Assembly (NCBI GenBank): GCA_001587715.1
Contig: LNGC01000004.1
Span: forward strand, 1-37,003
Reading direction: 5' to 3'
Origin: Candidatus Methanofastidiosum methylothiophilum
Lineage (GTDB): Archaea > Methanobacteriota_B > Thermococci > Methanofastidiosales > Methanofastidiosaceae
DNA length: 37,003 bases
In this document: positions 1 through 37,003 of the stretch, in pieces
Position numbering within the stretch: position 1 is the first letter of the stretch
Layout: the number at the start of each line of letters is the position of its first letter
Position numbers and translations under genes: made by a program
Notes under the pieces: model-generated
What the model saw: only the letters and a program-made list of their open reading frames with translations
Told to the model about the DNA's origin: nothing
The model's database searches: none

Positions 1-70
1 CCAATACCGGGTAAATTGTCGGTTTTGCCGGTATTGATGGCTTACAAATTTGATTTCGTAATACTCCGAC
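1..70. repeat. 70-bp terminal direct repeat, left copy (circular assembly overlap)
   Basis: The first 70 bases are identical to bases 36934-37003. One reading frame passes through the join without a break, so the sequence is a circle of 36,933 bp opened inside a gene. The repeat is best read as assembler overlap, not as a biological terminal repeat. Confidence 0.95.
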
Positions 71-318
71 AATTTAGCGAGACCCTCTTTGCACCCCGGA
101 AAAATATCGCTTTCTTGAAAAATCTCTTTAGCCCGGAGATAACACCGGAAAAACCAATCCGACGGATTTTTAAGAGAGGGAAAGTTCTCTCGCATACCGT
201 AATTTTTAATCGGATAAATGGCGTCGTCAAAATGCCTGTTATAAATTTCCGCCATCTTTGGCAAAATGTCCCGGCATACACAATCAATATCGACCAATAA
301 AATAAGTTTTGTTTCCAT
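1..318 (-). CDS. 5'(3')-deoxyribonucleotidase-like HAD protein, N-terminal 106 residues (continues at 36933)
   Basis: The ATG is at 318 and overlaps the stop of the holin gene by one base (TAATG). The frame stays open to base 1 and continues at 36933, ending at 36547, for 234 residues in total. HAD-phosphatase motifs are visible: motif I LVDIDCV (D10, D12), motif II FVSH (S93), a lysine near 109-121, and motif IV ILVDDH (D132, D133). This order and spacing match the NT5C deoxyribonucleotidase family, which removes 5' phosphate from dNMPs and could adjust nucleotide pools together with the MazG-like gene. The C-terminal ~50 residues are highly charged and Lys/Glu-rich, an extension beyond the HAD fold. 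Residue C13 replaces the usual Gly after the second Asp. It is coupled to the holin upstream and to the gp10-like gene downstream. Confidence 0.75.
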   Translation of the reverse strand, partial: METKLILLVDIDCVCRDILPKMAEIYNRHFDDAIYPIKNYGMRENFPSLKNPSDWFFRCYLRAKEIFQESDIFPGCKEGLAKLSEYYEIKFVSHQYRQNRQFTRYW

Positions 319-737
319 TATTCACCGTTTCCGTTTTTTGATTTAATACCGTTTTTGGTTTCGAGATAATTCCTAACGGCTCTTTCACCAAACCAAAAGA
401 CCATAATTATTAAATCCATTTGATAAAGAGAGGTCGGCACTTCTACCCCTTTCCAAAAAAGATAAATGGTAGTCGCTCCAAAGACATAGGTTAATATCGG
501 TCTAACCGACGCTCGTAGAATTTGGATAGATTTCGGCATATCCGCCGCTCGCCCCTCGTATTCGAGAAAGAAAGACCTCAAGGCGTTGTCCTCTTGTAAT
601 AAAAGCTCGGTAGCCGTCCGTTTCGCCTCGCTTTCAATGGTTAGTCTATCTTGCTCGCTTATTTTTTCCGCCGGCAAAACCCGCCTAACGACTTCGCCGA
701 CAATACCGCTTACATTTTTAATAAGGTCTAAAACCAT
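318..737 (-). CDS. holin, GTA-type three-TM family
   Basis: A 139-residue membrane protein. After a charged N-terminal part, EYEGRAADMP (60-68) leads into IQILRASVRPILTY, then hydrophobic segments at about 80-95 and 107-121 (ending FGERAV), then a short polar tail. The EGRAADMP...LRASVRP...FWFGxRA pattern is characteristic of the 3TM holins first described with gene-transfer agents. Holins permeabilise the inner membrane and time release of the endolysin, here the M15 peptidase two genes upstream. The start has AGGGGG upstream, and the stop overlaps the nucleotidase ATG as TAATG, so translation is probably coupled. Confidence 0.8.
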   Translation of the reverse strand: MVLDLIKNVSGIVGEVVRRVLPAEKISEQDRLTIESEAKRTATELLLQEDNALRSFFLEYEGRAADMPKSIQILRASVRPILTYVFGATTIYLFWKGVEVPTSLYQMDLIIMVFWFGERAVRNYLETKNGIKSKNGNGE

Positions 738-748
738 AATAAACCCCC

Positions 749-1219
749 TTATGTTTTAATTTTGTTTTCTTTTATAAGGATAAAAAACTTAGTACCCACG
801 GGAGCGTTAAGACTTAATACTAATATTTTGCTATTTTTGAGAATACTCTTTTTAGGCATTATTAAAAGGGGTTGTCCGGGAATGACAGCAACCGCCCCAA
901 CCAATTCAAATTTTTTGTCTTGCCCGACGTCCTCACAAATTGCAAATAAAAGGGTATCGGTAATCCCCGTTTCGGGAATAATTACCCCGACCTTTTTAAT
1001 CTCACCCGAAACGTTTTCGACAATGCCCATTAGCGGCTCGGCGGGGTTTATTTTTTCAAATTGCAAAACAACATCACCCTCAAAGTCGTTGTTTTTTTCT
1101 TGAGTATTTTTTATTTTTTCCACAATGTCAAGCCGAGGCTTTGTACTCAAGTCTCCGGTAATCAAGGCACTCGTAAACATTAAAGTTAAAAGAAAATGAA
1201 ATAAATAATTTCTTATCAC
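749..1219 (-). CDS. exported protein of unknown function in the lysis cassette
   Basis: A 156-residue protein starting at GTG (1219) behind GGGGGCGTACC. The N-terminus (MIRNYLFHFLLTLMFTSALITG) is a signal peptide or membrane anchor with no lipobox cysteine. The rest is mixed and beta-rich, with a repeated pattern of hydrophobic stretches (VGAVAVIPGQPLLIMP, KILVLSLNAPVGTKFFILI). It lies between holin and endolysin genes, where spanins often sit, but it has neither the coiled coil nor the nested lipoprotein of Rz/Rz1. I do not recognise the family. Confidence 0.65.
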   Translation of the reverse strand: MIRNYLFHFLLTLMFTSALITGDLSTKPRLDIVEKIKNTQEKNNDFEGDVVLQFEKINPAEPLMGIVENVSGEIKKVGVIIPETGITDTLLFAICEDVGQDKKFELVGAVAVIPGQPLLIMPKKSILKNSKILVLSLNAPVGTKFFILIKENKIKT

Positions 1220-1247
1220 GGTACGCCCCCTATCTTTTTAAAGGTGA

Positions 1248-1712
1248 TTATATTCTATTAATTGAAAAAGGAATATATTTGGTATGTCCCGAGGGAGACT
1301 TGAGCGCTCTAAAAATTTGTCCTCGATTTTTGCCGTCTCGCCTATAAGAAACGTGAACCCAAGCCGGAGCGTTATCGTCTCCAAATTCCCAAATCAATTG
1401 GTCAAAATTTCCGTTAGACAATATAGCAAAAAAGAGTTTGGAGTTATCCCGAGACTCTAAGTCCGCCGCCTCACCTTTTTGGTGTTGAGACCCCAACGCT
1501 CCGCCGATAGCGGTATTAAGGGCTTGGCTCCGATAGCCACTTGAAATAAAAATAGCCTCGCCCAAATGGTCTCTAACCGGTTGGATAATATTTTCGCAAA
1601 GTGCTTTGAGGTTTTCGATTTCCTCGGGACTCGGGGTATTGGGTATACCGTGTCTAATGGCGACTTGGCTTTTAGTAAATTCCTCAAGAGTAAAATTTTT
1701 AGAAAGTTTCAT
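1248..1712 (-). CDS. endolysin, peptidase M15 (D-Ala-D-Ala carboxypeptidase-like)
   Basis: A 154-residue single-domain enzyme, usual length for the Peptidase_M15_3 group. The zinc and catalytic motifs are SQHQKGEAAD (H77, D84) and WVHVS (H120), with the family's substrate-side ISSGYRS at 56-62. It would cut peptide crosslinks in peptidoglycan. There is no signal peptide, so it fits the holin-dependent route. The start is ATG at 1712 with GGGGGCGTAACT before it. It lies between the head-closure gene and the tail genes, an uncommon position for a lysis gene. Confidence 0.88.
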   Translation of the reverse strand: MKLSKNFTLEEFTKSQVAIRHGIPNTPSPEEIENLKALCENIIQPVRDHLGEAIFISSGYRSQALNTAIGGALGSQHQKGEAADLESRDNSKLFFAILSNGNFDQLIWEFGDDNAPAWVHVSYRRDGKNRGQIFRALKSPSGHTKYIPFSINRI

Positions 1713-1734
1713 AGTTACGCCCCCAATGTTTTAA

Positions 1735-2106
1735 TTACTCTTTTTTACAAATAAAAATAATTATGGCGCCAAAAATCATCTCGATAATCTTATAAATTTC
1801 GCCGGTATCAACGACCCCTATTTCGTCGCCGATTTTAGGATTGACTCCGTCGGGTATATCGGTCGCCTTAACCATTACCTTGTAATAAAAATCCGGGAGA
1901 AACTCCGGGGCAAAACGAGTCTTTTGCTTTCGAGTAATAACCGCCTCTAAAGCGTACTCGGTGTTTGTCCGGGTATAAGTTCCTAAATCCGGGTCGTAAT
2001 CGGTCGGGTCGCCGTAAACCCTAAGCCTAACCGCCCGACCAAATCCTCTTAGCATTACATTAAAACCGGCGTTAACCTTATCTTGAATATTTTTTTCAAC
2101 TTTCAT
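1735..2106 (-). CDS. probable head-tail connector / head-closure protein
   Basis: A 123-residue, beta-rich protein whose start lies 11 bases inside the end of the MuF-like gene. The first 50 residues include RAVRLRVYGDPTDYDPDLG and the middle contains a barrel-like KIGDEIGVVDTGEIYKIIE segment. This resembles small phage neck proteins that plug the portal after packaging (head closure). The assignment rests on its position after DnaT-like connector and MuF genes and on its size. The last residues (IFICKKE) are unusually hydrophobic. Confidence 0.5.
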   Translation of the reverse strand: MKVEKNIQDKVNAGFNVMLRGFGRAVRLRVYGDPTDYDPDLGTYTRTNTEYALEAVITRKQKTRFAPEFLPDFYYKVMVKATDIPDGVNPKIGDEIGVVDTGEIYKIIEMIFGAIIIFICKKE

Positions 2107-3118
2107 AATATCGCCTCAATTCGCTTAAGGTTAAAAACCCGTCCTCGTCTACCAAATCCTCGAATTTTAAACCTTTTTTTTGATAAATCTCAAATCTCTT
2201 TTTTCCTAATATAAAAGATTTGTCTTTGTTTGTCATTTTTTCAAACCAAGCTTGGTAGTCCGTATCTGCCGGGACAAGACCGTCCATCGACTCCCGAAAT
2301 CCCCGGTTAGACTCTCTTTGAGGTAACCCCAATTCTTTAGCGGATTTTAAAACCGGCGTTTTAAAACAACGGCATTGATGGTGTAACGGGACACTCAAGG
2401 CGTCATCCGGGTTTTTCCAATATTTCCCATCTAAAACGGCACAACGGGGACAAGTCCTTTTATCAAGAGTCGCTATCCACTTGACGCCCTTAATAATATC
2501 TTTATTGGCGGCTATCCATTCGCTTTCGACAATCCCCGAAACATTTTGTATAAGAGTCCTTAAATAAGTCGTCGTATAGCGTCGGCTCAGTTCGTCAAAC
2601 TCATTTGTAATTTTTCGAGCAAGTTCTTGGTACCCGAGACCGTCCATATAACCTTGATTAATAAGCTTATAAAGTTTTCGATATTGAGAGTCTAAAAGAG
2701 CTTTTAATTCATCCTCATAAGTATCGGCAAAAGCCGGCAAGGGTCGTCTCATAATTATTTCAAGGTGCCGCTTGGTTAGTTTGTTTAGTTTAATGTATTG
2801 GCTTAAGGTTTCGCCCTCGAGAGCCTTATAGATGAGAGCGTTGTGAGTCTTGACCAAGTCCTCAACCAATTTATCGACATATTTCTCTATAGCTACCGCC
2901 CTCTCCCTAAACACCGGTAAGAGACGTTTCTTAATCGCCTCTTTTGCCTTATAAGTATCAATAACGTCGCCTTTTAATTCTTTGGCGATAATCGTAATAA
3001 TGAGGTCGGTGTTTTGCTCTAAAATTTTAACGGCGTCTTTTACCGCTTGGTTTTCCACTTTCATTAAAAGACGCCGGTACTTGGTCAAATTCTCTTGAAT
3101 TTGCTCGTTTATGGACAT
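2096..3118 (-). CDS. MuF-like head morphogenesis protein
   Basis: A 340-residue protein. The N-terminal 120 residues are helical. The C-terminal part carries the Phage_Mu_F signature: GVKWIATLDKRTCPRCAVLDG (C223, C226) followed by VPLHHQCRC (H246, H247, C249, C251), likely a zinc site. Members are minor capsid proteins carried inside the head with the portal. It normally sits next to the portal; here it comes after capsid and connector genes. Its ATG overlaps the preceding stop as TAATG and its last 11 bases overlap the next gene. Confidence 0.85.
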   Translation of the reverse strand: MSINEQIQENLTKYRRLLMKVENQAVKDAVKILEQNTDLIITIIAKELKGDVIDTYKAKEAIKKRLLPVFRERAVAIEKYVDKLVEDLVKTHNALIYKALEGETLSQYIKLNKLTKRHLEIIMRRPLPAFADTYEDELKALLDSQYRKLYKLINQGYMDGLGYQELARKITNEFDELSRRYTTTYLRTLIQNVSGIVESEWIAANKDIIKGVKWIATLDKRTCPRCAVLDGKYWKNPDDALSVPLHHQCRCFKTPVLKSAKELGLPQRESNRGFRESMDGLVPADTDYQAWFEKMTNKDKSFILGKKRFEIYQKKGLKFEDLVDEDGFLTLSELRRYYES

Positions 3119-3561
3119 TATTCTTTTACCACCAATCGACTTTTGGAAACAAAACCATTAATAAAATTAAAACGATAGCCCAAAAGATTATTATTAAACT
3201 TGAGTCTTATTTCGTCTAAATCAATTTCATTAACGTCAATTTGTCCGCCGTACTCTTTAGCTAACCAAAGAGCGATACGGGTTTGTTCAAATTTAACAAC
3301 CCAATGGATAAATGGAGTCCCCTCACCGTTGACTTGAAAGTTCCGGGGAAATTCTAAGGCTTGGTCGGTAGAGTATTTTTCTCCGACAAATTCCCGGGCG
3401 TCCAATAGTTGAGCCGCCTGTAATATATAGCTCGTTTTTTGGTCGTTGGTTAGCCCGTCCCAAACCGTTTCTCCGGCTAAAATGTCATCGGCTTCGGTAA
3501 GGGTTATATAAGAGTTGGCGTCGGCGGCGGCGACGTCGACTTTAATAGCGGGTAATGCCAT
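3118..3561 (-). CDS. head-tail connector (DnaT-like / gp6-like adaptor)
   Basis: A 147-residue protein with the pattern of phage adaptor proteins annotated DnaT-like: NSYITLTEADDIL near 16-28, W34, then a helical QKTSYILQAAQLLDA stretch, EFPRNF, and VKFEQTRIALWLAKEYGG. The family binds the portal ring as the first connector layer; the DnaT name is historical and does not imply a replication role. The start is ATG at 3561 with GGGGGCGTAAAAA upstream. It ends in TAATG with the MuF gene. Confidence 0.7.
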   Translation of the reverse strand: MALPAIKVDVAAADANSYITLTEADDILAGETVWDGLTNDQKTSYILQAAQLLDAREFVGEKYSTDQALEFPRNFQVNGEGTPFIHWVVKFEQTRIALWLAKEYGGQIDVNEIDLDEIRLKFNNNLLGYRFNFINGFVSKSRLVVKE

Positions 3562-3574
3562 TTTTTACGCCCCC

Positions 3575-3733
3575 TTATTCTTTCTCGGTTTGATTTTCCT
3601 CATCGGTCTTTGATTTGCGAGACCGTTTCTTTTTAGGCACCTCTTGAGTCTCTTTGACCTCGGTCGTCTCTTGAACCTCTTTTTCTTTTTCTTTCCGGCT
3701 CTTTTCCGCTTGAATAAAAAACGCTAAACCCAT
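3575..3733 (-). CDS. small charged protein between capsid and connector genes
   Basis: A 52-residue gene read directly from the sequence: ATG at 3733 behind GGGGGTGTAACAA, TAA at 3575. It begins MGLAFFIQAEKSRKEKEKE and ends DEENQTEKE. About half its residues are Lys, Arg, Glu or Asp, with a basic patch KKKRSRKSK near 34-42. Many phages carry a short charged protein here, but I do not recognise a family. It follows the terminator at 3758-3802, so its expression is probably lower than that of the capsid. Confidence 0.65.
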   Translation of the reverse strand: MGLAFFIQAEKSRKEKEKEVQETTEVKETQEVPKKKRSRKSKTDEENQTEKE

Positions 3734-3757
3734 TTGTTACACCCCCTAAGATTTGAT

Positions 3758-3802
3758 TAAAAAAAAATCCGGGCAAAGAGGAAAGCTCCCCGCTCGCCCG
3801 GA
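3758..3802 (-). terminator. intrinsic terminator after the major capsid gene
   Basis: On the minus strand TCCGGGC pairs with GCCCGGA (7 bp) around a ~21-nt loop and is followed by nine T residues. It lies between capsid and connector genes and would favour capsid mRNA over downstream genes by partial termination. Confidence 0.8.
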
Positions 3803-3850
3803 CATATTTTACCTGTGAAAATCCGCAATCACTTTTTAAACTCCCTACCC

Positions 3851-4825
3851 TTAGTTGTGAAGTACCGCCACAAACCGGATTAACTTGTTATTGGTCGCAA
3901 CTTTGAGCCAATTGGTAGCGGTCGCCAAATTGGTGTCGGTCGGGTTAACGGTAGATACATTCCACTTTACGAGCTTAAGGTGTAAACCAAAATGTACCGA
4001 GGTCGAAAGAACATTTCGGAAAGCCAAAATGTCCCGGTCTTTTTCGGTCATTAATTGGCGTTGATACCCGACATATCCCGCACCTCGACCAAATAAATAG
4101 GTCGTATAGGTATCATTGTCCGGCGTAGAGTTAACCGGCAAAGCGTCGGATACAATAACCTCTTTACCCATAAAGGTAGGAATACGACCCGTCCGGTAAG
4201 TCTCATCGGTCGACGGCATTTCGACAAAGTCGATTAATTTCGCCTTTAGCAAATCGGCGTAGGTTTTGGAGTGCACAATCAAGCCGGTAAGCTCATCCAT
4301 ATTTTCGCCGATTTTTTGGGCGGCGTCGACACAAACCGAGGTATCAAACAATACCGGGGTACCGGTGTCCGCTTTAACATTGTGAACGTGAGAATCTTTA
4401 AGGGCGCCATTAGTTAGGTCAATCAAAGCCCCGACGATTTTAATAAAGAGCCGGTCGTACTCTTTGCCCCAATAGTTAGCTACTTGGGCGGCAATTTCCG
4501 CTTGAGGGTCGCCCAATCCGGCAAACCGGGCTAAGTCGGTAACTCCCCAAGCCTTTCCACGGTGCAAAACAACTCCAATGTCCTTTAAAGTGCTCAAGGC
4601 GTTAACGGTAATTTGGTTAACCCCGTCAATTACCTCGGAGTCGCCGGTTAATTCATCCCAATAAGGAACATTGAAAAAATTTCCGCCCTCGCTAATGTCC
4701 ACGTTAGCATAGTCAAAAGAGGCGATACCACTACGGATTATTTTTGCCCGGGTAGCAATTTGAGCGGAGACCATATCCGCCAAAACCTCCGGTACGATTA
4801 CGTCCGCTAAATTAGTGTAAGCCAT
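3851..4825 (-). CDS. major capsid protein (HK97 fold)
   Basis: A 324-residue protein starting MAYTNLADVIVPEVLADMVSAQ, with a long extended segment (GGNFFNVPYWDELTGDSEVID), a spine-helix region around GDPQAEIAAQVANYWGKEYDRLF, and a C-terminal GVGYQRQ-type loop (GAGYVGYQRQL). Length and this pattern fit coat proteins of the HK97 fold that start without a protease domain. It follows the scaffold gene, as expected. RBS is GGGGGTG before ATG 4825. It is one of the longest head genes and is followed by a strong terminator. Confidence 0.88.
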   Translation of the reverse strand: MAYTNLADVIVPEVLADMVSAQIATRAKIIRSGIASFDYANVDISEGGNFFNVPYWDELTGDSEVIDGVNQITVNALSTLKDIGVVLHRGKAWGVTDLARFAGLGDPQAEIAAQVANYWGKEYDRLFIKIVGALIDLTNGALKDSHVHNVKADTGTPVLFDTSVCVDAAQKIGENMDELTGLIVHSKTYADLLKAKLIDFVEMPSTDETYRTGRIPTFMGKEVIVSDALPVNSTPDNDTYTTYLFGRGAGYVGYQRQLMTEKDRDILAFRNVLSTSVHFGLHLKLVKWNVSTVNPTDTNLATATNWLKVATNNKLIRFVAVLHN

Positions 4826-4861
4826 AAAAACACCCCCATTAAATTAAAGTTATTGATTTGG

Positions 4862-5533
4862 TTAATTAATTCGAGATTTAAAGTATTTTTCTCGCAAAGT
4901 ATTATAAAACTTTGGATATTTGCTCATAATGTCTTTCATTAAAGCGCTATCCTTAAGCAAATCTTCGTACTTGAGTTTTTTGTATTGCTCGGGCACCGGT
5001 TTTTCAGTACCAAAATTAATGTCCTTATCGCCCTTGCCGTCTTTGTCGCCGGCGGCTTTCTTTTTCATAGCGACAAACCGCTCGACCCATTCGGTCTTTT
5101 CTTTAGCGGAGCCTTTGGGGACAAGAGCCTTTTCCTCGTCGGTCAATTCAATCATAGCGGCGGCTAACCGAGTATTAAAAAACTCGTCCATTTCCCGTGT
5201 CTTGGATTTAAGAACCTCAATTTCTCTCTCAAGAGAGTCAAGCCGCTCCAATTGAGAGAGACCGCCATCCTCGGAAAATATCTTTTTTAGCTTTTCAATG
5301 TACTCGGTCTTTTTTCCCAACCCCTCAAGGGTCTCAATCTTGGATTTAATTGAGCCGATAATATCCTTAAGCTCGTTAAGGTCGTCTTTACTGTCCTTGG
5401 GCTTTTTCTCTCCGCCTAAAGCCTTGAGAGCTTTGTCGTAATCTTTGTCATTATCCTCTAACGCCTTTTTAATTTCGTCTACGGTTTTCCCGGTCTTTTC
5501 CTTAAGTCTAATAATCATTTCCTCTAAAGTCAT
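4862..5533 (-). CDS. capsid scaffolding protein with N-terminal UBA/TS-N-like domain
   Basis: A 223-residue acidic protein. Residues 45-125 are coiled-coil heptads (LNELKDIIGSIKSKIETL; LERLDSLEREIEVLKSK) and the C-terminus is helical and charged (YEDLLKDSALMKDIMSKYPKFY), as in internal scaffolds that copolymerise with capsid and leave the head. Residues 1-40 (IIRLKEKTGKTVDEIKKALE...YDKALKAL) look like the small three-helix UBA/TS-N fold at the start of elongation factor Ts. Gene order portal, scaffold, capsid supports the role. ATG at 5533 has AAGGGGGCGTACT. Confidence 0.75.
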   Translation of the reverse strand: MTLEEMIIRLKEKTGKTVDEIKKALEDNDKDYDKALKALGGEKKPKDSKDDLNELKDIIGSIKSKIETLEGLGKKTEYIEKLKKIFSEDGGLSQLERLDSLEREIEVLKSKTREMDEFFNTRLAAAMIELTDEEKALVPKGSAKEKTEWVERFVAMKKKAAGDKDGKGDKDINFGTEKPVPEQYKKLKYEDLLKDSALMKDIMSKYPKFYNTLREKYFKSRIN

Positions 5534-5579
5534 AGTACGCCCCCTTGAAAACTTTATTTTTTAAACTTTATACAAACCT

Positions 5580-5617
5580 ATTTTATGTTAATTTTATTTG
5601 TATGTCATTTTTTTAGG
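5580..5617 (-). promoter_or_regulatory. phage late-type promoter upstream of the scaffold gene
   Basis: The minus strand reads CCTAAAAAAATGACATAC (5617-5600). The -35 is ATGACA (5608-5603), the spacer is 17 bp and the -10 is TAAAAT (5585-5580). The upstream A-tract resembles an UP element. The portal stop codon lies inside it. It is one of six similar sites. Confidence 0.65.
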
Positions 5618-7013
5618 AAATCGTATTATAGCCCTTTGCGATTTCCTGTAATTCGGTTTCGACCTCATCGTCGGTCAACTCGGGGTTTGCCTCTCGAACT
5701 TTCCGGCGTTCGCTAATAGCGTCCATTTTAACCTTTTTCTCAAGAATTTCGAGCCTCTCCCGCTCGCTTATCGGAATAGGTTCACCCCAATCTATCGAAA
5801 TAGACTCCGGGTCGTTTGCGACAACCAAGTCCCCGTATTCGCCCCTGATTAACTCGTTATTATAAACGAGGTCTTGGAAATCGGTAAACATTTGTACAAA
5901 TAACGGCTCGTAAATCATTCGGCGCCGGATAACCTTTGCGATAGTGTTGGTTAATTGCATACGGATAGCGTTCTCGGTCTCGGCAACCTTTTTCATATAA
6001 ACAAGATGGGGCGCCATTTCCGCCATTGAAAGAATAGAGTCCATAATAAACTCGATTTCGGAAAAGCAAGCCTCGAGCTTGGCGTCCCAAGTTAAGGCGA
6101 AAGGTTGTATCTTTTCCTCTTGGGGTATGGCGTAAACGTTACTCTCTCGTTTTTTAAAAATGTACCGGATTTTTTTATAAAGCTCATAAAAAACATTATC
6201 AACCTCAAAATAAGACTCGGGATAAAACTTTTCCGGCTCGGCGTGGACGTCTAAAATATTAGAGATTTGAGTTATCCGATTATTAAGCTCATCAAAGAGC
6301 GGCATAAGGTCGGCAAACTCCGAGGTACCGAAATTGTCCTCGACGTTGTCGTTTTTAAAATGGTAAACAAGGAAAGAGTCTACGCCGGTAGAAATTTCCG
6401 GCTCTAAGCCCGGGTAAAATTCTTTTATATCGAGTTGAGTCCCGAGTATGTCGTATTTGTTTTCATCGCTTATTAAATCAACATCTTTAAATTTAGGCTT
6501 ATAAATCTCGTTGAGAACTCTCCCTTTTTCGTATACCTCTCGACGAATATAGTTTTTGCCATTTTTTTCGACAATCCACTCAAAAATATGTCGGGTAATT
6601 TCTCCGCCCTCATAGTCGGGAAACCAAATTGACGGATTGACATAGTCAGCAAAGACCCGGTTATTTCTTACTGAAAGCCGGTAAATACCATCACCCCGGA
6701 TACCGGTATAAACGGCAAGACGCCAATTAAGAGCATTAAGTTTGGAGTTTTGAATAAATTCCTCAAAAAGTCCAAGATTATCCAAATTTTGATTTAATTT
6801 TAAGGGATTTAAAAACATTAGGTCGGCGAATTTATTAACTATGAGTTTCGCAAAGTTAAGCGCTATATAAATCATACGGGCTTTTTCGTGTCCCGTCCTT
6901 TGTTTAACCTTGTCGAGTAACTCGCTCTCAAAAACGGCGTAATGGTTACCTTTGTAAATATTTAAAAAATTATCGTAATTTTCTTGTCGAGTATATTGTT
7001 TGATTTCCGCCAT
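5613..7013 (-). CDS. portal protein (SPP1 gp6-like)
   Basis: A 466-residue protein of usual portal length. It has YLNIYKG-like N-terminal motifs (NFLNIYKGNHYAVFE), an IYIALNFAKLIVNKFADLMF helix, DYVNPSIWFPDYEGGEI, LNNRITQISNILDVHAEPEKFYP, and a stem-helix region ENAIRMQLTNTIAKVIRRRMIYEPLF. These match the SPP1 gp6/Phage_portal_Gp6 family, a 12-mer at the capsid vertex through which DNA is packaged. ATG 7013 has AGGGGTGATATAAAT upstream. Its end overlaps the scaffold promoter. Confidence 0.88.
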   Translation of the reverse strand: MAEIKQYTRQENYDNFLNIYKGNHYAVFESELLDKVKQRTGHEKARMIYIALNFAKLIVNKFADLMFLNPLKLNQNLDNLGLFEEFIQNSKLNALNWRLAVYTGIRGDGIYRLSVRNNRVFADYVNPSIWFPDYEGGEITRHIFEWIVEKNGKNYIRREVYEKGRVLNEIYKPKFKDVDLISDENKYDILGTQLDIKEFYPGLEPEISTGVDSFLVYHFKNDNVEDNFGTSEFADLMPLFDELNNRITQISNILDVHAEPEKFYPESYFEVDNVFYELYKKIRYIFKKRESNVYAIPQEEKIQPFALTWDAKLEACFSEIEFIMDSILSMAEMAPHLVYMKKVAETENAIRMQLTNTIAKVIRRRMIYEPLFVQMFTDFQDLVYNNELIRGEYGDLVVANDPESISIDWGEPIPISERERLEILEKKVKMDAISERRKVREANPELTDDEVETELQEIAKGYNTIS

Positions 7014-7034
7014 ATTTATATCACCCCTTTAAAA

Positions 7035-7475
7035 TTAATAAATTACCTCGATGGTTATGGTAGCGCTTTCCGTACCGCCGCCTTGGGTACCCCAATTTAT
7101 TTGTAATCCATAACATTTTGGGGGTATCGTAAACACCCAAGCAAAAGGCGGATTAACCCCTCGCAACATTTCCACCCAAGCGCCTTGGGGTACAAAACCT
7201 TGTTTTAAAAAATCTTGAGGCGGGGTTGATTGGTAATCGTCTAACCTTTTGTCGAATTGGTCTACCGGAAAAACCTCGACAACACAAGACCCCAAACTCC
7301 CACTATGTAACTCTGTGTATAAAAGAACAGTTATTTCGTTATCGGTCTTTTCGGGATTTTTCGCACCAAACTCCGAGTCGAAGTGTAGAAAAAAAGACGT
7401 TGACCCCGACCCGCCCGTGTAAGAATAAGTAAAAATTTTAGATTTAAGTTTTCTCGTAACGGCAATTTTCCCCAT
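7035..7475 (-). CDS. beta-rich structural-type protein, paralog B
   Basis: A 146-residue protein, same length as its upstream neighbour and clearly related to it: K(x)FKSK-FTY-YTGG near the start, KxPExxDxEITV near 40-50, SGxLGxC, VDxFxK, GxWxExxRGxxPPxxWVxTxPxCxGL, and the shared end ATITIEVxY. It is rich in beta-strand and Gly/Thr. Position between the large terminase and portal suggests a virion surface or head decoration role, but I do not recognise a family. RBS is AGGGGATGA before ATG 7475. Confidence 0.6.
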   Translation of the reverse strand: MGKIAVTRKLKSKIFTYSYTGGSGSTSFFLHFDSEFGAKNPEKTDNEITVLLYTELHSGSLGSCVVEVFPVDQFDKRLDDYQSTPPQDFLKQGFVPQGAWVEMLRGVNPPFAWVFTIPPKCYGLQINWGTQGGGTESATITIEVIY

Positions 7476-7492
7476 ATTATCTCATCCCCTAA

Positions 7493-7933
7493 TTAATACA
7501 AAACTTCGATGGTTATCGTGGCGTCTTCGGTACCCATAAAGTCTGTCGCAAATGATAAAAACAAACCAAAACATTTGGGCATTGTAATAACCCATCCGTA
7601 AGGCATACCCTCGCCCCGAATAGACTCAATCCAACTCCCGTTAGGTATTTCTAAGATTTTGTTATAATCCTGAGCCGGAGTAATACCGCTCGAGAAAAAA
7701 GGTTTACCAAAAGAGTCGACGGGAATAACGTTTATTGAGCACCCCCCAAGAGTACCACTCGCTACTTGTACCCATAACATTACTGTTATTTCACCATCGG
7801 ACATTTCGGGACTTTTTATCCCGTTTTCGGACTCAAAAAAAATCGGGTCAAATTCGACCGCACCCTCGCCCCCGGTGTAAGTGTACGTAAAAGTTTTCGA
7901 CTTAAATCTTTTGGTAGTCGCAAAATTTTCCAT
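7493..7933 (-). CDS. beta-rich structural-type protein, paralog A
   Basis: A 146-residue protein paralogous to the next gene, from a tandem duplication. Conserved blocks are the KSKTFTYTYTGG start, SPEMSDGEITVML, ASGTLGGCS, VIPVDSFGKP, NGSWIESIRGEG, WVITMPKCFGL and the final TEDATITIEVLY. The two copies have diverged widely between these blocks, so the duplication is old. No signal peptide or TM segment is seen. RBS is AAAGGGGCTGATAAT before ATG 7933. Confidence 0.6.
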   Translation of the reverse strand: MENFATTKRFKSKTFTYTYTGGEGAVEFDPIFFESENGIKSPEMSDGEITVMLWVQVASGTLGGCSINVIPVDSFGKPFFSSGITPAQDYNKILEIPNGSWIESIRGEGMPYGWVITMPKCFGLFLSFATDFMGTEDATITIEVLY

Positions 7934-7965
7934 ATTATCAGCCCCTTTTAAAGTTTAAAAAATTG

Positions 7966-8256
7966 TTAAGCACAAATAAAGGCGCCGAGTATATCGGCGA
8001 GAGCGTCATAAACAAAGCGCTCTTTAGAGCCGTAACGACTAAACATTTTTTGGGTCTTTTGCAAATAAATAAACTCCGCCATTTCCCAATTAAAGGCGAT
8101 TGCTCCGACGATAATTTTCCGGGTAACTATATCGCCGCCCAAGAAATGAATACCCAAGCCAAGGATGGCACCGGCTACGCAATGAAACCAAAGCCAACGG
8201 TTGTAATAAGTTCCAAGCCAAAAAACGGTTTTAATATTAAACAATAAGCTTTTCAT
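7966..8256 (-). CDS. small integral membrane protein
   Basis: A 96-residue protein. I chose ATG 8256 because GGGGGCGTATCT precedes it; an upstream in-frame extension of 24 residues has no RBS and overlaps the late-type promoter. Hydrophobic segments lie at about 10-17, 26-40 and 47-60, followed by a polar helix and YDALADILGAFICA. The shape (WLWFHCVAGAILGLG ... FNWEMAEFIY ... DALADILGA) is common in small phage membrane proteins near terminase genes. Function unknown. Confidence 0.6.
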   Translation of the reverse strand: MKSLLFNIKTVFWLGTYYNRWLWFHCVAGAILGLGIHFLGGDIVTRKIIVGAIAFNWEMAEFIYLQKTQKMFSRYGSKERFVYDALADILGAFICA

Positions 8257-8281
8257 AGATACGCCCCCATTTTTTTGATTA

Positions 8282-8319
8282 AAACTAATAATCGGTTTTG
8301 TGTATGTCATTTTTTTTGG
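8282..8319 (-). promoter_or_regulatory. phage late-type promoter upstream of the small membrane gene and head module
   Basis: The minus strand reads CCAAAAAAAATGACATAC (8319-8302). ATGACA is at 8310-8305, then a 17-bp spacer, then TAGTTT at 8287-8282. The -10 is weaker than at the sister sites, but the extended -35 is nearly identical. It would feed the head operon. Confidence 0.55.
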
Positions 8320-8346
8320 ATTTAACAAAATATCCGAGGTCTTGAG

Positions 8347-8365
8347 TGTTTTTCCCTAAACACCC
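8347..8365. repeat. 19-bp direct repeat, copy 1 (hairpin-forming)
   Basis: TGTTTTTCCCTAAACACCC occurs here and again at 8629-8647. Each copy contains GTTT/AAAC arms around TTCCCT and can fold as a short hairpin. The two copies flank the first iteron cluster and the AT-rich tract. Confidence 0.75.
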
Positions 8366-8388
8366 TGCTCTTTAAAAAAAAATCGCAT

Positions 8389-8502
8389 TATATATATATA
8401 TATATATATACTTTTATTTCTTATTTACGATATTAATTAATTAATTAATAATTAAAACTATATTTACTAAAATAATAATAAGAATAAGAATAAGAATAAG
8501 AG
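8389..8502. repeat. AT-rich simple-sequence tract
   Basis: (TA)11 at 8389-8410 is followed by TTAA repeats around 8431-8455 and repeated AATAAG units at about 8471-8500. There is no ORF. An easily melted stretch beside an iteron array is what replication origins often look like. Confidence 0.75.
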
Positions 8503-8511
8503 GAAACTCGG

Positions 8512-8570
8512 GTTGTTGTAACAACAATAGGGGTTGTTGTAACAACAATTAGGGTTTTTGCGACAACAAT
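8512..8570. repeat. palindromic 21-bp iterons, cluster 1 (three copies)
   Basis: Three units of (A)TTGTTGTAACAACAAT start at 8512, 8533 and 8554, exactly 21 bp apart. Units 1 and 2 have a TAA centre. Unit 3 has a CGA centre and a degenerate left arm. Each is a 7-bp inverted repeat (ATTGTTG/CAACAAT) with a 3-nt centre. Confidence 0.85.
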
Positions 8571-8628
8571 TGTGGTTTTTGTTTTTTGGTATTTCTTTGT
8601 TCACCTATTAAAATAGTTTGTTGGGGTA

Positions 8629-8647
8629 TGTTTTTCCCTAAACACCC
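8629..8647. repeat. 19-bp direct repeat, copy 2
   Basis: Identical to 8347-8365. Here flanking GGGG and CCCC extend the possible hairpin (GGGG-TA-TGTTT against AAACACCCC). Confidence 0.75.
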
Positions 8648-8668
8648 CTTAGTAGCGATAAAAAAAAG

Positions 8669-8748
8669 ATTGTTGCGACAACAATCGTTATTGTTGTAAC
8701 AACAATCATCATTGTTGCGACAACAATCGTTATTGTTGTAACAACAAC
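8669..8748. repeat. palindromic 21-bp iterons, cluster 2 (four copies)
   Basis: Units of ATTGTTGYRACAACAAT start at 8669, 8690, 8711 and 8732, with an exact 21-bp period (two helical turns). Centres alternate CGA, TAA, CGA, TAA. The array ends just before the large terminase stop. It is a candidate origin, centromere-like site or multi-operator. Confidence 0.9.
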
Positions 8749-8751
8749 TAC

Positions 8752-10023
8752 TTAATTTTCTCGATAAAATTGCATTACCATTTGATAACGAAGGGCGTCT
8801 ACCGGATGGTCGTTAGTGCCGTCCTTAAAATATTTCTCGTCAAGTCGTCCGGTTTCGAGCTTGGGGTAAACAAGGTTTTTAAGAGCCATATAAACACTTG
8901 TATATTCTCCGGGTTTTTTATTGACCAAGTCCCGGCTTATTCTAAGCGACCGATACCCCTTGGCGTTTAAAATTAGCCGCCTCAAAACCTCGGTACCGTT
9001 AGGTTTTGACCGTTGTTTAGGGGTCGTTGGGTATCTAAACCGGACGCCCGGAAATTTGTTTTTTATTTCCTCGACGGCGGTAAAGTGGGTCATTTCGTTA
9101 ACCGAATCCCCCGCCGGGTCGCCGAAAAATTCCGCTATTTTACCCTTATATTTTTCGAGCCAATAACAAATATCCGAGGTCGTTTTGTTTTCCGGGAGCC
9201 AAGCGTCGACAATGTTAATTTCCGGCTCATAAAGGTCAAAGGTCGGGACTTGAGTAACAATTATCGCCGGGCGTCGGTAGCCAAAGTCAATAGTAACAAA
9301 GACAGGTAAGGTCTCGTTATAGACGTAATCGGTGATATTATCGTTACCCCAATACGGAAATGTTTTTTCTCCCCGGATACCCCACTCCGCCATTAGTTCT
9401 TGAGCGGCTTTATCCGCCGACAACGTACTTGTTAACCGGTCTACATAAGTCTTTGATAGAAAAAGGTTTTCCTTGGTCTTTACCCTAATCATAAATTTAT
9501 TGACCCCATCGCATTTTCCCTCAAATAAATCAAAGAGCCAATGGGGTAACTCGGGCGGCGAGGTTGTAATCGAAATTGGTAGATATTCCCTTTCCCCACG
9601 ACATCGCTTTAACAATTCCTCATAACTATCAAGCGACATATCCCGAGCCTCGTCGACCCAAATCCAAGGGACGGTTTGCCCCCGAACTCTCCCGGGCTTA
9701 TCGAGCGAATAAGTCCTCACTATTATTTTTTTGCCGGCGTAAATAGCTATTTCTTTTTTGCTTTCGCTCCAATGATAGTCTAACCCAATCAATTCGAGTA
9801 CCTTGAAAAACGGGGGTAACGTCGAGTGTCTTAATTGGGCGTAAGTATTGGCGACAATAAGCCCCGGCTCGTCGGGAAAGCGTAGAGCCATCAATAACGT
9901 TCGGACGCCCCCGGCGTGGGTCTTGCCGGAGCCAACCCCGCCAAGAAAAAGAGTCTCTAAAGCCTCGGAATAAACAAATTTAGTTTGTTTGGGAAATAGC
10001 TTTAAGTAAACCCGACGTTTCAA
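8752..10023 (-). CDS. terL: terminase large subunit
   Basis: A 423-residue packaging motor. The ATPase part has Walker A LGGVGSGKT (28-35), Walker B WIWVDEA (120-126) and coupling motif TTSP (153-156). The nuclease part has acidic residues in TIDFGYRRP (D246), FFGDPAGD (D302) and DHPVDALRY (D405/D409). It cuts concatemers and pumps DNA into the portal. The start is TTG (10023), nine bases after AGGGGGC, inside the last 44 bases of the upstream nuclease gene. The probable small subunit is 4 kb upstream, an unusual separation. Its 3' end abuts the iteron array. Confidence 0.93.
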   Translation of the reverse strand: MKRRVYLKLFPKQTKFVYSEALETLFLGGVGSGKTHAGGVRTLLMALRFPDEPGLIVANTYAQLRHSTLPPFFKVLELIGLDYHWSESKKEIAIYAGKKIIVRTYSLDKPGRVRGQTVPWIWVDEARDMSLDSYEELLKRCRGEREYLPISITTSPPELPHWLFDLFEGKCDGVNKFMIRVKTKENLFLSKTYVDRLTSTLSADKAAQELMAEWGIRGEKTFPYWGNDNITDYVYNETLPVFVTIDFGYRRPAIIVTQVPTFDLYEPEINIVDAWLPENKTTSDICYWLEKYKGKIAEFFGDPAGDSVNEMTHFTAVEEIKNKFPGVRFRYPTTPKQRSKPNGTEVLRRLILNAKGYRSLRISRDLVNKKPGEYTSVYMALKNLVYPKLETGRLDEKYFKDGTNDHPVDALRYQMVMQFYREN

Positions 10024-10567
10024 CCACTTTTCGCCCCCTAAAAAATATTTTTTTTAAATCATTAGTCGAATTAATCACAATGATTTGATTGTTTCTAACC
10101 TCATACCAATCGCCCCAAAGTATTATTGGCTTGCCGCCCCGGATAACGACCGACCCCTTGGGTCTAATATTTGCCCGTGCTAAAAACGTAGACTTAGGCA
10201 ACCATCCCCAAACATTAATTTCGTCGGTTGTCTTGGAGTGGCTTGCAAAAATATAAACATCAACTTTAAAAAAAATTTGGTATCCGTTGACTATATGGTC
10301 ATACCACGGTTGAAACTTATACCCAACCCCCTTAGTCTTAACATCGGCTTTAATGCCATTGATTTCAATATCAAAGCCCCCATCGAAACCGTCCAAATTT
10401 TTTATCCACGGTACTCCCAAAAGGTCCTTTACAACAACCTCGCCAAGCAAGCCACTCCGTTGAGCTGTTTTGTCGCCGTCATATTTTCCTCTTTTTCCCA
10501 AATTAACAGATTGTAAAACATCCTCAACATACTCGATAATCTCTCGCCTTGGCTTTACGGTTATCAC
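9980..10567 (-). CDS. PD-(D/E)xK-type nuclease of unknown role, upstream of terL
   Basis: A 195-residue protein starting at GTG 10567 behind TAGGGGGCGTAACT. The restriction-endonuclease fold signature is visible: GLLGEVVVKDLLG (E43 region, helix), then GFDIEINGIKADVKTKG with catalytic D, D-V-K triad in about 67-80, followed by beta strands VDVYIFASH and NVWGWLPK. Such proteins resolve or cut DNA. Its overlap with terL suggests a packaging or concatemer-processing role, but a defence or restriction-like activity is possible. Family not recognised exactly. Confidence 0.65.
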   Translation of the reverse strand: MITVKPRREIIEYVEDVLQSVNLGKRGKYDGDKTAQRSGLLGEVVVKDLLGVPWIKNLDGFDGGFDIEINGIKADVKTKGVGYKFQPWYDHIVNGYQIFFKVDVYIFASHSKTTDEINVWGWLPKSTFLARANIRPKGSVVIRGGKPIILWGDWYEVRNNQIIVINSTNDLKKIFFRGRKVVETSGLLKAISQTN

Positions 10568-10598
10568 AGTTACGCCCCCTAAAATATTTTTTATTTTT

Positions 10599-10637
10599 AA
10601 AATAAAAAAAGATGAGGGCGTATGTCATTTTTTTAGG
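10599..10637 (-). promoter_or_regulatory. phage late-type promoter upstream of the nuclease-terL pair
   Basis: The minus strand reads CCTAAAAAAATGACATAC (10637-10620), identical to the scaffold site. ATGACA is at 10628-10623, followed by an 18-bp spacer and TATTTT at 10604-10599. It lies just after the terminator at 10671-10702, so it starts a new transcription unit. Confidence 0.65.
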
Positions 10638-10670
10638 GCGGCATACACGGGCGGATTTAATAATAGACAT

Positions 10671-10702
10671 AAAAAAAGCCCGGACGGTAAATCCGCCGGG
10701 CT
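10671..10702 (-). terminator. intrinsic terminator, minus strand
   Basis: AGCCCGG pairs with CCGGGCT, with an inner CGG/CCG pair; on the minus strand it is followed by seven T residues. It ends transcription from the SSB/lipoprotein block before the late-type promoter. Confidence 0.85.
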
Positions 10703-10828
10703 ATTTCTTGACGCCTTAGACTAAAGAATAAGCGCTTTAGCCGCCCTCAAGAGAGACCGAAAACGGCGTCCTAAATTGCCAAGGTGAAAAATAAAAACGA
10801 TAAAAAAACTATCATTTTCGTTTTTTTC

Positions 10829-10857
10829 TTGACTTTTTGAGGGCTTTTCCTTAAAAT
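10829..10857 (+). promoter_or_regulatory. sigma70-type promoter on the plus strand in the 11-kb gap
   Basis: TTGACT (10829-10834), 17-bp spacer, TAAAAT (10852-10857). It points against the surrounding genes and is followed within 70 bp by a strong hairpin. Confidence 0.5.
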
Positions 10858-10863
10858 TGACCA

Positions 10864-10934
10864 TAGACAACCTCGTCGTTTTTATTGGAATTTTGACCCC
10901 TTGCGGTTGCCGCCGTAAGGGGTCTTTAATTAAT
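10864..10934 (+). ncRNA. possible ~65-70-nt small RNA ending in a 12-bp hairpin
   Basis: The RNA would start about 7 nt after the TAAAAT box and end in a hairpin: 10895-10906 pairs with 10913-10924 (12 bp including one G-U, loop TTGCCG), followed by TTTAATTAATT. There is no plus-strand ORF of note. The gap 10568-11064 otherwise holds only terminators and the late-type promoter. The U-tail is weak, so the end point is uncertain. Confidence 0.4.
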
Positions 10935-11008
10935 TACAAAAACAAATTATGGCGTTGAAAATTAAATGTCAATAGATTTGTTAAGCTTTTTAATTTTTTT
11001 TTAACAAA

Positions 11009-11047
11009 TAAAAAAGGCGCCATCCCGCCACCAAGGATAGCGCCTTA
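11009..11047 (-). terminator. intrinsic terminator after the small membrane gene
   Basis: AAGGCGC pairs with GCGCCTT, with an inner ATCC/GGAT stem; the minus strand continues TTTTTTATTTG. It lies directly downstream of the 60-residue membrane gene. Confidence 0.8.
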
Positions 11048-11064
11048 ATTTTGTTTTTGAAAGA

Positions 11065-11247
11065 TTACCGCCCCGGCTTATAGGTTGCCGAAAAAATAAC
11101 GGTTACCCAAATCACAAAAAGAGAAATAGCGGTTAAAAAGATAGGCTCTTTTGTGAGATAGCTAAAAAACGCCCCCAAGCCAAAGAGACCAAAAATAAAA
11201 TAAATTTGTAGACTATAAGACCAAAAAAAGCGTTTAATCTCTTTCAT
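11065..11247 (-). CDS. small two-TM membrane protein
   Basis: A 60-residue protein: short charged start (MKEIKRFF), hydrophobic segments at about 12-30 and 37-54, and a basic end (TYKPGR). ATG 11247 has AAGGGGGTGTAATT. It follows the two lipoproteins and precedes a terminator, so it is the last gene of that block. Size and topology fit a holin-like or superinfection-related membrane peptide, but nothing decides between these. Confidence 0.6.
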   Translation of the reverse strand: MKEIKRFFWSYSLQIYFIFGLFGLGAFFSYLTKEPIFLTAISLFVIWVTVIFSATYKPGR

Positions 11248-11268
11248 AATTACACCCCCTTTTAATGG

Positions 11269-11658
11269 TTACAAAATGTCATAAAATATTTCGTACTTAA
11301 TCTCAAGTATATCGTCTTTGGTATGATTGGGAAAAGTTAGATTAGCGGTATAAGTAGAGAGCGGCGGTATCTTGCCACAAGATTTAGAATAGTGCTCTCT
11401 GTCAATGCTCGCCTCAAGTCTCACATTGTCGGCGATAACGTTATTAGTCTTATTATAAAGCGTAAATCGAGCGATTAAATTGTCTCCGTCCATTGTGTAA
11501 TTGACCTTTTGCATAACAATAACATCGTCTTGATTTACATTTGTCGGTGTTTTTTTCAAGTCGCACCCGTTAAGACCCAAGAGCAAGAAAAAAGTACATA
11601 TTGCCGCCAATATAAGCGAGATAATGCCAATAAATAAGTTGCCACTTTGTTTTATCAT
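11269..11658 (-). CDS. lipoprotein, paralog B
   Basis: A 129-residue protein from ATG 11658 (GAGGGGCAACGCT upstream; the longer in-frame extension overlaps the preceding gene and lacks an RBS). The N-terminus is a long hydrophobic signal ending in LLLGLNGC, a lipobox. The mature part aligns by eye with the neighbouring lipoprotein: N-L-xA-FTLYNKTxxxxxxNVRLEASID...GKIPPxSTYTxxLTFPNxTxxD...KYEIFY. This looks like a single Ig-like or FxLYD-type beta domain. Probably membrane-anchored in the periplasm. A lysogenic or superinfection-exclusion role is a guess. Confidence 0.65.
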   Translation of the reverse strand: MIKQSGNLFIGIISLILAAICTFFLLLGLNGCDLKKTPTNVNQDDVIVMQKVNYTMDGDNLIARFTLYNKTNNVIADNVRLEASIDREHYSKSCGKIPPLSTYTANLTFPNHTKDDILEIKYEIFYDIL

Positions 11659-11674
11659 AGCGTTGCCCCTCGTT

Positions 11675-12046
11675 TTAATATCCATAAGCCTTAAAATTAA
11701 TTGTAAATCGTACCCGGCTCCCGTCTTGAGCCGTGGCTCCCGGAAAAGTAAATATAACCTTTTGGGTAGCCCAAGCCGGCATAGTCCCGGGCAAGTCATT
11801 AACAAGGATAACGTCGTCCAATTGAGCGGTAACCCTCACTTTCCAAGCCTTGACCTCGCTCTTATTCCATATCGAGACGGTAGCGACAAGGCTGTTCTCG
11901 ACTTGAGAGAAATAGGTCTCTCTCAAAACGACGTTGGGTTCCGGCTTGTCAAATCCGACCGGGTTAATCTCGTTGGTACACCCGGCAAAAAAAGGAATTA
12001 AAGAAATTAAAAAAACAATGACAAGAAAAAATACGGTGTTTTTCAT
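11675..12046 (-). CDS. lipoprotein, paralog A
   Basis: A 123-residue protein. The signal MKNTVFFLVIVFLISLIPFFAGC ends in a lipobox (FAGC, C22). The mature part has NSLVATVSIWNKSEVKAWKVRVTAQLD...DLPGTMPAWATQKVIFTFPGATAQDGS...FTINFKAYGY, the same pattern as its downstream neighbour, so the two arose by duplication. The single beta-sandwich pattern resembles FxLYD or bacterial Ig-like domains of small secreted proteins. RBS is TAGGGGGTGCAATT. It lies directly downstream of SSB. Confidence 0.65.
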   Translation of the reverse strand: MKNTVFFLVIVFLISLIPFFAGCTNEINPVGFDKPEPNVVLRETYFSQVENSLVATVSIWNKSEVKAWKVRVTAQLDDVILVNDLPGTMPAWATQKVIFTFPGATAQDGSRVRFTINFKAYGY

Positions 12047-12173
12047 AATTGCACCCCCTATAAGTTTTTACGGTTAACAGTTAGCGGGACGAGCTTATCC
12101 CCTAAAAATATAGTGGCGACATTTTAAGCCGCCTATTATTTGAGTTTCGGGACATTGGCTCGCCCATTATGAT

Positions 12174-12581
12174 TTAAAACGGGACGTAATTGTCGTCCTC
12201 TTTTGGCTCAGGTGAATCGTCCGGGACGCTTTCACTATTTCCCATTTTTTCACCAAGTAATTGAATTGTTTCGGCGATAACGCTCGTAGCGTGGCGGGTT
12301 GTTCCTTCGTTGTCCTCATAAGTACGGTAGCTAAGACGACCCTCAATATAAATCCGGTCGCCTTTGTGAGCGTACTTTTGGACAATTTCGGCTAACTTGC
12401 CAAAGGCACTTATCCGGTGCCAATCGGTCTTTTCTTGTTTTTCCCCGTCGGAGTTTTTCCAATTCTCGTTAGTGGCGACCGAGAAATTGATGACCGGGGT
12501 ACCCGATGGTAAATACCGGGTCTCGGGGTCTTGTCCAAGTCGACCGATTAAAATTACTTTGTTGATTGTTCCTTTCGCCAT
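12174..12581 (-). CDS. ssb: single-stranded DNA-binding protein
   Basis: A 135-residue SSB. The OB fold runs from MAKGTINKVILIGRLGQDPE through TRYLPSGTPVINFSVATNE, TDWHRISAFGKLAE and GDRIYIEGRLSYRTYED to about 110. The tail is short, acidic and ends DDNYVPF, matching the aromatic-Pro-Phe tip that binds host replication proteins. It would protect ssDNA for the RecT-like annealing protein and the DnaB-like helicase. It is in the late-side block, not with the other replication genes, and has its own late-type promoter. Confidence 0.95.
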   Translation of the reverse strand: MAKGTINKVILIGRLGQDPETRYLPSGTPVINFSVATNENWKNSDGEKQEKTDWHRISAFGKLAEIVQKYAHKGDRIYIEGRLSYRTYEDNEGTTRHATSVIAETIQLLGEKMGNSESVPDDSPEPKEDDNYVPF

Positions 12582-12622
12582 AAATGCCCCCTTTCTTAAA
12601 GCTTACGGTTTAGTTACAATTG

Positions 12623-12660
12623 AATATAGTTTTTTTTAATATGTTTGTTATTTTTTTGGG
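12623..12660 (-). promoter_or_regulatory. phage late-type promoter upstream of ssb
   Basis: The minus strand reads CCAAAAAAATAACAAAC. ATAACA is at 12651-12646, followed by a 17-bp spacer and TATATT at 12628-12623. The -35 is a variant of ATGACA, but the A-tract and spacing are conserved. Confidence 0.6.
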
Positions 12661-12843
12661 ATTTCTAAAATAATCCCGGGATAGAGGTTAAAAATAGTAG
12701 CGATTATTTTTAGGTAGGCTTTAAAAAAATCGTGGAGTCGCCGGGTACCGCCCCCGGGTCTTGTCCGATATTTCAGCACTTATTACCAAACGCCGAAATT
12801 TTGAACGACCGGACAATCGACACTATTTCGACCCCGACAATTC
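12661..12843 (-). other. gene-free, potentially structured 3' region
   Basis: No ORF with an RBS is seen. On the minus strand TTGTCCG and CGGACAA can pair around an inner ATTTCGGC/GCTGAAAT stem (one G-U pair), followed by a CCGGG/CCCGG hairpin and TTTTTTT. It could be the terminator complex of the upstream exported-protein gene or a structured RNA. Confidence 0.4.
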
Positions 12844-13323
12844 TTAATAAGTTGTAACGTTTTCGACGATAACGTCCGCTATTCGGGATACCCCCTTAAG
12901 CGGTTTATCGCTCGAATATATTGCCTCAAATCTTTTCATTTCTTGGGCTAAAATACCCTCTGTAAAATTTTTAGGAAACTTAACAAAGAGGTCTTTACCA
13001 TCTTTGTCAACAACCCGGCAATCTACTCCGACAAACTCGTAATTTTTATCGCTTGGGTTTGCCAATACCACTATAATATAAAGCGTATAAGGGTCGCTTT
13101 TGACCGTGTCTATCTCAAAATAATAATATAAATTAAAATGGTTTTTTACCCGTCGGACTTGCTCGTTTTTGGGCTTGGCGTCAAATTCTTTTTGTAATTT
13201 AACTAAGGTAAAATGATAAATTTTTTCGGCAACCGTATTAACCATTTCTTGTTTTTGGTTTTCGGTTTGACCAATAGCCGCACTCATTAAAAAGACAAGT
13301 AAAAAACATAGGTTTCTCAGCAT
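12844..13323 (-). CDS. exported protein of unknown function
   Basis: A 159-residue protein with a signal peptide (MLRNLCFLLVFLMSAAIGQ, likely cut after AAIGQ). Its mature part has a helical start (KQEMVNTVAEKIYHFTLVKLQKEF), then beta strands (YYYFEIDTV, YTLYIIVVLANPSDKNYEFVGVDCRVVDKDG) and a C-terminal helix-strand. The LANPSDKNYEFVGVDCRVVDKDG stretch resembles an Ig-like beta-sandwich edge. No lipobox is present. RBS is AAGGGGATATAT. It follows a 71-residue cytosolic gene. Family unknown; the periplasm is the likely location. Confidence 0.6.
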   Translation of the reverse strand: MLRNLCFLLVFLMSAAIGQTENQKQEMVNTVAEKIYHFTLVKLQKEFDAKPKNEQVRRVKNHFNLYYYFEIDTVKSDPYTLYIIVVLANPSDKNYEFVGVDCRVVDKDGKDLFVKFPKNFTEGILAQEMKRFEAIYSSDKPLKGVSRIADVIVENVTTY

Positions 13324-13333
13324 ATATATCCCC

Positions 13334-13549
13334 TTATTTTTTGGTTAAGTTTTTTAGCGTTTCTCCAATATCCAAGGCATTATAATAATCTTTAAGCATA
13401 TCGACGAGCATTTCAAAGAGCCAAACCGAGGCGTAAAATTCCATTTCCTCGGGCGTAGGTAAATCATCAAGAGAATAGCGCAAGGCGACCGCCTTTCTAT
13501 CCTCGTCGGTAAAAGTAAAAATAACTTTCCCCTTATAATTTTTCGACAT
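13334..13549 (-). CDS. small cytosolic protein of unknown function
   Basis: A 71-residue acidic protein (MSKNYKGKVIFTFTDEDRKAVALRYSLDDLPTPEEME...). It starts with a beta strand, then has two predicted helices (EEMEFYASVWLFEMLVDMLKDYYNAL). ATG 13549 has GGGGCGTAAAA and overlaps the end of the upstream membrane gene. Not recognised; the compact alpha/beta shape is common among small phage regulators. Confidence 0.55.
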   Translation of the reverse strand: MSKNYKGKVIFTFTDEDRKAVALRYSLDDLPTPEEMEFYASVWLFEMLVDMLKDYYNALDIGETLKNLTKK

Positions 13550-13937
13550 TTTTACGCCCCGTAATTATTTGCCCAAAAACGGTTATGGATTTCGTTATCC
13601 AATTCTCACGGTACGGCTTTTTTCTTAGTCCATAGTGATATAGCCCACTAAAAAAGAAATAAAAAATTTCCCACGATAGCGGGATTTTCCATAATAGCGA
13701 CCAAGTCAAACCGCTTTGTAATATAAGGGCGTAAACATATAAAGTAAAGTAAGAAAGAGCGTCAAAGGTATGCCATCCGTCAAGGGGTACCCATCGACCC
13801 GCCTTTCCTTTGAGAAAGCTTGTTGTCCTATCCGAGAGCCGGGAGAGCCAAGACCATTCAAACGACCATTCGATTTCGTCTCGGATTGCTTTAAACGTGG
13901 CGCTTAAAATAAGAATAAAAATAAAATGCCAAGACAT
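13533..13937 (-). CDS. integral membrane protein of unknown function
   Basis: A 134-residue protein with hydrophobic segments at about 1-15, 59-80 and 82-100, rich in Trp (WSFEWSWLSRL, GWHTFDALSYFTLYVYALIL, SGLTWSLLWKIPLSWEIFYFFFSGLYHYG). A central GRWVPLDGWHTFDA segment is polar. The ATG at 13937 has GGGGGGCGGTCCATGT upstream. It overlaps the next gene by 17 bases. It sits next to the small terminase. Function unknown. Confidence 0.6.
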   Translation of the reverse strand: MSWHFIFILILSATFKAIRDEIEWSFEWSWLSRLSDRTTSFLKGKAGRWVPLDGWHTFDALSYFTLYVYALILQSGLTWSLLWKIPLSWEIFYFFFSGLYHYGLRKKPYRENWITKSITVFGQIITGRKNVEKL

Positions 13938-13953
13938 ACATGGACCGCCCCCC

Positions 13954-14511
13954 TTAATTTGTTTCGTTTTCGTCTAATAAACCATCCCGGTCTTTCTCAT
14001 TGACAAAAGAGTCCGTTTCTAAATTATCATCCTCAACGCCGACGGTTTCTATTTCGACGATTAAACCGTCCTCGTCTTTCCTATTATTTAGCAATTTTTC
14101 AATCTCAAGTAATTTTTCAAGAGCAACGCTCAAAGAACGTATCGCCTCGCCGGTTGTATTAAACTCAAGGACGTTTTCGTTAATATGAGTTGTTACCCGG
14201 TCGATAATCGCCTCGAGCTTATCCTTGTAATGTATAATTCCTTTTTTTATTTCCTTACCGACCTCGTCGGCGATTTTTTCCAACTCTCTTTCGGCAAGTC
14301 TTTTTCTTTCCTTGTCCCAATCCTTGGTATTCCGATAAAGAGTTTTTTGAGGGATACCTTTAGCTTTTGCAAACTCATAGCGGTTTTTATAAGCTCCCTT
14401 AATGTATTCGACCCTTAAAGCGTCCCAATCGTAGGTTGTTTGTCGCTTTTTACGTCCTTTTTGGGTCGTTATTGTCGTTTCTTGCGCACTATTTAAGACA
14501 TTCTCGGACAT
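13954..14511 (-). CDS. probable terminase small subunit
   Basis: A 185-residue protein. After a basic GRKKRQTT, the segment YDWDALRVEYIKGAYKNRYEFAKAKGIPQKTLYRNTKDWDKERKRL (28-73) is a small-terminase-type HTH with the family's W and Y positions. A long coiled helix follows, then an acidic tail (DEDGLIVEIETVG...). Small terminases bind the packaging site and regulate TerL. It has its own late-type promoter and RBS GGGGGTGTC. It lies 4 kb upstream of terL, so a different DNA-binding role cannot be excluded. Confidence 0.6.
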   Translation of the reverse strand: MSENVLNSAQETTITTQKGRKKRQTTYDWDALRVEYIKGAYKNRYEFAKAKGIPQKTLYRNTKDWDKERKRLAERELEKIADEVGKEIKKGIIHYKDKLEAIIDRVTTHINENVLEFNTTGEAIRSLSVALEKLLEIEKLLNNRKDEDGLIVEIETVGVEDDNLETDSFVNEKDRDGLLDENETN

Positions 14512-14548
14512 TAATAAGACACCCCCAATAAATTATATTTTCAATCTA

Positions 14549-14587
14549 AAAATAAAGAAACAATGGATTTATGTCGACTTTTTAGCC
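14549..14587 (-). promoter_or_regulatory. late-type promoter (divergent member) upstream of the probable small terminase
   Basis: The minus strand reads CTAAAAAGTCGACATAAAT. TCGACA is at 14577-14572, followed by a 17-bp spacer and TATTTT at 14554-14549. It is less similar to the group consensus but shares the A-tract, GACATA and spacing. Confidence 0.5.
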
Positions 14588-14627
14588 GACCATCCATTGA
14601 CAAAATTCGGACATTAATTAAGTCATA

Positions 14628-14653
14628 AGGCGGCTTAAAATTCTAAGCCGCCT
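14628..14653 (-). terminator. hairpin ending the early operon
   Basis: AGGCGGCTTA and TAAGCCGCCT form a perfect 10-bp stem with a 6-nt loop. It contains the stop of the last early gene. The U-tract on either side is weak, so it may slow or protect rather than fully terminate. Confidence 0.6.
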
Positions 14654-14862
14654 TTGTTTCTAAATAAATTTCGTTTATAGTTTCTTAATTGCTTTGGAGA
14701 CATATTGGCAACCAATTCCGGGACATCGAGTAAAGTAATAAAAGCCGATTGAATACATCCCAAATTACACCGTCCGAGCAACTCAAGAGTAACCCGTTGC
14801 CTTGCTCCCGATGGTCCGTAAAAACTTTCGGTTTTGGGTTGCCACCCTTTACTCGGTTTCAA
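14635..14862 (-). CDS. small protein of unknown function at the end of the early operon
   Basis: I place the start at TTG 14862, eight bases after GAGGG; the longer frame upstream lies inside the preceding gene. This gives 75 residues: KPSKGWQPKTESFYGPSGARQRV, then LGRCNLGCIQSAFITLLDVPELVANMSPKQLRNYKRNLF. The CNLGC pair and the PELVANMSPKQLRNYKRN helix look conserved and coding, but I do not recognise the family. It overlaps the upstream gene by 14 bases. Confidence 0.5.
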   Translation of the reverse strand: MKPSKGWQPKTESFYGPSGARQRVTLELLGRCNLGCIQSAFITLLDVPELVANMSPKQLRNYKRNLFRNKGGLEF

Positions 14863-15316
14863 TTTTATTACCCTCTTTGTCGCAAGCAATAAACCCCGCC
14901 TCGATGACATTGTCGCCGTTGTCTTTACCGTTGCAACCCGGACAATTACCACGACACTCATTACAAAACTCAAGACTTTCCATTGGTATTGTTTTGTGGT
15001 CTATTGGTTTCGTGGCTTTCTTTTCCTCAACAAGACCCCGGTAAAGTAACATATAATTTCTTAAGTCGGCTATCCGAGTCTCGACCGGCTCGCTCTCATT
15101 TCCGCCCCGGGCGTGATTTAAAATACTTAAAACGTGCTTAAGCCAATAGACCATTAATACTTGCTCGGGGGTTATTCCAACCAATTCGGCAACAAGTTTA
15201 AAATTATAATGGCGGTCGGAGTTGCCAATAGTGTAATCCCTACCCTTAACGCCCATAATTTCATTTTCAAGAGCTATTTGTTTTTCGATAATCTTCATAA
15301 AAGTTTTATTGTCCAT
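14849..15316 (-). CDS. all-helical phage protein, possible NTP pyrophosphohydrolase relative, with Cys-rich tail
   Basis: A 155-residue protein. The core KGRDYTIGNSDRHYNFKLVAELVGITPEQVLMVYWLKHVLSILNHARG...ESEPVETRIADLRNYMLLYRGLVEE has the order of short helical phage proteins related to nucleotide-modification and MazG-type folds (K-x-DY, NF, L-x-KH-x-x-x-I, E-x-R-I-x-DL-x-NY). The tail adds FCNECRGNCPGCNG, a likely metal-binding knuckle. It follows the MazG-like gene, supporting nucleotide metabolism. ATG 15316 has TAGGGGGCGTTA. Confidence 0.5.
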   Translation of the reverse strand: MDNKTFMKIIEKQIALENEIMGVKGRDYTIGNSDRHYNFKLVAELVGITPEQVLMVYWLKHVLSILNHARGGNESEPVETRIADLRNYMLLYRGLVEEKKATKPIDHKTIPMESLEFCNECRGNCPGCNGKDNGDNVIEAGFIACDKEGNKIETE

Positions 15317-15325
15317 TAACGCCCC

Positions 15326-15742
15326 CTAAAATTTTTTGTTATGTAATTTCGGTCTTTGCTCATTAATTTTCATTTTTTCCAAAATGGCTTTTTCCAAGTC
15401 GATACCGTTACCCTCGGCGTAGACCATTACTCTAATAACTATGTCCGCCAATTCCTCGGACATATTCCCGGTCTTAAGCAAATTCGACTTTTCGGGTAAA
15501 TCAAACGTTGTCCTTAGGATTTCAAAAGATTTCATTAAGCTTTGATATTCGTTTATAATGCCTCTAAGAGTAGAATCGGTTGTTTTTTCATACGAAACGT
15601 TGTCAAGAGCCTCGTTAACCTCGGTACCAATTAAAAGCAATTGCTTTAAATGGTTAGAGGTGTCAAATCCCTTATTGTTAGAAATCTCAAGACACTTTTT
15701 CGCAAGGTCTTTAATTGTTGGCTTATTAAGATATATAAACAT
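15326..15742 (-). CDS. MazG-like nucleotide pyrophosphohydrolase
   Basis: A 138-residue helical protein. LLLIGTEVNEALDN provides the first acidic helix (E-x-x-E type), and MSEELADIVIRVMVYAEGNGIDLEKAILEKMKINEQRP provides the second (EE-x-x-D plus the K-x-x-x-N-x-x-RP end) typical of MazG and dUTPase-like all-alpha NTP-PPases. It would hydrolyse a (d)NTP to (d)NMP and PPi, feeding the HAD nucleotidase. RBS is AAAGGGGGCGTACTT. It lies just downstream of a terminator, so it may be read through at a lower level or have its own start. Confidence 0.8.
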   Translation of the reverse strand: MFIYLNKPTIKDLAKKCLEISNNKGFDTSNHLKQLLLIGTEVNEALDNVSYEKTTDSTLRGIINEYQSLMKSFEILRTTFDLPEKSNLLKTGNMSEELADIVIRVMVYAEGNGIDLEKAILEKMKINEQRPKLHNKKF

Positions 15743-15764
15743 AAGTACGCCCCCTTTCTTTTTT

Positions 15765-15801
15765 TAAAATAGGGTGAGACCGCTTGGAGTCTCACCCTAT
15801 A
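15765..15801 (-). terminator. hairpin between the zinc protein and MazG-like genes
   Basis: ATAGGGTGAGAC (15769-15780) and GTCTCACCCTAT (15789-15800) form a perfect 12-bp stem with an 8-nt loop; the minus strand continues TTTTAAAAAAA. A strong attenuator within the early operon. Confidence 0.75.
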
Positions 15802-15807
15802 ATTAAA

Positions 15808-16674
15808 TCAATTAAGACAAATTTGACATTTTTTTCGGATTTTCATTACGGGTTGCTTTTCATTTATTACTTGGAGAAAAAAGATTTTAAAAAGCTTATC
15901 CCAATCAATCCTTTCGTCAAATTCTAACGCCATTAAAACTTGCTCAAAATTTTCCCGACCCATTTCTGTATTTGGAAAAAGTTTTTCGAGATAACCGTAA
16001 GCTATTTTCTCAACCTCAAAGAGCTTTTGCATTTTAAGGCGTACCTTTGGCGTAAGATTATCGTCCATTAATAATAGATTTAACACCCGTCGAGCGGCTC
16101 TTAGCTTTTTAGCCTCGATTACAAACTTACCGATACTAATATCGCTTTTGTCAAAACGTACATAGGCTTTTTCGGCTATTTTCTTTTGGTAGCACTTCGT
16201 ACAAAGGCGGTATTTTTTAATGAAAATTGGATTTACACCGCACTCTATACAAATGTCGCCAACATATTTAGCCTCAATTCGCCTAAGACAATCTTTGCAA
16301 TAAGGACTATTAAAAACCAATCGGGAATGGCACCCGGCGCACCATCCGAAATTTTCTATTTTTAATTTTTCTGAACAATCAACGCAAATCTGACCCTTGC
16401 TCGCAAATATGGGTTTGGTTTCGTGGCACTCGGTACATTTGTCAACCCGATTATAATAATCCTTTTTACGAAATTTGTTTTCGTGGAAACCCATAGTCGC
16501 TTTTAACCAAAGATTGTGGCAATAACGACAAAATGGAGACCCGGTTTTTGTTTTACGTTTTTGACAGTTAAGGCAAATTCCCTCGGACTCAATCTTTTTC
16601 AAACAATTAGGACAGAGACCGAATGGTGTTAAATTTGCTAATTCCATTTTGCATTTCACACATTTCCTTGTCAT
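15808..16674 (-). CDS. protein with eleven CxxC zinc-binding knuckles
   Basis: A 288-residue protein. CxxC pairs occur at 5/8, 21/24, 34/37, 49/52, 80/83, 97/100, 112/115, 126/129, 142/145, 158/161 and 283/286. The first ten sit at 13-31-residue steps, forming about five treble-clef or zinc-ribbon-like units. Residues 170-280 are helical with no cysteine (KFVIEAKKLRAARRVLNLLLMDDNLTPKVRLKMQKLFEVEKIAYGYLEKLF). It could bind nucleic acid or RNA polymerase. It lies between Gp157-like and MazG-like genes in the early operon. I do not recognise the full architecture. RBS is AAAGGGGGTAGGTTT. Confidence 0.6.
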   Translation of the reverse strand: MTRKCVKCKMELANLTPFGLCPNCLKKIESEGICLNCQKRKTKTGSPFCRYCHNLWLKATMGFHENKFRKKDYYNRVDKCTECHETKPIFASKGQICVDCSEKLKIENFGWCAGCHSRLVFNSPYCKDCLRRIEAKYVGDICIECGVNPIFIKKYRLCTKCYQKKIAEKAYVRFDKSDISIGKFVIEAKKLRAARRVLNLLLMDDNLTPKVRLKMQKLFEVEKIAYGYLEKLFPNTEMGRENFEQVLMALEFDERIDWDKLFKIFFLQVINEKQPVMKIRKKCQICLN

Positions 16675-16678
16675 AAAC

Positions 16679-17134
16679 CTACCCCCTTTCTCCGTTGGCT
16701 TTTGATTTGTAATATTTCACCCAAGACGTTTTTTCTAAATCGACCCCGGGCGGCAACTCTCCCGTATCCCGATAATCTTTTAAAATTGCTTTCTTGTCAA
16801 TCTCAACGATGATTTTTATCCGCTTATATTTGGCGGGTACCAATTTTTCGTCGATTATGTCGACTCTTGGCGTTGAGGGTACGATAGTAATTTTCGATTG
16901 AAAACCATTAAAGTCTTTCATAATACCCTTTTTAATGATAGCGTCCGTCATACCCTTGAGATTTTCAAGTGCTTTTTTGCGGTCTTGTAACTCCAAAATC
17001 TTTTCTTTAATCTCGTCGATTTCGGCGTCGATTTTGTCAACCATTTCGACCAACAAATCGACCTTATTAGCCGCCGGAAATGCTTTGTCGGCTATTTCAA
17101 GAGCCGTGATTTTTAAATCGTCCTCTTTTACCAT
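16679..17134 (-). CDS. Gp157-like phage protein
   Basis: A 151-residue protein. The N-terminal half is a long acidic coiled coil (LLVEMVDKIDAEIDEIKEKILELQDRKKALENLKGMTDAII). The C-terminal half has the family's end pattern: PAKYKRIKIIVEIDKKAILKDYRDTGELPPGVDLEKTSWVKYY. This is the Siphovirus Gp157 family, common beside SSB or annealing proteins in early operons and probably linked to recombination. ATG 17134 has GAGAGGTAAATAACT, one of the few non-G-run sites. Confidence 0.75.
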   Translation of the reverse strand: MVKEDDLKITALEIADKAFPAANKVDLLVEMVDKIDAEIDEIKEKILELQDRKKALENLKGMTDAIIKKGIMKDFNGFQSKITIVPSTPRVDIIDEKLVPAKYKRIKIIVEIDKKAILKDYRDTGELPPGVDLEKTSWVKYYKSKANGERG

Positions 17135-17187
17135 AGTTATTTACCTCTCTTTCTTAAGCGGTTAATAGTTTGGCGCCCCCTAAAGAT

Positions 17188-17706
17188 TTAAGCGCTTACG
17201 GTTAATTGATTTAGTTTGACTTGCCTTAAATACCATAGACCCAAGGCAATAGCGTGAGCCTCATCCTCACCTATTTCCCTATTAAATTCTAAAGATATTT
17301 GCCGGGTTAATAGGTTTTTAGGCTTGTTGGATTTCCAAGTTGTCGGCGGGATTAAAACCAATGGCTTTTGAAAAAAAGCCGATAGTCCCGATGATATATA
17401 CCCGGCGGCGTAATCGTGGACACGGATACCGTGGGGGTCTCGCCCCTTAAAGCGAATTTGTCCCCCGAACTCAATAACTATTACATCGGGTTTAGCGGTT
17501 AAATAGTTTTCACAAATAGAGGTTAAAATATTGTCTAAGCGACAAGTTAAGAATTTGCTCGAGGACTTAATCTCTTTGGATAAAACAAGCTCGCCATCCT
17601 CAAAGTAAGCGGTACCAATTGCCCGGCTACCGGGGTCTATGGTTAAAATGTTTGTCGCTAAAATTGGGGTAGGTAATCCAAAGCTTATCCTCAAATTTTT
17701 TACCAT
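17188..17706 (-). CDS. RuvC-like Holliday junction resolvase
   Basis: A 172-residue protein from ATG 17706 (AGGGGGTGATT upstream; a GTG two codons earlier is too close to the SD). RNase H-fold motifs: ILTIDPGSRAIGTAYFED (first Asp), VIVIEFGGQ (Glu), and IGEDEAHAIALGLWYL near the C-terminus (acidic pair). These match the RuvC/YqgF-type resolvase group that cuts four-way junctions made by recombination. It overlaps the upstream small gene by 80 bases. It would act on RecT-type recombination products before packaging. Confidence 0.8.
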   Translation of the reverse strand: MVKNLRISFGLPTPILATNILTIDPGSRAIGTAYFEDGELVLSKEIKSSSKFLTCRLDNILTSICENYLTAKPDVIVIEFGGQIRFKGRDPHGIRVHDYAAGYISSGLSAFFQKPLVLIPPTTWKSNKPKNLLTRQISLEFNREIGEDEAHAIALGLWYLRQVKLNQLTVSA

Positions 17707-17938
17707 AATCACCCCCTAAGTATTTGGTTAATAGTTTTATGGCATTTTCTAAATCAATGCCACCATTTAATAGTGCCGACTCGATAGCGGTCGTAATGAC
17801 TTGCTCCCGGTAAGTCTCCGGAAAAGTATTTAGTATCTCGCCCACTTGCTCAAGTCGTTTTTCCATAATAAGGTTGTAAATGTCAACCCAATTATAAGAG
17901 TCAACGCTTGAATTTCGATTTCTCTTTTTTTGTTTCAT
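17627..17938 (-). CDS. small early protein overlapping the resolvase
   Basis: A 103-residue protein from ATG 17938, chosen because AAAGGGGGTGATAAT precedes it; the longer frame lies inside the helicase gene. After a basic start (MKQKKRNRNSS) it is helical: YNWVDIYNLIMEKRLEQVGEILNTFPETYREQVITTAIESALLNGGIDLENAIKLLTKYL. The last part is read in a second frame of the resolvase start. The position directly after the helicase suggests a helicase loader or accessory, but there is no ATPase motif. Family not recognised. Confidence 0.55.
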   Translation of the reverse strand: MKQKKRNRNSSVDSYNWVDIYNLIMEKRLEQVGEILNTFPETYREQVITTAIESALLNGGIDLENAIKLLTKYLGGDYGKKFEDKLWITYPNFSDKHFNHRPR

Positions 17939-17951
17939 ATTATCACCCCCT

Positions 17952-19247
17952 TTAAAATGGTAGCGACTTGTCGCCCCGGTTATACCAATCACTAAAAAAA
18001 TTACGAGACCGGTCATAAAAGACCCAAGTCTCACCGGTCTTGTATTGGCGTTGTTTAGGAATTAATAACTCACAAAGAAATGTCGTTTCAATAAGCTCGC
18101 CCTCTTTTTCTACGGTAGCTATGCCGTAATATTCGGGACGGTACAAAAAAATAACGGTATCGGCGTCTTGCTCAATTGCCCCGGAGTCCCTTAGGTCGCT
18201 TAACATCGGACGCTTATCGCCTCTTTGCTCGACCGCTCTCGAGAGTTGAGACAACAAAACAATTACGACATTATATTCTTTGGCTATAATTTTCATTTTC
18301 CGGGTTATTTCCGCCAACTCGAGGTTTCGAGTTTCAGCTTGGGGCGGCTCCATTAAACCCAAGTAATCAATAAAAAAGATTTCGACCCCTTGCTTGGACA
18401 TTTTACGGACGGTCTCTTTTACATCGGAAACCCCTAAAACCGCCTTTTCGCTTAAATAGAGCGGTAAATTCTTTACCCGGACAAATCCTTTAGACGTTTC
18501 CTCAAAGTCGGGTTCAACGCCGACGCCAACGTCCGACTCGGATGAGGCAAGCCTTACCCCTAATTGCTCAAGGCTCATTTCAATACTAAAAATATGGGTA
18601 CCTATACCCTTTTTAGCGAAATTCTTAGCCAAAGCAAGCATAAACGCCGATTTACCCATACTCGGACGCCCGGCAATAATTACAAGGTCGCCCCGGTGAA
18701 TATGCCAAATTTTATCTAAATCAATTAATCCGGTTGAATATTCGCTATTAAAAAGCTTGTCAAAAGTTTCCCGATTATTAAGGCGGTCAACTACCTCGGA
18801 AATACTAACAACGGTTGTCGAGTTCGTCTCTATTTGTCGGATTTCGCTATCCAAGTCCGCAAGGATATTCTCAATTGTTTCGCTCTCGGTCAATTGATTT
18901 AGAGTTCGGATTAAAGTTTTTTGTAAGCGTCGTTTATTGGAAAACTCTTTTAACTCGTTAATCCATTGAACGATATTTGAACCACTCGGGACTAAATTAA
19001 GAACATCAATAAGGTAACCAATATCCTTAATTTTAGAGGACAAGGTCGCAATATCGGGCTTTTTGCCCTCAGCAACAACCTCGAGGATGGCTCTAAAGAT
19101 TTCTTGATGGGTTGACGAGTAAAAGTCGCTTTCTCGCAAGCGGTCAATGTAATTTTCCTCGCCGAGCATAAGAGACGCTAAAACATATTTTTCAAGCTCA
19201 TAGTTTTTAAGATTAATGATTTGCAACTCTTTGTTTGCCATTTGCAT
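17952..19247 (-). CDS. DnaB-like replicative helicase
   Basis: A 431-residue enzyme. The N-terminal domain (1-110) includes LEKYVLASLMLGEENYIDRL, as in DnaB. The RecA-like motor has Walker A IAGRPSMGKSAF (192-202), SIEMSLEQLGVRL, Walker B EIFFIDYLGLM (289-299), then LSQLSRAVEQRGDKRPMLSDLRDSGAIEQDAD. It unwinds DNA at the phage fork. ATG 19247 follows GGGGGCGTAATT. It is the gene after the DnaD-type organizer, the normal initiator-helicase pair. Confidence 0.93.
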   Translation of the reverse strand: MQMANKELQIINLKNYELEKYVLASLMLGEENYIDRLRESDFYSSTHQEIFRAILEVVAEGKKPDIATLSSKIKDIGYLIDVLNLVPSGSNIVQWINELKEFSNKRRLQKTLIRTLNQLTESETIENILADLDSEIRQIETNSTTVVSISEVVDRLNNRETFDKLFNSEYSTGLIDLDKIWHIHRGDLVIIAGRPSMGKSAFMLALAKNFAKKGIGTHIFSIEMSLEQLGVRLASSESDVGVGVEPDFEETSKGFVRVKNLPLYLSEKAVLGVSDVKETVRKMSKQGVEIFFIDYLGLMEPPQAETRNLELAEITRKMKIIAKEYNVVIVLLSQLSRAVEQRGDKRPMLSDLRDSGAIEQDADTVIFLYRPEYYGIATVEKEGELIETTFLCELLIPKQRQYKTGETWVFYDRSRNFFSDWYNRGDKSLPF

Positions 19248-19274
19248 AATTACGCCCCCACTATGTTTAGGTAT

Positions 19275-20360
19275 TTAGTTTAGCATTGATTGAATTTCTT
19301 TTTCTGAGTAATATTCTCTTAAACGGTCAACAACAGCATTTTTAAAGTCGGACGACGCTTTTTCCATTTCTTTTTTTAGCGTTGCAATGCTAACCCTTAA
19401 ATAATTTCCTTTATATGGAATAACTAAAACGGTTGGTTTAGGTTGGGGTTTATTGTCAAAACGCTCGCCCGAAAACTTGTTAGATTTTCCGTTTGTTTCG
19501 TTTCTAATAACATCAATCCACCTAACCCCGTCGCTTTTACGGGTATTGAGCAATTTAACCGGGCTTTGTATGGCTTTTCTAAAAAACTCGTTTTCGACAA
19601 TAGCGTCAAAAACCCCAAGCAACTCATCGGGCGTAAATTCTTGTAATAACCTCTTGCAAGCGCCATCCCACGAGGGCGCCGGTTTTACCTTAAGCACTTT
19701 CTCAAATCGTTGTAAGAAAGCTCTTACCATACTTTGAGCCGTTATGTATTCCGTTCCATTGACACGAAATACAATATCCCCGCCCTTTAAGATGAGGCGC
19801 TCAAGATTTCCGCCCGTCTTTTCAACCTTTACAATGTTTTTTTCTTCTAACCAAGGCATTTTTTCATAAGAGTTTTTGGATTTAGACGGCTCATAAGGTT
19901 GGACTCCATCGCCCAACGGTGCTTTATTGCTCTCGACCTTTTCATCATCGAGACGAAAATCAAGGTTTTCGTTTGCTCGGGTATTACTTAAACGCTCAGC
20001 GTTGTAAATACGCTTACTAAAAAGTTTGGACATTCGTTTTTTAAGCCCCTCGCTTGTAAGGTTTCCCCTTTCATTAATAACAAAAGCCCCTATCTTAATG
20101 CTTTCGTCCATAAAGTTAGCTAAAAGGTCTCGAGGACAACCAAAACTATCTGCCCAAAGGTCTATTGTTTCCTCTCGGCTTTCTCCGGTAAACGGAGTCT
20201 CTACGTAGTCCGAGTTACATAATTCCTCTAAAACCATATTGTAAAGAGAGTACCCCTTGTCCCATCCGAATTTTGCCCGGAGACGTCTTATTTTAATGTC
20301 AAGCCTCATAGTGTACTCGTGGGGAAACCATTTAACAGTTTTATCTATTGGTCTCGCCAT
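19275..20360 (-). CDS. phage replisome organizer (DnaD-type)
   Basis: A 361-residue protein. Residues 1-100 (KWFPHEYTMRLDIKIRRLRAKFGWDKGYSLYNMVLEELCNSDYVE) match the Phage_rep_org_N / DUF4373-like winged-helix domain of phage initiators. The middle is a linker, and the C-terminal part (LKVKPAPSWDGACKRLLQEFTPDELLGVFDAIVENEFFRKAIQSPVKLL) resembles DnaD/Lin1754-type helicase-recruiting domains. It likely binds the origin and loads the DnaB-like helicase. The RBS is GAGGTTATAAT. A strong GC hairpin lies just upstream. Confidence 0.75.
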   Translation of the reverse strand: MARPIDKTVKWFPHEYTMRLDIKIRRLRAKFGWDKGYSLYNMVLEELCNSDYVETPFTGESREETIDLWADSFGCPRDLLANFMDESIKIGAFVINERGNLTSEGLKKRMSKLFSKRIYNAERLSNTRANENLDFRLDDEKVESNKAPLGDGVQPYEPSKSKNSYEKMPWLEEKNIVKVEKTGGNLERLILKGGDIVFRVNGTEYITAQSMVRAFLQRFEKVLKVKPAPSWDGACKRLLQEFTPDELLGVFDAIVENEFFRKAIQSPVKLLNTRKSDGVRWIDVIRNETNGKSNKFSGERFDNKPQPKPTVLVIPYKGNYLRVSIATLKKEMEKASSDFKNAVVDRLREYYSEKEIQSMLN

Positions 20361-20524
20361 ATTATAACCTCGTTTTTATTTTTGTTGCTTTAAGAGTTAA
20401 TTTTGCTTAAAATAAATAGTCCTCAAACCATAGTTACGCCCCCTTATGTAACACAGGTTACGGACATACCCCCGGGGTCGCTCCCCGGGGGTGTCTTTTA
20501 TTCGTTAGTCAATTTACAAAATTA
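20361..20524 (-). other. gap with a vestigial start (ATG GTT TGA) and a strong GC hairpin
   Basis: On the minus strand AGGGGGCGTAACT is followed by ATG (20431-20429), GTT and TGA, a phage-type start with a two-codon frame. Upstream, 20467-20498 forms ACCCCCGGGG / CCCCGGGGGT (10 bp, pentaloop). The plus strand after the hairpin reads CTTTTATT. It may be the scar of a deleted gene, an attenuator or part of the origin. Confidence 0.4.
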
Positions 20525-21658
20525 TTACTTTTTCTTTAGAGGGAGTTTAAGACCCGCCTCTTTGACCTCGACCATTTGTTTTAGTTTGAAATAACAACGT
20601 TCCATATCGGATGGTATTTGAAAATCATTCAAGCCGTTGCACTTGTAAGAACTATATAACTCGTATAAAGCCTCGCCAACCTCGAGGTCATTATTAGCCG
20701 CCGCCCGGAGACGCTTTTCGAGCGCTTGCATTGTTTGGACAAATTTCTTTTTCCGTGTCTCATCCGCCGCTTGCTCTGTATCAAAAACCTCTTTTACCCT
20801 TTCGACAACCTTATTGACTTGGTCGTTGTTTTCCAAGGTCTTGATAATCTTGTCCTCAAGTGGTGGCTCATCTTTAACAGTTTCCGATTTTACGGTGTCG
20901 TCCTTCTTCCCGGGTTTATTGGTCGGTTGATAAACCGGGTCGCTAATAATCTCTTGGACGGTTTCCTCAACGATTTGCTCTTTGGCTTTTTTCGGTTTTA
21001 AGATAATGGTCTTTTTTGGCTCAACGACCTCAATGTCCTCGACCACTTGGACGTTGCCATCATTATCTAAAACCACGTGGTCGCCCAATTCCTCGGGTAA
21101 GTACATTCCCGTAATAATGTCCGGAAACAATGTCCGAGCACCAATCGCCACGGCTCGCCAAAATAACATTAATTGAGGGTATTGAGTCCAAATATCCCCT
21201 TTTTTGGCGAGTAATCCGGCTCTTTCGGCGTCGGCGATAGTAAACTTGGCGATATAATCGCCAAAACCCGGACGAGAGAATTTGATAATACAACTCTTTT
21301 CGGTTTGCTCTTTAATTTCCCACTTACCGCCGGCTTGAGCGATTAAGGCAAGCATAATGTTACCTTGGACAACCGGCTTTCCTTTTATGACCGAGATATT
21401 GGCTAAGGCGGTCATAGTCGGGACGCCAAGCTCAAGACCTTTTAACATAATGGTAACTGCTTTTTCAACCGAGTTAATAGCCTCGGGGAGAAAGCCCGAC
21501 CTTAAAAGAGTCGTCGCTAAAGCCCTCATCGCCTCGAGCTTTTCAAGAGCGACCTCGACAACTCTTAAGGCTCCGCCGGTTGCCGGCGAAATAGAGTTGG
21601 CTCTTTCGATTACGGCGAGCTTACCGTTTCCATTTTCGGTTTTTTGTTTTTTCTCCAT
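20525..21658 (-). CDS. RecT-like single-strand annealing protein
   Basis: A 377-residue protein. The core has MLKGLELGVPTMTALANISVIKGKPVVQGNIMLALIAQAGGKWEIKEQTEKSCIIKFSRPGFGDYIAKFTIADAERAGLLAKKGDIWTQYPQLMLFWRAVAIGARTLFPDIITGMYLPEEL (about 68-190), the order of motifs in RecT and related annealing proteins (helix, IxGKPxxxGxIM..., W-x-x-YP-x-x-ML-x-x-RA, PD-x-x-G-x-Y-x-PEEL). The C-terminal 170 residues are an acidic, Lys/Glu-rich extension. No lambda Exo-type partner is apparent next to it; the PD-(D/E)xK gene lies far away. RBS is TAGGGGGCTGTAACT. Confidence 0.8.
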   Translation of the reverse strand: MEKKQKTENGNGKLAVIERANSISPATGGALRVVEVALEKLEAMRALATTLLRSGFLPEAINSVEKAVTIMLKGLELGVPTMTALANISVIKGKPVVQGNIMLALIAQAGGKWEIKEQTEKSCIIKFSRPGFGDYIAKFTIADAERAGLLAKKGDIWTQYPQLMLFWRAVAIGARTLFPDIITGMYLPEELGDHVVLDNDGNVQVVEDIEVVEPKKTIILKPKKAKEQIVEETVQEIISDPVYQPTNKPGKKDDTVKSETVKDEPPLEDKIIKTLENNDQVNKVVERVKEVFDTEQAADETRKKKFVQTMQALEKRLRAAANNDLEVGEALYELYSSYKCNGLNDFQIPSDMERCYFKLKQMVEVKEAGLKLPLKKK

Positions 21659-21660
21659 AG

Positions 21661-21867
21661 TTACAGCCCCCTATATCTTAAGTTTTTAGTTTTTTGGCGA
21701 CGCTTTAGGGCGCTATACACTTCGTCGGGTATGTAATACGGTCGTTTTAAATCAACAAAAGGTATATACCCCAATTCTCGCCATAGAATTATAGTTTTTT
21801 CGGTAATATTTAAGAGTCTTGCCATTTCCCTCTGAGTAACTAATTTTTTTGTCCCTATAAATACCAT
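21661..21867 (-). CDS. MerR/excisionase-like HTH protein
   Basis: A 68-residue protein with a winged-helix core: LVTQREMARLLNITEKTIILWRELGYIPFVDLKRPYYIPDEVYSALK (8-55). The HTH-then-wing pattern with Arg/Pro-rich wing is that of MerR-type or excisionase-type proteins. It follows the Cro-like gene and could be the directionality factor for the integrase or a second early regulator. RBS is TAAAGGGGGCGGTCC before ATG 21867. Confidence 0.7.
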   Translation of the reverse strand: MVFIGTKKLVTQREMARLLNITEKTIILWRELGYIPFVDLKRPYYIPDEVYSALKRRQKTKNLRYRGL

Positions 21868-21879
21868 GGACCGCCCCCT

Positions 21880-22089
21880 TTACTCCGCCGGTACAAATTC
21901 TTGCGGCAAGTTTAAGATAGAGAAAATCTCGGAGATAATTCTTAAATGCCCTCTTTTAACCTTGAGAATACGAGTAAGGGTCGCCGGGTGTATTCCTACC
22001 CGGTCGGCGATAAAAGTCTTTTTAAGACCCTTTTCTTGGATGGCTTTCTCGAGGTCGAGATTAAAAGATACAATGGTTTTTTTTGCCAT
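21880..22089 (-). CDS. Cro-like HTH transcription regulator
   Basis: A 69-residue protein from ATG 22089 (GGGGGTGTGGCT upstream; a GTG two codons earlier is less well placed). It has an HTH of the Cro/C1 type: LDLEKAIQEKGLKKTFIADRVGIHPATLTRILKVKRGHLRIISEIFSILN. It is the first leftward gene, transcribed from the promoter overlapping the TAACGTCAA arm. It would repress the lysogenic promoter in the lytic state. Confidence 0.8.
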   Translation of the reverse strand: MAKKTIVSFNLDLEKAIQEKGLKKTFIADRVGIHPATLTRILKVKRGHLRIISEIFSILNLPQEFVPAE

Positions 22090-22119
22090 AGCCACACCCC
22101 CTATATTATTGTTTGTGAT

Positions 22120-22158
22120 TTGACGTTATAATTTATGTTGTTAATATTGTAACGTCAA
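22120..22158. promoter_or_regulatory. divergent overlapping promoters in a TTGACGTTA inverted repeat (lytic/lysogenic switch)
   Basis: TTGACGTTA (22120-22128) and TAACGTCAA (22150-22158) form an inverted repeat with a 21-bp spacer. Plus strand: TTGACG, 16 bp, TAATAT (22142-22147). Minus strand: TTGACG (22158-22153), 17 bp, TAAATT (22135-22130). Each promoter's start falls near the other's -35, so only one can work at a time. The arms are probable repressor/Cro sites. Confidence 0.7.
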
Positions 22159-22277
22159 TTTTTGTTGACTTATCTTTATTTTATTTTGCATTAATAAAGC
22201 GTTAGGGTAATCTTTAAATTTTATTGATTTTATTCCGCTTTATGTTTAAATTTTACCCCAAAAAACACCTTACTCTT

Positions 22278-22802
22278 ATGCCACTTAAGCAAATTGAAAC
22301 TAAAAAAGTTAAAAAAATGCTCGAGGAAATTCTCAAAAAATCAAACATTGCCGAGGTATCTGAAAAAACCGGTATAACCCGAGCGACGCTTTATAACATT
22401 ATTAACGAGTCTTATGATTTAACCAAAACCGAAATCGCTCGTAACCTTGCCGTTAATTATGATTTTTTTTTAAAGTGGGACAAAAACGGCTCAATAGATT
22501 TTGTGAGCAAGTCCAAAATAATTGACGAAGCACTTCACCAAGACCAACCAAATTTCATCATTCGTGGAGACGACGCTATTACTTACGAATATTTGAAACA
22601 ATTGAATTTACTCAACCCATCAAAATTAAAACGTGTTTTGGAAATTGTCAACAATCCCGTCCAAGTTGATTTTCTTATAGATATTTTTCTTGCACTCGAA
22701 AACTTTCTTGCAAGGGCGGGATTAAAGGAATATGACCGGAGACAAATCGTTTACAAGAACTTATTAACAAAAGATAATGTCAAGCTTAAAAAAAGAGAAT
22801 AA
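22278..22802 (+). CDS. CI-like repressor with N-terminal HTH
   Basis: I use ATG 22278 (174 residues); an in-frame TTG at 22224 and ATG at 22242 would add an unlikely FRFMFKFYPKK stretch. None has a clear SD. Residues 5-60 are an HTH (KKVKKMLEEILKKSNIAEVSEKTGITRATLYNIINESYDLTKTEIARNLAVNY). The rest is helical (QLNLLNPSKLKRVLEIVNNPVQVDFLIDIFLALENFLARAGL). There is no Ser-Lys LexA-type autoprotease, so induction would not be by RecA-stimulated cleavage. It runs into the integrase gene with a 26-bp overlap. Confidence 0.65.
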   Translation: MPLKQIETKKVKKMLEEILKKSNIAEVSEKTGITRATLYNIINESYDLTKTEIARNLAVNYDFFLKWDKNGSIDFVSKSKIIDEALHQDQPNFIIRGDDAITYEYLKQLNLLNPSKLKRVLEIVNNPVQVDFLIDIFLALENFLARAGLKEYDRRQIVYKNLLTKDNVKLKKRE

Positions 22803-23787
22803 ATATTATTATATCTATTACCGGGATAAACACGGTCGACAATTTCACAAAAGCCTCAAAACGTCATCATTGACAGTTGCCCGAAAAATCCAAAAAGAGA
22901 TAGACAACCGCCTCGCCCTCGAGCGATTTAATTTATACAATCCCCTTTACACTCTTGCCCAAGCCAAAGAAACCTATTTGCAAAAAATCGAGGGACGCAA
23001 AGCCCCTCGAACAATAGAAACCGAAATAAGACTCTTAGATAAGCTCATTAAGTATTTTTCCGGCGGTAGCTCCGCCAATATTACAAAGGATGAGGCGGAG
23101 CGATTTATTGCCCAAGTCTTTAGTGATACCTCTCCAACAACCGCTAATATCGCTATCCGGGAACTAAAAGCTATTTATAATTATTTTATTAAGTTTAACA
23201 TCGTTTCCGAAAATCCTTTTGTCGGTATCCCTCTTTATAAGACGATAGAGAAAGAAATACAATATTTCACCTCGGGGGAAATAGAAACTCTCTTGAAATT
23301 ATCGGGTAATTCTTGGTTGAAAAATTGGATATTGTTTGCCCTTGCTACCGGACTTAGACGTAATGAAATAAAAAGCATACACCAAGAAAATATTAATTGG
23401 AAAGATAGTTTATTAACGGTAGCGGTCAAGCGTCAAAAACTCGCTTACGTCGCCCTTAATAAAATAGCCCTCGACGTCCTTAAAGAACAAATTGAGAAAT
23501 ACAAGCAAGATGAGGTTTTTCCCGAGCCGGTTTTCCCGGAAACGGTTAGCAAAAAGTTTAAAAGATTACTCATTAAATCCAATATTAAAAGAAACCTTAC
23601 CTTTCATAATCTCCGCCATACATTCGCCTCGTTTCTTATTCAAGATGGCGTACCAATTGAGGTAATTAAAAAAATGCTTAATCATCAAGATATTAAAACG
23701 ACCCAAATATACGCCCATTTATCGCCCGGAAACCTCGCCTCGGCGTCCTCGGTTATACAAAACATCTTACAAGCCATTAATCCTTAG
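22777..23787 (+). CDS. int: tyrosine integrase
   Basis: A 336-residue recombinase. Domains: N-terminal arm-binding strand-rich segment (KYYYIYYRDKHGRQFHKSLKTSSLTVARKIQKEIDN), a SAM-like core-binding part (about 60-150) and the catalytic domain with R194 (ATGLRRNE), H277-x-x-R280 (HNLRHTF), H303 (LNHQD) and Y312 (TTQIYAHL). It integrates and excises the phage at the tRNA-Arg(CCT) site 2 kb away. It is co-transcribed with the repressor (26-bp overlap), a simple lysogeny operon. Start ATG 22777 is inside the repressor frame. Confidence 0.93.
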   Translation: MSSLKKENKYYYIYYRDKHGRQFHKSLKTSSLTVARKIQKEIDNRLALERFNLYNPLYTLAQAKETYLQKIEGRKAPRTIETEIRLLDKLIKYFSGGSSANITKDEAERFIAQVFSDTSPTTANIAIRELKAIYNYFIKFNIVSENPFVGIPLYKTIEKEIQYFTSGEIETLLKLSGNSWLKNWILFALATGLRRNEIKSIHQENINWKDSLLTVAVKRQKLAYVALNKIALDVLKEQIEKYKQDEVFPEPVFPETVSKKFKRLLIKSNIKRNLTFHNLRHTFASFLIQDGVPIEVIKKMLNHQDIKTTQIYAHLSPGNLASASSVIQNILQAINP

Positions 23788-23838
23788 TTTATCTTTAAGA
23801 ATATAACTAATCAAAAACGGTAAACAAACCACAACATA

Positions 23839-23895
23839 TTACGCCCATTTAATTTTGATTTTGATTTTTACTTTTGTTTTTAGCTTTAATTTCAT
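23839..23895 (-). CDS. possible 18-residue alternating-lysine peptide
   Basis: A tiny frame: AGGGGGGCGCAA, then ATG 23895, reading MKLKLKTKVKIKIKIKWA and TAA at 23839. Nine of 18 residues are Lys and nearly all alternate with hydrophobic ones, the pattern of an amphipathic beta-strand (as in designed KL/KI membrane-active peptides). The phage's own G-run RBS supports translation. Against it: it lies after the terminator at 23941-23977, and A-rich DNA can code such runs by chance. If made, membrane or nucleic-acid binding is likely. Confidence 0.4.
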   Translation of the reverse strand: MKLKLKTKVKIKIKIKWA

Positions 23896-23933
23896 TTGCG
23901 CCCCCCTATTTTTGGGTCAAACTTTTGTGTTGA

Positions 23934-23977
23934 TTAATAAAAATCAAGAGGCGCTCCCCCGTGGCGCCCCTCGATTT
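23934..23977 (-). terminator. intrinsic terminator for the 24-25 kb small-gene operon
   Basis: AAATCAAGAGGCGC (23941-23954) pairs with GCGCCCCTCGATTT (23964-23977), 14 bp with two mismatches, loop TCCCCCGTG. The minus strand continues TTTTTATTAATC. It insulates the leftward operon from the convergent integrase gene. Confidence 0.75.
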
Positions 23978-23998
23978 CGTCCCTCTTAGCACCCCCCC

Positions 23999-24202
23999 CT
24001 ATGCCCCCTTGGTCAAATAACCGTCTTTAGTGATAAAGAAAAGTAACGGCTCGCCATCCCATCCAACGGTTTCAACGTCGCAAGGAAAAAAGCCGTCGTT
24101 AATGACTTTTTTCTTAAGACCCAAAATTGTAACCGCCCGGTAATGCTTAATCTCGATACCCGTCGCCGGGGTCGCCCGGGTTACCTTATAAGATTTTTCC
24201 AT
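23999..24202 (-). CDS. small beta-rich protein of unknown function
   Basis: A 67-residue protein (MEKSYKVTRATPATGIEIKHYRAVTILGLKKKVI...GFFPCDVETVGWDGEPLLFFITKDGYLTKGA). It is mostly short strands, like small regulatory or toxin-inhibitor proteins. RBS is AAAAGGGGCGTAATT before ATG 24202. It is the last gene of the leftward operon before the terminator. Family not recognised. Confidence 0.6.
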   Translation of the reverse strand: MEKSYKVTRATPATGIEIKHYRAVTILGLKKKVINDGFFPCDVETVGWDGEPLLFFITKDGYLTKGA

Positions 24203-24253
24203 AATTACGCCCCTTTTGTTTTTTTTGTCGGAGTTTTGTTAATCCGTCATCGG

Positions 24254-24391
24254 TTACTCGACTATTTTCTCAATTACTTTTCTGTCTTCCCAATTACAGA
24301 ATCCAAGCCACGCCAACGTTTCCCGGATAGTACAGAATCGTTTCATCCATCGGTAGGCGTGATAAAGATTTTTGAATTGTTGTTTGTTCAT
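24254..24391 (-). CDS. small basic helical protein coupled to the ardC remnant
   Basis: A 45-residue gene: AAAGGAGAAGCT, then ATG 24391 overlapping the ardC stop as ATGA, TAA at 24254. Sequence starts MNKQQFKNLYHAYRWMKRF and includes LAWLGFCNWEDRKVIEKI. It is basic and aromatic-rich. Its SD is the canonical AAGGAG type, unlike most genes here, which suggests arrival together with ardC from another source. Function unknown. Confidence 0.6.
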   Translation of the reverse strand: MNKQQFKNLYHAYRWMKRFCTIRETLAWLGFCNWEDRKVIEKIVE

Positions 24392-24800
24392 AGCTTCTCC
24401 TTTTTAATATTGAGAATAAATTCGACGGCTTTTTGAGCTTTGGCGGCGGCATAAACGATTAGCTTTTTATCGTTTTGCAACCGGGACAACCAAGAATTTA
24501 TATAAGACGCTTGATTGTCGATAACCCTATGCTCAATATCACTTTCGGCACACAAGAAAGCGGCGCCCAACTCGGCGACTAATTCCTCTTCAGAATAGTC
24601 GTTATTGCCAAACAATAAGACGGATAATTAACAAGGCTCAATAATATGAGATTGATACCCCGGTAAACCCTTTTACTTACGAGATTTCTCGGGGTATTGT
24701 TAACACCCCGCCACGGCATACGCCACGGGATAACCCCATCTTCTAACTTTTGAATAATTTTTTCAGTTACGATTTGATAAACGTTTTTACTCGTTTTCAT
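24388..24800 (-). pseudogene. ardC-like antirestriction gene, internally deleted and frameshifted
   Basis: The 5' part (ATG 24800, RBS TGGGGCGCAACT) encodes KNVYQIVTEKIIQKLEDGVIPWRMPWRGVNNTPRNLVSKRVYRGINLILLS, the N-terminal ssDNA-binding motif of ArdC/DUF1738 proteins, then runs out in another frame. The 3' part, in a different frame from about 24615, encodes NNDYSEEELVAELGAAFLCAESDIEHRVIDNQASYINSWLSRLQNDKKLIVYAAAKAQKA, the ArdC C-terminus. The middle ~150-200 residues including the metallopeptidase HExxH are missing. ArdC blocks restriction of incoming DNA; this copy should be inactive unless the short N-terminal protein keeps a role. Confidence 0.75.
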
Positions 24801-24842
24801 AGTTGCGCCCCATAAGTTTTTTGGTTAATGGATTAATTAGTT

Positions 24843-24862
24843 GGGGCGCCCGTCGGCGCCCC
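24843..24862. terminator. GGGGCGCC/GGCGCCCC hairpin
   Basis: A perfect 8-bp stem (24843-24850 / 24855-24862) with loop CGTC, just after the 68-residue gene. No T-run follows on either strand, so it is a weak or factor-dependent terminator, or an mRNA-stabilising end. Confidence 0.45.
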
Positions 24863-24873
24863 GGTTAGCCCGG

Positions 24874-25080
24874 TTACATAATCCGGGAAAAAGAAAGGAT
24901 ACGACCGCCGCTAAAGAGAATCTCTTTTTTAAACTCTTTAGCCTCGAGCGGAGAAAGATATTCAATTCCACAATCACCCCCGGGAAATTCGTACTTGATT
25001 TCCAAGAGTGGCTCGGACCTTTGAGTCTCCGCCTTGGTCTTGTCGTCCTCAATCGAGAAAAACCTAATCGTCTTTCCCAT
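24874..25080 (-). CDS. small protein of unknown function, first gene of the att-side operon
   Basis: A 68-residue protein (MGKTIRFFSIEDDKTKAETQRSEPLLEIKYEFPGGDCGIEYLSPLEAKEFKKEILFSGGRILSF...). Mixed beta/alpha with IEYLSPLEAKEFKKEI as a clear helix. ATG 25080 has AAGGGGCGTAACT. It is the first plausible coding gene after the tandem promoters and the ~310-nt leader. Likely expressed in lysogens. Family not recognised. Confidence 0.6.
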   Translation of the reverse strand: MGKTIRFFSIEDDKTKAETQRSEPLLEIKYEFPGGDCGIEYLSPLEAKEFKKEILFSGGRILSFSRIM

Positions 25081-25396
25081 AGTTACGCCCCTTGTTTTGA
25101 TTTATAATTTCCGTTAATTAAATGAGTAGCTCCCGAGTACCCATCGAAGGGTTACGGCTAAACCGCCCGGGAGTATGTATAAAAAATCAGTAATATAATT
25201 TTTATCCTATAAGAGTCTCTCTGTTTTGGCGCCCCGGCGCCCGTCTCATTCGTGGTATTTTATTTTGAGTCTCGACCGGATACGAAAGAGAGTTACTTGG
25301 TTTTGATTTTACTATCAAGACCCGTTTCAACTTAGCTCTTTCGTCGTCCTTTTCCCTGCTCTCGCAAGGGGTAGTCTGTAAAAGCACCAAACATTT
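25081..25396 (-). ncRNA. long structured 5' leader of the att-side operon
   Basis: About 310 nt between the promoter at 25397-25425 and the first gene. Minus-strand folds visible: CCCTTGC-GAGA-GCAGGG with a GNRA loop (~25356-25372), TTGAT-AGTAAA-ATCAA (~25300-25320), and a three-way junction at 25129-25174 (outer CTCCCG/CGGGAG, inner CGG/CCG and ACCC/GGGT stems). A 62-codon frame (25202-25390, TTG start, no SD) exists but lacks coding features. Could be a cis-regulatory or independent RNA. Confidence 0.4.
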
Positions 25397-25459
25397 ATTT
25401 TAAAGACCGTCAAACTATCCGTCAATAAATTAACAATTAATTTTATACTTGTCAAGTAT
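25397..25459 (-). promoter_or_regulatory. tandem sigma70 promoters with palindromic operator
   Basis: Promoter 1: TTGACG (25425-25420), 17 bp, TAAAAT (25402-25397). Promoter 2: TTGACA (25455-25450), 17 bp, TAATTT (25432-25427). ATACTTG-T-CAAGTAT (25445-25459) is a perfect 7-bp inverted repeat covering the upstream -35, a likely operator. These drive the operon that would be expressed next to the attachment site. Confidence 0.7.
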
Positions 25460-25620
25460 TTTTTTATTTTATTTATATTTTTTTAGTATCAATAAATAAT
25501 ATAAGCATTTGCTTTAATAATCGGTGTATATATTGACATCTTTAGAAAAAAGAAAAAACCTCTTTGTTAATATATAAGGTTGTTGTTTTTTCCCGTAGCC
25601 TACCGGTAAAAAAACATAAA

Positions 25621-25647
25621 AACGTCAAAAACAATTTTTTTGACGTT
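25621..25647. promoter_or_regulatory. AACGTCAAAAA/TTTTTGACGTT inverted repeat near attP
   Basis: Perfect 11-bp arms with loop CAATT. The TTGACGTTA half recurs in the switch region at 22120-22158, so the same repressor may bind here. It overlaps the first GTTACGA site. Confidence 0.55.
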
Positions 25648-25662
25648 ACGATATTGTTACGA
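25645..25662. promoter_or_regulatory. integrase arm-type sites, left pair
   Basis: GTTACGA at 25645-25651 and 25656-25662, direct repeats 11 bp apart (one helical turn). The same pair occurs on the other side of the tRNA half. Confidence 0.65.
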
Positions 25663-25740
25663 AATAAATCCGGGCAAGTCGAGAAAGTGTTAATTTATTA
25701 AGAAAAATAAAGGGGTTGAGAGTTTGGTATTTGAGCACTT

Positions 25741-25786
25741 TACCGGATTAGGAATCCGGTGCTCTATCCTACTGAGCTACTGGGGC
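25741..25786 (-). other. attP: attP core: 5' half of tRNA-Arg(CCT)
   Basis: The minus strand from 25786 reads a tRNA start: acceptor GCCCCAG, TA, D-arm GCTC...GAGC, then the anticodon arm CCGGA-TTCCTAA-TCCGG (anticodon CCT) and one T. It then diverges; no variable loop, T-arm or acceptor 3' strand follows. The anticodon arm gives ACCGGATT-AGG-AATCCGGT, an 8-bp inverted repeat with a 3-nt centre, fitting a tyrosine-integrase core. It is flanked by paired GTTACGA arm sites and lies 2 kb from int. Confidence 0.8.
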
Positions 25787-25897
25787 TTTTGATTAAAATA
25801 TCTTAAAATGCCTTATTTTATTGGACTTTGAGTATCTAACCCCGAATTTTTGCTTACTGTAAAAAGTTGTCATAAATAGTAAAAACATTACTTTTTT

Positions 25898-25915
25898 GTT
25901 ACGACTATGTTACGG
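25898..25915. promoter_or_regulatory. integrase arm-type sites, right pair
   Basis: GTTACGA (25898-25904) and GTTACGG (25909-25915), again 11 bp apart in the same orientation as the left pair. They overlap the last codons of the adjacent one-TM gene. Confidence 0.65.
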
Positions 25916-26108
25916 TTTTTCGCTCATCTTGAATTTTAGCTATTATAATCTTTTTAATGTCCGACAAATCTTTTTCGATTTGCCTTAAGGACTTCGTCGC
26001 TTCTGAGCCGCTTATCGCCGAGCGAATAATTGCATAAGCAATTAATAAACCAATTATCAAACCGAGTAAAGAAAGTAAAAAAGAGCCAACGGTAGCGGCG
26101 TCGCTCAT
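25905..26108 (-). CDS. one-TM protein with cytosolic helix
   Basis: A 67-residue protein: one long TM segment (VGSFLLSLLGLIIGLLIAYAIIRSAI, about 7-32) followed by a charged helix (SEATKSLRQIEKDLSDIKKIIIAKIQDERK). RBS AAAGGGTGG before ATG 26108. It is the final gene of the leftward late operon, next to attP. Small holin or membrane-anchor role possible; not recognised. Confidence 0.55.
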   Translation of the reverse strand: MSDAATVGSFLLSLLGLIIGLLIAYAIIRSAISGSEATKSLRQIEKDLSDIKKIIIAKIQDERKTVT

Positions 26109-26126
26109 TTTCCACCCTTTCTCTTG

Positions 26127-27209
26127 TTAATTATTTAGACTCTTAAAAATTTTTATTATGTCCTCAAATTCTATCGTAAGGTCATTTAGCCATAAAAGTT
26201 TTTTCTTTTCGCTTGATAGTAAAAAATAATGATTGCCGTTTATCGCCCGACCATAATACCTTGACGAGTGGGGACAATCTTTCGGCGAGCCACAACGTAT
26301 CATATAAGGAATAGGATTTTCTCCACTTTTAAAAATCGGAAACCAATTGCTCGCCGGAAAATGCCGGTGTCCCATAGCCATAATGTCGACGTCGGGAAAT
26401 TGCTCTTTTAAAAATCTAATATGCTCGTGGTTTGGATTATAAATACTCGACCCCTTATAACTATGAGTAAGTCCAATTTTATATTCAACATCGTTAACTC
26501 TTAAATTTAGTTTTCCTAAACCATCAAAAAAAGTCGTTTTTTCTTTCAATAATTCTTTTATTGGAGAGTATCCGGACAGAGTTTCGTCAAAGGCAATGTC
26601 GTGGTTTCCCCAAGTTGTCGCTAAAAGTTTCCCGGTAGCAACCAACCTCTCGATTAAACTCCGTACGATTTTTAATTGGTCATTGGGCGGGATTTGCGAA
26701 AAAATTGCCTCGGTTGACCGAAACCGTCTAAAATTATCGGCAAGGTCGCCAACCGTTATTATATAGGCGTCTTTGTGCTCAATTATACCGTCGAGAACCT
26801 TGTCTACTTTATCGGGGTCAACGTAATAGCTCCCAAGGTGCCAATCCCCGGAAAAGACTAACATAATCCACTTGGACCGAGTCTTAACCACGGCGCTTTT
26901 TACCGTTTCAATCTTGAGAGCCTCACCATTAACCTCTCGATAGTGTTTAATTAGTTCAAACCATTTTTTATAATTCCATTCGACGCCCTCTCTAAATTTC
27001 TCGGGAAACTCTACTTTGGGCGTGGTATCTACGGTTGACATTATAAAGCCGGACTCTTGGACAAACCTTTTTCTTTTTTTATATTTATAAACTTGAAATC
27101 GTATTGAGTTAGGACTTATCCCTATTTCCTTGGCAATTTCGCCCCACGTTACCCCGTTTTCCTTTTCCTCTATTATTGACTCGATTAAGTCGTCTCTTAG
27201 TTTTTCCAT
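26127..27209 (-). CDS. HTH-calcineurin-like metallophosphoesterase fusion
   Basis: A 360-residue protein. Residues 15-48 form an HTH (ENGVTWGEIAKEIGISPNSIRFQVYKYKKRKRF). The phosphoesterase has all five metal motifs: GDWHLG (D122, H124), GDLADN (D155), GNHD (N202-D204), THSY (H249) and GHRH (H281, H283). The fold matches calcineurin-like/Mre11-SbcD-type phosphoesterases, though the C-terminal part is short. It could be a DNA-directed nuclease or phosphatase. RBS is AAGGGGGTTAAAA before ATG 27209. It overlaps the upstream metallopeptidase gene by 101 bp. Confidence 0.75.
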   Translation of the reverse strand: MEKLRDDLIESIIEEKENGVTWGEIAKEIGISPNSIRFQVYKYKKRKRFVQESGFIMSTVDTTPKVEFPEKFREGVEWNYKKWFELIKHYREVNGEALKIETVKSAVVKTRSKWIMLVFSGDWHLGSYYVDPDKVDKVLDGIIEHKDAYIITVGDLADNFRRFRSTEAIFSQIPPNDQLKIVRSLIERLVATGKLLATTWGNHDIAFDETLSGYSPIKELLKEKTTFFDGLGKLNLRVNDVEYKIGLTHSYKGSSIYNPNHEHIRFLKEQFPDVDIMAMGHRHFPASNWFPIFKSGENPIPYMIRCGSPKDCPHSSRYYGRAINGNHYFLLSSEKKKLLWLNDLTIEFEDIIKIFKSLNN

Positions 27210-27552
27210 TTTTAACCCCCTTGGTTTTCCATTTGATATTAAATTCTATTATGTCATTAACAAGTTTTTTGTTTTCTCTCAAAAACAATAATAGATTAGC
27301 GGCTAAACCGTCGACAAAGTCTTCTCGCATAGACTCGGGTATTACCTCTTGTAAGTTGGCGTGATTTAAAATGCCGTGTATAATTTCGTGCAATAATGTA
27401 TGATACTTTGAGGCGTCGGGTTGCTTTTTGTTAATAAGAATTTTATCATAAAAAACTATTTGACCATAAATAGCGTCTTTATCATCCTTGCAAATATCAT
27501 CGGGCGTATATTCTATTATAGGGTAGGAGTAAAAAGAAATCTTGGCTTTCAT
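27109..27552 (-). CDS. zinc metallopeptidase (ImmA/IrrE-like)
   Basis: A 147-residue protein from ATG 27552 (CGGGGGTAAA upstream). It has HTLLHEIIHGILNH (H55-E56-x-x-H59, the HExxH site), followed by REDFVDGLAANLLLFLREN with an acidic third-ligand candidate. The basic C-terminus (KTKRRLNRVNNRGKGKRG) lies entirely in the overlap with the next gene. ImmA-like peptidases cleave repressors, but in a late operon a structural or anti-defence role is equally possible. The upstream gene's stop is one base away. Confidence 0.65.
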   Translation of the reverse strand: MKAKISFYSYPIIEYTPDDICKDDKDAIYGQIVFYDKILINKKQPDASKYHTLLHEIIHGILNHANLQEVIPESMREDFVDGLAANLLLFLRENKKLVNDIIEFNIKWKTKGVKNGKTKRRLNRVNNRGKGKRGNVGRNCQGNRDKS

Positions 27553-27553
27553 T

Positions 27554-27763
27554 TTACCCCCGGTACCAAGAAAACGGTATAAATCGACCATTAACAAAAA
27601 AAGGCATTATTGGTCGAAAATTTCCAAAATGGTTTTTGTGAAACGGGTGTTTGTGAGTACGTCGCCAAGCTAAATAAAGCCTACGCCTTTCTCGTCTCGG
27701 CAAGTGAACATAACGCCCTTTGGGTAATCCTAAAAAATCCCTTATTTTTTCGATAATTGCCAT
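27554..27763 (-). CDS. small Arg/His/aromatic-rich protein
   Basis: A 69-residue very basic protein (IRDFLGLPKGRYVHLPRRERRRLYLAWRRTHKHPFHKNHFGNFRPIMPFFVNGRFIPFSWYRG). No TM segment or known motif; could bind DNA, RNA or lipopolysaccharide. RBS TTAAGGGGGCGTT. Its TAA lies within the SD of the metallopeptidase gene, suggesting coupling. Confidence 0.55.
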   Translation of the reverse strand: MAIIEKIRDFLGLPKGRYVHLPRRERRRLYLAWRRTHKHPFHKNHFGNFRPIMPFFVNGRFIPFSWYRG

Positions 27764-27797
27764 AACGCCCCCTTAAAGTTTTTTGATTATCGGCTAA

Positions 27798-28001
27798 TTA
27801 ATTATTTATCCGGTCTTTAATATCCCGTAACATTTCGAGAATTAAAGCCCGGTCTTTTTCATAGTTGGAGTATGGACACTCGAAGGTCTTGCCATTACCG
27901 TTTTTCTTGGCAAAAAAGGTAACAGTTAGCTCCCGAAACAAAACAAAAAGTTCTTTTAAAATAAAAATTCCCAAGGCAACAAGTGTAATTTCTTGGCTCA
28001 A
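27798..28001 (-). CDS. one-TM protein at the end of the tail module
   Basis: A 67-residue protein starting at TTG 28001 behind GGGGGGCGTTACTA. A TM segment at about 5-22 (ITLVALGIFILKELFVLF) is followed by a charged tail with ECPYSN and a helix (KDRALILEMLRDIKDRINN). The shape resembles the last-gene membrane protein at 25905-26108. A second holin or antiholin is possible. Confidence 0.55.
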   Translation of the reverse strand: MSQEITLVALGIFILKELFVLFRELTVTFFAKKNGNGKTFECPYSNYEKDRALILEMLRDIKDRINN

Positions 28002-28037
28002 TAGTAACGCCCCCCTAAAAATTTTTGGTCCGGGAAA

Positions 28038-28075
28038 AATATAAGAGACGAGTCTTTTTATTTCATTTTTTTAGG
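28038..28075 (-). promoter_or_regulatory. phage late-type promoter after the tail gene
   Basis: The minus strand reads CCTAAAAAAATGAAATA. ATGAAA is at 28066-28061, followed by a 17-bp spacer and TATATT at 28043-28038. Drives the 28.0-25.9 kb group. Confidence 0.6.
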
Positions 28076-28083
28076 AAAAGCCG

Positions 28084-30879
28084 TTAACTTATTCCCCATT
28101 TGTTCTTTAAATAGTTTTCGACTTTTAAAATTTCGGCGTCTGTCAATGCCCTCTTATAAACCAAAACCTCGCTAATCGAGCCTTGAAAACAATACGTCGA
28201 GCCAATTAAATTATAAGACGTAAAAAGACAAAACACCTCTCCATCGGCGCCGGCATTAATTCGGTTGTTTAGGGTATCATATACCGCTAATTGAGTTCCG
28301 TTTCGTCGAGCAATTAATGTCGTGGGGTTGGTACCGGTTTGTTTTACCGCAATTAAATAGTTTGTATTACTTACAATGGTATCTAACCAACGTCGCCGTT
28401 GATTGTAACCCGACTCTTGCCAAGGATAGCTTGAGCCGCCCATATAAAGCCGCCACGGAGTACCAACCGATGACGTATAATTCCCATCGCTAATCAAGGG
28501 CTTGGTGTTTGCCGATACCTCACTCGACGCTACAACAAAAACTGTCCTTGGTTGCGCCCCCCGTACTAAGCAAGACGTCCGGGTTAAATAGTCGTCTTGA
28601 CCGTCTCCCCTTACCCCGGGTTTACCCCCAATCCCACTCTCAAAGTACTCGGGTTGATAATTCCCGTTTGATTGAGCAAGGTGAAAATTATTACCGCTTT
28701 TATCTCTCCATTCACTAACCTTACTATATTCATCAACTATTACCGTTTCGCCATCGTTGGCGTCAAGCCAAAGAACAAGGTCGTCAATACTATTAGGTTG
28801 GACGGAGGTACTTTCTAAAAATTCCACCGTGTAACCAACGGCGATTACCTCGATTTTATCGGTACCATAATAAACCGACTCAACGACATACTTACTCGGA
28901 TAATTAGCGGGTCGGTCGCTATCGGTTGGACTTATTATATCCCCGACCTCAATGTCAAAATGGTTTTTGTTTAAGTAAAGCTTAACCTCAAAGGGTTTAT
29001 GGCTCTTTTGAATAATAAGGCGCTCAAGATATTTTTGCGCCCATTCTTTTTGAAAAATAGTTTTTGCCTCGATTATAACCTTGCTTACACCAAAAACATT
29101 TTGAGAATCGGTCAAAATAGCCGACAAGTCGTCTTTAGAATTAACGTAATCAATATAACGGCTTTCCATTTGACTAATGTCGCTCGGAGTAACCTCGATT
29201 TGTTTATAACCGTCAAAATATTTTAAAATAAATTGATTGTAAACCTCGTTGTCCCGAATAGAGTAACGGGGCTTGTCAATGTAGTCGGCGACGGGAATCG
29301 TTACATAACTCGAACCAACCTTTTTGGTATAAATTGGATATTTTTTAAGCCGCCAATATCCGACTTGTTTATACAAGAGTAAATTCCACTCGTCGACTAA
29401 GGTCGAGATTATATCGCCGATTTTTTTATCCCCCAATATAGACAATTGAGGAATAGCGCCGGAAAACTCGTTGGTATAAATGGCGTCAAAATAAGCCGTA
29501 GCAATTGAGGTCTCTCCGATTTGCCTCAATAAATCCTCTATCATATCGCCGGGATTAAGAATAGTATTGGTTTGAGTCCGCCGAGATGACCACCAAGATT
29601 GTCCATAGGTACGCCCCGAGGTTATTTCGGGAATAAGAAAATCGGTTGCTCGGTCGACACCATCGACAAATATTTGAGCATAACACTCATTTAATTTAGC
29701 GTAAGCATTACCAAGGGCATAGCTTACCCCAAAAACAACCCTTAAGCTATTAAAGTAATCCGGGTCGGTTGTAGCAAGATTAATTTCAACGAGTCCCCCG
29801 GTCGTATAAGAATTTGAATAAATAATCCCGCTCGAATTAAAAACCGTTATATTTAAAGAGGTAGCGCTTACGTTAGTCCAATGGAAAACAATTTTCGCCC
29901 TAATAACATTATTTCTTTCTTCTACCAAATTTTCAAAGCCAAAATCTCTTAAATCCAAATCGTAATAAGTGCCGTTAATTTTTTCCACCTCAATACAAGT
30001 AGAGGTGTCCCCGTCGTTAATATTGGGTAAAAGATTTTGAGCGTAATGAGTACCGTAAATTGTCTTGGCTCTTTTGGTATAAACTCCGGTCGCAAGTTTC
30101 CAAGTCGAGTTTCCTCGCTCAATCCAATAACGACGGTAACCGTTTTCGTCGTAAGTATCATCTTTTTCCGCTCGGTCAATTTGGATATACCATTTATTAC
30201 GTGGTAAGGCAATATAACCGCCGTCGACGGGATAATAAGTCGGGTTACCGGTCTCGTCGCAACGAATAACCTCGCCCTTGTTTAATTCGTGAGCGGCATA
30301 ATAAAGGAAAGAATAATCCCGAGTAAATGCCGGTATCCTAAAACCTCGCCCGGCGTCCATAAACATAGTCGTAACGCTATTCGCCGAATTTTTGCCATAA
30401 TGGATTGGGACGTAAATAGTAGTACCAAAATAAGATTTCACAATATTTAAAATTTTGTCAAGGTTAACCCGCTCATAAGGGACAATCTCGAAAATTAAAT
30501 CCGTTTTCGTCGCCTCAAAATTGGTTATCCGATAAGTACCCATATTAAAGCAAGAGCTTAGGGCGTTTTGGTCTCCCGCCATTAAATAAACTTGTATGGT
30601 ACCGCCGACATTTCGGGAATTTGTCCCCCAATTACTCAACCAAGTTCCGTTGTTAACCAATGCAATTTTAGAAAGCGATAAATAATAAATATTTCCCCGG
30701 GTTTCAAGGGAGGGTAAAAGGTTTTTTCTTATTCGACCATTGTACGAGTTACCATCGACAGTAACGGTACGAGTAGCGTACCGGGTAACGGTGCCATTGG
30801 TACGGGTAATTACGGCGAGGATAGTAAAATAACCACTTGTTAGTCCACTCGTAAAATTTGATGGCAAGACCAAACTCAT
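28084..30879 (-). CDS. tail tip/baseplate protein with C-terminal LamG-like domain
   Basis: A 931-residue protein, the largest gene. The N-terminal ~700 residues resemble phage tail-tip hub proteins (VDGNSYNGRIRKNLLPSLETRGNIYYLSLSKIALVNNG; DLLRQIGETSIATAYFD; GDKKIGDIISTLVDEWNLLLYKQ). The C-terminal ~225 residues, from DDLVLWLDANDGETV through WRDKSGNNFHLAQ, GQDDYL, and RALTDAEILKVENYLKNKWG, form a concanavalin/LamG-type domain that often binds host sugars. So one gene seems to combine hub and receptor binding. The start overlaps the upstream stop as TAATG. No separate fibre gene is seen. Confidence 0.75.
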   Translation of the reverse strand: MSLVLPSNFTSGLTSGYFTILAVITRTNGTVTRYATRTVTVDGNSYNGRIRKNLLPSLETRGNIYYLSLSKIALVNNGTWLSNWGTNSRNVGGTIQVYLMAGDQNALSSCFNMGTYRITNFEATKTDLIFEIVPYERVNLDKILNIVKSYFGTTIYVPIHYGKNSANSVTTMFMDAGRGFRIPAFTRDYSFLYYAAHELNKGEVIRCDETGNPTYYPVDGGYIALPRNKWYIQIDRAEKDDTYDENGYRRYWIERGNSTWKLATGVYTKRAKTIYGTHYAQNLLPNINDGDTSTCIEVEKINGTYYDLDLRDFGFENLVEERNNVIRAKIVFHWTNVSATSLNITVFNSSGIIYSNSYTTGGLVEINLATTDPDYFNSLRVVFGVSYALGNAYAKLNECYAQIFVDGVDRATDFLIPEITSGRTYGQSWWSSRRTQTNTILNPGDMIEDLLRQIGETSIATAYFDAIYTNEFSGAIPQLSILGDKKIGDIISTLVDEWNLLLYKQVGYWRLKKYPIYTKKVGSSYVTIPVADYIDKPRYSIRDNEVYNQFILKYFDGYKQIEVTPSDISQMESRYIDYVNSKDDLSAILTDSQNVFGVSKVIIEAKTIFQKEWAQKYLERLIIQKSHKPFEVKLYLNKNHFDIEVGDIISPTDSDRPANYPSKYVVESVYYGTDKIEVIAVGYTVEFLESTSVQPNSIDDLVLWLDANDGETVIVDEYSKVSEWRDKSGNNFHLAQSNGNYQPEYFESGIGGKPGVRGDGQDDYLTRTSCLVRGAQPRTVFVVASSEVSANTKPLISDGNYTSSVGTPWRLYMGGSSYPWQESGYNQRRRWLDTIVSNTNYLIAVKQTGTNPTTLIARRNGTQLAVYDTLNNRINAGADGEVFCLFTSYNLIGSTYCFQGSISEVLVYKRALTDAEILKVENYLKNKWGIS

Positions 30880-31562
30880 TAGGACATCACCTCAAGCCTT
30901 ATTTCCATTTCTACTATATTGTCAATTTCTTTGTAACGGAAATTTTCGTCAATTAAACGTACCGTTAGAGTTTCGTCGTGTAATTGTTTTTCATAAATCC
31001 AATAAGTATCATTATAAGTAAATCCGGTAACGGCGGGACTAAATGTCAATTGATAGCCATTAGGATTTAAAGAGGTAATGGTTTTTATTTCGGATATTCC
31101 ATTTAACTTTAAAGCCAAATCGTTAACCACATTACCCAAATGAGGCGCAAAAACCCGATTATAATTATCAATCAATACCCCCGAGCCTTGAGCCGAAGTC
31201 CCATTAGACTCAAATATTATTTTGGGGTTAACGTGGACATATTTAAAAGAAAAAGCATTTTCTCTAAGCTTTGATTGATAAAGAAAAAATCGCCTTAAAG
31301 CCATCCCACCGGCATATAAATAATAAGACCTCACAAAGCTTTTTATTGGCAAATTATTGGACTTTAAAACAATAATATGTCTTATTGTATCACTATATTT
31401 AGAGTAGTATGTTTCTCCGCCGAGACTCTTGTTTATTTCGTCATTTCGATAATAGATATTTTCCTCAATAAAATAAGACCGGGGTACTCTGAGCTTTAAC
31501 GAGTTGGTTACTTGAGTAAACTCATAATAATCATTTAAAGAACCACTTTTTAAATCTGCCAT
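30879..31562 (-). CDS. minor tail protein (tail tip-type)
   Basis: A 227-residue beta-rich protein with no TM or signal. It has SLNDYYEFTQVTNSLKLRVPRSYF, ...IVLKSNNLPIKSFVRSYYLYAGG..., ILIDNYNRVFAPHLGNVVNDLALKLNGI and LTFSPAVTGFTYNDTYWIYEK. Its place between tape measure and tail tip is where the distal tail protein lies. Both ends are TAATG overlaps, implying tight co-translation with its neighbours. Confidence 0.6.
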   Translation of the reverse strand: MADLKSGSLNDYYEFTQVTNSLKLRVPRSYFIEENIYYRNDEINKSLGGETYYSKYSDTIRHIIVLKSNNLPIKSFVRSYYLYAGGMALRRFFLYQSKLRENAFSFKYVHVNPKIIFESNGTSAQGSGVLIDNYNRVFAPHLGNVVNDLALKLNGISEIKTITSLNPNGYQLTFSPAVTGFTYNDTYWIYEKQLHDETLTVRLIDENFRYKEIDNIVEMEIRLEVMS

Positions 31563-33985
31563 TATCGTTTCACCACCTTTTCAATTTTCCCCTCGTTTTG
31601 CAAGGTTTCGAGAGCCTTGTAGACCGCTCTTTCAATTTCGGTTACGACACCGGGATTTCCGGCTTTAATATCGTTATTGAAAGACAAGTAAATATTGTCT
31701 CCGCTTTTTACCGGGGTAATCCGCCCATCGTTTAAAGCCGTAATGGTTTTTTCGCCTAAAAGAGAGGTAGCCGAGCGATTAAGGACACTCTCGCCACTAA
31801 GCAATAAAGCCGGTACCTCATCGGGGCGAGAACCAAGATTTCCGACAATTCCGCCGGAGTGGAATTTAGAGGCGACAAAAGATTTAGCCGCCGCAAAAGC
31901 CGCCTTAGCCCCAAGTATTTTAATGGCGTCGCTAAATGCCGAGGCTCCAAAAGTAATGATAGCCTTTACACCTGAGGCGGCAATAGCCGCTAAAATCATA
32001 CCCTCAATCGTATCTAAAATTGTAAGCAATATTGATTTTAAGGCATTTTTAGCACCCTCGGCACCCTTACCAAAATTCTCGCCAATAGACGTACCAATGT
32101 TTTTAAAGGACTCGGTTAAATCAACCTCAACCGCCTTTACCGGAATAACTATTTCCTTAACATTATAAGCAAATTTATTAAACCTTTCTTCAGCACCCGC
32201 CGTAAAAGTCTTGGTTTTTAATCCCAAATTGTCAATGGATTTCTCAATCTCTTGGGTTGAAGTGGTAAACTCGGGTACCGTGGTCGCTCCGAAAGTCTTA
32301 AACACTCCCGTAAAAGCGTCGGCAACGCCGGTAATTTTAGACTTAATCCCATCCACTATAGGCGAAATTGTCTCGCTCATCCCGTTTAGTCCGGTTTTTA
32401 AAACCTCGGTCGAGGCGTCCATACCGGTTTGGAAAAATCCGACCATATCCTCGGTAAACTTGGTTATGCCAAGTTTTTTATTGAGTCCTAAAAAGTCGAG
32501 ATTTTCGGCGAGCCAATTAATACCCTCGGCTATCTTTTTCATTACCCAATTAACAGCATACCCAACGGCGCCAATTAATACCCGCCCGAAATCTTGAGCA
32601 AAATTCCCAATCCCGGCGAGGATTTCTTTAAACTTGTTAAAATCGGTTATGGCGGTATAAATCAAATAACCAAGCCCGGCAAGAGCGGCGCCAATAGCAA
32701 GAAACTTTAAAGCGACGAGACCGACTGGGGAAATAAGCGCCCCCACAACCATCAAAAGAGATTTACCTATTATAAAAACGTCTTTTAATGCACCGGCGAC
32801 AAAAAAGCCCGCCTTACCTAAAGCACCCATCCCGGCAATAAGCCCCACGGAAACAACCGCTATTTCTCCGATTTGAGCAATAAGAGCCGAGTTTTTAGAA
32901 ATCCAATCGGTAAATTTGTCAATTAATGGAGTTATTCTCGCTAAAAGCTTTTCGGCAACCGGTAAAAAAGCCTCTCCAAGAGTAACCATAATGTTGTCTA
33001 ATCTTTCTTTTAATTGGTTTAATCTCATTTGGGGCGACCTTGCCATTTCCTCAAAAGCCTTTTGAGCGGCTCCGGCGGAGCCAACCATCCCCTCAACGTT
33101 TTGCCGGAGAGTGTCATAATTATTTGCCATAATCAAGACGGCGTTAGCCGCCTCTTTTTCGGGGATAAGCTTTCTAATAGCGTCCAAAGACATACCTTGG
33201 AATTGTTTAACAACGTCGAGCAAAGGTAGCATATTGCCGGCGGTGTCCTTGGTTTTAATTCCAAGCTCGTCCATTCTCTTTGCCGCCTCGGGGGTCGGTG
33301 CCGCCAAAGCGTAAATGGCACCCTTAAGAGCGGTAGCGCTTTCCGACGTAGAAATACCTTGAACAGTTGTTAGCGCCATAGCCGCCCCGACCTCTTCGAG
33401 AGAAACCTTAGCCGCCGTAGCCGCCGGTAACACTTGACCAATCGAAGCGGCTAACTCGGGCAAAGTAGTTTTTCCATACTTAACAGTTTGAAACAAAATA
33501 TCAGATACCTTAGTGGCGTTTTTTGCCTCTAATTTATAAGAATTAAGAATTGAGGTAACTACGTCCGCCGTCTCTCCAACATCGGCTAACCCGGCGGTTG
33601 AGAGTTTAAGAGACGCTCGTAAAACCTCGCTCGAGTCAGCAATATTTCTAAAACCGGCACTTACAATATTATATTGAGCCTTAGCAATTGTCTCTTTTTG
33701 TTTACCAAACTCAACCGATAGCGTTTTAACTTGTTTAGTAAGATTAGGGACGGTGTCTTTGGAAACGTTATCCATTAACGAGGTAATTTCTCGAATAGAT
33801 TGGTCGACCTCGGCAAATCTCTTAACAGCGGCAAGTCCAATCCCGGAAAAAGCCGCCGTCGCTATAGCACCTACCTTAGCAATCTTTAAGCCGAGATTAC
33901 TTACGCTCGACCCAAGAGAGGACATTTTTGTATTAAAATCGGTAAGGTCAGCTCCGACCCTAACCGTCAAAGCCTCGGTTAACAT
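31562..33985 (-). CDS. tail tape measure protein
   Basis: An 807-residue protein. The N-terminal 250 residues (SLGSSVSNLGLKIAKVGAIATAAFSGIGLAAVKRFAEVDQSIREITSL...) show the TP901-type tape measure core with coiled coils and NMAQLA-like helices. The middle has several TM segments (about 360-470), and the C-terminus (RGPDEVPALLLSGESVLNR-type GSRPDEVPALLLSGE) is the usual conserved end. It sets tail length and passes DNA into the cell. ATG 33985 has TTTAGGGGGCGTTCTTA. Confidence 0.9.
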   Translation of the reverse strand: MLTEALTVRVGADLTDFNTKMSSLGSSVSNLGLKIAKVGAIATAAFSGIGLAAVKRFAEVDQSIREITSLMDNVSKDTVPNLTKQVKTLSVEFGKQKETIAKAQYNIVSAGFRNIADSSEVLRASLKLSTAGLADVGETADVVTSILNSYKLEAKNATKVSDILFQTVKYGKTTLPELAASIGQVLPAATAAKVSLEEVGAAMALTTVQGISTSESATALKGAIYALAAPTPEAAKRMDELGIKTKDTAGNMLPLLDVVKQFQGMSLDAIRKLIPEKEAANAVLIMANNYDTLRQNVEGMVGSAGAAQKAFEEMARSPQMRLNQLKERLDNIMVTLGEAFLPVAEKLLARITPLIDKFTDWISKNSALIAQIGEIAVVSVGLIAGMGALGKAGFFVAGALKDVFIIGKSLLMVVGALISPVGLVALKFLAIGAALAGLGYLIYTAITDFNKFKEILAGIGNFAQDFGRVLIGAVGYAVNWVMKKIAEGINWLAENLDFLGLNKKLGITKFTEDMVGFFQTGMDASTEVLKTGLNGMSETISPIVDGIKSKITGVADAFTGVFKTFGATTVPEFTTSTQEIEKSIDNLGLKTKTFTAGAEERFNKFAYNVKEIVIPVKAVEVDLTESFKNIGTSIGENFGKGAEGAKNALKSILLTILDTIEGMILAAIAASGVKAIITFGASAFSDAIKILGAKAAFAAAKSFVASKFHSGGIVGNLGSRPDEVPALLLSGESVLNRSATSLLGEKTITALNDGRITPVKSGDNIYLSFNNDIKAGNPGVVTEIERAVYKALETLQNEGKIEKVVKR

Positions 33986-34012
33986 TAAGAACGCCCCCTA
34001 AAGCATTAATTT

Positions 34013-34246
34013 TTAAGTGTTATCAACAACAAGGTCTTGAAATTGACCGACAAAAGCCACGTTATCGGTATTTTGAATACCCTCGCCGGACATCAAAGCG
34101 GTGGTCGTCGTGTATGTATTACCATTACAAATAAAAGACCCACTCTTTCGGTAGACCACAAACTTAATGGTATAACCGGCGTCTTTTCTAATGGTCTTAT
34201 CAAAACGCTTTATTTCTTGTTTTACCTTAATACTTTCTTTTGCCAT
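34013..34246 (-). CDS. small protein between the tail chaperone and tape measure genes
   Basis: A 77-residue protein from ATG 34246 (AAGGGGTGTTTGGT upstream). Sequence: KESIKVKQEIKRFDKTIRKDAGYTIKFVVYRKSGSFICNGNTYTTTTALMSGEGIQNTDNVAFVGQFQDLVVDNT, beta-rich after a short helix. It is not part of the frameshifted chaperone, which ends just upstream. Function unknown, perhaps a minor tail component. Confidence 0.5.
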   Translation of the reverse strand: MAKESIKVKQEIKRFDKTIRKDAGYTIKFVVYRKSGSFICNGNTYTTTTALMSGEGIQNTDNVAFVGQFQDLVVDNT

Positions 34247-34261
34247 ACCAAACACCCCTTT

Positions 34262-34896
34262 TTATTTTTGATTTTGGTTTTTGTTTTTTAACCTATAAAA
34301 AGCAATCCAAAGCCGTTGCTCCGTGGGGTCGAGTTTACGAAATTGCTCAAACGTCCAACCGTGATTAGCGCAAATTTCAAAGAGGACGTAGAGGGTATTT
34401 AAACCCCCTACGTTATCTAAAAATTTCCCTCAACCTCTCTAATATTCGCCTCGTCAAGTCCCGAAATCTTTTGGATGGCAACGCCCAATCTATTAAGGTC
34501 TCCAATATTCAAACCATAGTCGGTCATTTCCTTTAATAACGCCTCGTAATATTCTCTCGGCTTTTGGCTTTTAAGCTCCGAGTCGGTCTCAAACTCCATA
34601 CCATCTACTATAGAGTCCGCTATCATTTTTACGGTTTGTAAAATTTGAATTTTAGTAACCTCTTTTTTATATTCCGGGTTTTTAAAGTCGTAGACCGGGG
34701 TAGCGACCCCATCGGAATCTCTAATAATTTTCCCCTTACCGTCCCGGACATACGCCTTAATAGGCGGTGTCGGAGTCGGTAACATTTCCTCAGTTTCTAA
34801 AGACCAAACCACGGAGACGGGTTTAAGAGTTACCTTGCCCCCACAAATTTCGACGACAATGGTTTTTGGGGTATTGCTTGCGCCTTTGATTTTCAT
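34262..34896 (-). CDS. tail assembly chaperone G-T fusion made by -1 frameshift
   Basis: At the end of the G frame, GGA AAT TTT TAG holds the heptamer A-AAT-TTT (34426-34420). A -1 shift there reads on into LDNVGGLNTLYVLFEICANHGWTFEQFRKLDPTEQRLWIAFYRLKN..., 52 residues ending at TAA 34262. The total is 211 residues. This is the classic G/GT design of long-tailed phages: the fusion recruits tape measure and tail tube proteins. The T part has no start codon or RBS of its own. Confidence 0.8.
34417..34896 (-). CDS. tail assembly chaperone G
   Basis: A 159-residue protein, the unshifted product. It has VVEICGGKVTLKPVSVVWSLETEEMLPTPTPPIKAYVRDGKGKII and a helical C-terminal half ending in DYGLNIGDLNRLGVAIQKISGLDEANIREVEGNF. 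Position between major tail and tape measure genes and the slippery end identify it. RBS GAGGGCTTAAAT before ATG 34896. It is present in excess over the fusion and is not in the virion. Confidence 0.8.
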   Translation of the reverse strand: MKIKGASNTPKTIVVEICGGKVTLKPVSVVWSLETEEMLPTPTPPIKAYVRDGKGKIIRDSDGVATPVYDFKNPEYKKEVTKIQILQTVKMIADSIVDGMEFETDSELKSQKPREYYEALLKEMTDYGLNIGDLNRLGVAIQKISGLDEANIREVEGNF

Positions 34897-34984
34897 ATTT
34901 AAGCCCTCGTAATTTTAAAATAAAATTAGTTATACACAAAAAACACAAAACGACTCCCAAATATTCAGTACCGATATTAATCAC
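34823..34984 (-). CDS. possible small membrane peptide overlapping the chaperone start
   Basis: A 53-residue frame from GTG 34984, six bases after GAGGTG, to TAA 34823. One hydrophobic segment (YLGVVLCFLCITNFILKL) and a basic Cys-containing end (RRKQYPKNHCRRN). It lies in the gap between major tail and G genes and then overlaps G in another frame. The SD is good, but overlap with the chaperone reduces confidence. Confidence 0.3.
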   Translation of the reverse strand: MINIGTEYLGVVLCFLCITNFILKLRGLKYENQRRKQYPKNHCRRNLWGQGNS

Positions 34985-34996
34985 TTTAAACACCTC

Positions 34997-35473
34997 TTAA
35001 CTTGCGGCAACTGTAACGGCGAAAGCCTTACCGGAAACCGAAAGAGTATCATATTCCTCGCCCTCTTTAAATTCGATTTTCTCATAGGCGAATTTACTAA
35101 TCCTAATCACCTCAACGGGTGAACCGGTACTCGGGTCGCTAACCTCAAATTCAATATCAACGGTATAGACCTCGCTATCGGCGTTAGTGGATTGCCAAGT
35201 CGAGCCTCCGGTACCTTGCTTTTTAAGCGCTTCGTAAACGGTCGGGGTGGCACTCCCCAATAAACCCGAATATTTTATTGAGAAACTTACGTCGACCATT
35301 GTTTCGTTTCCCTCACGGATAAGAGCAAGAGAGCCTCTATCCATAATCGGGTTAATTTCCCGGGACTCGCTAAAAGACAAATCCCCCTCATCCGCTACAA
35401 TCTCCAAGGTTTTTGGAGTGGTAGGCGTCCCATCCTTTAACGTGATAACCGCATCTTTTAAATTGTAAATCAT
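34997..35473 (-). CDS. major tail tube protein
   Basis: A 158-residue protein from ATG 35473 (ATGGGGGTGTTTTCT upstream). Beta-rich: YNLKDAVITLKDGTPTTPKTLEIVADEGDLSFSESREINPIMDRGSLALIREGNETMVDVSFSIKYSGLLG and KIEFKEGEEYDTLSVSGKAFAV. Length, the pattern SFSIKYSGL and position before the G/GT chaperone fit tail tube proteins. It polymerises into the tail tube. Confidence 0.8.
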   Translation of the reverse strand: MIYNLKDAVITLKDGTPTTPKTLEIVADEGDLSFSESREINPIMDRGSLALIREGNETMVDVSFSIKYSGLLGSATPTVYEALKKQGTGGSTWQSTNADSEVYTVDIEFEVSDPSTGSPVEVIRISKFAYEKIEFKEGEEYDTLSVSGKAFAVTVAAS

Positions 35474-35495
35474 AGAAAACACCCCCATTAAGTTT

Positions 35496-35903
35496 TTAGT
35501 TTAGACAAAATAAATTAATTGTAACATTTACTTGATTATATTCCCCCTCAAAACCGATAAATTGCTCACTTATCGAGCGCACCCTTAGGGTCGTAATAAC
35601 CTCATCCCTCTCATCATAAACATAAATCGGATTTAAGGTAAAACCGTTATAAATATCCCGGGCAATATCAAAAACCCCGTTAGAGTTTCCGCTCTTATCA
35701 AAGACTCCAAAATCAACCACAACGTCGGCGTCGGTTGTTAGGTTTGACCGTTTAATCTCGTTGTAGTTTTGACTCGCTACGGTTAGGCGTATAAACGAGG
35801 TTTTCCCCTCGGTCGGGAGCTTAGTACCCGGGTAAATAATAAAATAAGACCCCAAATAAGTTTTGGTATGTTTTTCAATCGCTTTTTTTATTAAGTCAAA
35901 CAT
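35496..35903 (-). CDS. probable tail terminator protein
   Basis: A 135-residue alpha/beta protein: DLIKKAIEKHTKTYLGSYFIIYPGTKLPTEGKTSFIRLTVASQNYNEIKR...DADVVVDFGVFDKSGNSNGVFDIARDIYNGF... ending QVNVTINLFCLN. It has the helix-strand order of tail terminators, which cap the tube end. It sits directly before the major tail gene. RBS AGCGGGGCGCAATT. Confidence 0.6.
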   Translation of the reverse strand: MFDLIKKAIEKHTKTYLGSYFIIYPGTKLPTEGKTSFIRLTVASQNYNEIKRSNLTTDADVVVDFGVFDKSGNSNGVFDIARDIYNGFTLNPIYVYDERDEVITTLRVRSISEQFIGFEGEYNQVNVTINLFCLN

Positions 35904-35915
35904 AATTGCGCCCCG

Positions 35916-36092
35916 CTATTTTATTCCTTTTCTTTCTTGCCCAAAATCTCGGGTTACACCGAGCAACGGACAATCAAACATTATTTTAGAAATTTGGACA
36001 ATTCTACCACAATCCCGGTCAATCATTACCCAAACCCTTTTTTCGGGATTAAAATATTGAACAAATCTTGATTTTTTCGCTCGGTCGTCCAT
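35916..36092 (-). CDS. small protein in the connector-tail cassette
   Basis: A 58-residue gene read directly: ATG 36092 behind CGGGGGCAAAACT, stop TAG 35916. Sequence includes SRFVQYFNPEKRVWVMIDRDCGRIVQISKIMFDCPLLGVTRDFGQERKG. Compact beta-strand pattern with two Cys. Similar short genes occur between gp10-like and tail terminator genes in other phages. Function unknown. Confidence 0.6.
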   Translation of the reverse strand: MDDRAKKSRFVQYFNPEKRVWVMIDRDCGRIVQISKIMFDCPLLGVTRDFGQERKGIK

Positions 36093-36110
36093 AGTTTTGC
36101 CCCCGTTTTT

Positions 36111-36569
36111 TTAACGATTGAGAGAAATACTCTCTTTCGTTAGCTTGTCTAAAACCTCTTTCGATAGTTTGCCGCTCAATTCCGCCATACTAAGCCTAAC
36201 CATCCCTAACGGCGAGCGTTTCGAGCTACCATACTCGAGGTATTTTACATAAATAACGCCGTTTCTAATTTCGATAAAAGGTTTATATATGTCAAAATTT
36301 TCGGAAAATGAACCCTTGGATTTTCCCTCGGTAATTGCCTTGGCGTCCTTACCGCTTACCGTATGGGGGACGCCTTTTTTGTCGAGATAAATATACCATC
36401 CCGCCCGACTCCGTCCGGTGTCGACCGGATTTTTCTCGATAATCTTCACAATTAAGTCAATGGTAATATGCCTAAGAGCGTCCGGTATTTTATCTCTTTG
36501 GACACTCTTAAGATAATTATTAACCCATTTCTCAAATTTTTTAGACTCAATCTCGATTTTCGTTTTCAC
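36111..36569 (-). CDS. HK97 gp10-like neck/tail-completion protein
   Basis: A 152-residue protein starting at GTG 36569, 23 bases inside the nucleotidase end. It has the family's NPVDTGRSRAGWYIYLDKKG and IRNGVIYVKYLEYGSSKRSPLGMVRLSMAEL. It joins head and tail and sits before the tail terminator, as expected. RBS is a modest GAGAG; translation probably depends on coupling to the nucleotidase gene. Confidence 0.75.
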   Translation of the reverse strand: MKTKIEIESKKFEKWVNNYLKSVQRDKIPDALRHITIDLIVKIIEKNPVDTGRSRAGWYIYLDKKGVPHTVSGKDAKAITEGKSKGSFSENFDIYKPFIEIRNGVIYVKYLEYGSSKRSPLGMVRLSMAELSGKLSKEVLDKLTKESISLNR

Positions 36570-36933
36570 TTTCGACGTCTCTCTCTTTCTTTTTCCGGAT
36601 TTTCTTTTTGGATTTGTCGGTCAAAGTCAAATCAATTTCTTTAACCATTTCGATAAGCTTATCGGCTTTTTCCTCGACTTTCTCTAAAGAGTCCCGGTCG
36701 ATTTGCGCCTTTATCTCGCCGTATCTTATCAACTCGTCGGTTAACTCTTGCCAATTCGAGACCCGGACGCCGTCCCATTCGTTATTATGCTCGGCGGCAA
36801 AGCATACCGAGAAACCGCCGGCGTTAGTGAACTCGACCAAGTTTGTTATATGGTCGTCGACAAGTATGTCCCCGGGGACAAGATATTTTTTCTCAACGAA
36901 ATAAACCGGGTATCTTAATCCGTGCTTGGCGAG
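36547..36933 (-). CDS. 5'(3')-deoxyribonucleotidase-like HAD protein, C-terminal part (continues from base 1)
   Basis: The C-terminal 128 residues of the gene that starts at 318, through the circle join. It contains the fourth HAD motif (PGDILVDDHITN) and a helical stretch with the long Lys/Glu-rich extension (EVEEKADKLIEMVKEIDLTLTDKSKKKIRKKKERD). Its last bases overlap the gp10-like start. A shorter internal ATG at 36840 lacks an RBS and is not a real start. Confidence 0.75.
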   Translation of the reverse strand, partial: LAKHGLRYPVYFVEKKYLVPGDILVDDHITNLVEFTNAGGFSVCFAAEHNNEWDGVRVSNWQELTDELIRYGEIKAQIDRDSLEKVEEKADKLIEMVKEIDLTLTDKSKKKIRKKKERDVESENENRD

Positions 36934-37003
36934 CCAATACCGGGTAAATTGTCGGTTTTGCCGGTATTGATGGCTTACAAATTTGATTTCGTAATACTCC
37001 GAC
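36934..37003. repeat. 70-bp terminal direct repeat, right copy
   Basis: Identical to bases 1-70, as expected for a circular contig closed by a fixed overlap length. Confidence 0.95.

Follow-up and report, generated by a model that had tools for sequence, protein, structure and literature searches.

A probable phage attachment site built from the 5' half of a bacterial tRNA-Arg(CCT) gene

The window, by which we mean the whole stretch of 37,003 nucleotides analysed here, is a complete circular temperate tailed phage. Its two ends carry an exact direct repeat of 70 bp, which closes the contig into a circle of 36,933 bp and represents the free circular form of the element, and it encodes a terminase, a portal, a major capsid protein, a tape measure protein and a DnaB-like helicase, together with a RecT-like annealing protein, an endolysin and a tyrosine integrase. 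The features on which the argument below depends are as follows.

1..70, identical to 36934-37003: terminal direct repeat of 70 bp that circularizes the contig
21661..21867, minus strand: small HTH_17 protein (PF12728, 23.6 bits against a cut-off of 27)
22777..23787, plus strand: tyrosine integrase of 336 aa (PF00589, 113.7 bits against a cut-off of 27.1; PHROG 1 integrase)
25621..25647, minus strand: terminator-like stem-loop with an 11-bp stem and a T-rich tail
25645..25662, plus strand: putative arm-type pair GTTACGA-4-GTTACGA, spacing 11, GTTACGATATTGTTACGA
25742..25760, minus strand: anticodon arm, a perfect inverted repeat of 8 bp flanking the anticodon
25743..25786, minus strand: tRNA-Arg(CCT) bases 1-43, the 5' half through the anticodon stem (probable attP core)
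25748-25754, minus strand: 7-nt loop TTCCTAA, the predicted overlap region, by analogy with tRNA-targeting integrases and with an IMG/VR provirus
25898..25915, plus strand: putative arm-type pair GTTACGA-4-GTTACGG, spacing 11, GTTACGACTATGTTACGG

The central feature is half of a tRNA gene. Read on the minus strand from 25786 to 25743, the sequence GCCCCAGTAGCTCAGTAGGATAGAGCACCGGATTCCTAATCCGG corresponds to bases 1-43 of tRNA-Arg(CCT), so that the fragment starts at tRNA base 1 and ends within the gene. It is 85-90% similar to real bacterial tRNA-Arg genes, with the highest similarity (up to 90% over 41 nt) to rhizobial tRNA-Arg(CCT), and Infernal scores it as a sub-threshold tRNA (25 bits, E = 0.0047). 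When aligned with bacterial tRNA-Arg genes the similarity ends at the anticodon stem, beyond which there is neither a T arm nor the 3' strand of the acceptor stem, and ARAGORN, applied to the whole window, detects no complete tRNA. A first, sequence-only reading of this DNA had described a 46-nt 5' half at 25741-25786; the half is real and does end after the anticodon stem, while the lower limit of 25741 takes in two further bases, T44 and A45, which can be assigned only with the host gene in hand. Core-type integrase sites are expected to form an inverted repeat whose loop serves as the overlap (PMC8371274), a shape that the anticodon arm fits. We also observe a weaker direct repeat of 21 nt (25724-25744 and 25821-25841, 71% identical), one copy lying on each side of the core, which may be due to chance or may be bound by a further protein, an excisionase for instance.

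On both sides of this core lie paired short repeats. The motif GTTACGA occurs at 25645, 25656 and 25898, and the right pair overlaps the 3' end of the ORF at 25905-26108. The same reading had reported GTTACGA pairs with 11-bp spacing in a common orientation; both pairs indeed have a start-to-start spacing of 11, or one helical turn, and the same orientation on the plus strand, and three of the four copies are exact, the fourth (at 25909) being GTTACGG. Within the 37-kb window this is the sole case of a pair that is repeated 100-350 bp away, and such a pair appeared anywhere in only 1 of 20 shuffled windows. When the four sites are scored together as an array about the half, they match at 27 of 28 positions, against a shuffle maximum of 25, and both by sequence and in comparison with shuffles we find candidate arm-type sites flanking the core.

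The enzyme that would use these sites is encoded by the phage itself, as a tyrosine integrase with a PF00589 domain, in a gene 1.96 kb from the core, a distance greater than at most of the comparison loci described below and one that counts against the reading proposed here. The small HTH_17 protein is a possible excisionase. We also note an ArdC N-terminal domain (PF08401) at 24388-24800 on the minus strand, present as a short 73-aa fragment followed by an ORF in another frame, which from its sequence is probably a broken anti-restriction gene. Given the core, its flanking pairs and the integrase, we consider it very likely that 25645-25915 serves as attP for this temperate tailed phage and that its tyrosine integrase acts inside the anticodon arm of a tRNA-Arg(CCT) gene of bacteria, with the phage supplying the 5' half.

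The attribution to a bacterial host needs comment, because the contig is contained in an archaeal MAG (bin G000) with tRNAs of archaeal type. Across seven congeners the tRNA-Arg(CCT) of this genus hardly varies, a single T-loop base being different, and the phage half is identical to it at just 28 of 44 positions; the MAG genome contains no matching tRNA-Arg(CCT), and the tRNA half is absent from it and from 60 relatives. On these grounds we reject the archaeal MAG as the host and, since the half resembles bacterial tRNA genes and not the tRNA-Arg(CCT) of the MAG genus, the contig most likely represents a phage of bacteria that was misbinned in an archaeal MAG. Two other contigs of this MAG (G000:C19 and G000:C101; L034 and L032) carry bacterial-looking tRNAs with an encoded CCA end, and these may be contamination as well. 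In the genome collections searched we find no host, attB, attL or attR for the window phage, and neither the integrase, the terminase nor the capsid leads to a near relative there. Bacteroidota were considered as hosts; the half is present in 0 of 396 genomes, a count that covers the sampled lineages. In Hydrogenobaculum phage 1, Erythrobacter phage XM05 and Actinomycetia phage DSL-LC01 the sequence that matches the half belongs to a complete tRNA.

A separate observation concerns translation starts. The ribosome-binding motif at the start of most phage genes is unusual, approximately aGGGGG(C/T)GTAA(C/T)TATG (examples lie upstream of 318-737, 1248-1712, 3851-4825, 11065-11247 and 26127-27209), and across the whole window GGGGG stands 3-9 nt before ATG 30 times while the usual GGAGG never does. 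The motif could indicate that the anti-Shine-Dalgarno sequence of the host is altered, or it could be a start signal specific to the phage. Searching for related phages with the start-site motif AGGGGGCGTAACTATG matched 6 contigs, none of them related.

We propose that integration would proceed as follows. Integrase bound to the arm pairs and to the anticodon arm would recombine attP with the host tRNA-Arg(CCT) gene, the phage supplying bases 1-43 and the crossover falling, by our estimate, at about the anticodon loop. The rebuilt tRNA would then consist of the phage half (25786-25743) joined to the host 3' half, with a leader made of phage sequence from 25787 upward. The host promoter, for its part, would read the displaced half into the phage, from 25742 downward on the minus strand, where the stem-loop at 25647-25621 (a stem as long as its 11 bp was matched in 4 of 300 shuffles) could stop transcripts entering from that half.

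The product that this scheme predicts can be seen in an IMG/VR provirus that retains both of its ends. On contig 3300036376_000002 (40,417 bp) a complete tRNA-Arg(CCT) stands close to the left end and, on the same strand, a 5' half close to the right end; an integrase lies 320 bp from this half. Both tRNA copies carry GTGCCCGTAGCTCAGCAGGATAGAGCATCGGATTCCTAA, with zero mismatches through base 38, and they differ from base 39 on, just past the anticodon loop; the leaders that precede base 1 differ as well. In the direction of the tRNA a short flank comes first, then the 5' half, the phage, the complete tRNA and a second short flank, and from this order we take the short contig ends to be host DNA. 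The provirus is the product expected when a phage contributes the 5' half: an intact tRNA with a phage leader, and a host leader on the displaced half. The arrangement proposed earlier for the window phage, with the 5' half replaced and phage DNA upstream of the tRNA, is realised in this other provirus.

The point of crossover is where the main alternative lies. The region could be an attP whose strands cross outside the anticodon arm (in the D arm or the acceptor stem, for example), or one in which only part of the half is needed, and either would give the same 5'-half product with a different joint. The host tRNA is required to fix the limits of identity and to place the two extra bases T44 and A45, which leaves some room for such a joint; yet base 43 is the last of the core, the anticodon arm forms an inverted repeat free of mismatches, and identity in 3300036376_000002 stops at base 38. 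We regard a crossover elsewhere as unlikely.

Less likely again is that the half has nothing to do with integration and is what decay has left of a cargo tRNA gene that was once complete. tRNA-Arg genes are common in phages, and several of the phages found here have complete ones. To compare loci, we scanned IMG/VR for the 5' half of any tRNA-Arg(CCT), which returned at least 120 loci. Among the matches listed, ARAGORN identifies a complete tRNA at 107 sites and none at 14, one of which (L215) is cut by the end of its contig. The other 13 half-only sites all break at the same place as the window half, on the 3' side of the anticodon stem, which argues against decay of a cargo gene. The half-only sites are also associated with integrases: again among the matches listed, a tyrosine integrase ORF lies within 2 kb at 12 of the 13 (within 100 bp at 9 of them), against 23 of the 107 complete sites (Fisher p = 8e-7), and a Pfam integrase domain is found at 11 of those 12, L192 being marginal. 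Against the remnant stand, too, the arm pairs on both sides of the window half and the outcome of a control, in which the same IMG/VR scan for tRNA-Arg(TCT) listed 120 sites, mostly cargo, all complete (0 of 120 half-only). Truncation at the anticodon stem is therefore not the way in which cargo tRNAs decay; as only 4 of the TCT loci have an integrase, the control says nothing about how often TCT serves as an attachment site. With these observations we judge the cargo remnant very improbable, and the first claim of the sequence-only reading, an attP made from the 5' half of tRNA-Arg(CCT), gains 13 IMG/VR loci that repeat its architecture among the matches listed.

The resemblance of some of these loci to the window extends to the arm sites. 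Four-site arrays with a spacing of 11 match at 28 of 28 positions in L161, L165 and L220, at 27 of 28 in L209 and at 26 of 28 in L216, while 15 shuffles of each of the six array cases (these five and the window) give at most 25; at the remaining half-only loci the arm arrays are weaker or missing. Where they can be aligned, the integrases compared share about 25-31% identity (67% for L183 and L209), and since they are mutually diverged across the half-only loci, the arrangement recurs among distant integrases. The layouts vary. The half lies just downstream of the integrase gene in L155, L161, L165, L216 and L220; in L140, L146 and L214 the two are convergent, as in the window; and in L183, L198 and L209 the half lies just upstream of the integrase gene in the same direction, so that the host tRNA promoter could read into that gene after integration.

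How would the rebuilt tRNA be transcribed? The host promoter is retained by most phages known to integrate at tRNA genes. A phage bringing the 5' half must leave transcription of the host tRNA to phage DNA, which makes the tRNA dependent on the state of the prophage. The earlier suggestion, that expression of the tRNA may be under phage control, is in that sense a fair hypothesis, but it draws no support from the sequence: in the 100 nt upstream of the half, a sigma-70 search against shuffled sequence finds no promoter better than chance. With a position matrix that is our own approximation, the window gives p = 0.71, and the median p over the group of half loci is 0.50. We accordingly do not retain the idea that a recognisable sigma-70 promoter replaces that of the host. 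Transcription from a non-canonical promoter, or by read-through from the minus-strand genes above 25905, is possible. Of the 9,099 codons of the phage, 66 are AGG, so it has no obvious special need for tRNA-Arg(CCT). A bolder reading would hold that the 5' side of tRNA-Arg(CCT) is a recurrent and preferred target of takeover by phages, that lysogens read AGG through a tRNA transcribed from the prophage, and that this provides a handle on host translation which switches with integration and excision; we think this rather unlikely. The 13 half-only tRNA-Arg(CCT) viral loci among the matches listed, along with the one two-ended provirus, form a panel on which prophage control of a host tRNA can be tested.

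Attachment through a 5' half is already known, uncommon, and little studied in bacteria, and several described systems share parts of the arrangement. The tRNA-dependent lysogeny of mycobacteriophage Fionnbharth (PMC10865867), in which the host tRNA is broken and a whole phage tRNA replaces it, is a mode that exists in bacteria and has in common with our case a tRNA gene as target and a host that depends on prophage DNA for the tRNA, but it needs a complete phage tRNA of the disrupted isotype and a core of about 10 bp, whereas the window has no complete tRNA by ARAGORN and a 44-nt core long enough to rebuild one, and we discount it almost entirely. In the mycobacteriophages Giles, L5 and CrimD, paired arm-type repeats flank attP, one short pair on each side of the core and in direct orientation in Giles and L5 (PMC3203893), as in the window; typical mycobacteriophage cores, however, include the 3' half of the tRNA (PMC10865867), whereas the window core is the 5' half. 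Host tRNA promoters that read into an integrated element have been described for ICEKp1 (PMC13023037).

The 5' half itself is used by the pTN3-like (suicidal) integrative plasmids of archaea, from Thermococcus nautili (PMC5495485; PMC8371274), where attP copies the tRNA 5' half (a core of 41 bp in pTN3) and the rebuilt tRNA, parted from its original promoter, is expressed from the integrase promoter, an arrangement seldom met in bacteria, in which rebuilt tRNAs nearly always retain the original promoter (PMC8371274). In pTN3 the attP lies inside the integrase gene, which is disrupted on integration, whereas the attP of the window (core 25743-25786) is intergenic and the integrase gene (22777-23787) stays intact; pTN3 is moreover an archaeal plasmid, while the window is a tailed phage whose host is probably bacterial. 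Also comparable are the 5' islands of the Islander survey (PMC4383910), which share a tyrosine integrase, a tRNA target, an element-supplied 5' part and the expectation that a displaced 5' fragment lies ahead of the rebuilt tRNA, with the difference that those islands were mapped as integrated in genomes and the window phage is known as a free form alone. In that survey 159 islands have a 5' tDNA fragment and 3,760 a 3' fragment (3,919 in total), so that the half-only share of 12 of the 35 tRNA-Arg(CCT) sites with an integrase within 2 kb, among the matches listed and with unmatched sampling, stands far above the 4% of Islander and is a lead rather than a rate.
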